From Mesodorylaimus sp. YZB2_4 (taxonomy: Eukaryota; Nematoda; Enoplea; Dorylaimida; Dorylaimidae), in assembly GCA_030248295.1 (NCBI GenBank), contig JASANH010000082.1:208198-272197 (forward strand): a stretch of 64,000 nt of DNA. The letters run 5' to 3'. This document shows, in pieces, positions 1-64,000 of the stretch (positions within the stretch are counted from its first letter, which is position 1; every line of letters starts with the position of its first letter). A program made the position numbers and the translations under genes. A model generated the notes under the pieces. That model searched no databases. It was not told where the DNA came from and saw only the letters and a list, made by a program, of their open reading frames with translations.

Positions 1-138
1 TGAAAGCCGTCATTACATTAGGCTGCTGTGTCTGTCTGAATCGATGTCCGTATAGGAGCCATGGCCGTCGACTGAATTACGCATAGTCCACCATACACAA
101 CAAAACAAACGTGCCCAACTCGTCTCACAGCCTCCGAA

Positions 139-342
139 TGATGAACGGTTTCAAGGACGCAATTGGACGCGTCGGCCCTCGCTGCAACCCCGTATCAATG
201 GTGCCCCCTCCCTCTCCTTCACGTGCAGTCTACTAGTGCTGAGTCGAGAGACGAGAATGAGAGAAAGCCCGTTGTCGTCATTGTTGTTGATGACTGCGAT
301 GACGAGGCGCTCATCGTCGACTCACCCCTCGGAACACAGTAG
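139..342 (+). CDS. Possible terminal exon of a gene entering from the left
   Basis: A plus-strand frame is open from about 139 and ends at TAG 340-342. A possible 3' splice site (pyrimidine-rich then gtgcag) sits just before 229. From 229 it reads an acidic, Ser-rich stretch and then a run of Val/Ile followed by Asp/Glu (PVVVIVVDDCDDE). That is the form of a SUMO-interacting motif. A plus-strand AATAAA lies at about 432-437, a sensible distance after the stop. No upstream exon is in the window and the product is not recognised. Composition fits coding sequence, but the acceptor choice is a guess. Confidence 0.3.
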
Positions 343-486
343 CCGCTTGGTACGACGACCAACAACACAGGTACCTACTTCCGCCCGTCAAGAGCACTCC
401 CGGTCAAAAAAGTCAAATTAATATATGCCAAAATAAATCCCAGACCAGACATGAAGCGTCCGAATAGAATTCAAACTCTATAAAAA

Positions 487-947
487 CTAGTTTTTGAGAA
501 CAAAAACCTTGTCTGAAGATTAATCTGTCTCGAGTCGCACCCTTCGATCTGTCACTAGACCAAGGCAAAATGCTAATTCAGCTGCGCTTCAAATTCCCAT
601 CCACATTGCTGATCGTTCACCTATTTCCACCAACGCCGGAGCAAAAAACTCAAAAGCTAATTCCCGTTCCAGACGGGATCAGATATGCAGCACAACCACT
701 CTGCATCCGGTTTTGAATTACCTACTCGTGCCTAGATCGACGATAATGGAAAACTAACCGACCAAAGGTCCAGAGATAAAATACTAGACAATCCCCACTC
801 GCCAAATGTCCTTTGAGATTTTTCTATTTTTCAAACCCATAAACAAACGAAACTATTAATTTTACACCACTTACCTTTGACTTGTCCTTCAAATTCCTGA
901 ATAGCGCTCTTTTCCTTTTTGACCGATCCTTTCTTCACCTCGGCCAT
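487..947 (-). CDS. Possible two-exon micropeptide gene (32 aa)
   Basis: On the minus strand a TATA-like TTTATAAAAT (plus 981-990) lies about 35 bp before an ATG at 947. Exon 1 (947-875) encodes 24 Lys/Glu-rich residues beginning MAEVKKGSVKKEK and ends at a strong donor (AAAG|gtaagt). The nearest good acceptor (ttcag at plus 513-517) joins in phase to an exon at 512-487 that ends DKVFVLKN and a TAG. The result is a 32-residue lysine-rich peptide. I do not recognise it. The promoter, start and donor look real. The second exon is less sure, and the true gene may instead run off the left edge. Confidence 0.35.
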
Positions 948-981
948 TTCCTCTCTTCGTCCAACCACCGCTCTTCCCTAA

Positions 982-990
982 TTTTATAAA
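982..990 (-). promoter_or_regulatory. TATA box for the 947 start
   Basis: A minus-strand TTTATAAAAT lies 35 bp upstream of the ATG at 947. It leaves room for a very short 5' UTR. Confidence 0.35.
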
Positions 991-3575
991 GCTGGCGATA
1001 GCAGCCCGAATACGAACTAGGATAAGCCAGCTTAGTCCAAGAGAATTAGGCAATAATTTATTGAGCCTTCGGCAGCATCTTTTTTCCGTTGAAAATATAA
1101 ATGAGCAGAAAAATCTTTAGTAATCTAATAAAACCGCCCAAGCCAACATGAACACACAAGATCTAGTCGGTAGGCAGGTAGTAGACCATCGCTTCGACAC
1201 GCATCGCCGACCAACGAACACCGTGAAAATAGGCGACAGACGGGATTGCGGAAAACTGGTCCACTGGCGCCAAGGGGCAGCCGCGCACTCGTTTGTCATA
1301 GGTTGTTTACAAATTGGCGCCAACACGGTCTTGAGCCTGGGGAGCAATAAGCACGGACGCGTGCGTTCGGCGCGGAAGAAAGCTTGCGAAGGCGACGAAC
1401 CGGAAACGATGCCTGAGTGGACCACTCGAAAATGGCTAATATACACCAGGGTCGAGTTCGTAGTCGAAAAAAACTCGTGAAAACCATTTTCCTCTCGCAA
1501 AGCGTGTGCGAAAATCGATATAAAAAGAAAACGAGTGTAATTTCACGCTGCGAACAAGGAAAAGGGCATGAGTGTCGAGGTGAATGTGATTGAATTCGAA
1601 TGGAGTTTAAAGAGTCTATTATCTTTTTTCGCCCATCCGGCTCAGCTTGTTCGAGAATAGATTCGATTCGATTCGATTCGACGAGCCCCCTCGTGCCGTC
1701 GTTTGCTTCACCTACATTTTTTAAATCTTTTCACTAAGGAAATATTTTTGCGAAAATAGACTAAATATACTTCTCTAAAATATGGGTTTTTAGTTTAGCG
1801 TGGTAAATTTCTATTGAGCAATTTTCGCCTAACAATTTGCCAAGACGCCCTACATCGCAAATTATCGCGATTCAAACCCATTTGAAACTAATTCCTTTTG
1901 GCGAGGTGTCGAATTGGAACGAGCGCTTGATGGTGATATATAGCAGAAAGTGACAAGACAGCTTGGAGGCCCGCGCACAAATAGACATTGAGCCCGTGGG
2001 AAAAAGCACGGCCAATTATCGCACACGAATCGGAGCATGTATTCCCCCAGTATTCGTTAATTGTCGATTTTTAAATTCCCGCCCTCAATTTATACTTCCT
2101 TATCCAATCCAGTTGCAAGTGGACTGGCTGGATTGGACTTGACTATGACTGAACAGGAAACAGAATACAGCCTGATGCTGCCTCTGTTCGTCTCGCCACA
2201 ACTTCTGCATTATATCGCCTAATCTCAGAGAATGGCAGATGCGAAGATTTGCGATGGAGATTAGCAAGATAAGCATCCGCAGGAAGAAGTTCCTTGGTCT
2301 AGAGGGCCCTGGTCAAACGCGGAGTTACACCAGTGTCTAACCGATGACGGGTGGTGGAAGACGGGCCATTGAAGATGATCTTCGGCCCCGACAACGGATT
2401 AGCAACAGACGTGCTTCCAATCGAGAGCAAACAAATGCCGACCCACCGCCGAGTTGAAGGCGCACGAATGACCAAACTGTCGACTCCTGCTCCCTTTGTT
2501 TACCCTCTAAAAAGGGCCTAGGCGTTGGTGCTTAGAAATACTAAATCCAAACCTTCTCCCTAAAAATGGAATAAAAACCTTCCCCCTCTCCACAAGCTTG
2601 TCTATTTGTAAGCCCTGACAATAGCCTTCGTAAACGAAATTCTGGCATGTCGAGGCAGGCTAAGAAGAGAACCACTGACAGCTCAGGTAGCCACGGCCCG
2701 CGATCGCTCGCTCCGTCAAGGTGACCCGGAGTCATGACTGCCAACAGTGCTGGCAACTGATCGTGTGCCGATGCCTGTATGCTCGGTCGCACTGGTTTCG
2801 AAACCATGGATGGACATGGGATGGCAGTGGTCTCAAATACACAACCTGAAGACTACTGTATGCCCGAATTTCCTGTCGCGGCAAATTTCTGCCAAGTTCG
2901 CCATGACCTTTTCTGCTGCTCACTGATCATGCCGCCCAAAGTGGGTGGACAAGTGATTTTCGGGTTGACTTCTTAAAAAACGGGAACGTTTACAACCCAA
3001 AACCACCTCCCTGAAACTCCGACCAAATGCAACCCGAAAAACGGGTTGGGTCTTGGGACCCAGTGTTGGACCCCTTTGAAACCTTGTAGCCTTACAGGAT
3101 TTACAATGCGAACTATCACTTACATCGTATGCTTGGCTTGCTCTAGAAGCCTTTTTTTCTTGCGATACGAGTTCTGGACTTGCCTTCTTCGATTTTCATT
3201 GAATCAACTGTTTGGTGATCCTGGGGCCCGGGAAACTCCATAATATTTTCCTGCAGGAACTTCCAACCAACACGAAACCCAAACTGCACTGACTCAATTT
3301 CCCACCTGCTCTGCCACCTGAACTAAAGTTAGTGTTGCTCAGTCCTCTCGCGTGAGCACGCTCAACCCCGCATCATCTTCCCAACATTGGCTAATTTGCC
3401 GTGGCCTAAGGTTTTAACCAACGAACGACAGTACTGTACGATTTGTCGTCCGTAGTAGCGGAGTCACTGGGGCGCAGGGGTGCCCAAGCACGTCCACATT
3501 CACGGGGCGGTCTGCACGCTATAGGACGGACCTGCTGATGCTGTAAAGTCACTGAGCCACTTTACACTGCCTTCA
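991..3575. other. Gene-poor stretch
   Basis: No convincing exon chain is seen on either strand. Open frames here (for example both strands at about 1117-1500) lack splice signals or family motifs and overlap each other. A short ATTCG repeat run lies at about 1660-1682. The right end presumably holds upstream control sequence for the MSP gene. Confidence 0.5.
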
Positions 3576-3584
3576 CGTGGTCTC

Positions 3585-3592
3585 TATAAAAG
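3585..3592 (+). promoter_or_regulatory. TATA box of the MSP gene
   Basis: TATAAAAG lies about 110 bp before the MSP start codon. It predicts transcription start near 3615 and a 5' UTR of about 80 nt with no intron. Confidence 0.65.
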
Positions 3593-3693
3593 GGCCACCC
3601 CCGCGCGGATCCAGTCATTCTGCTTTCGAGCGATCATCTGTGCGACCGAGTCCGATCCTCTCTCGTGTTCGATCAAGACCTCGTTCAGCGACC

Positions 3694-4065
3694 ATGTCGA
3701 TCCCCGGCGACATCAAGACCGTGCCGTTCGACCAGTTGTGGTACAACGCGCCGTTCGACGAGTTCCTCAAGGTGCGCATTCGTCTGACGAACGGTGGCGT
3801 GCGACGCATCGGCTTCCATCTGAAGAGCACCGTCGGTCCCGACCGCATCGAAATCGACCCGGCCAACGGCTGCCTGGACCCGAGCGAGACGACCACGCTG
3901 TGGGTCACCGTCAAACCATTCTCCGGCGCCGACACGTCGTCCGATCGCGTCACCATCGAGTGGACCGACTCCCCGGCCGGTGCCGCCAAGAAGTACAGCC
4001 GCGACTGGTTCACCGGCGATTCCATCGTCCGCCGCAAGAACATGGCCCTCAAGTACAACGAGTGA
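3694..4065 (+). CDS. msp: Major sperm protein (MSP)
   Basis: An intronless gene for 123 residues. The frame is open further upstream, but ATG 3694 is chosen because it gives the canonical MSP start (MSIPGDIKT) and follows the TATA box by about 110 bp. MSP forms the filament cytoskeleton that drives amoeboid crawling of nematode sperm, and it is released as an oocyte signal. Hallmarks seen are PGDI near the N terminus, YNAPFDE, RRIGFHLKST, a DP...G.LDPSET strand, DRVTIEWTDSPAGAAK, and the family signature [16 protein letters not shown] before a terminal YNE. Usual length is 126-127. Divergence from Caenorhabditis MSP is marked in the N-terminal third. Single-exon structure and a TATA box fit the late, abundant spermatocyte expression known for this family. 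A broken copy of the 3' end lies at 6179-6290. Confidence 0.95.
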   Translation: MSIPGDIKTVPFDQLWYNAPFDEFLKVRIRLTNGGVRRIGFHLKSTVGPDRIEIDPANGCLDPSETTTLWVTVKPFSGADTSSDRVTIEWTDSPAGAAKKYSRDWFTGDSIVRRKNMALKYNE

Positions 4066-5313
4066 TCTCGATCGTGATGACCTCGTGCTCGTCTACTGAT
4101 TCTCACCTCGTGCCTCCTTGTCTGCTGCCATGTAAAAGATGAAAAGCGTTGGCGTGCTCCCTGATCAGACAAGGCGTAAGCATGAAGGAAAGGGGAACCA
4201 AGTCACCAAAGCCCCTCTGATGGGGCAGCAGGCATTTCCCACCATGCCTTCAGACAGAGCTGGTCGAATCCCTGGTTGAGGTCGGACATGGGGCCGATGG
4301 GAGCCGACATAGTACGTTATGGTCGCACTTGAATATTAGCCAGGTGCAGTTCACAAAATAGTCTTCTTTGCCCGTCGCATCAGCGTTCCCCGCCAGGTGT
4401 CACTGCAGTCGCGCTGGAGACGGCGCTTATCTCTGCGCCCGTTCGATCCCCGTTCGTGCAATTTGTTTTGGAGGCGTATTTGAGCCGTGCCAATCCATCG
4501 GGTCATGTGTTTTCTGGTTTGGACTAGGTTTCTCGCAGGACAGTGGCCAGGTGGGATGGTCGACGAGGAGTGCCCCCTCGGTGCTAGTGTGGTTGGCTGG
4601 GCGTCGTGGCGGGCGCCTGCAACCTAGCTACTAGGGGGCCGGGACTGGTGGACGGTTTGAGGTTGGGAGCCCTCCGGCGCGCCTGCCTACGTTGACCGAG
4701 CGTCCGCACCAAGCACGCCGTCAATATGGGAGGCGGGGAGGAGTCCTCGACTGCCAGGTTGTCCAAGGATCGCTGTACCGGCCGAGGCCAGAAATGGAGC
4801 AGGCAAAAGGCGACGCGGCGTGACAGTGGTGGGATCGCGCTTGCGAGCAGACGGTTCTTCGGAGCCCAGCCGATACAATCGGACCCCGTTCTTTTGCACT
4901 CGGATCGTCCATGACGGTAAGCTCGCTCGATGATGACAGGACGGAGCTTCTTATGGACGGATAATTGGTTATCGTCATCCTTTCAACACTTATGATTAGA
5001 CCAGTCCGTCCAACACGCGCTCCCATCCGGCTTCTCCTCACGTCACCACTTCCGTCATCCACATATCGACCATTTCCACTCACGTTCAGCTGCATCTTGG
5101 ACGCAGCCATTACTCACGTGCACGAAACGCCGTTTACTCTGACGTCAATAGAAATTCACAAGACTGCACAATTCCACACGTACAAGCCATTGGACACGGG
5201 GACAGCCATGAACACAAGGTGGTCACTCAACTCTCAATGCTTACATTTTGTACACGAATGAATGCAGAGGGAAATATTACAAAATCAAAAAACACCAAAG
5301 CCCAACCTCGTCG
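4066..5313. other. Intergenic stretch
   Basis: It separates the MSP gene (plus) from the 3' end of the Ariadne gene (minus). It starts with the MSP 3' UTR. No exon chain, RNA gene or clear repeat is recognised in the rest. Confidence 0.5.
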
Positions 5314-5319
5314 TTTATT
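5314..5319 (-). terminator. Poly(A) signal of the Ariadne gene
   Basis: AATAAA on the minus strand begins only 5 nt after the TAG stop at 5327-5325, so the 3' UTR is very short. Confidence 0.7.
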
Positions 5320-5324
5320 TCACC

Positions 5325-7982
5325 CTAAGCCAGAAAGTCTTGCAGTAACGTACGACGCTTCATTTCAGCCACGTGCATTTGACTTTCCATATCGCCTCGA
5401 TCCACAGTCTCTGCTCTTTCCACTTTCCACGATAAATTCTCGATTTCGCGCTCCAATTGAGCTTGTTGATATTCAAACTAAAGAAAAAACAAGAAAATCT
5501 CTCAAAACACCTACAGTAGTAGCAATTTAGCACCGCACTTACCAGTTCCTTGCGCGATCCACCCTCCAAGTAGTAGGCGAACGGATAAGTGTATTGCAAA
5601 GTATAACGACACTGAAAATCCGACTCTGAGCGCATGATCCGAGGGAACTGCCTCCCATTCTTACCTTCGTCAACAAAGCAGCCGCGTCGTACAAGTACTG
5701 CCAGTCAATCCACGTGCCCTGGTGCGTATTCACTTTCTCCTCGATGCGCGTTTTGATTTTTTGCATCAATTGTTCTTCCAATTTCAAACTTTTGTTGTGA
5801 TTCTCCCACTGAAAGTATCAAAACAGGTTCCTATTGCCCCAGGAATGTATTACGGCGCCACAGTACATACCCGTTCGAAATAGAAGAGATATTTTTCCAA
5901 TGCTTTACGCGCCTTGACGTGGACAGTATCCTTGGCCACATTCGGATTCTCCTTGTAACGCGAGCATTCGTAATATTCAGCACCATGCGTTTTCCAATCT
6001 AAAATTCCAAATAAGTCATATCATGTCACAGTTTATCCAAAGCCGAGCACCATACAGCGCACTCGAGGGCTAAGGAAAATCATTTTGTACCGAGGCGGGA
6101 GTCGAACCCTCCCCTTCAAGTGTGCACCAAGCGTGAGAGGCAGACGCCTTTTGCCTAGGCCTTTTGGGATACAGAATTCCGGCGATTCCATCGTCCGCCG
6201 CAAGAACATGGCCCTCAAGTACGACGAGTGATCTCGATTGTGACGACCTCGTGCTCGTCTACTGATGCTCATCTCGTGCCCATATCTGTATCCCGAATGA
6301 CACTATAACCAAGCTCACCTCCTAAGCACATCCAGCAAAAGTGATGCTTGCACTTGAAGCATTGCATATGGTTACACCCGCCACTTTTCTCGATGCAAAT
6401 TTGACAATTCGGACAATCTTTTGTATTAGCTGTTATATAATTCGCTGTCTCTGAATCGTCAGCGCATTTCACCAACCATCGTTTGATCGTTTCACAATCG
6501 GACGGTGCGTGATAATCCATTCCGCACGAAAAGCTAAATATTTACGTATTTTTGTCAAACATGGGCGAATTATAAATACAGAATAAAAACTTACCAAAAA
6601 GACAGATGACACGTTTTGCAAACCACTTTCTTCGCTTGAGCGACTTTAGCACGTATAACAGTTTGACAATCAGCACCAGGACAAAATCGTAGCTGAGGAT
6701 GGCTCTGAAAAAAGAGATGCCTTGTTTTTCCATCCCACCATCTTCTCATTAGATATCAAATCAACTCTATCAAAGCGCTGACGATGAGATCCCCATCAGA
6801 TCAGGATCCCTGGGATCTCAGGACCGGCCTCATCCTTCTGAAAGCTTTCGACGGCTCCCATTGTTCCATAGCCTTCTTTCCTGGCTGTTCCTAAATACCC
6901 GTGGTTCTTATTTCCCCACTTGCCTTAACGTAATCTTGAAAAGCAAACTGTTGATATTTCGCACGTAAAACGGGAACGGTTAATATATTTAATACGAAAT
7001 CTTCTGGCGCTAAAATTGGGCACTTTGGCTCCATACATTCGATGGCAGTTGATACGCCACTCATTAATTGCGTTTCTACATGCGTGCGCCAACATTGAAT
7101 ACAAAATCGATGTTGACAAGATAAAGCCGGCGAATTATGATCGATTATATTGACAGCACAAACCGAGCAATTTGATGGAATTCCAAATGTCGACGAACGT
7201 ATAGCGTGACTGGCCGACGTGGATGCCGATAATAAGGACGATGGTGGTTTCAATTTACTGTCGACCAATAATTGAGTAAAATCGCGTCGATAACGTTGTA
7301 TCAAATCTTCCAGATTCCATTTATTGTTATGCAACAATAATTTTGCTAATGCCGGGGATATCTGAAATTGGAAATTGCATCGACCGATAGGAAATAGGAC
7401 GCGAGTTACCCGTTGCACATTTTCTACGATAGATAAGATGCTCTCCCGGGTTTCGTGAACATTTTCAGAACAGTTGGGTCATTTTACTTCCCCCCCCCCC
7501 CCAACGTCCCTTAATTAACACCAAGATCATCCTACCTGAGTCCTTTCGCACAAAGCTTCCACGGTTTCGTTCAAAACACGTTCGACGTTTTCGATTTCTA
7601 AGCAATCATAAGCGAAATATTCCGGATCGGTGAACTCTTGTCGAGTAGGTGAAAGTCCAAGTGGCCCGTCAGTCGATGAACTTAAAATACTCAAGTTCTG
7701 ATCATCGGGATAATCAGGCTGGTTGTAGTAATCTGAAAACACCACCAATGTGTATCGAGCTAAGAACATTTAGAAGGCAAATCTTAATCTATGTAGACCT
7801 ATTTTCAAGATCATCCTTTCATCCTACGGGAAAATAGTTTTTAATTTTTACATGTATGTACAGTATGAATTCATATATACTTCAAACTCACCGCTATAAT
7901 CGACATCATCTTCTCCATCGGATAAGTCACTATTTTCTTGAGACTGCATATTGGCATCGACCAAAATGTTATTTGAGCCCAT
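5325..7982 (-). CDS. ari-1: Ariadne-1-type RBR E3 ubiquitin ligase
   Basis: Nine exons: 7982-7892, 7732-7536, 7361-6924, 6704-6595, 6533-6319, 5998-5871, 5808-5665, 5623-5543 and 5477-5325, giving 518 residues. It is an ARIH1 ortholog that accepts ubiquitin from UBCH7-type E2s on a RING2 cysteine before transfer, in partnership with neddylated cullins. An acidic N terminus is followed by a UBA-like region ([17 protein letters not shown]), RING1 (CSVCAVNI...[10 protein letters not shown]), IBR (FCPGADC...CKTC), and RING2/Rcat ([17 protein letters not shown]) with predicted catalytic Cys332. The C-terminal Ariadne helices ([31 protein letters not shown]) follow. Intron 3 is GC-AG (AAG|gcaagt). 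Intron 5 carries a SINE joined to an MSP fragment. Length is near the family norm (about 490-560). Confidence 0.95.
6030..6172 (-). mobile_element. tRNA-derived SINE, family A, copy 1
   Basis: In intron 5 of ari-1. On the minus strand it has a tRNA-like head (A-box-like GTCTGCC context, perfect B box GGTTCGACTCC) and then the shared non-tRNA tail CCTTAGCCCTCGAGTGCGCTG. Homologous copies lie at 23543-23700 and 25294-25430. The head end abuts the MSP 3' fragment at 6179. Confidence 0.75.
6179..6290 (+). pseudogene. MSP gene 3'-end fragment
   Basis: This stretch matches the last codons and 3' UTR of the MSP gene (4016-4112 region): GGCGATTCCATCGTCCGCCG, through the stop, to CTCATCTCGTGCC, with a handful of changes (for example AAC to GAC in the penultimate codons). 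It lies inside intron 5 of ari-1, opposite in strand to that gene and directly next to a SINE. It has no start and is not expected to be expressed as protein. Confidence 0.85.
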
Positions 7983-8344
7983 TATTGGACAGCAATCTTG
8001 TTGGGAACAACAAAAAGTAAAAAATCTGAATCAAGACTTGCCAAAACACCAGCAGCTGCCAACCTGCATATGCTGCCAAGCTACGCACATGGATCATGTC
8101 TGCGCACACACTCAACCTTGCTCCCCCCTTCACCCCCGCACGCGATCGCAACCCATCATATGCGGTAAACTATAGTTTCAGCTAAACTAGAAGTAAAATA
8201 GGAAAAACCAGCTTTTCCGCAGATACGCCAATAAAATAGGCTACCTAAATTTTTACTGTCACAAAGCATCAAAATCTTGCTTTTAAACCCGATTAAAAGA
8301 GAAGTTCTACCAAAGGTATCCTAATATACAATTTGACTTCGTGC

Positions 8345-9190
8345 CTAAAATCGATTGCTAATCGACTTGAGTACAAGGACTGTTACTAGAATGCCACCCA
8401 AAAGTTCGATCCAGGAAACGTGTCTGCTCGTATCTTGCACTTCTTCTTCCAACTTTTGCAAACGCGTTGTCAATTTTCGCACTTGATTTCGAAGCAGTAC
8501 GAGTTCTTCGCTTGGTGACAGAACGGACATCGCTGCTGTCGATGGAAGACTATCAGAGTATTGGTTGACCCTGAAATGCAAAACTGCGCTTATAATCTTC
8601 GCACAAATCATTGTAGAAAACGTACTTATCAGCATGGTTTTGAAGATGTGATGCCTTCTCTTCGGTGAAAGAATTTTCTGCCCGTTGATGCAACTTCTGT
8701 TCGTCTTGAAAACGTTGCTGTTGCTGACGATACAGGGTCGCTTCGTCGACAGACGGGAAAGCCCGATTATGAAGAGTTAATTTTTCGGGGGGCGTTTCCA
8801 GCAGAGTACCCTGAGCGTAACGACCGGGAGCAAAGGCTTGCATGTCCAGAGTGATTTCTCGAGGCGGTGGCTTATCGGCGATAGTTTCATCACCGCCTAA
8901 AATAATCAATCAAAAGTAAAAATAAAATTCCGATTCAGAGATGGGTAGGCTCTCCCTGTATTCACTGCCAGTTACTCAAACACCCATGCATTACAGTACA
9001 ATTGAGGGCAACTCCAAAACTCTGCTCTCGACTCGAGCGATCACTTACCCGCCACAATGATCCGATCAGGCACAATCATTCGATCGCGAGCACTTTGAGC
9101 GTCGTCACCATTCAATAAAGTGTGACCGATCCCAGGCACGAACGTATCGTCGTCGGCACCCAGTGCACCGATATGCAGAGGAACGTTCAT
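8345..9190 (-). CDS. mff: Mitochondrial fission factor (MFF)
   Basis: Exons 9190-9049, 8896-8626 and 8570-8345 give 212 residues. MFF is a tail-anchored outer mitochondrial and peroxisomal membrane protein that recruits the dynamin DRP1. Evidence: an N-terminal RMNVP block, then RMIVPDRIIVAGG (compare the family VPERIVVAG motif), TPPEKLTL, a coiled coil (LVLLRNQVRKLTTRLQKLEEE), and a C-terminal hydrophobic segment (WIELLGGILVTVLVLKSI) ending in basic NRF as expected for a tail anchor. Introns agree in phase. Codons just before the chosen ATG (VTSPLKSVRTR) are open back to an acceptor at 9223 and resemble the family too, so a further upstream exon is likely. I could not place it. Confidence 0.88.
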
Positions 9191-9254
9191 TCTCGTTCGA
9201 ACGGATTTCAGCGGGCTGGTTACCTAAAATAATGATAAGCGCATATTTCACCTC

Positions 9255-9419
9255 GATTTCTTATAGGTAATAATCACAATCAGGGGCGAAAAAATCGTTT
9301 CATTGCCTTGCAACATTTCATCACTAAAAGGACACACGAACATGGACCGCGCACCACAAGGCACGTCAGGGTATTCCCGCTTCACAGCAGACAATTCTGT
9401 ACGCACAAAATCTTCTTAT
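9255..9419 (-). other. Open stretch of uncertain meaning
   Basis: A minus-strand frame of about 55 codons between MFF and the acyl-CoA synthetase reads like protein (DFVRTELSAVKREYPDVP then CPFSDEMLQGNET) and ends near a possible donor (TCGAG|gtgaaa). It does not join in phase to the MFF exon. Identity is unknown. It could be a small separate gene, a relic, or chance. Confidence 0.2.
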
Positions 9420-9804
9420 TGCATTTCTCTACGTATTCTAAGTTTATTTCTCCACAAATTTAGTTAGCACGTCCAAACCTCTACAAAATTTTTATTCCAA
9501 GATCACCAGTAGGAAGGAAGCAGAAACATTTTTTTTAAATACTCAAACTGCGATCAATTATCGATAAAAATTTTCAATTCAAGATTATGCGTAAACATAT
9601 TAAAGAAATAAATTAGAAGAAAAAAGTTATTCTAAACAAACACTGACAGTGCAAACGACGAAAAGTAAAATTGACTTGACACGCCATCAAAACAACAAGT
9701 TTGAAATCAATGAATTCACGGAATAGTGGAGACCGGAATAAAAAATCGGAATTAGAAAGCATCACTCAAAGTATTGCACGCCGCACAGACACGGCCAACG
9801 CGAC

Positions 9805-12800
9805 CTAGATTAACGTGCTATACATATGACTAAGTTCCTTTTTGAAAAAATCCTTGAGCGCCATTCGTTTCGACTTCATTGTCGGTGTTAACAAACCTGC
9901 TTCCACAGTGAATGGTTCCGGGTATAAATAGATGTCTTTCACTTGCTCGAAAGACTGCAGTCCGTGTTTCTTCCCCTCTGACGTCATGTCATCCAATATG
10001 AGTTGCTTTATCTTCTGAAAACAGAACGTCATCTTCTCATCAAACCCTCCAACTGGCATTTGCCTGGACCCTGGTTACGGACTCGATGAAACCTGCATCT
10101 GGTTCCAGCTCGTCATGGGCTTGCGGGTACACAATTAGACACACCGAGCTGACGTCGGATTCGGTACATTAGACGGGAAACTACAACGTGTGCCTGTGCA
10201 CAGTACTCCCCCGAAAGATACCACTACAACTTTTAATTTTAATGTATTGATTTTGCACCTCTAATAAAGGTGAATCGGGGGGGGGAGTAAGTTAGGGCCT
10301 AATACCTGGCATTGCAAATTTTCTACAACGCTCAACACTTACCTCATTCTTGCATAACTCGACCATGTCCTGTTCGAGGCCCTCTGTTTGGGCATACTTC
10401 AGTAACACGTCTGGGTCGGGAGACACAATAGCAATCAGCGATGATTTCAAAGATTCCCCATGCACGTATATTTGACCAACAAATTTGCTGCGACCGTAAA
10501 TGTTCTCGATTTTTTCTGGCGCGATGTATTCTCCCTGAAAGACGAACAGTAATCCGTGATCAGGGTTTGACAAATCAGGGTGTACTGGCTTCCCACACCC
10601 CACTCACAGCTTCTCTTTTACTCAAGTCTCTTAAAATTTTTGTGAGTTGGGCCCTGCTTTTTTAATTTTTGTGGGCTCTCGCCTGTTTTGCCTCTAGCCG
10701 GCCAGCAGTCAAACCTTATAAGCATGCGGGGACCAAGACACACAGCAGCGTCCCTCTGCGTGCCTCCACTAGGAGCACCTCCTCGCGAGGGCATCCTGCA
10801 CTGGACACCGACTTCCTCGGACAATGGCGGGTGGGCTTTGAACCCTGACAGCCTGACCCTGGTATTCGACAGCCGAGACTGTCTACTTGGCTTCTGTCTC
10901 TCCACGCGGAGCCCCTCTGGGGAACCAGGTGAGTCGCCCATGGCCAGGCGAGAAAGGTCAGCGAGGGTTTGTGGTTCGCAAACCGACCTCCATCACCGGG
11001 GATCGAACCCGGGACGAGTCCAGTCTTTCGCTACCAAGCAACACGGAGAGAAGATGCTGAGCCGCTGCACCACCGCGGCCGCGGGTTGGCCCTGTACCGC
11101 TCCCGTTTCTCCACGATACTTCCGAACCGTTTGCCCTATAGCCTAGCCGGCCAGCAGTCACGACATGATACGCGAGGCCGTGAGGCGACCAACTCACACG
11201 GCAGCTTTCCTCTGACGCCTCCACTAGGAACACCTCCACCGAGGACATCCTGTGTCGGGCCCTTCCTTCTCGCCCGTATGATCGGGCGAGAAGGAAGGGA
11301 AATTCTCGACTGCAACATTCGAGAAACAGTCAGCTGATTTTCTGCGGCCAACTGAGCCATCGCAGCTCCCCTTCTAACTGAGTTGAGCACAAACGATCCG
11401 ACTTCTTAACAGCACAGCACGGCACCAGCTAACCTAGCTCAAGCCCGCCAGCAGAGGATTAGGGTTGGACGTTCGAAAACTCCTGCATCCCAACTTACTT
11501 GAGCCAGTTTGAAGATATGCTTCTTCCGATCGACCAATTTTATCGCACCCGTTTCAGTCCAACGTCCAATGTCGCCCGTATGAAGCCAACCATCCGCGTC
11601 CAATACCTCGGCTGTTTTCTCCGGATCTTTGTAATAGCCTTTGAAGACATTATATCCTTTGATGCAAACTTCGCCCTGCCCATCCCGAGCATAGTAATTC
11701 ATATCCGGTACATCGGCCAATTTGATCTGGCAGCACGGAATCGGTGGGCCCACGTGACCTGAAATCAAAGCGTGATTTCACCTCACATCATCCGCCCCAT
11801 ACTTGAGTCACATACCGGGTACATGATCGCCCTCCACAGTCACTGTACACGGTGCCACGCATTCAGTCTGCCCATATCCTTCCAATACGACGCATCCCAT
11901 GGCAGCGCGCATGAAAATCAAAACTTCTTCCGAACAAGGGGCACTGCCGCAAATCATCAATCGGACACGGCCCCCCATTCCTTCACGCACACGTTTGAAA
12001 ACGATCTTATCCCAATACGAGTTGTTGCGAATGATACACCTAAAAACGAACGAGTCATGTATTGCATAAGCGCATGTTTCATCCCCCACGACGACGGATG
12101 AATCAGCAACGGGTCCCATTGCCCTCTTTTCGGTCTCACGCAGCGAAAAGAGTCAACGATATGGAAATTGCCCCACAACCATCATCCATGCCACTCACTT
12201 TTTCATTTCTTCCATTTTGACACTGACTGCCTTCTCGATCAGGTACTTCTTAATACGACTTTGACTGGCCTCTTGCGTAACTTTGTCATAAACACGATTC
12301 AACAGGCGCGGCACCACGGGCACCAACGTTGGTCGTAGTTCCTTCATATCTTCGCCCAACGTTTTGATATCTCCTCGATAGAACCCGACTCGACCGCCCA
12401 CGCTGTACATGATCGCTTCCAGCAAACGTTCGAACATGTGAGCCAAGGGCAGGAACGAAATCATAATGTCGTTCGTATCCACAACTGCGTATTTCAACAC
12501 TGCAAAGCCAGTACAATCGGCTACCACATTGGCGTGCGTAAGCATGACACCTTTCGGCAGGCCAGTCGTGCCACTCGTGTAAGCGATAGTCGACAGATCT
12601 TCCGGACTTGGTGGTCGAGCAGTGGGCGTAATAGCCACGGCAGCGGCGCCTTGTTTCTCCAATTCCGCAAAGGAAATAATCTCAACGCCCACTTGACGGG
12701 CCATCTTCTTTAAGCTCGCTTCAGCTGGTTCAATCAATGCAATCACTCGTAGCGACGGGCATTTATCGTATTTTTTCAACAATTCTTCCGCCTTGGTCGA

Positions 12801-13921
12801 TTTGTCGACGACGACTAATTCGATTTCGGCTAGAAAATACAAAGTTGACTATTCCATGTCCAAAAGCTCTTACCTATTCTTACTGTGATTGATGATATAC
12901 GAACAAGTGTCTGGACCCAACGTGTCGTACAAAGGCACGATAATCATCGAATAAAAATAGCACGCTTGCTCCGTAATAATCCACTAAAACAAACCAATTT
13001 CAGTCATAACCGCCTCGATTTACATATCCTTCCACTAAGCCTTACCTCGGGACGATTCTGAGAATAAATGCCGACGAAAGTTGATTGACCAGGTTTGAGA
13101 CCTTTCGTAATAAAGCCACGTGCTAAATTTTCGCTTTGTCGGATCGCGTCGTCGTACGATAACCATTTATAAGGACCAGGAGCGCCTTTTTTGCCGTTCA
13201 CCATGGGGGTTTCGCGATAGCCGAGACACGGCCCATTCTTCGATACCCTAGCGCCTCGACGAAAACCTTCGTACAACGTAGTTGCGTCATCGAACAGCCT
13301 TTCTTGTAACTTTTTCGTCTTTCCTATCTGCGCACTCACTCGTGCCCCTTCTTCGCCCTGAAACGAAAAAACACTTGTATTCATGCATTGTCTGTAGCCT
13401 AAAAGCTAGAACATTCTGCATTATTCGTTTTCACAAAGAACTGATGGGCCAGCAGACAGTCACTTACGGGCATGGGCACTGTTTGATTGTTCAAGTCGAC
13501 AATCGGATCTATTTTCAAAACGCCTCGCCCGGACGCCCCTGAGGAATAGTACATTGCAGCTGCTCCCAGACTGATTGCACCTACGGCGCCAATTATCGGT
13601 ACCACTGTCCCAGTCGCCATGAATCGGTTTACGAGATCAACGCAACTGAAAATAGAAGCGTATTAAATTACAAAGTTCGAAAGACCTCCCGTCCAGTCCA
13701 GTCTACTGCTGCTAATACTGGATCAAGTTAAAGTTCAGGTATTAGCAGTAAGGCCTCGAAGACAGAAAGGTTAGCACCAGCATGATTCCTCCGAGACGCG
13801 AGTTTGAAATAACTTACCTATCCGCTGCCTGACCGAATTGCGTTGCAAGATCACGAAGTAAGTGATGAGCGAATGATGGCGATACGGGAGGAAGAGAAGC
13901 GCCGCCGAAATAGTTTTCCAT
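9805..13921 (-). CDS. acsl: Long-chain acyl-CoA synthetase (ACSL1/5/6 type)
   Basis: Nine coding exons: 13921-13818, 13645-13468, 13357-13046, 12983-12884, 12829-12199, 12039-11816, 11758-11499, 10534-10343 and 10014-9805, giving 736 residues. It activates C16-C18 fatty acids with ATP and CoA at the ER or mitochondrial outer membrane. The first exon joins in frame and adds 43 residues; a start at 13620 (693 aa) would match the usual length. An N-terminal membrane anchor (PIIGAVGAISLGAAAMYY) is followed by TTLYEGFRRG, GIYSQNRPEW, the AMP-binding loop YTSGTTGLPKGV, LPLAHMFER, EGYGQTE, DGWLHTGDIG and DRKKHIFKLAQGEYIAPEKIE, ending near LLTPTMKSKR. All residues expected for activity in these motifs are present. 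Intron 7 (964 nt) holds SINE family B copies. Confidence 0.96.
10615..11095 (-). mobile_element. tRNA-derived SINE, family B, near-complete copy
   Basis: In an intron of the acyl-CoA synthetase gene. On the minus strand: a tRNA-like head from about 11090 (GCCGCGGTGGTGCAGCGGCT as A-box region, B box GGGTTCGATCCCCGG at about 10995-11009), a body with AGACAGTCTCGGCTGTCGA and GCCCACCCGCCAT, and a 3' part with GGACGCTGCTGTGTG and GTTTGACTGCTGGCCGGCTA. Related pieces lie at 11148-11390, 40672-40990 and 41545-41700. Confidence 0.75.
11148..11390 (-). mobile_element. SINE family B, second diverged copy
   Basis: It starts with the same TAGCCGGCCAGCAGTCA end (plus strand) as the neighbour, then a diverged form of its 3' body. 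A second tRNA-like A-box region (GCGATGGCTCAGTTGG, minus) lies at about 11345-11375. A short inverted repeat (CGCCCGTATGATCGGGCG) sits at 11270-11287. Confidence 0.5.
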
Positions 13922-15685
13922 ACACGATACGTTTTGGGGAATAAAGCGTCAGGTTACCAACGGGATCGACTAGATCTAAAATCAAAAGCATAGTTTTCTG
14001 TTTTCGGAATCTAAAAGTACTCCAGTTCGGGTTTATCTGGCCGGGCTGGTTTGCGAGATAGCACTAATATGATGAATGAATTTGGGAAAGTACAGCGCAT
14101 ATGATAGATACCCTAATAAGCCACGTCATCATACATCGCAACCAACTAGCTAAATGACACGTAGACAAGGAAAACTAAAGGTCATGTTACTTATAGAGAC
14201 ATATAGGGATTAAAAATATTTTTCGATTAAAAAATTAAAATAATTGCCGCTAATTCGTCCTGAGAATAGGCGACATTTTCGCACGGTCAATCTATCATGG
14301 CTTCGACACGGCATCGTTGCGACAGCATGGTCGGCTACATACACTGCCGTATCCAAACATAGCTACGACGACGGGGTCTAGGCTTTTCGAGGACAGCATT
14401 GGAAAACCATGTCTACGAACAGGGTAACAGAGAAAGCACAGAAAGGGCTCAGATCGATATTGCCTGCTTTCGGCTCTCAAGAGAAAACCTAGAAACGTGG
14501 GCACCGCGTGGGGGCTCCTCACTCTAACTAAGCCGTTATTCCAACGTAGCCGTATCGGACGATTTCGTCCTCTGACGTAAATCCGATTCCTCAACGGCCT
14601 TTATCGATAGGGAGAAAGAAACGGCAAAAAGACACGCGTCACCAAACCGATTTCGGGGACGCCTGTAGAAGACAAAACGCCAAAAAAGTGCTACAGGAGC
14701 AAAACACTCCTCTGTGACCGTTTGATCGCTCGAAAAGTATCGTCAAGCGGCAGCCAGTGTCCAAGGCAATAAGCTACACGAACTCATTACACGAGAAAGT
14801 CGATTCTGCGTAGAAGGCTTGTAGTGCGGAAACGTTTCTCATTTCCTCAGTCTGGCATGTCAGACCATTATTTTGCGTGGAACGAACAGTTCTTGAACGC
14901 TACTGTGCGTAGTTCAAGGAATGATACAGCCATAACAAGCAGTCGAATGTAAGCAGACAACCCCTAAATGGTCTGTTCGCTAAATGCCAAGGCAACCAGA
15001 CCAGACTGGGACTCCGCGTTCGCAAGCTGGCAAGCCACGTGTTCGTTTCAAGCTGCCCGCCCACTTCAACGCATCACGCCACCATTCCGCCTAATCGATA
15101 ATGAACTGCCACAACGGCGGCAAAACCAAATGCGGAAGGAAAGACGGTCGACTGACAGGTTAACATGACCACAACCGACAACCGGTAAGATAAGCCCTCA
15201 CGTAGACAACGCTGAAGAAGCAGATAAGAACACAGCCGCCAACCGTCACGTTACGGCTAACGTCGTAAACCCGTAAAGGTTGCTGGGGCAGCGAGTCAAG
15301 TAATTAGACGCACGTAAGCCTACTACAAGGTACTAGCAGCTAAGTGAGCAGCAATAGGTACCAGCATTTCATTTTCAACAAAGAACAGAATCGCTTACGG
15401 AAGTCTCCTTCTTCTTTCTTCCTCTACCAACAAACCAGACAAAATATAGAAAAGAGAATCAAATACTAGCGCCGATTTGCGCTGAGCACACTTGCATAAA
15501 TGATATAAGCAGTTTCATTTCAGCTGCTGTCTGCTAAAAAGAGCGGGAATGTTTGGGGCCACGTCAGTACAAGAAACACGTGGTAAGAAAATAGGTCGAC
15601 CAAATCCGAAGAGGTTTCCAATTTTTTTTATGGTGGCATCCATTTAAATAATTTTTGTGGATCTTTTCGGACAAAAGCCGCTATC
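13922..15685. other. Intergenic stretch between acsl and SELENOK
   Basis: The two genes are divergent, so this holds both promoters. No exon chain is recognised. Short unrelated open frames (14295-14594 minus, 14968-15168 plus) have no support. Confidence 0.5.
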
Positions 15686-16952
15686 ATGCCTTATATTTCA
15701 AGTAGTGAGTAGCCTTTTTTGCCTTTTTTGAGAAATCGACCTTGAAAACTTTGTTCTTTTTTTTAGCTGGTGAATTGCGTGAATCGCAAACACCGCTCAC
15801 TCCCGGCTGGTTCTGGAATTTGATACTTGGAATCTGGAGCTTCTTCTATTTGCTGTAAGTTATTCCAAACGAAGTTTTCTAATGACGTTTTCTATCTAGG
15901 GTTTCGTTTTTCAGATTTTACACATTGATATCGGTAAGTCTACTGTATCTCCTGTACTGTACTGCATGTTTTGTTTCTTAGGTTTAGGGGATGTACGGGT
16001 TTCTAGACTGCGTGAAACCTCTGGGCATATGATTGGAAGCAAGGCCTACTGACTGGCAAGTGACAAGTTAGGGGGAACAGATGGGATTCGCGTCGGGTCA
16101 CTGTCGTACGGCAGTTTGTAGTATTTTCCACAGCCTGTTCTTTTCAGCCCGGTTATACGAAAAAGGACGAAAAGGATCGGGAACAACGACGAGGATACGG
16201 AGGCGGTGGTGGGAGCGGTCAAGGAGGACCCGGAGGTGGCGGAGGGTGAGTGGACCATTTATGCCTTATCTCTATAAGATAGACTTTGCCTTGGTTTATA
16301 ATGGACACCCGCGAAATTTCCACCGGCTGTTTTCCCGCTGAAATCGAAATGCTTCTTATGTTTTTACTGTGTCTATTCCTACTCCAGTTTTACCATATCA
16401 CCGAAAGTTAAGCATCTCACTCGAGGATGAAGGGACGCATTACACAAGAAATAATTTTGACTAGAAGCTTGCTGTGAAATACGGAGATCTAAGACTTTCC
16501 CAAAGTCATTCCATTTCGTCCCTGGTCCAGGTGTCACCGCACCTCGGCCGGAGGTATGATCGCAGCCTTTGAAGTTTACTGCAGGTTATGACATCGTGCT
16601 GCCTTACATCCGAGGGTGATTGATTGTCCCATCTGATGACAGCAAACTGGTCGTGAGTTGGTTTACTGTCATGTTCTGTCTGATCAATGAGCTTTATCCC
16701 TGCCCTGTTGAGATTCTAGTGCCACCCCAGAAGGTCTCCCAAGCCACTGGCATTTTACATACTTGGTGTCCCTCCTGATTCATGCATAATGAATCATTAG
16801 TCTTTTTCAGTACGGTAGCAATAGCGCTATGTTGGCTTGCTATGATACCAATAAAATCTTATTTTAGCCGTAGGCCGATCGGACGATTAGGAGGCGGAGG
16901 TGCTGGGGCGCCCGAATGCCCACCGATGGCTGGAGGAGGATGAGGTCGGTAA
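15686..16952 (+). CDS. SELENOK: Selenoprotein K, TGA read as selenocysteine
   Basis: Five exons: 15686-15704, 15767-15854, 15915-15933, 16148-16245 and 16868-16952, giving 102 residues with Sec at position 100 (TGA 16941-16943) and a TAA stop at 16950. SELENOK is a small ER membrane protein acting in ER-associated degradation and, with DHHC6, in palmitoylation. Seen: the short N terminus MPYISS, a segment TPGWFWNLILGIWSFFYLLF forming the single membrane helix, a basic then Gly/Arg-rich cytosolic tail (YGGGGGSGQGG, RRPIGRL), and the end PPMAGGG-Sec-GR, which matches the vertebrate PPMAGG-Sec-GR end. The vertebrate protein has 94 residues. All introns are in phase, with ttttag or tttcag acceptors. 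A SECIS follows at 17001. Reading TGA as a stop would remove only the last three residues. Confidence 0.93.
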
Positions 16953-17000
16953 ATGGCGACACGCATTCGCGGTTGTCGCCATAGTCTAAAGTCGTGACGG

Positions 17001-17073
17001 CGCCTGAAACCGTTGGTGATGCGAACATGCTCAACTCCGACTCGGAGGGTACGTTTGCTGATGCGTCAGGTGT
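17001..17073 (+). promoter_or_regulatory. SECIS element of SELENOK (type II form)
   Basis: It lies 49 nt after the TAA. Lower helix CGCCTGA (17001-17007) pairs with TCAGGTG (17066-17072). An internal loop comes next, then the SECIS core GTGA (17016-17019) opposite TGAT (17059-17062). The upper helix GCGAACATGC (17021-17030) pairs with GTACGTTTGC (17049-17058) in nine of ten positions. The apical bulge holds unpaired AA (17033-17034). Above that is a further mini-stem CTCCG/CGGAG with loop ACT, the mark of a form 2 SECIS. The layout fits eukaryotic SECIS rules closely. Confidence 0.88.
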
Positions 17074-17573
17074 CCGAAACGACCGTGCTTACTCGTACCT
17101 GTTCAATATGTAAATGTACTCCGTGCTCATATTGTATGGATTATTTTGGTCGTAGAGGTAGGACTTGATTTTATACTGTAGATTGCTATGCGCTGTGTTT
17201 TTGCCACTAGATGCGTACATACAAGCTTACTTTGTGCCCATTTTATTGTACCAGTGCATATCCTATTTCGACTTGTGTCCATCTACGCAGTATGCACGAA
17301 TTGCGAGGAGACATACCTGCTGTTCGGATGCAATATCGTGGTTGGGGTGTGCACTGACTGCGCCCTTGGAAATGAAATATGTTCGATGCAACAGTGAGGC
17401 AGACGTGTCCCGGGCCTACGTACTGTACAGTGTGCTTGTAATGGAGTCGCCCCGCGCGGATATGCAGTCTGGCCAAAGGGCTCGTTATCAGTGTTATTAT
17501 GTGCAGCTGTATAGCGAGGCAAGGCAAAGTGTCAGGTTATAATGAGAAGCCCCTAATGACATTAGGACAGTGG

Positions 17574-19037
17574 TTACAGCTTGAAATCTCTGTGTGTGTC
17601 CAACAAGCTAACATGGCGGTCCTTGTCCGGCACCCGATCCGTGTCACTGATCTCGATGAGCGGGATGAGCAGGTGTCGACTCAGCTCCATCAACTCGTTA
17701 ACATTGGCCAGCAGGGACTGGTTGTCGGCGTTGCTCCCGCTACGGCTGCCGTTGTCGGGCGAGGTGTCGTTGGATCGACTGAGACAACTGCTGACCGATG
17801 TGGCGGCGATGTCCAACCCCTCATTATCACCCAGTCGGTTCGGGTCCCGGTGCATTTCGATGGGCGCGATCAGAGCGTTGCTGGCCATCTCCGCCTTGCA
17901 CTCCCCCTTGACACTGGCCCTGGACTGTCGTCGGCAGCCGCCTTTTCTCAATCCGCACAGGGCCAGGATCTGGGACCTGCGTTTGGCCCTTATCAGCTCG
18001 TAGTTCTCTTTGATCTTCCTGTTCAGAGCGATGTAGATGAGGGGGTAGCCCAGGCAGTTGATGTAGGGCAGCAGGTGGGTCAAGTAGGCCAAGGCCAGCG
18101 TGACAGGATTACGGTCGGTCACTTTGTACTGGGGTCTGGAGTTGGTGTAGAGAAGCATGACCCAGAAGGGGGTCCAGCATAGTAGGAAGAAGGAGACCAG
18201 GCCGAGAACAGTGCGCGCCACTCGCCACGAATTGACTAAACTGCGTGCACGCCACGAGTGGCGCCTGACATACTGCCATAGGAGCAGATAAAACAATGTG
18301 AACGCGGTGGCCGGCAGGACGTAGCCGATGACGAACGTGTAGAGTATGAAGTCGGACACCCGTCCGTAGGCCCTGTTCTGGTCTTTGTGCATTTGGAACA
18401 TGCACTTGAGGGCCAAGTACTTGACCACGGACGTGCTATTCGAGTCGGGTGGCTGTTCGAAGACGACCACGTAGTGCAGCCCGCCGTACACGTAGACGGG
18501 TGCCATGAGCACGATCAGGACACCGGCTGCCAATACGACCACGCTGAATCCGGCTCGCAAATCATCGGGGAAGGCGCCGCACTGGCGTCTGCACACGACC
18601 ATGTAACACGTCCCACTCAGGGCCATCAGTATGAAAGGGGCGAAGAATTTGTTGAGTAGCTCGGAGCACAAGTACAACTTGCACATGATGGACGAAGGGA
18701 GCAGCGTCCACTGGCCGTGCAGGGCGTCGTCGATCGTGAACGGCATGAAGACCAGGACCACGATGTCGATGACACACAAGACCAGGATGTACAGCTGCAC
18801 GTTGCGGGGTGGCTCTTGGGAGCGGTTCCTGATCAAGGACAGAATGACCGATACGGCCCACATGTTGCCCATGATGCCGCCCAGGAAGAGTAGGATGTAG
18901 AACGTGGCCAGAAAGTAATTGAATAAGCCGAGGGGGCTCAGTGGGATTTGATTCTCGTACGTCTTGTTATTAGCGAATGTCAGATGGGTCAAATAAGGGT
19001 GCAGTGTTTGGTAGGGGTATATGGCAACCACAGCCAT
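17574..19037 (-). CDS. Class A neuropeptide-type GPCR with altered DRY and NPxxY
   Basis: An intronless 487-residue receptor, converging with SELENOK. Seven membrane segments are clear: TM1 with GN (GGIMGNMWAV), TM2 with the conserved Asp (VLCVIDIVVLV), TM3 starting at the disulfide Cys (CKLYLCSELL), TM4, an extracellular loop 2 with partner Cys (LALKCMFQ), TM5 (IGYVLPATAF), TM6 with FFLLCWTPFW, and TM7 (LPYINCLGYPLIYIALN) followed by a basic helix 8 region. It looks most like somatostatin/allatostatin-C/opioid-type receptors; the ligand is not predictable. The DRY site at the end of TM3 reads TCY (ALSGTCYMVVC), losing the key Arg, and NPxxY reads YPLIY. The long Ser/Asp-rich tail (about 110 residues) fits arrestin or kinase regulation. 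Confidence 0.88.
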   Translation of the reverse strand: MAVVAIYPYQTLHPYLTHLTFANNKTYENQIPLSPLGLFNYFLATFYILLFLGGIMGNMWAVSVILSLIRNRSQEPPRNVQLYILVLCVIDIVVLVFMPFTIDDALHGQWTLLPSSIMCKLYLCSELLNKFFAPFILMALSGTCYMVVCRRQCGAFPDDLRAGFSVVVLAAGVLIVLMAPVYVYGGLHYVVVFEQPPDSNSTSVVKYLALKCMFQMHKDQNRAYGRVSDFILYTFVIGYVLPATAFTLFYLLLWQYVRRHSWRARSLVNSWRVARTVLGLVSFFLLCWTPFWVMLLYTNSRPQYKVTDRNPVTLALAYLTHLLPYINCLGYPLIYIALNRKIKENYELIRAKRRSQILALCGLRKGGCRRQSRASVKGECKAEMASNALIAPIEMHRDPNRLGDNEGLDIAATSVSSCLSRSNDTSPDNGSRSGSNADNQSLLANVNELMELSRHLLIPLIEISDTDRVPDKDRHVSLLDTHRDFKL

Positions 19038-20370
19038 GGCGATGGGTCAGCGTCTTCTCCAGTCGGCTCAAGGCGATGTACTGGCGCAGTGAACAGAGCT
19101 AGCTCGGATCGCAATAAATATACTTGATTGAAGGCGAATAAGATAATGTATTTATTGAGAAAAAGCCGAGCACTGGCCGCCTTTGATCAATGTAATAACT
19201 AAAGGCAAAAAGGTGCGTATGTGTGATGTAGGCACGGATACGCCATCAAGACCCTCTTCCTACGACTTACTCACGCCCCTTCGAGTTCCAGTTTTTTATC
19301 CAATGCCCGTCATTCCTTATCTAGTCAACACTAGAAAAAGCAATGAGAACGGCTTTCTAAGCTCGACGGGCGCCCGAACAGACAGCTTGAAAATGGCTTT
19401 TTCCAAATCCATAATGGGCCAAAAGGCAAGAAAAATGATTCCATCAAGTCGAGAACGTAAGCCAAACTCGAATACATAATAACCTCACAACAGCCCGCAC
19501 ACCTAGCCCAGCCAAAAAAGTCCCATTTCTCTGATAGTTCATTGCCAACATGGCAACGTCCCCTTTCAAGGCCCACCCATTTTTTCAATATCTTTATTCC
19601 TATTTGCAATTTCTCCGCGTACCATCTCCAAGCCTGACCACGGAAGAGGCTGAATTTGTTTCTTTGCGAACGCGGGATGGGATGGCTAATAAATTCAGGT
19701 GGCTCCGTTGGGGATTGGTCACAGTACGGATATGGACTGGGAGTGTCAGCTCGCCCTCATATCCCTCCACGCACGCTTATTCAGGCAAGGTGTGCCCAGG
19801 ACGAGACAAGGTACGACCGAGCAAAGGACATGAAATCGAATAGTCCGCCTTTCTGTCCGTCAAAGGCATGTCGGGACACTAAACACCATATTTATACAGC
19901 TAATAAAAAAGTGAGCACAATTTGAAGCTGCCAACTTGCAGGCTCGGCCATTTGAGAGATGCATCTTCTCACACTCTCGTCAGTCCTGAACAGTAGGCAG
20001 TCCATGTAAGGCAGCCAACTCTACGTGATGCAAAAACGAGTCTGGATTCACAAAAAAACACGTGCGAGTAAATTGAGTACGGCCCACGCAGCCTCCCGCC
20101 TCAGGTCTATCGACTTTAATCAAAGTAAAAACGTCAGCAAATTTTTCATAAACTCAATTTTCATTTTCCTAGACTCATCATTTACGAGTCTGGAGTCGAT
20201 GTTTTTTGTATTGCCAGGCCTCATTACTGAACTGCCAACCCGAGTTGGGATGGAATGATAAGAGGGCGCACGGAATAACACGGGCATTAAACTAAGGAAG
20301 TGCCAAGCGTGTCTAATTAGCCTTTCATTATAGCCTTCTAAAACGAGCCCACATTGAATAGACTTTTGTT
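19038..20370. other. Intergenic stretch
   Basis: Upstream of the GPCR and downstream of the next minus-strand gene. No supported exon, RNA gene or repeat is seen. An AATAAATATA stretch at 19112-19121 might be part of the GPCR promoter. Confidence 0.4.
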
Positions 20371-20376
20371 TTTATT
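20371..20376 (-). terminator. Poly(A) signal touching the stop codon
   Basis: Minus-strand AATAAA follows the TAG at 20379-20377 with no gap. Confidence 0.55.
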
Positions 20377-21133
20377 CTACGGAAGTGCAATCTTCTGCTT
20401 CAATGAAGAGTGTTGAATGCGGCGCCTGTGTTTGGCCAGGCGGTGCTTCCTTTGAGGGCGCCACTGATCCCCAATCTTCGTCTCAGATACATCATTCACT
20501 GATCCGACGGGTCTCCATGGACCTAGAATAGAAAGAGCTGTATGTCAGATACGTGCAGTAGAAAATATCAAGTCCAGCTCCCATCGCAGCCAGCGGGCCC
20601 CCGTGGAGTCCACGAGGCCCCTGTTACAGTGCCCCAGGCCCCGAGGGCAACTCATTACTTCGTCAAGCCATTAGCAACTGCAACAGCAACATTAATCAGA
20701 GGAGTCCAATCATTGTCTACGTCACACACAGACACATCCAATTACGGGACAGACAGCCAGTGCCTGCAGGCACATGGCGTCTATGTATTTCGGAGTGATT
20801 TACTGCCCCCCCCCTCCCAAACACATGCTTACCCTGCTTGCTACCCAATCTGGCCACTTTTGCGTATCTGCTCCACACAACGCTTCCATTACCGCCGCTT
20901 GAATCCAATATGGGTGATGGAAGTAGTAATTGAAATTCGGCCAGTTCGCTCTCATTGCCTCGCGTTGTCTGCTCAACGACCATACTTTCGTTCATTGAAA
21001 ATTCATCCAAAATTTTTGAAGGAGTATCGGTATGATTGACGAAGACGATGGACATTGCCAGGCCAGGCCTGAGTGCTTGTTCTTGCACCAAGCATAGCAA
21101 GCATATTGCAACTAGGCCGGTGCACGGAGCCAT
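20377..21133 (-). CDS. Small secreted protein with basic C-terminal tail, unknown
   Basis: Two exons, 21133-20833 and 20522-20377, give 148 residues. An upstream in-frame ATG at 21175 would add 14. The start at 21133 gives a clean signal peptide (MAPCTGLVAICLLCLVQEQA). The mature part has four N-glycosylation sites (NHT, NES, NES, NGS), an acidic middle, then a basic C terminus (DQWRPQRKHRLAKHRRR) with several mono/dibasic cleavage options. The splice donor CAGG|gtaagc and acceptor ttctag agree in phase (Gly codon split 1/2), and a poly(A) signal follows the stop at once. There are only two cysteines after the signal peptide region at most, so it is not a cystine-knot. I do not recognise a family. 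A growth-factor-like or peptide-precursor role is only a guess. Confidence 0.6.
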
Positions 21134-21175
21134 TAGAGTCTTCAACTGCTGGCCTCGTCTTTCATGTTCGACCAT

Positions 21176-21527
21176 TCCGTAATCAAATGCCTCCTCGTCC
21201 CATCTTCACACACAGCCCATTCTGATCATTGATCTCGCACTAGTCGGTTTGTCATTCGGGGAAAAAAAGGAAAAGACAAGCTCCTAACGCCTGTCTTGCT
21301 TTATCCCTTCGCATGCCACAGTCTCGAAGGAGTTCGAGCAAAACGAGAAGACATCAATCGCAGTTAATTTTCCAGCCTCCTTCCTCTTTCACCCGACGGA
21401 CTCCCTCGCTCCAATGCATTCGCTTATTTTTAGCGTGAAAAAGATCTTGCACAAAAAACATCCATCTACAAGTAAAGCACCAAGGCTAGGCTTGTTTCAA
21501 GGCGTGCTGAGATAAACTGACACTTTA
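21176..21527. other. Short intergenic gap
   Basis: It lies between the 3' end of vezatin and the secreted protein gene, both on the minus strand. Nothing further is seen. Confidence 0.4.
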
Positions 21528-24500
21528 TCATTGCCCATCACTATCATCACTCTCGCCCAAAACCATTTCCTCCTTCCTCCCATTCAACCCTTTTAATTGT
21601 ATGGCCATGGCCAGTTCGGATGCAAATGTTTTGCACTCAGACCTTGCTTCTGGCCGCTCAGTGTCCTCGATTGTGGCTTCTATCCTGGATTCCTCTTTCT
21701 GTCTCACTTTATCTTCCTCTTCTTTCATCCGTTGAGATTCTTCTTCGGCCAACAAATCTTCCATAGGCACGCCCCGTCGAGCCGCCAAGGCCCTCAGTTC
21801 ACGTTCGTGCATCGCACTCGATCGAACTGACAAGACAGATTTCAATTCGTCCAACACGTGACGTCGACCAGAAATGAATTGCCCATTGTCCAAATCCAGG
21901 GACTTGTCCGATGCCAAACTTGCCGCCATTGGTTCGTTGCCATCCGTAAAATCTTCAAAAACCTAAAACGACAAATAATAATTACTGTAAGTAAAATTAC
22001 GGTCCTAAGCTCATCCTAATGAAACTAACTAGCAGCGAAGGGAAAACTTTTTTTTCTCGCCCATTATTCTCATCGACTACAAACCCTCTTGCGTCAATCT
22101 ACAACAAAATGACACACTTTGCCCTGTCCATACCTGATCAAGGATTTCTGGCTTTGTTTCATCAAAAAGAAGCATTTCTTTTCTCAGAGCGTTCTCATTA
22201 GTCTTAAAGGGCAGTAATCCCGGATCCGCCTTCTCTTCTTCACGATCTAAAACAAAAAACTATTCTTTTTTCGAAAAGATAAAGCCTTTGACCAAAATTC
22301 ATACCCGCTTTATTCCTTACGCTTCTCATTAGTCCATCCATTTCGTCCAAGCACACTTGACATTTCTTCAGGATCGATGTCAGCTCAAGGCGACAGGAAT
22401 CGAAACCAGCCAGCTCGTCCTCTCCAAAGTTTCTAATCGAAACTTTTTCTTCCAATTCAGCAGCTCTAGAAAAACACTGCTAGTTTCAAAAACATCTGCA
22501 AATAACCGCGACACTCACTGCTTCAGAGCTGTCCTCAAATGCAACGCTAAACTGTGCACGTGATCGTAAATTGGCCAAGTCGACTCCTCATCAAATGCCA
22601 ACTTTCTTGTCGATACTGTCCGATCGTCCGCTACTGTTTGATGGCTGTAATAGAGTAATATCCGTTGTAAAATTTGTTCCCACTTTGCCGCTAGCTCGAT
22701 CGTCTTTGACAGAACACGACCCGAATAACGGCTGTTGCTCATTGCGAACAAACGTAGGCATTCTGATCTTTGTAATGCCATACAATAACAACAAGTCTGA
22801 AAGACAAGTCTTGGTTTTTAGATTGCAAATATCTAGAAAAAGCGAGAATAAAATTTTTGGACGAGTGGGAAATCTGTTTCGACATAGAAAAAACGCAGAT
22901 TTTAATCTTACAAGTGTCTGTGCTCCCACCCGTCAAGCGCAATTATTTTTTTGTGCAATCGGTAAAATAAAGATGGAAAAATGGAGAAAAACTTGAAATG
23001 AATGCAAGGACAAAGCTATAATCAACTTCTCCTGATTTCACCTCTCAGGCCAGAAAGACAATGTCAGCTCATAACGAGACCTCGGGGCTGGCACAGGGAG
23101 TTCCCACAGAAACAAAAAATCCAATTACTTGCAGAACATTCAAGCTAATTCTGCAATCCTCTTTCTTCGAGTAGTCTCCGAACACTGCTTGCAACTCGTC
23201 GCTATCAGCCAGCAGAAATTCCCCATAAATCACGGTCGCTCTCTCCGACTGGCTGGACCTAGAAAGCAGCAGCAGCCTCATCAGTCACACTCACGTCAGA
23301 CCTTTTTCTATACAGTACCTCAGCCAGAGTAGGTTCTTTGTTTGACGACGAAAATGAGTGAACAGTTCTTCGGCACCCGAATGAACGCACTTCCGCAGTT
23401 GGAGGCAAGGCGCAACGTCATCCAAGTCGGTCGCTGGTTTATTGCTTACGACAGTGTATTTGGTGACCCTGAAACAGTCACAGCTCCTGGCTCGTTACGA
23501 GTGAGGTCACATCAGCAAGTGATAAACACTGCAAAGAAATGTGGGTCGCGGTCTAGTGGGTTAAGGCGTCTGCCTCTCACTATGGGTGCGCACTTACAGG
23601 GTAGGGTTCGACTCCCGCCTGGGTAAAAAATGATCGTCAAATGTGTTCCTTAGCCCTCGAGTGCGCTGTATAGGGCTTGGCTACGGATTAAGTATCACAT
23701 GACATGTGGGGACTTGAGGAGAATTCCACCCTTTCAAACTGACTTGACATTATTTACTCCCAAGACCAGAGTATAGAGCCTACGCTGCTATGTACGGTGT
23801 GCTAGACTGATGCCGAGGAGACATACCGGAAATCATCCAACGGCCATTTCATACCTGTGGGCCTGGTTTCCCAGGGGGAACCTTGGGTACTTCCCTTCTA
23901 AGACAAGGAGACCGGGTCATCTGGATAATCGCTACCATTGCCTTTGATGTTCGCTATGACATCGCTGGCTGCCCTGTCAAGTGCACATATATTTGCTTGG
24001 GTGATGAGTCTTTTTGGTGGGAAGGGCGGCACTGGGTTGTTCGGCCTGTGGAGAAGGTAGGGTATTTAGTTTCCTACTGCCCGCCTTATGCACGGAGCAG
24101 TAGGCCTTGACTGACTGCCTCATATATATGTCATTGTTGGCCGCTCGATACGCTCCTACAGGCGAGGCAGAAACCCGTAGAGTTGATGTATCTGCCTCCT
24201 ACAACTAGAAGGCCTGGCTGGAGGGTTCTCGAGACCGCGGTAATGTAAGCTATAACAGTCAGCCAGGAGGTATCCCTTACAATCCCCGAGCCGCCCCAAA
24301 GCCTACTAGTTAGTCCTGCAATGAATGCTTGCATTCGAAAGGCCTCAACATTCCCCCACCGCACTCACGCCCAAGGCACCCTGTGCCATCCCGACACTAC
24401 TCACACTGTGTATCCCCTCGCTAAAATTTCGTATTCTCGAATCGTCTTTAAGGCTTTACGAAACGCTGCATCAGCCGACTTGCAGCTTTCGACCAAAACT

Positions 24501-26167
24501 GCCAGTTTATTCGACTCGCCGAGTGAATTTCGATGACTGAAAATACGAATCCCGCTGCCAGCCGATATCAGCAGAACGAAGGCATCCAAAATAAAGAAAG
24601 CCCTGTTAGTGAGATGGTACCGAAATATCGCGTATGGCACGAGGCCGAGTACAGGCAAGTAGTTAAGTCTAGAAGCCAGAAAGCCTTAGAAATGGTCGCA
24701 CGAACGAAAGACATCATTTTACCTTGGACTCTGTGGCCGTACTATCGCCGTATGGTCGGTCTCCGCCACATCTTCGACCACCCGTTCATATAGACCCGTC
24801 AGAATCTGCAATTCAGCTCTCAACACGGCCTCGTCATCTTCGTCCAAAAGCTTCGAATTGAGTAACAGTTTGATCATGTGCACTCGCCATTGAATGTCCT
24901 GAACCCACAACTTGTGAGAGGACCCAAATAAAAGCTGCCAACCGCCTTTACCTCCGAGTTGCCAAAGATTACTTTTGTCCACCGCCAGTGTGAAATACCG
25001 TTGCTTCTTAGCCAGGCCAACATCCGACGAAAAGGAGACAATAATATTCTAAGTGAAGGGAACCAACTCGGAGATGTGGTAGGGACACAACGGCTTTCCT
25101 TCTCTCGAAACTGTTCCAAAAGAGCTTCTTTTTCGGCCTTGATCACTTGATCCTCTGATTCGTCCACAGCGAGCAAATACGAATAGAGGGCAGAATTCTG
25201 GAACAAGGACGTTGTAGATTAGAGGACACAGACTCCAGACCATGGTCCAGTGAATTTGGGTGCCTACATCACGCATATCCCGCTACACTAACCGGGCTCG
25301 CGGCCTGGTGGATTAGACGTCTGCCTCTAACGCCATGTGTGCAATTACGGGCGAGTGATCGACTCGCGGCTTGGTACCTCAATTCTTGTGAAATGCGTCC
25401 CTCACCCTCGAGTGCTTTTGGCGATGTGATAAAACAGAAACAGGCCTAAGAACTAACACAGCTCAAGAAAGGTGCCTATTTTCTTCATGTGACCTCAGCT
25501 AAGGCACAGTGTAGCTGCCACTTCCTCCTCAAACCCATCAAATTAAATCCTCAGACACATGGAAGGCAGACCTGCGAAACATGGAATTTCAGAAATCCTT
25601 GTATTTCACATCTGTAAGACCTCCGCTTGTTGCTATAGGTTAGTATTCCATCCCCTCATGGCCTTTCCCTCGAACAAGAAGTTCCGTATTCTGGTGATTG
25701 CATTCTGATTTGGTCGACCAGGGGGCCGACTCTGGTGCTGCAACAATGCCTGGCAGACGAGGACAGAATGCAACCGACAGAAGTCGGTGGGACAAAGTCA
25801 GGGAGCAACGCAGTCTTGCCACCACCTGCGGCTGAAGCATCGACCCAAGGGGTCTGCGTCTCCCAGCCAGGGGGTCAAAAATTCTTTTCATACGCCATAA
25901 GCCACCAGGCAGAGAGCTTCCAGAGCTGGTATTGCCCCACACTCTCGAGCTACTACCATTGTAAACAGCGTTCCGGGCAGTCAGGACTAGGGAAATCGAT
26001 ACTATCCCCTGGCTGAGAAATGCCAATCACTCCAGTTGATGTTTCAGCTGCAGGTATAGTCGAGATAGGTCTCTCGTATCCACCACCGCCTGGGCACCAG
26101 AATAAAACAGGACATTCCGTGCCGATGAGCTTACCTTTGATATAACTGTTTCTTCTTCCTCTTCCAT
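21528..26167 (-). CDS. vezt: Vezatin-like adherens-junction membrane protein
   Basis: Ten exons: 26167-26135, 25197-24952, 24898-24723, 24668-24405, 23468-23319, 23258-23129, 22796-22519, 22465-22305, 22246-22134 and 21962-21528, giving 661 residues (human VEZT 779). Vezatin links cadherin-catenin junctions and myosin VII and has dynein-cargo roles. Matches: the N terminus NSALYSYLL (human NSPLYQYL); a two-helix membrane hairpin at about residues 152-200 (VLGLVPYAIFRYH, AFFILDAFVLLISAGSGI); the post-membrane block SADAAFRKALKTIREYEILARGY (human NLVRKALRLIQETEVISRGF); and the C-terminal HVLDELKSVLSV (human RVLQELKSVLGF) before LAMAIQLKGLN. All junctions agree in phase. Introns 1 and 4 (each over 900 nt) hold SINEs and other repeats. 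Confidence 0.85.
23543..23700 (+). mobile_element. tRNA-derived SINE, family A, copy 2
   Basis: In intron 4 of vezatin, antisense to it. Head GGGTCGCGGTCTAGTGGGTT with A box at about 23551-23566, B box GGTTCGACTCC at 23605-23615, then a short A-rich link and the tail CCTTAGCCCTCGAGTGCGCTG. Confidence 0.78.
24150..24230. repeat. Dispersed repeat related to 38995-39065
   Basis: The block GGCGAGGCAGAAACC, then GCTCCTACAAC or GCCTCCTACAACT, then AAGGCCTGGC or AGGGCTTGCGGCC occurs at both places. It is probably a piece of a dispersed element. Confidence 0.4.
25294..25430 (+). mobile_element. tRNA-derived SINE, family A, copy 3 (diverged)
   Basis: In intron 1 of vezatin. Head GGGCTCGCGGCCTGGTGGAT, GACGTCTGCCTCTAACGC, a decayed B box (GTGATCGACTCGC), and the tail CCCTCACCCTCGAGTGCTTT. 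Confidence 0.65.
25782..26110. repeat. Two inverted pieces of dispersed repeat C
   Basis: 25782-25890 (plus) has GCGGCTGAAGCATCGACCCA then TCTCCCAGCCAGGGGG. 25985-26110 (minus) has GCTGAAACATCAACTGGAGT then TCTCAGCCAGGGGATAGTAT. Both match the longer copy at 54131-54318. They sit in intron 1 of vezatin in opposite orientations. Confidence 0.6.
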
Positions 26168-26528
26168 CTTCAGGCCTAACCTCCGAACTACTGCACCGAT
26201 TCCCAAGTGGATGCAACGCAGCAGGAGGCTGCACAAAAAGCCTAAAAATGAACATAAATCCTGAACCACTCGTGACCGGTCTCCACGAAGACCCAAAACC
26301 AGTCATGTATCACAGCCATGTAGAGGCGTTCATGATAAGCACAGGCACACTGCATCTTTCTTTTACTAACCAGACTAGCACCGTCACAACCCTAAAAATA
26401 GCACCCAATAAAAATCACTTCATGATCATGCTCATGAAGACTGCAATAAAACATTTTCCCACATAAGTGAAAACCTATCAAAACTACAGACTATCTGTAC
26501 CTACTTTCGACTCCGTCTGAAAACTCTG
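26168..26528. other. Intergenic gap between vezatin and the methyltransferase
   Basis: Both genes are on the minus strand. It should hold the vezatin promoter. No motif stands out. Confidence 0.4.
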
Positions 26529-27780
26529 CTACTCAGCCGCCTTGTAGCACAAGTAATGCACCTTATAGCGCACATCGATTTCCTCCTTGATCGGCGTATC
26601 GAGGATCTCTACTTTTTCGAACCCAGCACCCGTTATTAAAGCCTTGGCTTTTTCGATACCCCACATAGCACCAAGTCCAAACCCCCCGGGTCCGTTCAGG
26701 GAGACGGGAACGCAAACGAAGAGGCTAGCCGTGTAAAGGAAATTGGCTTTCTTGTCATCCTTGTTCTCGAACACGTTCGAATGAGCGTAAATGTCAGAAA
26801 CGGACAAACGACCTGTCGGCTTGAGAACACGTTTGATTTCTACTAGAGCCAAATCGGGTCTGGGCAAGTCGTGAATACAATCGAATGCAGTTACGTAATC
26901 GAATTTCGATGTCCAATCGCCAGGCATTTGCTTGGCATCGGCCGCCACAAAATGCGCGTTGGTCAGTGATTGGTCGCGGGCTTTACTGATTGCCTTGGCG
27001 ATTGCTTCCTCGACAACATCCAAACCATAAAAGTGGCTATTCGGAAAATGAGCGGCCAAAAGAATAGAAACAGTGCCAGTTCCGCATCCGACATCCAAAC
27101 ATGTGATTCCTTTTTCTAAAACAACAAATTGTGAAGGCATTGTCAGGGAAAATTAGTGATCATACCTAATTGCTCGATCAAACCAGGAACTGTGGGAAGG
27201 AAGCGTGGAATGAGTGTCGATACGAATTCAGGATCTGACCAAGCAGCCATCATTTCGTAGAAAGAGTCATAGGCGGAATATGGCATTCCTAAAATGCAAT
27301 CTTTGAGGGACTTGCAAAAATGTAGTCGAGTTCAATTACCTGCAGGCCCATCCATCTTAAAACACTCGCAAAGTTCATTAAGTACCGGCGAAAAAAAAGG
27401 AACCCAAGTCGTCAACCTCAAGGCACGTTGTACACGTTCGTTTTTTAGAGCTTCTTTGGCCGACGAAGTCAGCCAGTATGTCTCGCCTGTTGTATCGCAT
27501 TCCACAAACCCGCTAGTCACCATGCCGTTCAACCATTCACGCACATACCTAGGTCATATACAATCGGTATACACCATCCGAATACAATCAAAGAACGATC
27601 AGCATACCTTTCTTTCAAGCCGGCCAGCTTCGCTACTTCAGCACTGCTTCTCGGTTCTGATTCAGAACCCAGATGATCGAAAAGCTTTATTTTTTGTCCA
27701 ACAACCAGCAGCAACGATTGAAATCCATGATCTACTGTTAACATAACCTTATTTTGATACTCTTCTGCATTCGCTGCCAT
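26529..27780 (-). CDS. SAM-dependent methyltransferase, Rv2258c type
   Basis: Exons 27780-27608, 27548-27340, 27288-27166 and 27115-26529 give 363 residues. N-terminal half: a winged-helix-like domain (VVGQKIKLFDHLG, SSAEVAKLAGLKERYVREWL, then GFVECDTTGETYWLT), as in the Rv2258c/R08F11.4 family. C-terminal half: a class I Rossmann methyltransferase with motif I CLDVGCGTGTVSILLA, an acidic residue at the end of strand 2 (FYGLDVVEEA), the motif AADAKQMP, the strand 4 motif VTAFDCIHDLPRPDLAL, and a post-motif with RVLKPTGRLSVSDI. Nematodes have several such genes; the substrate is unknown. Length matches the family (about 350-370). All introns are in phase. Confidence 0.92.
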
Positions 27781-28477
27781 TTTCCTCCAGACCGAATCAA
27801 CATGCAGACGATCAACAAACAGCTCGAATCCTTGGATGGATACGCTTGAATGTCAGAGGTAACCTTCCCGCGATCTAGCAGACACCGAGCCATCACCGCC
27901 AGGGGGCGCTCGGGTCATTTTGCGCTTTTTTCTGCCTCATGAGAGCTTTTTGAAAAAGTGACTGGCTGGGAAAGTTCAAATCAAATGATCAAATGTGGGC
28001 CTCTGCTACCAATGTTTTTCATACGAAATTTCTGTCCTTGACACTAATAATGCACTGGATATCCCAGATTGGTTTTTTGCAAACGCTGCGGCGTCCAGTA
28101 TCCTGTAAATAGCTGATAGATAATGCTTGTTTAGGAAACACTTGTTATCACAACAGCATCAGCATCGCGTGACACCTGTCTCCCAGTGTCCTTGGGTGTG
28201 ACTTGAATTCCCTCCTTATCACCCTTTTCCTGGTTACCGTGCCGCTCGTAACAGTCGCTCTTATCGGTTCAATCACTCAGTGCAGTATTTTAGAGCACGT
28301 GGAGTCACTCTTATCGATGCCAGCACTCGTCATCAGTGCAATGTATTTTACAGCACGTGGCTTACAAAGAAGACGCCTGAATTCAATGAATTTGTTCCGC
28401 AATCACAAGTGCAGTCATATCATAAAGGGAGTCATTACAACACGTTTGTCGAGCGTATCCAATATGGCAGTTTCTCT
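27781..28477. other. Intergenic stretch with a CTCF-like motif
   Basis: It lies between the methyltransferase start and the 3' end of lipase copy A. It holds CCGCCAGGGGGCGCT at 27896-27910. No exon is recognised. Confidence 0.45.
27896..27910 (+). promoter_or_regulatory. CTCF-consensus-like site
   Basis: CCGCCAGGGGGCGCT fits the CTCF core CCASYAGRKGGCRSY at 14 of 15 positions. It lies 116 bp upstream of the methyltransferase start. CTCF has been reported in early-branching nematodes and lost in derived ones. A single match of this length can occur by chance, so function is only inferred. Confidence 0.35.
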
Positions 28478-30487
28478 TTACTTCTTCTGAGCGCTGAGTT
28501 GTTTTTGTAGATCCCTGACGATAGGCCAATAGACTTCGGCTGATGCTCTCATTCCCCAAACGAAGTCCAGATGATTGAAGTCAGTCAAATAAGTGTTGCC
28601 GACCAGATTACTCAATTTGGGGATCAGATTTTCCACATCTTTTGGATCGGCTAACCAGTCTGACTGGCCCCAGAACAGATGAATTGGCACGCTAATTTGG
28701 CTGACATCGTATAAAGGCGGTGTGTCCTTGAAAGATATTCATGAGGTGCGGTGAGGAGCATTGAATACACTTCTCACCGCCTCAATTGAGACCGAATTAC
28801 GGACAATGGTCAGCCTTTCCCGTCTTAGCTTCCCCTATTTTCACTCTCGCTAGCTAATGGCACAGGCTAGAGCTTCTGAACTTTTCCGTGCCTCAGGCCT
28901 CTTGGAGCACTCTGAAGGCAGACTCGCCTTCAGACCATGTGGATGCCACATAACTGGAAGTCCTGGGCGGGAGGTGTCGGGTGCGCTATCTAGGTTCGCT
29001 GCTTACACTGTGAAGAGAGTTTCAAACAGGCTGGCAGGTCGTGCCGGGCCATTTCGTCAAAGCTAAACAAATACTGTACCTGTCCATATTTTTGCCTATT
29101 GTCACGCCGTCCATAATCAAACATATCGAACTTTCCACTATTCACCATTTGCCCATAATGAACGATGGTCTGCGTCGATGAACCGGCTGGTGTGTGTGCC
29201 ACATAAACTGGCATGCGTGTCTGAAACCCAGTCTCTATCTGTTACCCTCATTGGACCCTCTGCCGCATGGCACGAAAATGTCCTACACATCCGAGAACTC
29301 ACTTACTGTATTCAACTGATGCGAATCTGGACCGCAGAGCAAAAAAGCCACATCATCACAGACCAAGTTGCTGACTGGATTGTTGCAGAAGTACTTGGCC
29401 AGAACATGCATGAAAGGAGTGCTTGGTGCAAAGTCATCGTAGCCAACCAATTTCGCAAGTAACTGCAACAATGTCTGTTCCACTTCCACACTTCCGATCC
29501 ATGACAATAATACTCACATCGATTTCCGAGGTGAATGGTGCCATATATTTGATCGGACCATTGATATTCTTGACGGTGGCGACTGGAGCCAAGGCATAAA
29601 AAGTTTTGACCTAAAATGGCATTATTTCCAATCCTAGGTGGCATGGTCATTTGCCAATTGTACCTTCTTTTCGAGATTTTTATTCCTTGAGAATGCTGCG
29701 AATGCTGCCGTGGTGCCCATCGAATGGCCGATGTAATACAGGCTCGACGCCTTGCTAACATTCAGTGCGAAGTTGATCGTGGCTGGCAGATCGTGCTGGG
29801 CCATTTCGTCAAAGCTAAACAAATGACCATAGTTGTACTTGTGCACCCCAGCCTCATGTGCTGCAGCCCTGATTCAAGAAATGCATACCTGAATTCCCAA
29901 AAGGCGTGCTAAAAAGACACGCACATTGGTGAGTACGCGGAGTCGCCAGGTTAGCTTCGAACTTACATTCTTAGGATTCAGCGTCACGTGCTTCGACCCG
30001 TACATGTTCCCTCGGAAGTTGCCCAGCCAGACATCGAACCCGTTGTCGGCAAAGACGAACCCTGCAGCTTCGTTTGGCAGATTATTGATCCAGTCGTACG
30101 AGCTGCAGATCAGACGGGCTGCACTAGCTGGCTGGCCTGCGACCATCAGCGTCCTACCTGCTCTCCAATCCGTGCTGGAAGAAGACGACTGGCTTTGACT
30201 TTGATTGACTGACTTGGTCTCGCCCATGCGGGATGCGGAATATGGTCAGGATATAGCCATCGTCCGTGGTCACGTCGTACTGTTCAACGGGGTATCCCCA
30301 ACGTTGGATAATCTGGGCCTGCAATGGTGCACAGTCTGTACTCCGCCGGGTCGGCACGGCAGTGTGTACTCACGCATGACATCCAGATTTCTGGGTCCTG
30401 GCTTCCCGCCTTCTCGTCACCACCATTTGCCACTGGCGCAGTCCAGCTGGCTCCGATAGCCGCGGCAAGAATAACGAGCTTGATCAT
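28478..30487 (-). CDS. lipl: Acid (gastric/lysosomal-type) lipase, intact copy A
   Basis: Nine exons: 30487-30374, 30318-30158, 30123-29967, 29908-29889, 29814-29664, 29610-29518, 29474-29307, 29220-29080 and 28726-28478, giving 417 residues. A signal peptide ([20 protein letters not shown]) points to the secretory or lysosomal route; the enzyme hydrolyses triglycerides or cholesteryl esters. Family motifs: [26 protein letters not shown] (oxyanion hole), [44 protein letters not shown], the nucleophile GHSMG (Ser182), [12 protein letters not shown] (Asp358) and NHLDF (His387). Exon 4 is a 20-nt microexon coding HAFWEF, without which FWxFSFDEM would be broken. Intron 2 is only 34 nt. A TATA box lies 58 bp before the start. 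It is a tandem paralog of the dead copy B at 34407. Confidence 0.95.
29029..29072 (-). repeat. Exon 5 fragment copied into intron 8 of lipase A
   Basis: 44 bp nearly identical (about 41 of 44) to 29781-29823, which covers the 3' splice acceptor (gtttag) and first 30 nt of lipase exon 5. It is in the same orientation and lies just inside the donor of intron 8. The equivalent place in copy B lacks it. Confidence 0.8.
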
Positions 30488-30544
30488 GATAGGTTCTTCG
30501 AGCGATGTTGCATTGATCTCACTGCTCGGTCCATACCACCTCGG

Positions 30545-30553
30545 CCTTTTATA
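30545..30553 (-). promoter_or_regulatory. TATA box of lipase A
   Basis: Minus-strand TATAAAAGG about 58 bp upstream of the ATG at 30487. Copy B has TATGAAAGG at the matching place (about 36363-36371). Confidence 0.65.
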
Positions 30554-30559
30554 CCCGGT

Positions 30560-33500
30560 CTGTGGTCTTATCACGCCGCGCGCCTTGGTTTTGTATCAAA
30601 AATGTGAACGCGTGGACCAGCTGCCAATCAGCAGGCCAGATAAGCAATAACAAACACAAATGCTAGGCCCGCATGAATAAAAACTTGACGCCAAAACCCT
30701 CACTTTGCGTCAGAAGCGTTTATTTTCAGATGTCCTCGGGTCGAGTACAAGGTGCATTTATTATCTGCCGTCTAAACAAGCGGACCCAATCTTGCGAAGC
30801 TACAAACTGGGCGTTGGCCGTTGCTTATTTTCATACAGTCAACCAAAAAGGACAAACAGACTAGGGCAAAGGCTAATCCGTGATTGTGGCACACGTTCCT
30901 TGAATACTATTTATTTAAGCCATATTTGGTAAAATTTATCTGTTTGACGGACAATGTCGAAAATATGCAGACGTACTTTGCTCTGTTGTAATCTTGCATT
31001 GTTAAATGTGCTTCAACAGCACCTGGTCGTCGCGGCTGAGAATGCGCAGTTGGGCTAGTTGTTTGAATGGGGGTATGGATGGGGGTAAACGCAACCTCGT
31101 CCGCTGCATGAAGAAAAGGTCAGACCTTATTGCAGGTGCAGATTCAAGGGTTTGCCTAGATCGTCATGGGCTAATTCTTGGATGTGCAATCTGTACAAAA
31201 TGACCCTTTGCACTTCGCTTTTTGGCAAAGCAGGCATACTGTAGTAATGTAAAGGCTCGTCTGGCGGTCCTCTTTGTGGACGTCTAGTCACGGTGACGGT
31301 TCAGATCGGAAGACTACGTTGGTCCCTCGTAGGTGGGGTAGGCACAACCTCGTTATGCTGTGTCACCAGGTGCAGGTTCATAGGTCCATGCACCTAAATC
31401 AAAAATTTTTGCGTGGGTTTCTGAAGTCTGTACAGTAAATTTTGTGAAAATATGCACCCATAAATTATAGTTCTGATCTCGAGTCAAGACTAATGAAAAG
31501 GTATATCAGAAAATAGGTGGGTGGCTGTCTTTTTTAGGTACTTGCACACCCGCGCGCTCATACACGCCTTTCGTTTGCAGTACCTTCATAGACTCAAAGC
31601 CGCAATAACTCCAAGTCGCCAGGTGCTCATTTGTGCAACTTGGCCATAAACGCGCCCCACTTGACCACTACTGCAATCACTTTTGATACTATCACTACTG
31701 ATAGTGGGGCCGTGATAGTAGTGAGCTCGGGACGTGTTAATCGGACCTCTGTTCAGAGCTGGCAGCTACGAACGTCACCCAAGAATAGCTCTTTGCTGGG
31801 TTGGATATCGCCTCGTTCATCGCCCTCCCTACATCGCCAGGAACGGTTTCATGTGAGGCAGATAAATGATTGCCATAGGGTGTCCAGTCCAGTTATTCGC
31901 CAAGTACATTCGCAATTGTTCGCCTAACAATTAGTCAATTGTAGGGCGTTGTTCGCAGGGACTATTGTTCGCCAATTAGTCGTCATTACTTGTTTACCTG
32001 AGCATCCCGAGGTACGCCTGGATCATTTCACCAACATGCGTCAGTCAGCCTAGGCGAGGCAATAATCGCTCAATCACACTGTTATGCCTTGCCTGGGACC
32101 TTGGCTTTTTCTTCATAGTCTATTCGGGCATACCCCACGCATCTTTTTGCTGATTGTACGGATGTAATCATGGTTACAACTACTGTGCGTCCCACACTCC
32201 CGCCACTCGACACACCTTATTCTCATTCTGCAGGCACAAGGAATCACTTCCTTGGCCAGCATCTCCACCTGGTTCCAAAACTCGACACTTTATGGCACTC
32301 AATAAAACCATAAAAGACATCTTCATAATTATCTCTCCTTGATATGCTTGTACAGTATGTATATACAGTACTTGCAGTGCAATGCTATACATATCTGCGG
32401 CGTCACTCTGCTCCTCGTGTAGTACATACAGCGCCTTGAATAAGAGTGCGCAATGCAGTACGCTTCTGATATCGCCGTCAACACATTTTGTTGTACTGTT
32501 CCCAATAAGCACTACAATGATGTCCGATCCGATCCGAAAAATCGCCATCCGAAAATTCGGATCGGATCATTCGATCTGAACTCTCCGATCTGACATTCTA
32601 AACTGATGATGTTTTTCTCCAACCCACTAGTGAAATGATGAGATGAATATCTGCATTGATGCTTCCGTTTCTCCGCTCATAATTAGAGTTATAAGTCATT
32701 GTCCCCTTATTATTGCTTGAGACCAGAGAAAACATGGATGACTTTCAAGGGATTATGTACGAGTACTGTATGGCGTGCGTAAGCGCAAAAAGATACCAAA
32801 CCCGAAGACCCACAACTCAGAGACGATGGAAGCAAGGGACCGTGCGATGCATATGCTATGCGTGCTATAGGAGGCGGCGGGTGGCACAAAAGGAAACATC
32901 GCCTGCCGTCAAACTTTTAAAAACCAAAAATTGCTTTTTGTTGATTGTTCCTAGGCGCAAAAGAAAGCTTTCCGCAAAATATCAGAGGTGCCTGGCCAAC
33001 TGTTTAGCAGCGGCGGTGGCCTGCAGTAAAACCATGAGAATTTTTGAATAATTGTGTGGTAAGGAACCCGCAGAGCGTTGAGAAAAACGCGCAGGTTTCT
33101 TTCAAACTCGCTTTTCGGGTTTCGGCTTCGAGTTCAGCCTTCCAACACTCGCTTTTTGGGTTCTTCTCTCTAAAAAGCCCAAGAAAGCCAGAAGAATTTT
33201 TTAAATTCCTAGGACTTTAGGCGCTGACCACTGCTGACCAATTGGTCAGACGCCTCTAGTTTTTTTCGGAGTGCTTTCTTTTGCACATAGGAACAAATTA
33301 CAATTTTTGGTTTTGTTAAGTTCGAGTTCACGGTTGGCAAGGTTTCCTTGGCAGATTTTGCATATGTTTGGAGTCGGACGACAGATATTAGTGAGGAGTG
33401 AAAAAAGGGGAAATATCCGTTTTTCGACAAAGTTGAAAAGATGGTCAGTCATTTATGAGCATCACGCAATGCATCTTTTCTACTTGACTTACGTGAGAGG

Positions 33501-34406
33501 GGCGCTGCTTGTGCCTTAGCACCATGATAATAATTACTGTATGTTTATCATGGGAGAAACCTTTCGAAAAAAGTTAATGCGTTATTGATTGTTCAAAAAA
33601 TTACATGCATGTCACATGATCCGATCCGAAACTTATCCGATCCAATCCGACAATCCCGCATTCGATGTGGTCGTGATCCACAGTATTCCCACGAATACAA
33701 CGGCACTCAATCACACAACAATACAAATGACCAGGTCAGCATTAGTCATCAACACGACGCAGGAAAGAGAACCACCAAGACCATTCATAGGATTTCGCAA
33801 CTCTGAAACCCTGGGTGGAAGTCACTTTATGTCGGCATGAATCGACGGCATCAGATTCAAACCTTTTCATTCATCCCATTTCATCAATTTTTTAAGAAAT
33901 CGCAGAAAGAATGAAAAAAGAGGCAGAGACCACATGCTGGAGCAAACCCGATTGATGTGCCACACCAAGTCACAGATTCATTTTCTTTAGTATTTTGTTA
34001 GCACAGACAAGACGGCTCCCTCGCAATGTCTCAGTTACCGCGCTCTACTTTAGCCTTCGCCAACTTTTCAGAAAGTGAGTAGCAACTCAATGAAATTATG
34101 CACCATTGTAACCTGATTTTTCCAGTTTTCGAGTTTTGCCAAGCATATTACAGCACATTATCGCACTCACTAGCATCGCAGGCTTTTGTTATGCAAAATG
34201 CTGTTGTGTCTTTAGCTGATAAGGGCATTTTGCTACCTTAGCCCATCTGCGGCGGTATCTCGTGTCTTTTATCTGCTTTTGCGCGGATCAACGTCTTTTG
34301 CATTCCCTCCCTATCTCACCGCTTTCCCAAGTTGACGTGCCAGCCGTCAACAGTCACTTTTATCTGCTTGGTGCCATGTGTTTGAGCTCGTGACTTGCAG
34401 CGATAC
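30560..34406. other. Long gene-free stretch between the lipase copies
   Basis: The left part (to about 31300) is the upstream sequence of copy A and is homologous to 36410-36990 beyond copy B. The rest holds no supported exon. Seen: an imperfect hairpin around 31690-31735 (ACTATCACTACTGATAGT and GTGATAGTAGTG), a GATCCGATCCGA-type patch at 32522-32560 repeated at 33617-33650, and TTGTTCGCC repeats near 31915-31980. Open frames here are short and unsupported. Confidence 0.5.
32522..32600. repeat. GATCCGATCCGA patch with internal palindrome
   Basis: ATCCGATCCGAAAAATCG is followed by ATTCGGATCGGATCATTCG, which is partly its inverse complement. A related patch is at 33617-33655. Confidence 0.4.
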
Positions 34407-36305
34407 TCATCGGCATCGATACATGGATATGTGCAACAATGACGATACCCCGTCATGCAAGTAATTTTTAAACATTATTGTATATTCAATACGACAGAGC
34501 AGCCTCACTTGACTTTGTCTGATAGTACGTAGCTGCGATTGAATATCGCGGACAATAGGGAAAAAAACTTCGGCCGAAGCTCTCATCCCAACAACAAAGT
34601 CCAGGTGATTGAAATCAGTCAAATACGTGTTGCCGACCAGATTACTCAATTTGGGGATCAGATTTTCCACATCTTCCGGATCGGCTAACCAGTCTGACTT
34701 GGGTCAGAACAGATAAATTGGCACGCTGATTTGCCTCACATCGTACTTCGGCGGTGTGACCTAGAAAGGTCTCGAATAGATACTGTCAAATGCGCTGAGT
34801 ACAAAACCGAACTGGCAGTTAGCCGTCGGGCCAAACTAGTGACCAAACAGGCTGGGGAAAGGTAGTACTTGTCCATATTTTTGCTTATTTCCGCGCCGTC
34901 CGTGATCGAACATTTCGAATCGTCCACTGTTTACCATTTGACCATATTGGGCGACAGTCTGCGTTGATGCGCCAGCTGGTGTGTGGGCCACATAAACTGG
35001 CATGCCGGTCTAAAGTCAAATATGTACGCGCTTTTGGATCATTCGCAGCATGGGCACGCACTAACATGGACATGTATACAACGTTGTCTCTTACCGTATT
35101 AAACTGGTGCGATTCCGGACAGCAGATCAAAAAGGCCACATCATCGCAGACCAAGTTGCTGACTGGATTGTTGCAAAAGTACTTGGCCAGGACATGCATG
35201 AGAAGAGTGCTTGGCGTGAAGTCATCGTAGCCAACCAATTTTGCAAGTAACTGCAACAATGTCTGATCCACTTTCACATAAGAGATTTATGCCAGTGACA
35301 ACCTACATCGATTTCCGAGGTGAATGGTGCCATATATTTGATCGGACCATTGATATTCTTGACGGTGGCGACTGGAGCCAAAGCATAAAAAATTTTGACC
35401 TTAAATGGCATTATTTCCAATCTTAGGTGGCATGGTCATTTGCCAACTGCATCTTCTTTTCGAAATTTTTATTCCTTGAGAATGCTGCGAATGCTGCCGT
35501 GGTGCCCATCGAATGGCCGATGTAATACAGGATCGAAGCCTTGCTAACATTCAGTGCGAAGTTGATCGTGGCTGGCAGGTCGTGCTGGGCCATTTCGTCA
35601 AAGCTATAAAAAGACCTCTCGCTGGGCCACACTTTGTACTTGCGCACCCTAGCCAGCCTTATCTCCTGCAATTCTGATTCAAAGAGACATGCATACCTGA
35701 ATTCCCAAAAGGCGCGCTAAATAGGCATGCACATTGGTGAGTACGCAGAGCTGCCAAGTTAGCTTCGAACTTACATTCTTAGGATTCAGCGTCACGTGCT
35801 TCGACCCGTACATGTTCCCTCGGAAGTTTCCCAGCCAGACATCGAACCCGTTGTCGGCAAAGACGAGCCCTGCAGCTTCGTTTGGCAGATTATTGATCCA
35901 GTCGTACGAGCTGCAGATCAGACGGGCTGCACTAGCTGGCTGGCCTGCGACCATCAGCGTCCTACTTGCTCTCCAATCCGTGCTGGAAGAAGACGACTGG
36001 CTTTGATTTTGATTTTGATTGACTGACTGACTTGGTCTCGCCCGTGCGGGATGCGGAATATGGTCAGGATATAGCCATCGTCCGTGGTCACGTCGTACTG
36101 TTCAACGGGGTATCCCCAACGTTGGATAATCTGGGCCTGCAATGGTGCACAGTCTGTACTCCGCCGGGTCGGCAAGGCAGTGTGTACTCACGCATGACAT
36201 CCAGACTTCTGGGTCCTGGCTTCCCGCCTTCCCGTCACCACCATTCGCCACTGGCGCAGTCCAGCTGGCTCCAATAGCCGCGGCAAGAATAACGAGCTTG
36301 ATCAT
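34407..36305 (-). pseudogene. Acid lipase copy B, inactivated
   Basis: Tandem duplicate of lipase A with the same nine-exon plan: 36305-36192, 36136-35966, 35931-35775, 35716-35697, 35603-35453, 35399-35307, 35262-35095, 35009-34869 and 34760-34407. It carries several independent lesions. There is a net 10-nt insertion in exon 2 (about 36004-36030), which shifts the frame. The GT donor after exon 5 is lost (AAGAAG|at instead of gt). A nonsense TGA (34706-34704) replaces the Trp before the catalytic Asp in exon 9. The stop of copy A is lost, so the frame runs about 30 codons on. The TATA box is altered to TATGAAAGG. The signal peptide, GHSMG and NHLDF are still readable, so decay is recent. 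Confidence 0.85.
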
Positions 36306-37368
36306 GATAGGTTCTTCGAGCGATGTTGCATTGATCTCACTGCTCGGTCGATACCATTCCGGCCTTTCATACCCGGTCTGTGGTCTTATCACGCCACGCG
36401 CCTTGGTTTTGTATCAAAATGAGAACGCTTGGAGCAGCTGCCAATCAGCAGGCCAGATAAGCAATAACAAACACGAATGCTAGGCCCGCATAAATAAAAA
36501 CTTGACGCCAAAACCCTTACTTTGCGTCATAAGCGTTTATTTTCAGATGTCCTCAGGTCGAGTACAGAAAAATCCCGTCGTAGTTACTTTGCTCCTGTAA
36601 TCTTGCATTTTTACACTAGCTGTACAGTAGCAGCACCCAGTCGTCGCGGCTGTGAATGCCTGATTGGAGCCAAATGTTTGAGAGGTGCAAACACAATCTC
36701 GTCCGCTGCATGAAGATTGCAAGGTCAGGCCAGGTGTCAGGTGCAGTTTATGTCTGTGCCTAGATCATCATGAGGGCTCTGGGATGTGTGTACTCGTGCG
36801 TTCTGTAGATGACGCTTCCCATTTACCTTTGGCAAAGTGGGCATGCTGTAAGCCTTGTAGAGGCTCGTCTGGCGATCGATCTCCTGCATGGAACAATTCT
36901 TGCTCGGATGATAGGTCAGCTATGGAACAGGTCGGATGACTTGGCTGCCGCTCTGGGTTTATCCGTCGTGGTGACCCATGACGGAGGCACATGTCCTTGT
37001 GCACAAGACGGACTGTGTGCATCCCAAAACACCAATCAAGTACCGTGTGCCTCGAAAGTCTCCCTGCTGGAAATAAAATTTACCTTGGGGCCCAGGCGGG
37101 AGATATAATTAAGGGGGCAATTTTCTTGGTGGACGTCCGTTTCATCCGTTTTTGAGCAATTTTTGCAATTCACAAATCGAATTCTCGAATAAACATCTCT
37201 AATTTACTCCCAAAAGCTCTTCAGACCCCAGAACAGAATCAGCTAATCTAATAATTGATTCTACAGTACAGTACAGTAATGTGCGAAGCAAATCTACACG
37301 TATGACATAGGAATATTCGAGTAAACACGGTAGATTTCAAATCGATCAGCGGATATTAAACTTTTGGT
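36306..37368. other. Duplicated upstream flank of lipase B
   Basis: From about 36410 to 36990 it is homologous to 30590-31300 (shared GCCAATCAGCAGGCCAGATA, CTCGTCCGCTGCATGAAGA and others), which sets the outer border of the duplication. The remainder to 37368 shows no gene. A TACAGTACAGTACAG run is at 37264-37278. Confidence 0.55.
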
Positions 37369-37707
37369 CTAACCTACTATTGCTCCAGCGGCTCCTTGGG
37401 CATTGTCCACTCGATGCTGTGCGATGTCCGGGACGCGGTTAGCTCGGTGATTGGCAGTGCCTTGAGCATTGTTGCCAGTACCGACTGCGTTGGCAGTTTG
37501 CCGATCAGCCGTGCGATTGGTCTTGTCTTCCCTTCGGTCAAGGTTAACCGGGGCGCAGTCTGAAATGAAAGTTCAGTATGTACATCATATTGTGTTCAAC
37601 CCTGTAGCTCCACAAAGACAGTAGCATCCGCCCTGACAGACATGTGGTGACTACTTACGAGCAACAGCCAGCATCAAAGCCAGAACCAATCCTTGGTAGA
37701 CGGCCAT
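37369..37707 (-). CDS. Small secreted peptide precursor, unknown
   Basis: Two exons, 37707-37659 and 37559-37369, give 79 residues. Exon 1 encodes almost exactly a signal peptide (MAVYQGLVLALMLAVAHCA, cleavage expected after HCA). Exon 2 encodes a Cys-free, Asn/Ala/Arg-rich mature part with a dibasic site near its start (PVNLDRREDK), repeated NxxG/NAQG/ANHRAN elements, and a final Gly (GAAGAIVG) that could serve as an amide donor. The donor (GCTC|gtaagt) and acceptor (tttcag) agree in phase. It has the form of a neuropeptide or short antimicrobial-type precursor, but no known peptide motif is seen and the function is unknown. Confidence 0.6.
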
Positions 37708-38201
37708 CGTTACAGGCGCCAGTCCACTTGTACTGTATGTTCAGTCGCCGAATCTTTGCTGCCAGTCCGAGCGCCTCCTTGAGTAGCCCCGTAACCACGC
37801 GTTTCTGATGCCCAAAACAACAAAACCCTCGCAAATGCAAAAATGCGTACTGCGAGTCCGTTTTTTTCGACGTTCACATCGATCGTGCCCTAAAAACCTA
37901 TTTGTCGACGGGAACAAAAGATAGTCAACTACTCGTAGAAGACAACGGAAAGTTCTACGACTGGCAATGTTACCGGATCTGACCCAATTTAAGACTGTGT
38001 TTGAGTTTCAAATGCCTAAAATACCATTCGTAAACAATACAGGCATTCCAAATTAGCCAAAAACGCTTTTGACAAAATCTTCCACAAGCAGAAAAAAGCA
38101 CTTTATCTTGTCAAACATGTTGTTGCAAGGTCGATATGTCACCAGTGCATGTTTCGAAGAGGAAGCATCGAAACCAACAGTTCGCCATAACCATCGCTAT
38201 T
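37708..38201. other. Intergenic gap
   Basis: It should hold the promoter of the secreted peptide gene. No TATA or exon is recognised. Confidence 0.4.
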
Positions 38202-38768
38202 TCATTTCTTTGGTTCATCAGCGACGTAATCGGAGAATGGGGGCGCAGCGTGCAAGGTTGCTGCTGGTGGCAGATGCAGACTAATCGGTGTCTTGGCCGT
38301 GGGTGGCAACGTGGGGCAGAGAGTGTTACAAGACAGGTTCGATGCCCTGAATGGCGATGCTGGCCGGATACTCGACTGACCTTTCGACACATCCCTCGTA
38401 GTCGTAAAGCCCGCCGCAGCGCTGCTGTCTAGCTGAAACAAGGAGTACCCACCACGTCCAAACTAGCTCCCAAGCTCGAAACCACTTACACTATTACTGT
38501 GCAATAGTTTGCCGCCGTCTCCAGTTTTCGACTGTAGTGATCCCATATGCGCTTCACGACCAGTCTCTTCCGCTACTACTGCTACTGGCGGCTCGTTCGG
38601 CTTGTCCCCTCTGCAGCACGCGCAATTCAAGAGCGTTATAACGGCAGCAGCGACCACAATTACGAAACTAGCGATTAGTCCTGTTCCAATATCGAGCGAA
38701 TAAGCTTTGGTTATCATCACCACTGAACTCTCGCCCTCATCCCATCCGACCGGCACTATCGGAGCCAT
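38202..38768 (-). CDS. Small single-pass membrane protein, CACC type, member 1
   Basis: Exons 38768-38490 and 38432-38202 give 169 residues. ATG 38768 is chosen because the product then starts MAP, like its partner at 49402; the frame is open upstream to an ATG at 38915. A short acidic outside part is followed by one membrane helix (GTGLIASFVIVVAAAVITLL), a juxtamembrane CACC cluster likely to be palmitoylated, and a Ser/Pro-rich cytosolic tail. There is no signal peptide, so it would insert as type III (N-out). The splice (AATAGT|gtaagt to gtttcag) keeps phase 0. I know no family by name. The similar gene at 48821-49402 suggests a small paralogous family. Confidence 0.6.
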
Positions 38769-38994
38769 TGCCGCCCACCACTTCCCCAGGACACAACCCA
38801 ACCTGAACATCGACGTACACAATGACGTGGAGGCCACCATCCCAGTTGCTGGTGCCAGTGTAAAGTGACCTCCAACACTATCCGTCACCACTTGACCACT
38901 TAACTGACCAATCAACTTCCGAAATGCAATCTGCGTGCGTCAGGCTGTGTGCCTCTGGCCGTCTTACGCGGACCAGGGCTCGCCAACACACCCA

Positions 38995-39190
38995 CTCTGG
39001 GCGAGGCAGAAACCTGTGCTTTATTTCTCTGCTCCTACAACAAGGAGGGCTTGCGGCCTTCCCCAATTTACGCCTATCAGACTGTTGCAAGATCAAAGGC
39101 TGTTCTGGAGCGGCTGCGGTGGTGTAGTGGTGGTGTAGCTAGTCGCAACTAGCCGCCCGCACTAGCCGCTCCCGGATTGCTTTGATTGTG
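38995..39190. repeat. Repeat-derived stretch before the retrotransposon
   Basis: 38995-39065 matches 24150-24230. It is followed by GGCTGCGGTGGTGTAGTGGT and a CTAGTCGCAACTAGC short palindrome at 39139-39153, resembling the head of SINE family B (GGCCGCGGTGGTGCAGCGG). Confidence 0.4.
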
Positions 39191-40603
39191 GGGTATCGAT
39201 CTCGTTTGTCCGAAGAGAAGCGGAATCATTGCGCGCTCGAGGTGCTCCAGGGATATATGGGTTGACTGGCCCTATCTTACGTGGCATTGCACCAATAATT
39301 CCTTCTTCTCTAGCATCGCTATGCAATCGACCATTGCGAGACTGCCTCTCCCATCTGCCTGGAAGGAAGCAAATTCTGTTGCAGTTCCAAAGTCTGGCGA
39401 TCATCACAATTCTTCTAACTACTGTCCAATATCGTTGCTGCCGATATTATCGAAAGTTATGGAGAAGCACATAGAGCGCCTTTTAAGTTCTCAATTGCAG
39501 CTTTCTCCAAACCAACGTGGTATTCGCTCACGTCATTCGACTAATGGCGCCCTGATCCGGTCGTCGCAGTGGATTTTGGAGGGCCTAAACAGTTCGACGT
39601 CTAAATGTGTTGGTGGAGTGTTCTTTGACTTGAAAAAAGCGTTCGACCGTGTCCAGCATAATAGACTGTTAGAAGTGCTGGAACAGTATCATCATCTTCA
39701 ACCTCGTCTTCTGCAGTGGTTGGCTTCATATCTCGAAGGTCGCACCCAACTCACTGTCGTGGGAAATGCAACTTGCCGTTTCAGTACCGTCTGGTGTGCC
39801 GCAGGGTTCTGTCCTGGGGCCGATCTGTTTGTCGCGCTGATTGATCCGCTGCTAGTGAAAGTTGACAAAACGCAAGCTTGCATTTTTCGTTTGGATTTGA
39901 AGGCTCCTCGCCAAATCCCGCAGATTCACCTGTGTGGTTCGCCGATTCAGTTATCTGATACGATATCATACTTGGGGGTCACGCTGTCTTCGAACATGCA
40001 TTTCGCAGAGCACTGTCACGAAGTTGCAAAATCAGCCAGAGGGATGTTCAGAAGAAAGTTTGGGAAGTTCGCAAGTAAAATTCTGAGAGTGGTCTTCACG
40101 CAGTGTGTCCTCCCGAAGCTCGAATATTGGATGCTGCGCTTGGTCACCAACCCATTCTAATCTAATCCAAGATCTTGAAAGTGTGCTCCCCGATCAGTTC
40201 TATTAACGATTGGAGCAAGTCTTATTAAGAGGCTATGGCAGAATTGGGTTTTTCTACGTTGGAGACACGCCGTAATCAGTTGAAGGTAATTCCGTTCTAC
40301 AAATATTACCACGGTCATGCCTGCTATCCGAATAATCGCTTCATCCACACTTCGGACTCAGGGAGGCGCTTCAGCGAGCAGTTAGTCAAAGAGCACTTCC
40401 TCGAAATTCCAGTTGTTTTCAAAAGCACATACGCGCAATGCTTCGAATATTCTGTTTTAAAGAATTGGAACACTGACAAGATGCTCAGTGATATTGCTCT
40501 TGGTTCATTCGCTGCGTCTGGATGTTTCTCAGGTGATTTTTTGGACATTCAGCTCGTTTTATCGTTCTTTGTTCACATGTTCTCTGCCGTTCAAAAGCAC
40601 TGA
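39186..40603 (+). mobile_element. Dead non-LTR (CR1/Jockey-like) retrotransposon 3' part
   Basis: Reverse transcriptase blocks are readable in order: WKEANSVAVPKSGDHHNSSNYCPISLLP, VMEKHIERLL, NQRGIRSRHSTNGALI, VGGVFFDLKKAFDRVQHNRLLE, WLASYLEGRTQLTVV. The SGVPQGSVLGP motif at about 39790-39825 lies in another frame. The stretch that should hold the catalytic YADD is deleted, after which KTQACIF and SYLGVTLSSN continue the domain. From about 40235 a separate frame holds the usual C-terminal region (RRNQLKVIPFYKYYHG, FEYSVLKNWN, FLDIQL). There is no endonuclease and no intact frame, so it cannot move by itself. Confidence 0.88.
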
Positions 40604-40671
40604 TAAGTGTTTGGCCAGAGAGTAAATTGCATAGCATAGCGGCTCGGCATTTGTATTTCCTATTGCTTTGG

Positions 40672-40990
40672 AGCGAGTGGCTGGACTCGTCCCTTTCGAT
40701 TCCAAGTGATGGAGGTCCCCATGCGAGCCATAAACTCCCGCTGACCTTGCACGCCAGGTCGTGGGTGCTTCGAGTCAACCAATCGAGGAGACAGTCTCGG
40801 CTGTCGAGCACCGCTAGGGTTCACAGCCCGCCCGTCATCGTTCGATGATGTCGGTACCCTGTCCAAGATGCCCTCGCGTGGAGGTGCTCCCAGAAGAGGC
40901 ACGCATGGGGACGCTGCTGTGTGTGCTGGTCCCCGCATAGCCTTGCTTACAAGGATATACCTGCTGGCAGGCGACAGCAGCCTTCAAGTG
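40672..40990 (+). mobile_element. SINE family B copy
   Basis: Plus-strand matches to the 10615-11095 element: GGCTGGACTCGTCC, GATGGAGGTC, ACAGTCTCGGCTGTCGA, CCCGCCCGTCAT, GATGCCCTCGCGTGGAGGTG, GGGGACGCTGCTGTGTGTG. The B box is decayed (TTTCGATTCCAAG). Confidence 0.7.
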
Positions 40991-41544
40991 CCAAATGGCA
41001 CCCCCTCCCCAACCCCAATCAGTTCCATGCCAGGCGAAGGCACACTCACCTCAACTCTTGCAGGATCCATAGCACGGAGGAAGGTCAACTTGCCTTCTCT
41101 CCGAGCCTTCGCGGGAGTACTCCATATTGGCAATGATGGCGCCCTCCACAATTGATGGTCAGGACGACAACAGTAGACTGCCGTGACCTGGCTCGTACTC
41201 GGTAGCCACCTCACATCACCAGAAATTTGCAGAAATTTGTTTCCCTGCAAATCCAACACTCACCACAACCTCGACCCGAGTGCGTGCTGTAATAGGCTAC
41301 GACCCAGTAGAGATCAGTGTCTTAACATAGTAAAAGGGCACTGCTCAGACTGTGAGTTTCAATGCGGCATCTGCAAGCTCCCAAAGTCTAGTCTCCAAAC
41401 ACTCAATCTCCAACTCACGTGACGGACTGAGGGTAGCCAATCATACACCCTTCTAGTCCAAAAGTCGTCATATTCCATTCCTTTCCTCCCTTCCCATCGG
41501 ATCCTTGCCTGCACATCATCCATGCACCCTCATCCTACACCATC

Positions 41545-41700
41545 GTCCGAGGAAGTTGGTGTCCGGTCCAGGATGCCTTCGTGTGGAGGTACTTCTATCG
41601 GGGGACGCTGCTGTGTGTGCTGGCCCCCGAACAGCCTCGCTTACAAGGTTTGACTGCTGGCCGGCTATAAGCAAAACGAACTCCGGCCCACAACAATGGA
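41545..41700 (+). mobile_element. SINE family B, 3' part
   Basis: Matches from TCCGAGGAAGTTGGTGTCCG through GGGGACGCTGCTGTGTGTGC to GTTTGACTGCTGGCCGGCTA, where it ends as the other copies do. Confidence 0.7.
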
Positions 41701-42089
41701 AGAAAGTGCTGTCCTGGGATCACGCGCTGCTACGTTACTAGGTACTGCAGCTTTCAGCCAGCCACGTGATACTAGCCTGCTGCTGTTGTGCCCTGTGAGT
41801 GCCTTTGGAGGTTCTCGCCTTGTCAGTCGAGAGCCACAATAGAATCAGTTACTTTACAGCGTCGCTGACCCCAACACACAGGCCAAGCCTAACCACCACT
41901 CTCATCGCTTGCTACAGTGCATGTGAACTCAGCAGCAGCACTGCCTCTCAAAGATGCCGCACCCGCTCGTACATCTTTTGGCTCTCAATTTAGAAAATAC
42001 ACATCAGTGTACAGTATATGACATGCTCACACTAGCAATACGCAGACCGGATAAACCATCCATGCTTACAGTGTCAATCACAAAAATAA

Positions 42090-43255
42090 TTATCGTTTGC
42101 ATCTTTGTGTCAAGCAAACCTGTTCCAATTTCTCAACTTCAGCCATTACGTTTTCATTGGCGAAGAAATCATCGTCGTCATCGTTCGACGTTTTGATTTG
42201 ATGCCGACCAGTGGCAGATTTGCAAAGATTCCTCATTTCAGCATCGGACAAATCGCCCGTAGTTTTGAATCGTTTGAATTGCGCAGAACATAAGCTCGGT
42301 CTTTGCCGCGCCTCATTGACAATCGCATCCAGGTCTAATCCGGCGATCAGGCTGTCCTCGTCACTTACGTTGATCGGCCCAGAAGCAGCCTCTCTCGGTT
42401 TGCTGTCTTCATCGGACAAAACCAGTCGATGGCGTTTCACTGCAACTCGTTTTCGACGAGCCGATTCAGAAAGTCCAGACTGGTCGCTCTTCAGCGAAGG
42501 CGCAGCTGTCGTCGTCGGAGTGCTCGTATTAGGAAGGGAATCCATTCCAAAATTGAAAGGTGAAAAATCCGTGGCCATCTGAACTGATCCCATATGATCA
42601 TCGCTGCTGGCCGATCTAGTGCTCGTCCTATCAACTATCAACGTCCTTAATCGTTCGAGAATGTTCCGATTTGGTGATCTCCTCTGAACTACTACTGGAA
42701 TCGAGAGACCGACACCATCGTCGACAGCTGCGACGTGGCGACTAGGCGTTGCTTGGAGAGGATCCGGTTTTGTGCCGCGAAATTGGAAGAGACCAACTTT
42801 TGGAGCCAATTCGGGACTATCGTCGCCATTGGGAATCACATCATCATGCGTTCTTATCTTGCTTGAGCCCTAGAAAGTAGTTATAGCATTAGACTCAATC
42901 GAGAAAGACTGTACTATCCTCCCAGGCTTTCGACCCTGTGTTACTTCTCTGTCACCAGCTAGCAAATCTATGGGCATCGGAGCTAGCCATACGTCCGATT
43001 CCATGTCTTCAATCAGAGCACCTCGACAAAATCACTCAGGGTCAGCGAGGGTTCATGATTCCCCAAATGCCAGGACAGGTCCAGCCCAACCCACTGTCAT
43101 CCCTATCCCACTATCACACACGTGACACATCGCAACTGCCTCACCTTGGCATCGCATCCTATCGGCAGAATCGACGTTTTCGCCACAGCGTGAACATTTG
43201 GCGAGTCGCCCACCCATCCGATAGCGAGCTCTCTTGGCGTCGCTTCTTGAGTCAT
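42090..43255 (-). CDS. Unknown nuclear protein, basic and acidic tracts
   Basis: Exons 43255-43145 and 42869-42090 give 296 residues. The product starts MTQEATPREL, has a Pro/Ser/Thr-rich middle, a strong bipartite nuclear localisation signal (SARRKRVAVKRHR), acidic patches (VLSDEDSKPRE, VSDEDSLIAGLDLDAIVNEA) and a C-terminal SNDDDDDFFANENVMAEVEKLEQ. The end is either the TAA given here or, if the gtttgc after KLEQ is a donor, a further exon to the left. The first intron is in phase 0 with a ttctag acceptor. It lies between NTAN1 and the retrotransposon. No domain is recognised. The composition fits a chromatin or DNA-repair scaffold, which is only a guess. Confidence 0.55.
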
Positions 43256-43453
43256 GTCCTAAATTCAAATATTCAAGTGAACACAAATTCAGACAAACAT
43301 GAAAAATTGAAGAGACGTCGAAACTACGTTTTTGCTTTAAACACCGGAAAACCCCTCAAAAAGTGATTTATTACAATATCAGTAATAGAACTGAACGTGA
43401 ACGTCAAGAAAACAAAAAAAGTTAATTAAAGCTGTTCAGTACAATTTGTGGCT

Positions 43454-46400
43454 TCAAACTTTGACCCATCCTTGACTAGCCCGGTTCTCATATTCTATTG
43501 GCCCATTTGCGAACACTTCTCGCCAATCTGGATTCTCCAGGGTGAATCGTAGCATATTGCGAACTGTCTGAGCGAAGTGCGGCGGCTCAACATTTGGTGA
43601 CGTTGACATGTTCTGAAACAGGAGACAAGGTCGATAAGTCGGTTCCCATGCGGAGGCTCGTCTAGCAATCCAGTCTGCACAGAGCCAGCAGCTGGAAACG
43701 TCACCCGTCAGGATGAGGTTTCAGCCACCGACTAGTCGGAAGACTCGGCTGGCTGCTCTGGGTTGTGCACGTTGCAAAAGCTCCATCGGTTACCCCCTCC
43801 CATAATCTATCACTGAACCACAAACTCACTTGAAGAATCCAATCATCAGGCAGCTCGAGTATGGCTTCAGCCTTCATGATTCGGTAATATCTAAATGGAA
43901 CAATCGAAAACAGTTTCTTCTTGTGATCATAAACGTTCAAAAACTGAAACAGAATAGTAGAACTCGTAGCTGCTTCATTATGGATCAAACTTGTACTTAC
44001 ATCAGACTCATCCGAAAAGTGTCTAGCTGATCGCAGCGCTGATTCCGGACCGCGATCTTCGAATACGCACGAAAATATTTCGCTGGTTGTGAGATCGATA
44101 GCTGAAAATGCAAAAAAAAAACTAGAAAATGCTCAAACATAGAAGGCGCGGGTGCAGATCTGTCTGGGTCCTGCAAGGGCATGTTAATCATATCCACCCA
44201 TACCTAAAATGTATGAATGGGACTCGGGTACGCGAACCCAAGCAGAATCGGGCATGGCATGCCGATAACGTAATCAAGCCATCCATCCATGAACGCCGAA
44301 ACGGGGTGGCTAGCTCCTGTCATATGAAAATGGATAAAAGAGCCAACCATACCTGCCCCATATGCGACCGGCCGTGGTTGTCCCTGCCCACACACTGTGT
44401 TTAGTGCCGAAACGCACGCCAATTTCACGTGAATATTTATCGGTCCCACTGCAGGCGGAATGACAGAAGAAGGTTGTGTATGTAGGAGCCACAAAATATC
44501 CGCAGATAATCTTTCAGATAAGAAGCGAGAGTCGTCAAAGCCGCCAATAATGTAGGCATCAAAGCTAAAATAAGTCTTCTAGAATTCTATCTTTGGGGAG
44601 AGTTCTAGATGCTTAAAAGAGGGGGTAGTTTGCGAAATTTCACGCCTTCTTCAATCTAAAATTTGGCGGAAATCCTGTTTGTATTTCGTTTACATTTTGC
44701 AATGAAAATGCGACAGCAGCAGCCACTAGTGAGATAGGCGGCCAAGCCCAGGGAGGCTGTCGCTCGAAGCAGGACGTTTAGGCGCAGGGTCATTTTGGCG
44801 CCCCACAAGCAAAAAGCGGTCTTTTGGGCATCTGGAAACCGGGGACCATTTTCACAGCCGGTAGATGCGTGTTAACTTTACGACGTGTGTAACCAGTCCT
44901 GGTAAGCGTAGGAGGGAGGTGGCTCTCTCTCCCCCACTCGCCATGGCCTACCAGGCATGAGGGTTACACGTGTCTTAGGGCAAAACGCAGCCACTGGTGT
45001 TTTCAATTTTTCAGGTCCAGGCCATTATTACTTTTATTAGCTTCCGAGCATAAAGCTTAAACCTATAACATACAGTACACTAAATCACAGTCCAGTGGAG
45101 GGGCAGTTGTGCGCTAAACCCGGAAAATACTTAATGCGACCTTGGGCGAGGTCCAGTGATTGAGGGCGATTGATTGGACGAGGTTCATACTATGTACGAA
45201 TTATGAACCTCGTACAGTCGTTCGCCCAAGGTCCAACGATTAAGTATTTGCGTGGTTCAGCACACAGCTTTCAAATAGACTAACTTACTATACTGTATGT
45301 TATCATTTTTTGCTTTATACTTGGAAGCTAATAAGATTCCAGCATCGACCGATCCGGCCGCGCCGATCCAACTGCTGGATCGACCTGATAGGCAACTGAA
45401 TCGACCAGATAGGCAACTCAAATTTTTTGTTCTCTGTTTGCTGGAAAATGATTAGGTGTGGTGCACTATTTAATGAGAAAATCCCGTTTTTCTCTCACAT
45501 CAGCATTTAATCCCACTTTTGGCGCTGATTAATTCTCCTGTGGTTTTTGGAATGGTCTGACAGAGTGACAGCAAGGAAACAGAGCAGGTTTGTGAGGACG
45601 CAGTGCCAAACACGTCATCCCTGCGGTTGGGATCTAGGCCTGGGGCAGGATGCTGAAATGAAAGTGATAATGCCCAGGCCCTGAAAAACCCAGTGGCCGC
45701 TTTTTGCCCCAAGGCATGTCCTAAAGTTGAAACGCACCTTACCGATTGTAAAAATGGTCCCCGGTTTCCGGATGCCCGCTTTTTGCTTGTGGGGCGCCAA
45801 AATGACCCGGCGCCTAAACGTTGGCGCCGAGATGACCTGGCGCTTAAGTATCGGCACCGAAACGTCATGGGCCGGCTGCCGCTGCCCTCCCATACTCACC
45901 TTAGTGGATCTAAATCGTAGCTCTTTATAGCTCCAATATCGTTCAACACGTTCACAACTGTTGTAAGAAATTTCTTCATGTTTCCTGGTGTATCGACACC
46001 GTCGAAATGGGCGAGTGCGGCACAACCACTTGCTAAAAACCACAGTTCCTGAAGGACAGCCCTATTTTCGCACACTGCATAGTCATACCTTGGTGATACA
46101 ATATCACTATATGGCACGTTGTGGCATCGTCGCTTCCAAGAATGGTGAATCCGTCTGAAAGAAATGAAAGCACTCAGAGCCCCAACACGACAAAAATTGT
46201 ACTAGGTTTACCATTAGCGTGCTCCCGTGGAACAACTGCACATTCCCGCTGCCCAACGTACAGACTGCTCTCCGATGCGATTGTCCGAACTGGTATTTCG
46301 CAGAACTGTGAAGCTAACGTCTGGAAAAACGTGCTGCACTTCTCTCTGCTCTCAAAATCAGTCCTGTCCACACAGACAACAGGAGTGACTGAAGTCCAGC

Positions 46401-46587
46401 CCTTCCTCAAACTGGCGGTTGGGTCAGCCAATGCTTAAGGCAACTTTTTTAAGGCAGCATGCGATACTCACACGACTCCCACACTTACTCGATACTTCTC
46501 GTACACCAAATCCAACAACTGACGTGCCGACTTCGGATTGACACTGTCCCATTGTCCAGCTTCGTCACTACGGACAAACAATGGCAT
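43454..46587 (-). CDS. ntan1: Protein N-terminal asparagine amidohydrolase (NTAN1)
   Basis: Eight exons: 46587-46489, 46350-46212, 46154-46089, 46032-45900, 44564-44353, 44101-44001, 43943-43830 and 43612-43454, giving 340 residues (human 310). It deamidates N-terminal Asn left after Met removal, making Asp for arginylation and N-degron turnover. Matches: MPLFV start (human MPLLV), LYVGQRECAV, GFTILGSDDATTCHIVIL with the catalytic Cys as residue 93 (human Cys75), LAHFDGVDT, YIIGGFDDSRFLS, IDLTTSEIFSCVFEDRGPES, and NMSTSPNVEPPHFAQTVR near the end. The acceptor of exon 2 is the least certain, but it keeps the phase. Intron 4 (1335 nt) is packed with repeats. Confidence 0.94.
44899..44965 (+). 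repeat. Dispersed repeat C, short copy
   Basis: CTGGTAAGCGTAGGAGGGAG, then GTGG and CTCTCTCCCCCACTCGCCAT, then GCCTACCAGGCATGAGGGTT match the two ends of the copy at 54131-54318. The middle is missing. Confidence 0.65.
45034..45335. mobile_element. Palindromic MITE-like element
   Basis: The outer arms TTATTAGCTTCCGAGCATAA (45034-45053) and TTATACTTGGAAGCTAATAA (45315-45334) pair, as do ATAACATACAGTACA and the facing ACTGTATGTTAT. Further in, TTAATGCGACCTTGGGCGA faces TCGCCCAAGGTCCAACGATTAA, and GAGGTTCATA faces TATGAACCTC. About 300 bp of fold-back with no coding capacity fits a miniature inverted-repeat transposable element. Confidence 0.7.
45792..45870. repeat. Short tandem array, GGCGCC units
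   Basis: About three copies of a 26-30 bp unit: GGCGCCAAAATGACCCGGCG, GGCGCCGAGATGACCTGGCG, GGCACCGAAACGTCATGGG, each with a CTTAAG/CCTAAAC spacer. It lies directly before NTAN1 exon 4's donor. Confidence 0.55.
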
Positions 46588-46788
46588 GGTTGCCCCGCGA
46601 CGTTGATATTCCCTGCAACAAATGAAGTGATTGCGAGCAATCGACAACGCTATCAGCATAGCTATAGCATCCAACTGAATCAAATCAGCCTTCCAATCTT
46701 ATTCTCACAATTCATACACACATGCTTTTACTCTATATTCCACCTCACGCAAGCAAGATGATATAATCGATAAAAATCTTTTCCTAAA

Positions 46789-48365
46789 TTATTCAGGAGG
46801 TGCAGATTTAACTCTTTTCGCGTCAGGTTCACCCGAATTATCGACGTCAACTGATGGCCCTGCCTGTTTCGTCGAATTCGCAGCCTGCTGGACATCATTT
46901 ACGATCGGAACAGCCTCTGGCGCGGGTCTGAAACCAGCCGGGCGAATAGTTCCTGTCGTTTCCAAACGTGACTCGATTATCTTGACTAAAAAAGATAAAA
47001 AAGTTATATCTACAGTACACCAGAACCAGGAAAAAAAGAACAAACCTTGAGTTTCCAATAATGAATTCTGTCGCTTCAGTTCCATAATATCTTTGTTGTG
47101 TTCATTAATTCGGGCTTTCATCGAATGAATATATTCGGCTCCTTTTTTCAATATTAACGCTCGAGATGCCTAAACTCAATATAGTATGAGTAAAAATGAG
47201 AGGTCGGATAAACTAACGCACAAAAGCAATCGTCCTATTATAAATTAATTGTTCCTCATTTTCAAATAATCCTTTATTTCTAGGGTATTACCATCTGCGT
47301 CAACCTACAGTACGAACTATCTCCTAAGTGGCGCGAAAGGTATTCCAATAGCAGTTTGGAAAAGCTACTTGATAAATGCTGTTTCCAATGAGAAAACTCA
47401 TACCTTTTCACCCTTCAATGTCGGTACCACTTCTCTCAATGACGAAAAACTATCTTTGATATGATCGCGTCGTTTTCTCTCTAATGCATTGTGATGAGCC
47501 CTGCGATCATCCTGAAATCAAGGTTTTAAAACTGTCGAGATGGGCTAGAGATCATTCGCTTACATCTTGACCAATATCGCCTAAACCAGCTGCAGTATGA
47601 TGAACGCGATGCCCACTCGGAGACGCCGACAATTCGGGAATCTCCTCCTGGAACGAAAAATACGGCGCGTGAAAGGATTTTCGATAAGCTTTGTTGCGAA
47701 GCTGGGGACCAGGGCCATACTTTTTTGTGCCCGGCAATTTTTGCAATTTGTCCCTTAATCTCTTGAATCCAGTCCATCCTAGCCTAAGCCTAAGCCTAAG
47801 CCTACATCCAGCCTATCCTAACCTAAGCCTAAGACTAAGCCTATATCCGGCCTATCCCTAAGCCTATTGGGGGACAAAGTGCAAAAGTGCCTTGTGGGCG
47901 CCCTATAGCCAGTTCTCGTAGCCTGCCATTTTGAACTGGCCCAGCTATGCCGACCAATGATTGCATTGATGCAGTCTTTCCTGACCGCCAATACACTGCA
48001 CTGGTCATCCTTACGTAGGCATGGTCATGTTCATTCCCATCTGTTCGTTTTAATATAAGCCTAAAGACTATACAACTGTCGACGCTGGTGCAGAAAGGCT
48101 TTGGCTTTTTCACGGAAGGTTCATCATTTGCCTGCCACCACAGCAAGCAGAAGTCATTGTCATTACGACACAGACCCAAAGCATCACGACCACTAACTAT
48201 TTCTAAATATAGTCCTGGGCCTATTCTCGGTTACAATCAGAAACAGTACGTAACGGGCAACAGCAAGCTAGGCTGACGATAGAAAATTAGCGCAAAAATA
48301 GACCATTATAATGCTGTAGGTAGGCAAGCTAGGGTACTCACCAAATCCGATTCGACGTCGCTCAT
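46789..48365 (-). CDS. max: MAX bHLH-leucine zipper transcription factor
   Basis: Exons 48365-48342, 47647-47564, 47511-47404, 47169-47046 and 46985-46789 give 178 residues (human MAX 160). MAX homodimerises or pairs with MYC/MXD/MLX-type partners and binds E-boxes (CACGTG). Seen: MSDVESDL start (human MSDNDDIEVESD), a basic region [22 protein letters not shown] almost identical to MAX with the DNA-contacting His, Glu and Arg, [30 protein letters not shown], a zipper ([21 protein letters not shown]...KIIESRLE), and a nuclear-signal-like [11 protein letters not shown] end. It corresponds to the C. elegans MXL-1 group. Intron 1 (694 nt) contains the telomere-like repeat. Confidence 0.96.
47782..47868 (+). 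repeat. Interstitial telomere-like (GCCTAA)n tract
   Basis: GCCTAAGCCTAAGCCTAAGC begins the tract, followed by degenerate units (CCTAACCTAAGCCTAAGACT, then CCCTAAGCCTA). TTAGGC/GCCTAA is the nematode telomere repeat. It lies within intron 1 of the MAX gene. Confidence 0.75.
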
Positions 48366-48820
48366 GTTTTGTCGTTTTGGACCAAAAATTTAGAAACGAG
48401 CCAAGTATTTCCAGCTCAAACGCACCCAGGGATTAGACAGTAGCAGAGATGACTGCCTGGCTCATTTGCTCACTGCTTGACCAATCGTCCAACAGCGAGC
48501 CAAGGAGCCAGGGAAAGCCAAAGTCCACAGATCGCACACTGCCGCGCATGTTTTCTGCTGCGCATACTATTTAAGCGGGAATTTTAAATTTGACTGATAC
48601 AACAGGCATTTTACGTGCTACACAAACGCAAAAGCAGAGCCACTTTTTTAGAGATTTGGTTCTTTCATTTAAGTCACTGTCAGAACACAGAAAGCATTCA
48701 AAGTCACCGTTTTGACGCGTCGAGACAAACACGTTCAAACGACAACAATCGGCACACAGTCTTCACGCTTGAGGATTCGGCACAATGGGTACCCGTTTTC
48801 CTTTCACACAAACGTCCTGA
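48366..48820. other. Gap between MAX and the membrane protein gene
   Basis: It should contain the MAX promoter. No exon is seen. Confidence 0.4.
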
Positions 48821-49402
48821 TCAGGTCCGGGTTGATTTCCGCCTAGCCGACGACCTGGAACTCTTGTTGCTTTTGTTCTGCGACTTGCTGCTCTGCGTGT
48901 TTTCACCACTGCCACTACTGTCAGGAGGACGAAGGCTAAAAGGTCATTGTGAAATGTACAGTTATAATCGAATGCACTGGCACGACACACTTACTTGAAT
49001 GTTGCGACAACTTTCAACGGCTCTTTCTTTGTCGTATCTGATATAGACGAACTGCTCCTGCTATGATCAGGCCCGAAATCACCGCGGGCCCTGTGGCCTT
49101 TGCGTCCAAACAGGCGATTTGCCGTTCGTGTCTTTAGTTTGGCTACAGCTGAGCGTTCTTGATGCTGAACGAAGTCACACTACTCAAAATCACATAAAAT
49201 CAATGTGCTAAAATCGTACCGTGCCAACATCGTCCGCCGATTTTTTGCTTGGATCCCTGCAGCAACACGCGCAGAGTACAATGGCGATGACCAACGATAG
49301 AGCGACAAGGACTGAGACCAAAAATGCAAAGACTATCATCGATGTCTCGCTAGCGCTATCGAAAACGATCGACGACGGTTCTACGAAACGGAATGGCGCC
49401 AT
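48821..49402 (-). CDS. Small single-pass membrane protein, CACC type, member 2
   Basis: Exons 49402-49220, 49164-48995 and 48935-48821 give 155 residues. The product starts MAPFRFVEP, has one membrane helix (SMIVFAFLVSVLVALSLVIAIVL), then a CACCC cluster like the CACC of the protein at 38202-38768, then a basic, Ser-rich cytosolic tail (KLKTRTANRLFGRKGHR, later KSNKSSRSSARRKS). All introns agree in phase. No signal peptide; N-out orientation is likely, with palmitoylation at the Cys cluster. No family name is known to me. The matching start, helix and Cys cluster suggest the two genes are paralogs about 10 kb apart. Confidence 0.6.
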
Positions 49403-49743
49403 ATCAACGCAGCTATTTGCACACTAACCGACTCGGCCACACGTCCAACCAAGCTTACACTGAAACTTTGGTACAGTGCACTGTGTCATTTGGTCGCGAA
49501 GTGTAAGGTGTGTAATCTGTAAGCGCAGTGTGCCGTAGTGCAGCGCAAAACAGACCACAATTTTTATGGGCGCCAAATTAAAATGTCCAGGGCTTCTAAC
49601 TGACAGTGTTTACTAAAATATCATTCTTGTGTGGCCTAAAAGACCTACGAATATCGTAACAGGTTACAATGCAGTGCAGCCTTCTTGCAGCGGTGACAGT
49701 TGGCAAGGTGTTTAAGCAAAACGTTGAAGCGGGCTGGTCTCTT
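49403..49743. other. Intergenic gap
   Basis: It lies between the UDP-galactopyranose mutase 3' end and the membrane protein start. Nothing is recognised. Confidence 0.4.
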
Positions 49744-51386
49744 CTATCGCCACGTGTACACTGTTTCGGGCGTTCCTTCTAATATTCGACCTGCCACCTC
49801 GGCCCCTTGCATGAAACTGAAATCCTGGTTCGACGTTTCGTATTTCCATCCCCCGAATCTTCCTCGACTGAATACATTTCGCTCTTCGAGCAGCGTGTGG
49901 GCTTTTCTCAATTCCTTATCTCTCTCCATATTTGGAATAGGATATCCATAGGGAAGAAGGAAGGTGTAGGCATGGTCAACCTTGCACGCTTCCCTGACGA
50001 AACCTTGTTTCACTAATCGATCGATCGTGCGTCGCGAGTAATCTTCCAAATCCAAGTTATGGCCATTGGGGACCTTGGAGATTTCGCACAGGAGGGAGTA
50101 GAATCGACTGTTATCCGGTGTACAGTCGTTGAAGTAGTTGGAGAGGACTGTGATGCGATAATAGGGCGAGTCGTCGGGGAAGTAGAACCAAGTCTTGCCG
50201 ACCAGACAAGCCGGCAATTGGTCCTCGACAGCCACACCTACGATGATGACCGAAGTGTGGCTTAGGTTCGGTTCCAAATTTGGATTCACACATATTCGTC
50301 CAAACAGGTCCAACGGGATGCTCGTGATCAAATAATCGTATTCGTATTTTGTAGTTTTGTTAGTTTTCATGTCCCTAATAGTGGCCACCTTCTCGTTCAG
50401 GTTCACTTGCTCTAATTCGGTTTCATAAGCGAACCAGCTGTTCGGCAGCAGCTGGGCCACTTTGTCCCAAATGTAACCAGTGCCTCCGAGATTAGGATAT
50501 CGAAAGACTGCGTTTGGTCCCCATCCGTGGTCTTCTTTTGTTTTCTCGCCTTCGACAGGAAGTGGCTTCTTTTCCAGATCTTTTAGGTCGATCGGAGCCA
50601 CACGGGCCGACACCCACTCCGCACTCAGCTGATTAAAAGGGGTTGTCCAGATTTTTTCATTGTAAGGTTTGAAGAAGATGTCGCACAGCGTTTTGCCAAA
50701 GCCGAGCATACAAAACTGTTCGAATGTTTCGAGCTAAACAGAAAATGAGGGCGGTAGGGTGACAGAGTGTAATCACCACTGCTGATAACTAGCAGGTTCT
50801 TCAGCATGCCTTTAAATCCAATTCTAGTAGGCCTGTAAACAATTCGATTAAGGGGCTTGGGTTTTGAAAAGGGCCTCAGCACCTCCCCCAGCACTTACGT
50901 GTCTCTGATTGAAAAACTATACACCTCGCAAATTTACGCTCGAACCGCACCTACCTTCACAGTTTCCCCTTTCTGCTCCCTTTCTTCTCGTTCCTTCCAC
51001 AACTGCGTGATGTCCTCGACGCATGCATTCCTCGCATCGTCCGGAAAGTACGGCACAGACTTTTGTATAGGATACGGATAACGAGCGCCTGGTCCAAACC
51101 GGGATGTCAGGTCGATGACTACATCTCGCTTGTGGATCTTCCAATTATCCACAGCTTTATCCAAAATCTCATTGTAAAATTTGAAAGCTGAAAATGTGAC
51201 GTGAACACCACAGTCCCAACCGAATCCTTTCGAATCGTATACCGTCCGACTAAGGCCACCAGGTTCAGATTCACGATCGATTATTAGCACGTCCACTTTC
51301 TCATCCGGGTTCTTTTGTAGCAAATCAGAAATTTTGCAGGCAGCACCCAAGCCAGTGGGTCCACACCCGACGATAAGAATTTTCAT
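49744..51386 (-). CDS. glf-1: UDP-galactopyranose mutase
   Basis: Exons 51386-50955 and 50733-49744 give 473 residues. This flavoenzyme interconverts UDP-galactopyranose and UDP-galactofuranose, the donor for galactofuranose in nematode surface glycans; vertebrates lack it. Seen: the FAD Rossmann start MKILIVGCGPTGLGAA, the ribose-binding acidic end of strand 2 (VLIIDRESEPGGLSRT), GFGWDCGVHVTFSAF, YNEKIWTTPFNQLSAEWV, FRYPNLGGTGYIWDKVAQLL, the YDYLITSIPLD strand, and RGRFGGWKYETSNQDFSFMQGAEVAG at the C terminus. The single intron is phase 0. The eukaryotic-type sequence and the intron argue against recent bacterial contamination. Confidence 0.95.
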
Positions 51387-51988
51387 GACTATACGATTTC
51401 ACCTCTTAGTCGGTATGAGTCCGCTGCGAGAGACTCTTCGATAAGATGGTTAGAGCAAGGCGAAGTTGACTGCGAAAGAATTCCCCGCCTAATATGGGCC
51501 AAGATTCAAGAGACTTCAATTTGTAGTCACGGACGCGCGTGAGAACACGTCCTCGCCTCCGCCTCCGCCTTCTCTTCCAAGTCGTCACTGTGAACAGTTG
51601 TTGAAAACAATCGCGCACAAGTTCAGGGCGTCAAAGAAATGAAACAATTACTACCGCCCGCTAAGTGATTCCGGTTGGTGACGTTGGGATACGACAGGAC
51701 AGTGGTGACTAGACTCCGTTAGTTAATCAGCACATATGAACTGACGAAGGATGTGGGAAAGTGGGTGCTGAACCGTGATTGCCTATTCAGGGAAATTGTA
51801 TCCTTCTCTTGCCATTTTACAGCACTCTACGGCGACGTCAATCCTTCTGTACTGGACTACTGGTGACTTCAGAACGTACTGCTCGCCATATACGACCCAC
51901 CTTAATGTAGTTGACCGAGCCGATGATCCCAGCCTAGGCTCATTCCTTCCTGGCCCTTATGGTCACGCATCAGCGAGAAGCATAAATC
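51387..51988. other. Gap between glf-1 and flp
   Basis: It should hold the glf-1 promoter. A purine-rich run lies at about 51549-51575 on the minus strand. No exon is seen. Confidence 0.4.
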
Positions 51989-51994
51989 TTTATT
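51989..51994 (-). terminator. Poly(A) signal of the FLP gene
   Basis: Minus-strand AATAAA about 80 nt past the TGA stop at 52078-52076. Confidence 0.55.
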
Positions 51995-52075
51995 TCAGTC
52001 CTCCACCAAAGAAGTCTCATCTCTGAAACAGAGCAGTCTCTAAATCATCGTAGTGTATTTCTCTCGCTCCATCTT

Positions 52076-54897
52076 TCAGCCAAATCGGATGTACGCGCTT
52101 TTCCTTTTCTCAGCTGACAATCCTAAAAATGTGGGCCGCAAAAATCGGTTGCTTTGTCAAGATTCTCTGGGCATATCCGTGCATGTTTTGGTGAAGACAG
52201 TATTGAAATATGACTTACTTTTACCGAATCGGACATATGCGCTCTTTCTCTTCTCCATAGGGAAGGCGTGGTCAACTGAAACGAAGTCATAGATATACCA
52301 TAGATTTGTCATGGATTATTAGGTCACCATTGTCACTTCTTATGATTTCTTATGTGTTATGCTTTGTCAAACGAATGTCGAAGTCAGAGATGCGCATTCG
52401 AGGGCACGGGACGCGAGAATCAACACGCATTTTTGTACGCAGCTGCTGCACCATAGAAACGGGTGGTTTTTCGAAAGTGTCCAAAGTCATTGTTCCTTTT
52501 TTTATTCCCTTGAGCTTTGCTCGCTAGAACGAAGTCCGCTAGGCCTGGCTGACAAACAGACAGTCAGACAGGCTAAGCAAGGTCAGATGGCGACTAGCTA
52601 TACGGCAGCTTCTTTCCTGCTTGGACCAAATGTCGGCTTCCTCAAATTATGCCGGGTGTGTGAACTCTGTCACAATTAGACGGGACTACAAAAGCTATTG
52701 ACGAAGCCATGCTCCAGCAGCCCTGCTCACCCAACTCCCACCAACACTCGCCTCGTTCCTCCTACCTCCCCTACAAGCTGTGATACCCCTCCCTCTCGAA
52801 GGAGGGAACACCAACACGCTTTTTTGTTTCGCCCTATTCCTTCCGAGTGGAGGGACTACTGTAAAAGGGAACTGGAAGGGAATAGAGAGGGAGCAAGGTC
52901 AGCGAGGGTTTATGTCCGCGTCAACGGCTCTTGCGAGCACTTTCCAAGACCCGTAAGATTGCCTTTCTTGCAGCTAGCACTTTCCACGAAATCGTGCGCC
53001 TTTCTGGGACATTTCGACATGGGCGGTTTACAGTATATAAGCCAGTCTTTATCTTCAGGAATTGAGCAAGGCAACCTGTCAAACAAGGGCAGACAAACTC
53101 CGAAACCCTGCACCACCACAGCTCGTTCTTCACTTGTAGTTCTGGATGCTATGGCTCACATTACAGCCCAGGGAAGCATCGTCGATCTGTGACTTAACGA
53201 TATGATTTATTCCCCCTTTTATGCATAGCTCGTTTCCCTGTGGCTCAGTCTTCGTTCCTGTCGCTGACCAGAGTGGTCCCTGCTTATCTATACGTATGTC
53301 CGTAAAGGCAGTGTAACCAAGTCTGTCTCCACGAGAGAGCTTCACGTCAGTCGCTCATCGTCGGCCAACCAGACGGGAGCGGTCGCTTCTCCCATTCTCT
53401 TTGCCACTTTACGCTTCCACAACGCCTCACTCACTACAATAGTAGAGTGGAGCACGCTGGACCAGTAGTCCATAAGACTGATCGTGAGTTTGATTACCGC
53501 GCGAAGTTTTCGAATAAGTATGCGCGGCACTTCTGTTCTAACTACGTAGTGTACGCCTGCTTGCCGTACCATCTACCATCTACAGGAGCATGGCTCAGTC
53601 GAAGAGATTGCTCGGACACAGTAGGCTGAAACCATGTCCTTGACTTACTTGATGGATCGTTTCGTCCAAATCGAATATAGCTGCTTTTTCGTTTTTGAGG
53701 CGAGGAATTGCCATTTTCAACTACAAATAGTAAAGAGATGAAGACACTGGCTGCACTGACTGCCGTGTACCTGATAGACTGCGACCAAAGCGGATGTAGC
53801 TGCTTTTGCGTTTCGCGATGCGATCTTCTGAAAAAAATACGATCATGTGATAACCAAGGAGGTATGTGTTCAGAAAATGATAGGAAGAAGCCCAACAACT
53901 TAAACAGGAGTTTCAAGCATCAAGGACTGACAGGTGTTGGGAGGTGCAGATGTGCCGGTGGTGGTGCACTGAACAAGGTGTCACTGAATTTCCCCAGGGA
54001 AATGTAAGGCGTGGATGAACTTTTCTGCACCTATCAGTGCACTGGTTCAGGGATCAGGTTCCGGTCTGCCTTTCCTTAGTCAGGGCCGGAACCAGACCCA
54101 AAGCAAGATCGAGATCGAGTGTATCCAAGCCTGGCAGGCGTAGGAGGGAGGTGGCCGACCAAAGTCGGCGGGACGAAAACTCCGATTGTAGCAGGCAAGT
54201 CTTGCGACTGTACCTACGGCTGAAACATCAACCCGAGGGGTTGACGTCTCCCAGCCAGGGGAGAGTATCGATTACTCTCTCTCCCACTCGCCATGGCCTA
54301 CAAGGCACGAGGGTTCTGGTTTGCAGGCATCGGTAATGGGCTGGTCTTGAGTTCCTGGTCCTGTGAGCACTTCGGGCTGGTCCATTACAACCCCTTTTGA
54401 CGGCTAACACGTGTGGGCGATTTCCTAAGAGTCTATCGGCCATTGTGGTGCGCTGACAGAAAACTTAGCACGAGGTGTCGTGGACTGCGTGGGATTGTTT
54501 CTGTGGCTTGAGCCATCCTCTGGTCGGCCCTGGTCTGTCCCAGGGTGAGCCAAGGATTGCAGCAGGAACAGTCGCCTCCCAGGTCTACAGATACAGAGCT
54601 AAATGAGCAGGTACTCTATAGACCAATTCTCCCGCAAATGGGACGTTTAGTGCCAGATGCTTCACTATCATTCGACCCTCTCACATATTCGTTCAGGTCC
54701 TTACCTTCACTGATCAAACCATCGTTGACCCGTTGCAGCGTGTTCTCCAACACAGTCCGGAATGTGCACAATTGTTCCCCGGCCTTCGACAACTCTGTTC
54801 CAGCAGAACACGGGTCACTTGCTGACCACGCTGTACCTGAATGCATAGCGATGACCAAAAAGGCCAATGCGTTCGCCACAATCATCGTGCGTTGCAT
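52076..54897 (-). CDS. flp-6: FMRFamide-like neuropeptide precursor (flp-6-like)
   Basis: Five exons: 54897-54705, 53827-53771, 53720-53649, 52275-52219 and 52122-52076, giving 141 residues. Exon 1 encodes the signal peptide (MQRTMIVANALAFLVIAMHS, cleavage near TAWS-A) and a spacer with two Cys (DPCSAGTELSKAGEQLC). Exons 2-5 each encode one peptide: AKRKSSYIRFGRS, QKRKSSYIRFGRN, EKRKSAYVRFGKR and EKRKSAYIRFG-stop. Cleavage at KR and amidation from Gly would yield KSSYIRFamide (twice), KSAYVRFamide and KSAYIRFamide. C. elegans FLP-6 is KSAYMRFamide, hence the name. All four introns are phase 1, with canonical gtaagg/gtacac/gtaagt donors and tttcag/tttgtag/tttttag acceptors. The introns are large (up to 1373 nt), so the gene is easily missed. 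Confidence 0.92.
52888..52925 (+). repeat. Short SINE-like remnant
   Basis: AGGTCAGCGAGGGTTTATG resembles AGGTCAGCGAGGGTTTGTGG in SINE family B (10957-10976, plus orientation) and GGGTCAGCGAGGGTTCATGA at 43039. It lies in intron 3 of the FLP gene. Confidence 0.35.
54131..54318 (+). repeat. Dispersed repeat C, longest copy
   Basis: From CTGGCAGGCGTAGGAGGGAG through GCTGAAACATCAACCCGAGG and TCTCCCAGCCAGGGGAGAGT to CACTCGCCATGGCCTACAAG and CACGAGGGTT. Partial relatives lie at 25782-25890, 25985-26110 and 44899-44965. It is in intron 1 of the FLP gene. No protein is encoded; origin is unknown. Confidence 0.65.
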
Positions 54898-56316
54898 TAC
54901 TGCCCTTGGACCAGAAGCCTGGCTGAATTCTCAGCTGTAGAATGACGAGAGAAGATTCCTGCAATATGCTGAGTGGACCCTGGAGGTTGGGAGGCGAGGG
55001 TGGAAATCAGTAATCAGAAATGGAGAAAGCGAAAGCGCTTCATTTAGGCGTGGACTCGATTATATACGATTATGGGAACGTGACTGCACTGATCCCTTGA
55101 GACTAACCCCATAGGAAATGGTAGGCGAGGTTTGTGTGGGATCGAATGGAATAGACGAAATATACAAACTGATATAAAAACTCACCACACCATCCTCTCA
55201 TCTTAGGCGATAACCAAAGAAAACAGTATTTCTAAATCACTCGAGACTAATGGAAAACTGTAAATTTTTCTTTGGTTGCAGACTGTACTGTGGGATGTGG
55301 GCTGCAAATGGAGAGCACTCAACCTAATCACAGGTCTTTCATGATCCGCAATTACGTCAAAAGGCTTTTTTACTTTTGATGCATTTAGTGAATCAAGTAA
55401 GGCCTCTTCTTTTGAAACCCAAACCACTCCAGTGGCACGAATGAGAGGATCACGCTGCTTTCGATTTGTCGCTATATTGCCACTAATGAGGTAATGAACA
55501 TAAGTTCTGGGTATGTCCTTTGTGCGAGTACGTCCTGTGCCCCCCCCCCACGATCGGGAGCATACAGTAGATGGCCTTGTCGCAAAGGCGAAGCCATGAC
55601 GTCAAAGAAAAGCAGGACGTGAAAAGGCAAGACAAAAGAGATCACGTTACAGTATAGTGGATGCCTGTGAGACTTTTCTTCTCTGCTTGAAAGCGGCACT
55701 TCAAAAAACTAGCTAGCCTCATGCTTGGACGCCTCTAGAGACCGAAAAGGGACAATGCTAGAAGATAAACGTGATTCTTTGTTGCTCAGTGTATCTCATT
55801 GTCAGTGCGAGCAGAATAACTGATGAGAAATTGCATGTTTTTCGCGCTGAAAAATCGTGTAATAACAAGAATGCTTTGGTTCAGAATGCAACGTTTGGTT
55901 AGACCACGCAAGTCGAAAAGCTTACGGCAGTGGACGTGACAAATGAAAAATTGCAGGCTCGCTTTGACAACTCAACCCGAAATACTGACCATGGATACCA
56001 TCTTACAAAAGGACATAGTTGGCGAAAGTGACATATGCCACGTCACCTGGCACAACACTTTAACTTCGTGCTCCTTCCCCGCATTGATCACAAGACTCAC
56101 TGAAGGGCCAAAAGTTTGCTATAACTGTCAATTCTGGCGGAACAATGAGCACGTGCGTCACCTGCTCAACAACAGTAACCAGGCTACCAGTAAAACATGT
56201 TCCGATCGATGACTTTCAGGCCAGCCTTCATCATTTACTTTGGAGCCCCTAACCATTCGCCTTTCTTGCCACACCCCTCTCCTACACCCTCGCAGACCAT
56301 CCGCGGACGGAAGAAA
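54898..56316. other. Intergenic stretch between flp and the DCX gene
   Basis: The two genes diverge, so both promoters lie here. No exon is supported. A poly(C) run is at 55541-55549. Confidence 0.45.
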
Positions 56317-57974
56317 ATGCCCGAAGACAATGAAAGACCAAGAACTACAAAAAATGTCTACTTTTTTAAATCTGGTGATCTAACGTTTCCTGGCGTCCGA
56401 TTGCCAGTTAATACACGAAGGTATAGACACTTGGACGCGGTACTGGATGACCTCTCTTACCGTGTTCCCCTGGCGAGGGGAGTGCGAACGCTGTCCACGC
56501 CACAAGGACGAACTAAAGTCACTGACTTATCTCAACTGCGTCATATGGGAAGGTAGAAACTGATAAAAATCTGCACCATTCTAGATTGCTATGCTAACAT
56601 AAATTGCCTTTTCAGTTATGTCTGCAGCGATCTATTACAGGCAAAACGTGTGCCTGGTGTTGATTTATCGAAAATCAAAGGTCTCAGTGATCCGCAGTTG
56701 ATTCGTTCGAGCAATTCTTTTTACGAAGATACTGGAGCTACTGTGAGACAAGTATGCCATATTTCTTTTGTCTGGCACTTATAAAAGGCACCTTCGTTTC
56801 TCATTTTAAAGCCCGAATCGCCAAAACGACAGAAGAAAATTAAGAAAAAGAAAAAGAGGCGAAAGAAGAAGCCGCCTCCAGAACCTGCGGCAGAAGTGGT
56901 TGAGGATGAAGAATTGGATGTAGAGCGCCCCTCGAGCCAGACAGAGGCTCTAGTGGCCATGCTTCAAGAAAGAATACTCAACAGTGCAAAAAGTGAGTCT
57001 CCCATTTTGGAACCAGAAGAAAATAATAATCAAGACATGAAGAAACGGTCAGCGAGGGATCGAGTAGCTGATGACTACCCTGAAGGAGAAACATGGCGGC
57101 GTTCGAACGAGGAGCCGGACGATGAAGAGGAGGAAGAGGAGGAAGAAGAGGAGGAGGAGGAGGAGGAGGAGAGGGAACAAAAAGATAACAGAGATCGGTT
57201 TGGTGAGAGCACACAAAATGGAATACAGAAACGACAAATGGACGAGCAAGCGGAGGAAGAGTACTACGATGAAGGAGAAGAACTGGAGGAGGAGCGACTG
57301 GGCACAACGACCCGACGTGCAAATGCCGGCCGTTCTCAGTCCAAGTTGGGACGGCCAATGTCTCGTCCATCTAGCAGAGCGGCATTGGCGAGTGCAAACC
57401 CGCAAGGCGGCGAGGACAAAGATTTACCCCCTCTTGATGGAAACAGGCTAACTCACGTACAGCGAAGACGATTAGCATCGAACCAAAGTACTTTTGCCAA
57501 CATGCTTACAATCTTTTATTTCCAAATTTTTCATTTTAGTTGACCCGGACAGATATACTTTGCCTAGCGGGAGTAGTGGTATCCAGAGCGACGGCAATGG
57601 AGACCAAGGATCATCCGGCAATGCGTTCCAGTCAAACAACGTAGCCTCACGACCTACAGGCACGCAATGACCTTCTCTTATAAACTATCCTCGTTTGACC
57701 GCTCTTACTCGTATTTCAGATGATGCATCGTCGTTGAGAGTGGACGAATTGTTGTCGTTGAGTGATGAACCAGCTACGATTGCTCCGAGGAGGGAGTCAA
57801 GGAATGGAGTCCCAACTATTGGTAAGAAAGGGGATCTACAATACTGACCGTCATTACCCCCCCTCGGATGCTTAAGGGCGTCCTCAAACGAGACCAACCA
57901 CAAATCAAATCAATGAAGCCAAACGACGAGACGTACAAAGTCGACAAACGGACAGTGGGGTCAGTTTGAAATGA
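56317..57974 (+). CDS. Doublecortin (DCX) domain protein with acidic tail
   Basis: Six exons: 56317-56552, 56616-56751, 56812-57487, 57540-57659, 57720-57821 and 57877-57974, giving 455 residues. The N-terminal DCX domain (residues about 12-95) reads KNVYFFKSGDLTFPGVRLPV, HLDAVLDDLSYRV, GVRTLSTPQGRTKVTDLSQL, YVCSDLLQAKRV; this fold binds microtubules between protofilaments. Then come a Lys/Arg block (KKIKKKKKRRKKKPPPEP), a long Glu run (about 57123-57170), Arg/Ser-rich sequence and a low-complexity C terminus. Intron 4 would be GC-AG (ACAG|gcacgc), needed to keep the frame. The last acceptor (cttaag) is weak, so the last exon is less sure. It is probably a tubulin-bound cytoskeletal or ciliary protein of the DCDC/RP1 group. 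Confidence 0.78.
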
Positions 57975-58915
57975 TAGATTAGAATTAGCTCAATGACACA
58001 TCAAAGTTTCGATCCAATACGAGTATGCTGTTTTGGGTTTGGTTGAGCTTTATTTTTGTACTGGTATCTTTGCTCGTGCGTTCAGCTATTGGTTTGGAAT
58101 CATAAAGCTTCTTCTTGTACTCCAAGACATGTTAAATAAGCACGACCTCTTCTGAAACTGCCACTCAGCTGGACCGTCAGCACTGACTTTCATCTCTATG
58201 ACTCAAGCGTACTGTACATATGTACCTCGTACTACTGTATGTTCCATAGAAGGTGATTTGTTACTAGCGTAGCCAAGAGACAAGGTGAGAATGAAAAATG
58301 ACCGCCGACTGCCTACATATTTTCACAGCTATTGCGATGTTTAATGATTATTTAAAAAGGTAGCTCTGAACACGCCCATCTTCGTTTCCTCGTTGAAAGT
58401 TTGCCAAGGAAGCAGGATTTGGAGTCAAGCTGCAAGTACTCCATCACCTACCTGCATCGACTTGTAGGCAGTATATTATGAGCAGAGGAATGCTGATCAT
58501 TCGACAAACCCAACTTGTAACGCCCTTTTTTGAAAAAAGTGCAGAGAAGGATCAAGTGAAGTCACGCTTCTGACGCACCCACCTAAGTTTCGGGTAGCAA
58601 ACATTAGACCCCAAAAATAGCTCAATAGAATGTCAAAGCAATATTTTAGATACCGGAAACACAAACAAACACTGTAAGACCTTATTTGGCCGGGGCAACA
58701 CAATTTTCATACAAGAGGCTAGAACCAGTTTCGGCGCAGTGCGTGGTGCCTTTTAGGGCGTTGTCGATGAGACGTCACTGTCGACCAACGCGCGAACACA
58801 CGCAGGCGGCGACTAGTTTTGGAATGGGCGTTGCCTCAATTCGCACGCAAAACCAACGAGTCATGCCAGCTTGTACGTAACGCACACACCCTCACCTCCA
58901 ACAGAACGGTGTCAA
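57975..58915. other. Intergenic gap
   Basis: No exon or repeat recognised. Several TACTGTA/TACAGTA words lie around 58208-58245. Confidence 0.4.
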
Positions 58916-59929
58916 ATGAAGAAAAGTATGTTCATTGTCAAAATACCATTTCCGAATTCTGTCAATATGCTACCTTTTTGGCATGCCATTACGCTATTAG
59001 TCGTTCTACTATTTCAAGCCATGTCAGCCGTCTCCGAATCGGCTATCCAAAAAGTAAGTCTATCATGTATATTACTCGCACTATGCCCCAGTCTCGTGTC
59101 TTCGCTTTGTCAGATTCCTCAACAGATCTGCCGAAATTATATCGATTGTCGGAGGGACGTCCTACAAAGATACCTTCAGTGCAGCGATGACCTGAATGTG
59201 ACCGATGTCCTCCTCTTGAAAGCCTCTAACGACACAGCCAGGCAGCACTGTCTCACTTTGGTCGAGACAAAACTTAAACAACTTAATTCTCTGCGAACGA
59301 GCAAATACCAGCAACAATTGGACTGTGTCGCCAAAAGGATAAATGATGCCGAATTCATACATCCAAAAAAGGTAAGAGGCCTCTATGAGTGAGACAGCCT
59401 ATTTTGCATGTGCCCCGATGCGATCAAGTATCTGGCTTATCTGGTCAAATCTATACAAGAGCTCTTTTGTCGAAACAGGTCCGTGTATGTAAGAAAATTC
59501 TGGACGACTATACTCGGTTTATGAATATTACTCCGTCTAATACGACAAATGCGAACGGTTCAGCCGCAGCAGCACAAACGACTGCAGACTCGAACTGGGC
59601 TGAATACGACGATTACTTTGAAAACTTGGAACTAGAACTCGAGAGACGGGCGCAACAAATACTCTTTAGACGACGTCGAGACACGCCCGTCCCAGCAAAT
59701 AGAAGGAAATGTCGAGTGCTAGTACTCTCTCAGCAGCGACAATGCGCACTGCTCAGTTCGTGCTGCTCGGAAGTCTCCAGGTGAAAGGAATAGGTTACCC
59801 TTGTTCGGCCTGATGAACAGTCTTGGCCATTATAGATGCGATAACGAATACGAACTGTCTCCCATCCATACCGAGATCCGACAATTGCAACTGGAGATTT
59901 TCAATCAGTTACGGCAATGCCAGACATGA
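58916..59929 (+). CDS. Cys-rich secreted protein with furin site, unknown
   Basis: Exons 58916-59053, 59114-59371, 59479-59780 and 59836-59929 give 263 residues. A signal sequence (LPFWHAITLLVVLLFQAMSA) is preceded by about 17 residues if the first ATG is used; the ATG before LPFW may be the true start. The mature part has about a dozen Cys spread singly (QICRNYIDCRRD, YLQCSDD, ARQHCLT, LDCVAKR, VRVCKKI, RKCRVL, RQCALLSSCCSE, RCDNE, RQCQT), N-glycosylation sites (NVT, NDT, NIT, NTT, NGS) and a strong furin site, LFRRRRDTP, ahead of the last third. All introns are in phase. It has the shape of a proprotein with a cleaved C-terminal Cys-rich domain. I do not recognise a family. Confidence 0.7.
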
Positions 59930-60603
59930 AAAGGGTTGTGTTTTGCTCGGTGTACGTAGATTATGCATTTTTTGCTGCTGTATATGATATACTGTACAGT
60001 GTGATGACCATAGAGTCGGTATTGGTCGCTCTCTCAGGCCACTCTGACCTGGAAACAATGTGCATATTTGATGAAAGTGTATGACCAAGTCGGGCAATCG
60101 GGAAACCCATCAAGTGAATCAGTCCAAAGGATATGGTACGGAAACACCCGCACTGCACCAGACCAAGTTACAGCGGTCACCTACCGTATTTACAATACCA
60201 CAATGCGTGGGCTATATAAAAACTCCTAGACTGCAAGTGGGTCAGTGGGAGACCTCCAGTCTACCGAGCAGATAAGGAGATTCTGGGTCCGAATATCTCA
60301 CAAGATCCCCCATGCTGGAGTGTCGTGAGTCTTGCGCACTGTACTTGTGGCCACTACACGGAAAACGAGTTCACAAAGGATGAATCATCAGTTCACACTA
60401 TTATCAGCAATGAAATCGGAATTTACTCGAAGGAAGGCCTCGACGTAATAAAGTGTCAAGCACCCTAATGTTGATGTAGTTTACACTGCATGACTCCCGC
60501 AGTTGCAATATACAGTAGGTGCAGGAATGGAATTGCGGCCTTTGTGAACCCCAGCGTTGCGAAGAGCGGTTGTGCGCTTTTATCGAATCGACGTGCGAGC
60601 GAG
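59930..60603. other. Intergenic stretch before the MSP-domain gene
   Basis: A TATATAAAAAC motif lies at 60213-60223, about 380 bp before the next start codon. No exon is recognised. Confidence 0.4.
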
Positions 60604-61053
60604 ATGGGCGACGACGTGCTGAAAGTGGACCCGCCCACGGTCGTCTACGCGGGCGCTGCGGGAACGGCGATGAAAGCGACGAATAAGTTGACCAACAGCG
60701 GCGCCACCAAGTTGGCCATCAAGATCAAAGTGAGCAATCCGGCGGTCCTCCTCGTGGCCAAACCGTTCATCACCATCGATCCCGGCCAGACGGTCAACAT
60801 GCACTCGAAACTGACGGCCGAAGCCGATCCCAGTCAAACCTACGCTGTGGGCATCCAGTACGCCGACGCTCCGGCCGACCTGCCCGCCGATGCAGCTGGA
60901 ATGAAAGGGGCCTGGGCCAACATCACCAACGCCAAGACCGTCCGTCTCCAAGTCGAAATCAAGCCAGGCGAGGCAGCGGCCGCCGAAGCTCCAGCAGGCG
61001 AAGCAGCCCCGGCCGAAGAAGCTCCAGCCGAATGCGGTGGCGGTGGCGAGTGA
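60604..61053 (+). CDS. ssp: MSP-domain sperm-specific protein with Ala/Glu/Pro tail
   Basis: An intronless gene for 149 residues from ATG 60604 (the frame is open upstream; this start gives the usual short N terminus before KVDPPTVVYAGAAG). One MSP fold: DPPTVVY, NKLTNSGATKLAIKIKVSNP, FITIDPGQTVNMHSKL, YAVGIQYADAP, then VRLQVEIKPGEA. It resembles the nematode SSP/MSP-domain small proteins (107-109 aa) more than true MSP, and has an extra low-complexity end rich in Ala, Glu, Pro and Gly (EAPAGEAAPAEEAPAE). GC-rich, codon-biased sequence like the MSP gene suggests high expression, probably in the male germline. It may help filament assembly, as Ascaris MSP fibre proteins do, but that role is inferred. 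Confidence 0.88.
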   Translation: MGDDVLKVDPPTVVYAGAAGTAMKATNKLTNSGATKLAIKIKVSNPAVLLVAKPFITIDPGQTVNMHSKLTAEADPSQTYAVGIQYADAPADLPADAAGMKGAWANITNAKTVRLQVEIKPGEAAAAEAPAGEAAPAEEAPAECGGGGE

Positions 61054-63256
61054 AGGTCGAGGTGATCAGTGACCTCAGTGATGTGATGCGCCATACCGTG
61101 TTCAGCTCGATGTGTTTGAGTGCTTCAGTGTGGCAAGTGGTCGTGCCTGCGTGTCTCTGATGAAGGAAGGACGAGAGCTAGTGTTTGCTCCATCTTTCAA
61201 AACCTAGAAATCATCGGGAAGCATGTACTCGTACCTTGTGCCAGAATACAGGAGCATCTCAGCACACACAAGGAAGGAGTATGTCGCAAAGTTGGCGCTG
61301 CGGCCTGGTGCTAGATCCAGGAAAAGCCTTATCTAAGGTCCAGCAGTAAGGCCTTCATAATCTTAGTCGAAAAGACAGTAGGGTGCATCAAAATCAAACG
61401 AGTCATGTACGGCATCACGGGAAAAACACACATGGAAAAAGCTAATGACGAACAGGCCTACGATACTACAAAGGTCTCAAAATTCAAAATACACCATCTT
61501 TTCTTCGATCTGGCTGTGTTCTCGATAGTCGATGTCGTTCAGTAAGAATCACTGTGCACTGGCTAGCGTGACCTGGTCGCTAGGCCGTCTCATGGTATGA
61601 GGGAGGCCGTCACGAAGCATATTCCCAACAGTTGTCATCAAATCAGGCAGCTCACTCGCTCTGGGTCAGAGTACGTGTACTCTCTCGGTACGCTCTCGTC
61701 TATCCAAAGCTGATTTGGTCCTGTGCAATTGGTTATGGACTTGTGCTTTTAAGCAATCACTCGAATAGTACTCTTGGTCTTGCCTGGTTCAACGAGGGTG
61801 TAGCATGAATTATGTGCCATCGCAAACAGTCAAAGGCCATGCTTTAAGTGTGGCGCAGCTCCACCGACCGACCTACAGCTAAAGGAGGAGACATGATCCT
61901 GCAATTCGCCATAATGGTATGGTTTTCGAACAGGATGTACGAAAACATATAGGGAACAACTCGAATAAGGCGGAGATATTTCCACCGGTGACAGGGATAT
62001 CACATTCGCTTCGAACACGGCGATTAGCGATAAGATGCCATGAGACCTCAAGTCAAGTCAAGAAATGGAATCGGACCCACTTCGACCAAAAAACAGTTGC
62101 TCCCTCCAAAACTGGGAAATAGCAGAGAGAAAACGACCCTTTTATGATCAGCCCCTCCTGGTCGCGCTCCCACTCCTGGTCTTCGTTGCCGCATCGTCGG
62201 TGTCGAAAGAATTGCGTGGTCTGTGTTGTTGAACTACCATAAAATAAGGTTAGTACCTGGTTAGAATCATCAGTCTGGGAGCCGAGACGGGAGATTATCT
62301 GAACCTGTCGTCCAGTGGGAAACACGGACCTAGTCGAGAGGGAGAGACACGGATGCTATGGAACGGCATACTGCGCCTCACATCACAGGCCGCACGAGGT
62401 TTCTGCCTATTAGACCTTACCGCCAACACGTAGCACATTCCGTCTTTATCGACTGATCGCTGCTGAGGCAGCAATCGAAATCTCGCCCATGAAACCAACA
62501 CCCCTCAGAGGCACAGTGGCTCTGACTAAACCAAAAATGGGGGGGGGGGGGGGGAACCATGAAGTCGAAGATTTGCACGGATGACGTTTATGAAGTGTTA
62601 GAGCAACCTTTGGACCATCCTAATATTGGGGTCCCTGACTCGAGACTTTTTCCTCTCTGACTGAGCTAGTGCGCTGCAACATTTGTTTAGTACTAACTTT
62701 GCCGCCTTGCCAGTATGGCTATCTGACGATGAGACGGCCTGCAGTCGACTGGGATGATTCATCTGTGTTTTATGCCAGCACCCTGAGCTGTTTATTGAAG
62801 CTGGAACCCCCTCTGCACCTCTGCGCCCACTTTGTGCCCTGTTCGTTCGTGATGTGCTTCTGGCGGCGTCCCGTGCGCGCGGTCTTTGATAAAGGTTTTT
62901 TCCAAGTTGAGTCTCTTTTCCATATCATAGCCCTGGGCACCCACACCCTAAGTGAATCCCAACTGCCTTTAGTGAACATTGTGAAACTGGCTGATCCAGC
63001 ACAATTGATCACCTACGATCGTTGCACAGAAATGTAAATTCCCGCTTTTAATTTAAATTTTAAATTATGATGCGCAGGTTCTTTGAAAAATGTCTGTGTG
63101 TAGGCGCGAAAATATCATTTGCAAATGTTATTGCCCATATTGCGATCATAGACCGATTACGGTGCTGTTGCGTATCTTGTTCCGGCCAAGCATTTTAGGG
63201 GACTAGTGAATCGTTGGTTCCGCTGGTTGTTGGCGGATGTTTATCAAAGGCGGACG
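61054..63256. other. Gene-poor stretch
   Basis: No supported exon chain. A poly(G) run is at 62539-62554. A plus-strand open frame (62669-63037, 122 codons, ending HIIALGTHTLSESQLPLVN...LITYDRCTEM) has a protein-like composition in its second half but no splice or family support. It may be a lost or unrecognised exon. Confidence 0.35.
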
Positions 63257-64000
63257 ATGTCACGAAATGCGCTCGCTGTTGATCAACTGGATCATTCGTT
63301 TCAATCAGTTTCATTGGACGATGAACGAAATCGGGCTCATTGTCGGCCAGTTGTTGGCATATGCGCAGGAATGTGTCCCGAGGAAGAAATCGAAAACCGG
63401 CAGAAACAATTTTTGATTCATCCCTTGGAATCGATAGCGTCAACCGCTTCGTTGGGGCAACGATTAAGAGTGTAAGCCCTATTACGTTATGTTGGCCTAT
63501 CCCTATAGAACCGTCGTGGTTTGGATATAGCTTGTGCACATGAACTCCCCATGATAACCACACCTATAAACCCCCATCCAACCCGACTTGATGGGTAAAA
63601 TGACAGTGCTGCGCGTAGGGGCCTGTAATGCGCAGGAATGTGTCCCGAATGGCTTGCAATATACCCACGTTTCCTGTAGTAGGTATATTGCAAGATCAGG
63701 GGCACATCAAAAGGAAGGGGTGTAACGATCAGGTATGCTGCCTGCCGCACCCTGGCCGGGGGGATAGCAAGACGCTGTCATGGCTTCTATTGTAGTCCTG
63801 TGGTCACTTTTGAAGTATGCATCTGGGCACCTCCTGACATCCAGATGCTGGGTATCCCTCTCTGCGAAAGATTATTCAAAAAGCCTTGTCCACGCGGTTT
63901 TCGATGACTCAAGCCAGCAAATATTTTTCAGACCGGATCTGTCGAAGATGGTGAAGTGCTACTCTCGGCCAGCAGCAGGCAAAGAAATTTCGAGGCCTGA
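63257..64000 (+). CDS. SAC3/GANP-domain protein, N-terminal part
   Basis: Two exons are in the window, 63257-63471 and 63932-64000; the gene continues past the right edge. The first exon carries the SAC3 start motif VVGICAGMCPEEEIENRQKQ (family MCPExE...R). The second continues in phase as PDLSKMVKCYSRPAAGKEIS (family KxYSRxxAG). SAC3/GANP proteins scaffold the TREX-2 mRNA-export complex or, in the SAC3D1 group, act at centrosomes. The short N terminus suggests a SAC3D1-like or small SAC3 protein rather than a full GANP. The frame is open upstream to 63206, so the start is not certain, and an earlier exon is possible. The intron holds a copy of 21 bp of the exon. Confidence 0.8.
63628..63694. 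repeat. Exon-derived 21-mer and perfect hairpin in SAC3 intron
   Basis: 63628-63648 repeats ATGCGCAGGAATGTGTCCCG plus one more base exactly as in the exon at 63361-63381. Just beyond, CTTGCAATATACC (63653-63665) and GGTATATTGCAAG (63682-63694) form a perfect 13-bp stem with a 16-nt loop. Confidence 0.7.

Follow-up and report, generated by a model that had tools for sequence, protein, structure and literature searches.

Introduction

Nematodes are the textbook case of selenoprotein loss, and Caenorhabditis elegans maintains a whole decoding system for one selenocysteine (Sec) codon. In other animals SELENOK is a single-pass ER membrane protein with a C-terminal Sec in a glycine-rich cytosolic tail, and the secreted GPx of filarial and other nematodes are Cys enzymes. 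Further selenoproteins beyond thioredoxin reductase were reportedly found in some other nematodes by Taskov et al. in 2005; this work and that of Otero in 2014 are said to be the key studies of nematode selenoproteins outside Caenorhabditis.

In nematodes a Cys homologue is said to stand in for SelK, and a single selenoprotein is given for each of C. elegans and C. briggsae (PMC2375036). A single selenoprotein is also given for C. elegans in PMC6155587, where selenoproteins are noted in roundworm genomes. Among animals SPS-Cys is reported only in nematodes, with no claim of a Cys in every nematode (PMC4561486), and some nematodes show complete selenoprotein loss (PMC5330540). Filarial thioredoxin reductases end in GCUG (PMC8914392). 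For the whipworm Trichuris muris the essential steps listed include selenocysteine synthesis and thioredoxin reductase, and Sec synthesis in an early-branching nematode has therefore already been described (PMC10618284). Draft genomes of enoplean nematodes exist (PMC11603191). A nematode with a large selenoproteome is not found among the open-licence literature matches listed, which are mostly titles and abstract openings.

The locus described here lies in a window of 64,000 nt, bases 208198-272197 of contig 152, which is the whole stretch of DNA that was analysed. It resembles animal SELENOK (PF10961) in its MxYIS start, its one hydrophobic stretch, its basic glycine-rich tail and its profile match, and differs by having five exons with small introns and more glycine in the tail. 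The MxYIS start and the GGxUGR C-terminus are presumably shared with human SELENOK. The genome is like those of some nematodes outside Caenorhabditis, as reportedly described by Taskov in 2005 and Otero in 2014, in having more than one selenoprotein. Sec decoding and a Sec thioredoxin reductase are present as in C. elegans; in contrast to C. elegans, for which PMC2375036 and PMC6155587 give thioredoxin reductase only, TGA-bearing SELENOK, SPS, GPx and SELENOW-like genes are also found, and the distinct TGA-bearing genes number at least 12. From its sequence, the locus is most probably (roughly 0.95) a functional nematode selenoprotein K gene, whose TGA would be read as selenocysteine by way of a SECIS element in the 3′ UTR.

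Origin of the contig

A gene that serves as a nematode marker is present in the window, about 12 kb from SELENOK.

3691 to 4062, plus strand: major sperm protein (in phmmer, PDB major sperm proteins match at E 4.2e-32 and VAP proteins no better than 2.2e-6)

The PDB major sperm proteins matched are presumably Ascaris and C. elegans entries, and to our knowledge MSP proper is confined to nematodes. The occurrence of this protein on the SELENOK contig supports a nematode source, to which it would point. The other possibility is a contig from a contaminant or a non-nematode animal, which would carry no implication for nematodes. Such a source is compatible with a search for the SL1 leader, which gave 0 genome matches at up to 2 mismatches; this search skips very common words, can miss a match and had no positive control. 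A foreign origin is considered very unlikely, as the contig carries this major sperm protein and, at 60604-61050, another protein with an MSP domain (closest 1row, E 1.2e-6). The missing SL1 match may indicate a lineage other than the SL1-bearing chromadoreans.

Other features of the window are a metazoan SRP RNA gene at 4596-4894 (230.5 bits), a UDP-galactopyranose mutase at 49747-50733 (closest PDB entry 4dsg, 3.9e-53, with no Pfam family at E 0.001) and a reverse transcriptase-domain frame at 39186-40157 (PF00078, 4.9e-13), which is a retroelement fragment.

The SELENOK gene

The gene occupies positions 15686-16952 of the plus strand and has five exons, with a predicted product of 107 residues.

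15686 to 15704, plus strand: exon 1, with ATG and a GTGAGT donor; encodes MPYISS and the first base of the following codon
15767 to 15854, plus strand: exon 2, with the hydrophobic stretch WFWNLILGIWSFFYLL; a genome match at this site only
15900 to 15933, plus strand: exon 3, VSFFRFYTLIS; an alternative acceptor ending at 15914 would give an in-frame loss of five codons
16148 to 16245, plus strand: exon 4, glycine-rich, basic tail
16868 to 16952, plus strand: exon 5, end PPMAGGG-Sec-GR-stop
16941 to 16943, plus strand: TGA, putative selenocysteine codon, at the family's Sec position

The four introns measure 62, 45, 214 and 622 nt, and all have GT...AG ends. The 324 nt frame is uninterrupted except for the TGA and reads MPYISSTGELRESQTPLTPGWFWNLILGIWSFFYLLVSFFRFYTLIS...RRPIGRLGGGGAGAPECPPMAGGG-U-GR, with residues 21-47 forming the hydrophobic stretch. 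Its 3′ end is GGA GGA GGA TGA GGT CGG TAA, i.e., PPMAGGG-U-GR, and the TGA at 16941-16943 is taken here to be the Sec position of the SELENOK family.

The Pfam family SelK_SelG (PF10961) matches the spliced product over residues 2-103, which covers profile positions 1-86 of 86 (E 1.4e-9). The match is a moderate one (38.9 bits; cut-off 23.3), and glycine is abundant in the tail; a glycine-rich Pfam family scored the same protein under that family's own cut-off. No relative was found in the PDB at a useful E-value (best 0.11).

The assembly searched comprises 145 Mb in 1067 contigs. With the SELENOK protein as query it yields four matches, three of which are the gene's own exons and the fourth of which has an E-value of 5.3. 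Thus no other SELENOK copy was found in the 145 Mb by a protein-query search, which a divergent copy with small exons could escape. A six-frame genome match to PF10961 (19.4 bits, below cut-off and containing a TAG) was rejected as chance, and the SELENOK gene of the window was missed by that query.

A single-exon rhodopsin-type GPCR (17577-19046, minus strand; PF00001, 2.6e-19) converges on the SELENOK 3′ UTR from about 500 bases away. Inside it, at 18360-18453, ARAGORN places a tRNA-Ser that is probably false.

The SECIS element of SELENOK

Downstream of the stop codon is a structured region with the following features.

16998 to 17076, plus strand: full SECIS element, in which helix I pairs about 16998-17007 with 17066-17076; fold z −3.2
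17016 to 17062, plus strand: type II SECIS core (GTGA...AA...TGAT), including helix II and the mini-stem at the apex, from our own finder, the alignment and a weak leave-one-out match

Sequence 16990-17085 folds at −40.7 kcal/mol. The mean of shuffled sequences is −30.1 (z −3.2), and none of 200 shuffles is equally stable. The motifs stand in SECIS order and with SECIS-like spacing: GTGA at 17016-17019, the apical AA at 17033-17034, a mini-stem at about 17035-17047 and TGAT at 17059-17062. The core begins 72 nt past the SELENOK TGA, and helix I begins about 45 nt past the TAA. Because a mini-stem, CTCCG/CGGAG, lies above the apical AA, the element is assigned to type II; the other type II characters, an RUGA/NGA core, an unpaired apical AA, helix II and a 3′ UTR position, are all present. 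Our own SECIS finder, which uses RTGA, a helix II of at least 8 pairs, an unpaired AA, NGA and the energy of helix I, gives a single match in 15686-18186, namely the core at 17016-17062.

The UGA of the core is preceded by G, in contrast to the A of animal SELENOK. In PMC2375036 a G at this position is given for several zebrafish and nematode genes, and PMC3473315 gives the G variant in algae and sponges.

Rfam models yield no match to the SELENOK element, neither at the gathering cut-off nor at E ≤10. An RNA model (R3) was built from ten other elements of the genome, with SELENOK excluded. On the window it finds the SELENOK element (16996-17082, 12.3 bits, E 0.84) as the second of two matches at E ≤10, and the top match, 43892-43950 (13.6 bits), is without a helix II and chance-like. 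Across nine sources the same model finds the GPx element of contig C72 at E 0.07 and the SELENOK element at E 1.7, and misses the GPx element of contig C145. Sequence models alone thus give weak support to the SELENOK element, and the argument for it is based on the order of its motifs, its fold, its location and the gene it follows.

The first-pass annotation had described five small exons ending in PPMAGGG-TGA-GR-TAA, and this structure holds in the intact frame, the GT-AG introns and the PF10961 match. Its element with a GTGA/TGAT core, apical AA and extra mini-stem is likewise recovered, as the core at 17016-17062 with its fold z of −3.2; the distance it gave, an element start 49 nt downstream, is replaced by about 45 nt from the TAA to helix I.

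Other TGA-bearing genes

In the genome 13 TGA-bearing loci are found, or 12 if two SELENOW-like loci on contigs C65 and C145 are merged, and they belong to five families: SELENOK, SPS, GPx, SELENOW-like and thioredoxin reductase. The figure of 12 is a lower bound, as MSRB, SEP15/SELENOM, DIO, SELENOS and more lie outside the search. A SECIS-like element is present downstream on the same strand at each of the 13 loci.

Four of the loci, on contigs C44, C7, C65 and C145, are SELENOW-like. The motif in each is C-x-G-U; an intron splits the Cys codon, and the U falls in the exon that follows. Over several kilobases the C65 and C145 loci are about 95-99% identical, which would fit either uncollapsed alleles in the assembly or a recent duplication.

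The GPx loci with a TGA read VACK-U-GNT (C424 and C539) or VATF-U (C72 and C145), and contig C787 has a near copy of part of C539. In the C145 and C72 genes (L048 and L049), which resemble the secreted filarial GPx, the active-site TGA comes just before a putative intron, and a SECIS-like element lies downstream.

Three thioredoxin reductase genes have a TGA, with the ends C-U-S, C-U-S and C-U-G. The first two end in Cys-Sec-Ser (TGC TGA TCG/TCT TAA; L050:5146-5163 and L051:4436-4453), and the third (L053) ends in Cys-Sec-Gly.

SECIS elements across the genome

The finder was applied to both strands of 20 sources (430,786 bases) and gave 18 matches scoring ≥20. Fourteen of these are downstream of genes, at the 13 TGA-bearing loci and at the C787 copy, in which the Sec codon is unread. 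The remaining four fall outside the counted UTRs (window minus strand 27763 and 12413; L052 2511; L048 6747), and none of them has TGAT. All 11 matches that combine a TGAT 3′ core with a score ≥20, SELENOK included, sit 3′ of TGA-bearing genes. In three accepted GPx elements GGAT takes the place of TGAT. Among 600 simulated UTRs of 500 nt (first-order Markov) none had a helix energy ≤−10 together with TGAT, thresholds that were chosen after the real elements were known.

An alignment of the 11 elements shows TGA.G, the apical A and GATG to be common to all. Pairing is seen in 94.3% of the helix II cells; shuffles reach 61.5%, and sliding gives no more than 47.1%. The 94.3% is partly built in, because the finder requires helix II, but that requirement does not account for the variety of pair types. 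In seven of the eight pairs of helix II there are changes on both sides. An alternative alignment (A2) was dropped, as MAFFT displaced the SPS2 and C145 rows.

In an Rfam control of 14 loci at the gathering cut-off only the SPS2 element is recognised: it matches SECIS_1 at 36.8 bits (cut-off 35). At E ≤10, a control of eight loci recovers the elements of two thioredoxin reductase genes, both under the cut-off (29.8 and 27.4 bits), and misses the other six, including SELENOK. Therefore Rfam confirms sibling elements but misses most SECIS elements of this genome. A further model of our own, R1, recovered GPx elements on which it was not trained (C72, E 0.02; C145, E 1.7). One match without a gene (window 43892-43950, minus strand, E 0.68) ranked over the C145 element.

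Loci with no Sec codon read were also scanned. A Cys GPx on C279 (L047, VASEC) has no same-strand match scoring ≥20 in 7 kb, the best being 14.8. In a Cys thioredoxin reductase on C45 (L052, end ECCPA) one GGAT match of 23.5 is found in coding sequence upstream of the C-terminal exon, and the finder shows no SECIS match past the stop. For a reductase on C33 (L054), in which no Sec end was read, the finder likewise gives no SECIS match.

Sec decoding machinery

A tRNA-Sec gene is at C75:167350-167435 (76.4 bits, above the Rfam cut-off), and ARAGORN reads it as tRNA-SeC with anticodon tca. The other tRNA-Sec match was rejected because ARAGORN types it as tRNA-Leu. EEFSEC is represented on C3 by an open frame of 593 residues (E 2.4e-165 to PDB 5izk) in which both eukaryotic EEFSEC Pfam domains are complete, and SEPSECS by seven exon matches on C64. 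SBP2 is found as two exon pieces on C8, and the joined sequence matches SBP2 of PDB 7zjw at E 8.1e-18 (next best 0.0056). There were 12 L7Ae-family matches in all; six short stretches (L059-L064) were examined, and only L060 and L061 are SBP2-like.

One SPS locus was found, on C283, with four exon matches, the active site SDLRG-TGA-GCKVP and an Rfam-recognised SECIS element. This differs from the SPS-Cys of nematodes reported in PMC4561486. The SPS and thioredoxin reductase exons each score under the whole-family cut-off, as expected of separate exons. A search for PSTK gave weak matches, the best at 33.1 bits (E 1.7e-6, cut-off 382).

By sequence, the genome carries a predicted Sec-decoding set of tRNA-Sec, EEFSEC, SBP2, SEPSECS and SPS2, five of the six parts searched for, with PSTK uncertain. 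At the outset a multi-selenoprotein nematode that kept the wider Sec machinery had been predicted, with tRNA-Sec, EEFSEC, SECISBP2 and SEPHS2 as the genes to search for and a genome lacking tRNA-Sec and EEFSEC as evidence to the contrary. All four are present, and together with the 13 TGA-bearing loci they bear the prediction out.

Reading of the TGA codon

The gene structure, the family match, the sequence and fold of the SECIS element, the machinery genes and the sibling genes with SECIS elements of like build are direct observations. From these we infer the splicing, Sec insertion, ER location and function of SELENOK as follows. The spliced mRNA would bear the SECIS hairpin in its 3′ UTR, to which SBP2 would bind, and EEFSEC would deliver Sec-tRNA(Sec) to the ribosome. 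The TGA at 16941 would then be decoded as selenocysteine, followed by two more residues (GR) and the TAA stop. Such a protein would be small and would cross the ER membrane once, carrying the Sec close to its C-terminus in a glycine-rich cytosolic tail.

Alternatively, the TGA may be a plain stop: the protein would end in PPMAGGG, and both the hairpin and the GR-TAA would be remnants in a lineage on its way to giving up Sec. The loss would then be limited to the last three codons, and a Cys protein is what PMC2375036 gives for nematode SelK. The weak or absent matches of the general and leave-one-out SECIS models to the SELENOK element would also fit. However the core motifs and helices of that element are unbroken, SECIS-like elements are present at 12 other TGA-bearing loci, and five of the six machinery parts are found, the sixth (PSTK) being uncertain. 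A plain stop is thus held to be highly improbable. That the locus is a pseudogene or a chance assembly of exons, with the functional copy elsewhere, would suit the small exons, the one ambiguous acceptor and the failure of the six-frame PF10961 query, but is judged extremely unlikely in view of a frame kept across five exons with consensus splice sites, a full-length family match and no other copy found by the protein-query search, which a divergent copy in small exons could escape.

Evolutionary implications

A functional SELENOK with a Sec codon is an ordinary type of gene for an animal. The combination of a Sec SELENOK, a Sec SPS2 and a dozen TGA-bearing genes in a nematode is unusual against the portions of the literature consulted. 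It is likely that this nematode retains a large, near-ancestral animal selenoproteome, that the nematode ancestor had both a Sec SELENOK and a Sec SPS2, and that losses within the phylum account for the lone selenoprotein of C. elegans and for the Cys forms of SPS and secreted GPx in other nematodes. The ancestral state follows by parsimony, because other animals have both genes, if the worm belongs inside Nematoda. The single selenoprotein of C. elegans thus looks like a later loss and not the starting state of roundworms.

That the locus informs the timing of selenoprotein loss in nematodes, as initially proposed, is supported, and the timing would become sharper with placement of the species; additional selenoproteins in nematodes have reportedly been described before. 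An annotation that stops at the TGA would truncate or miss such genes. This genome, which has a Sec-type SPS2 and no fewer than 12 TGA-bearing genes, may serve as a reference point within the phylum for dating losses and Sec-to-Cys changes.
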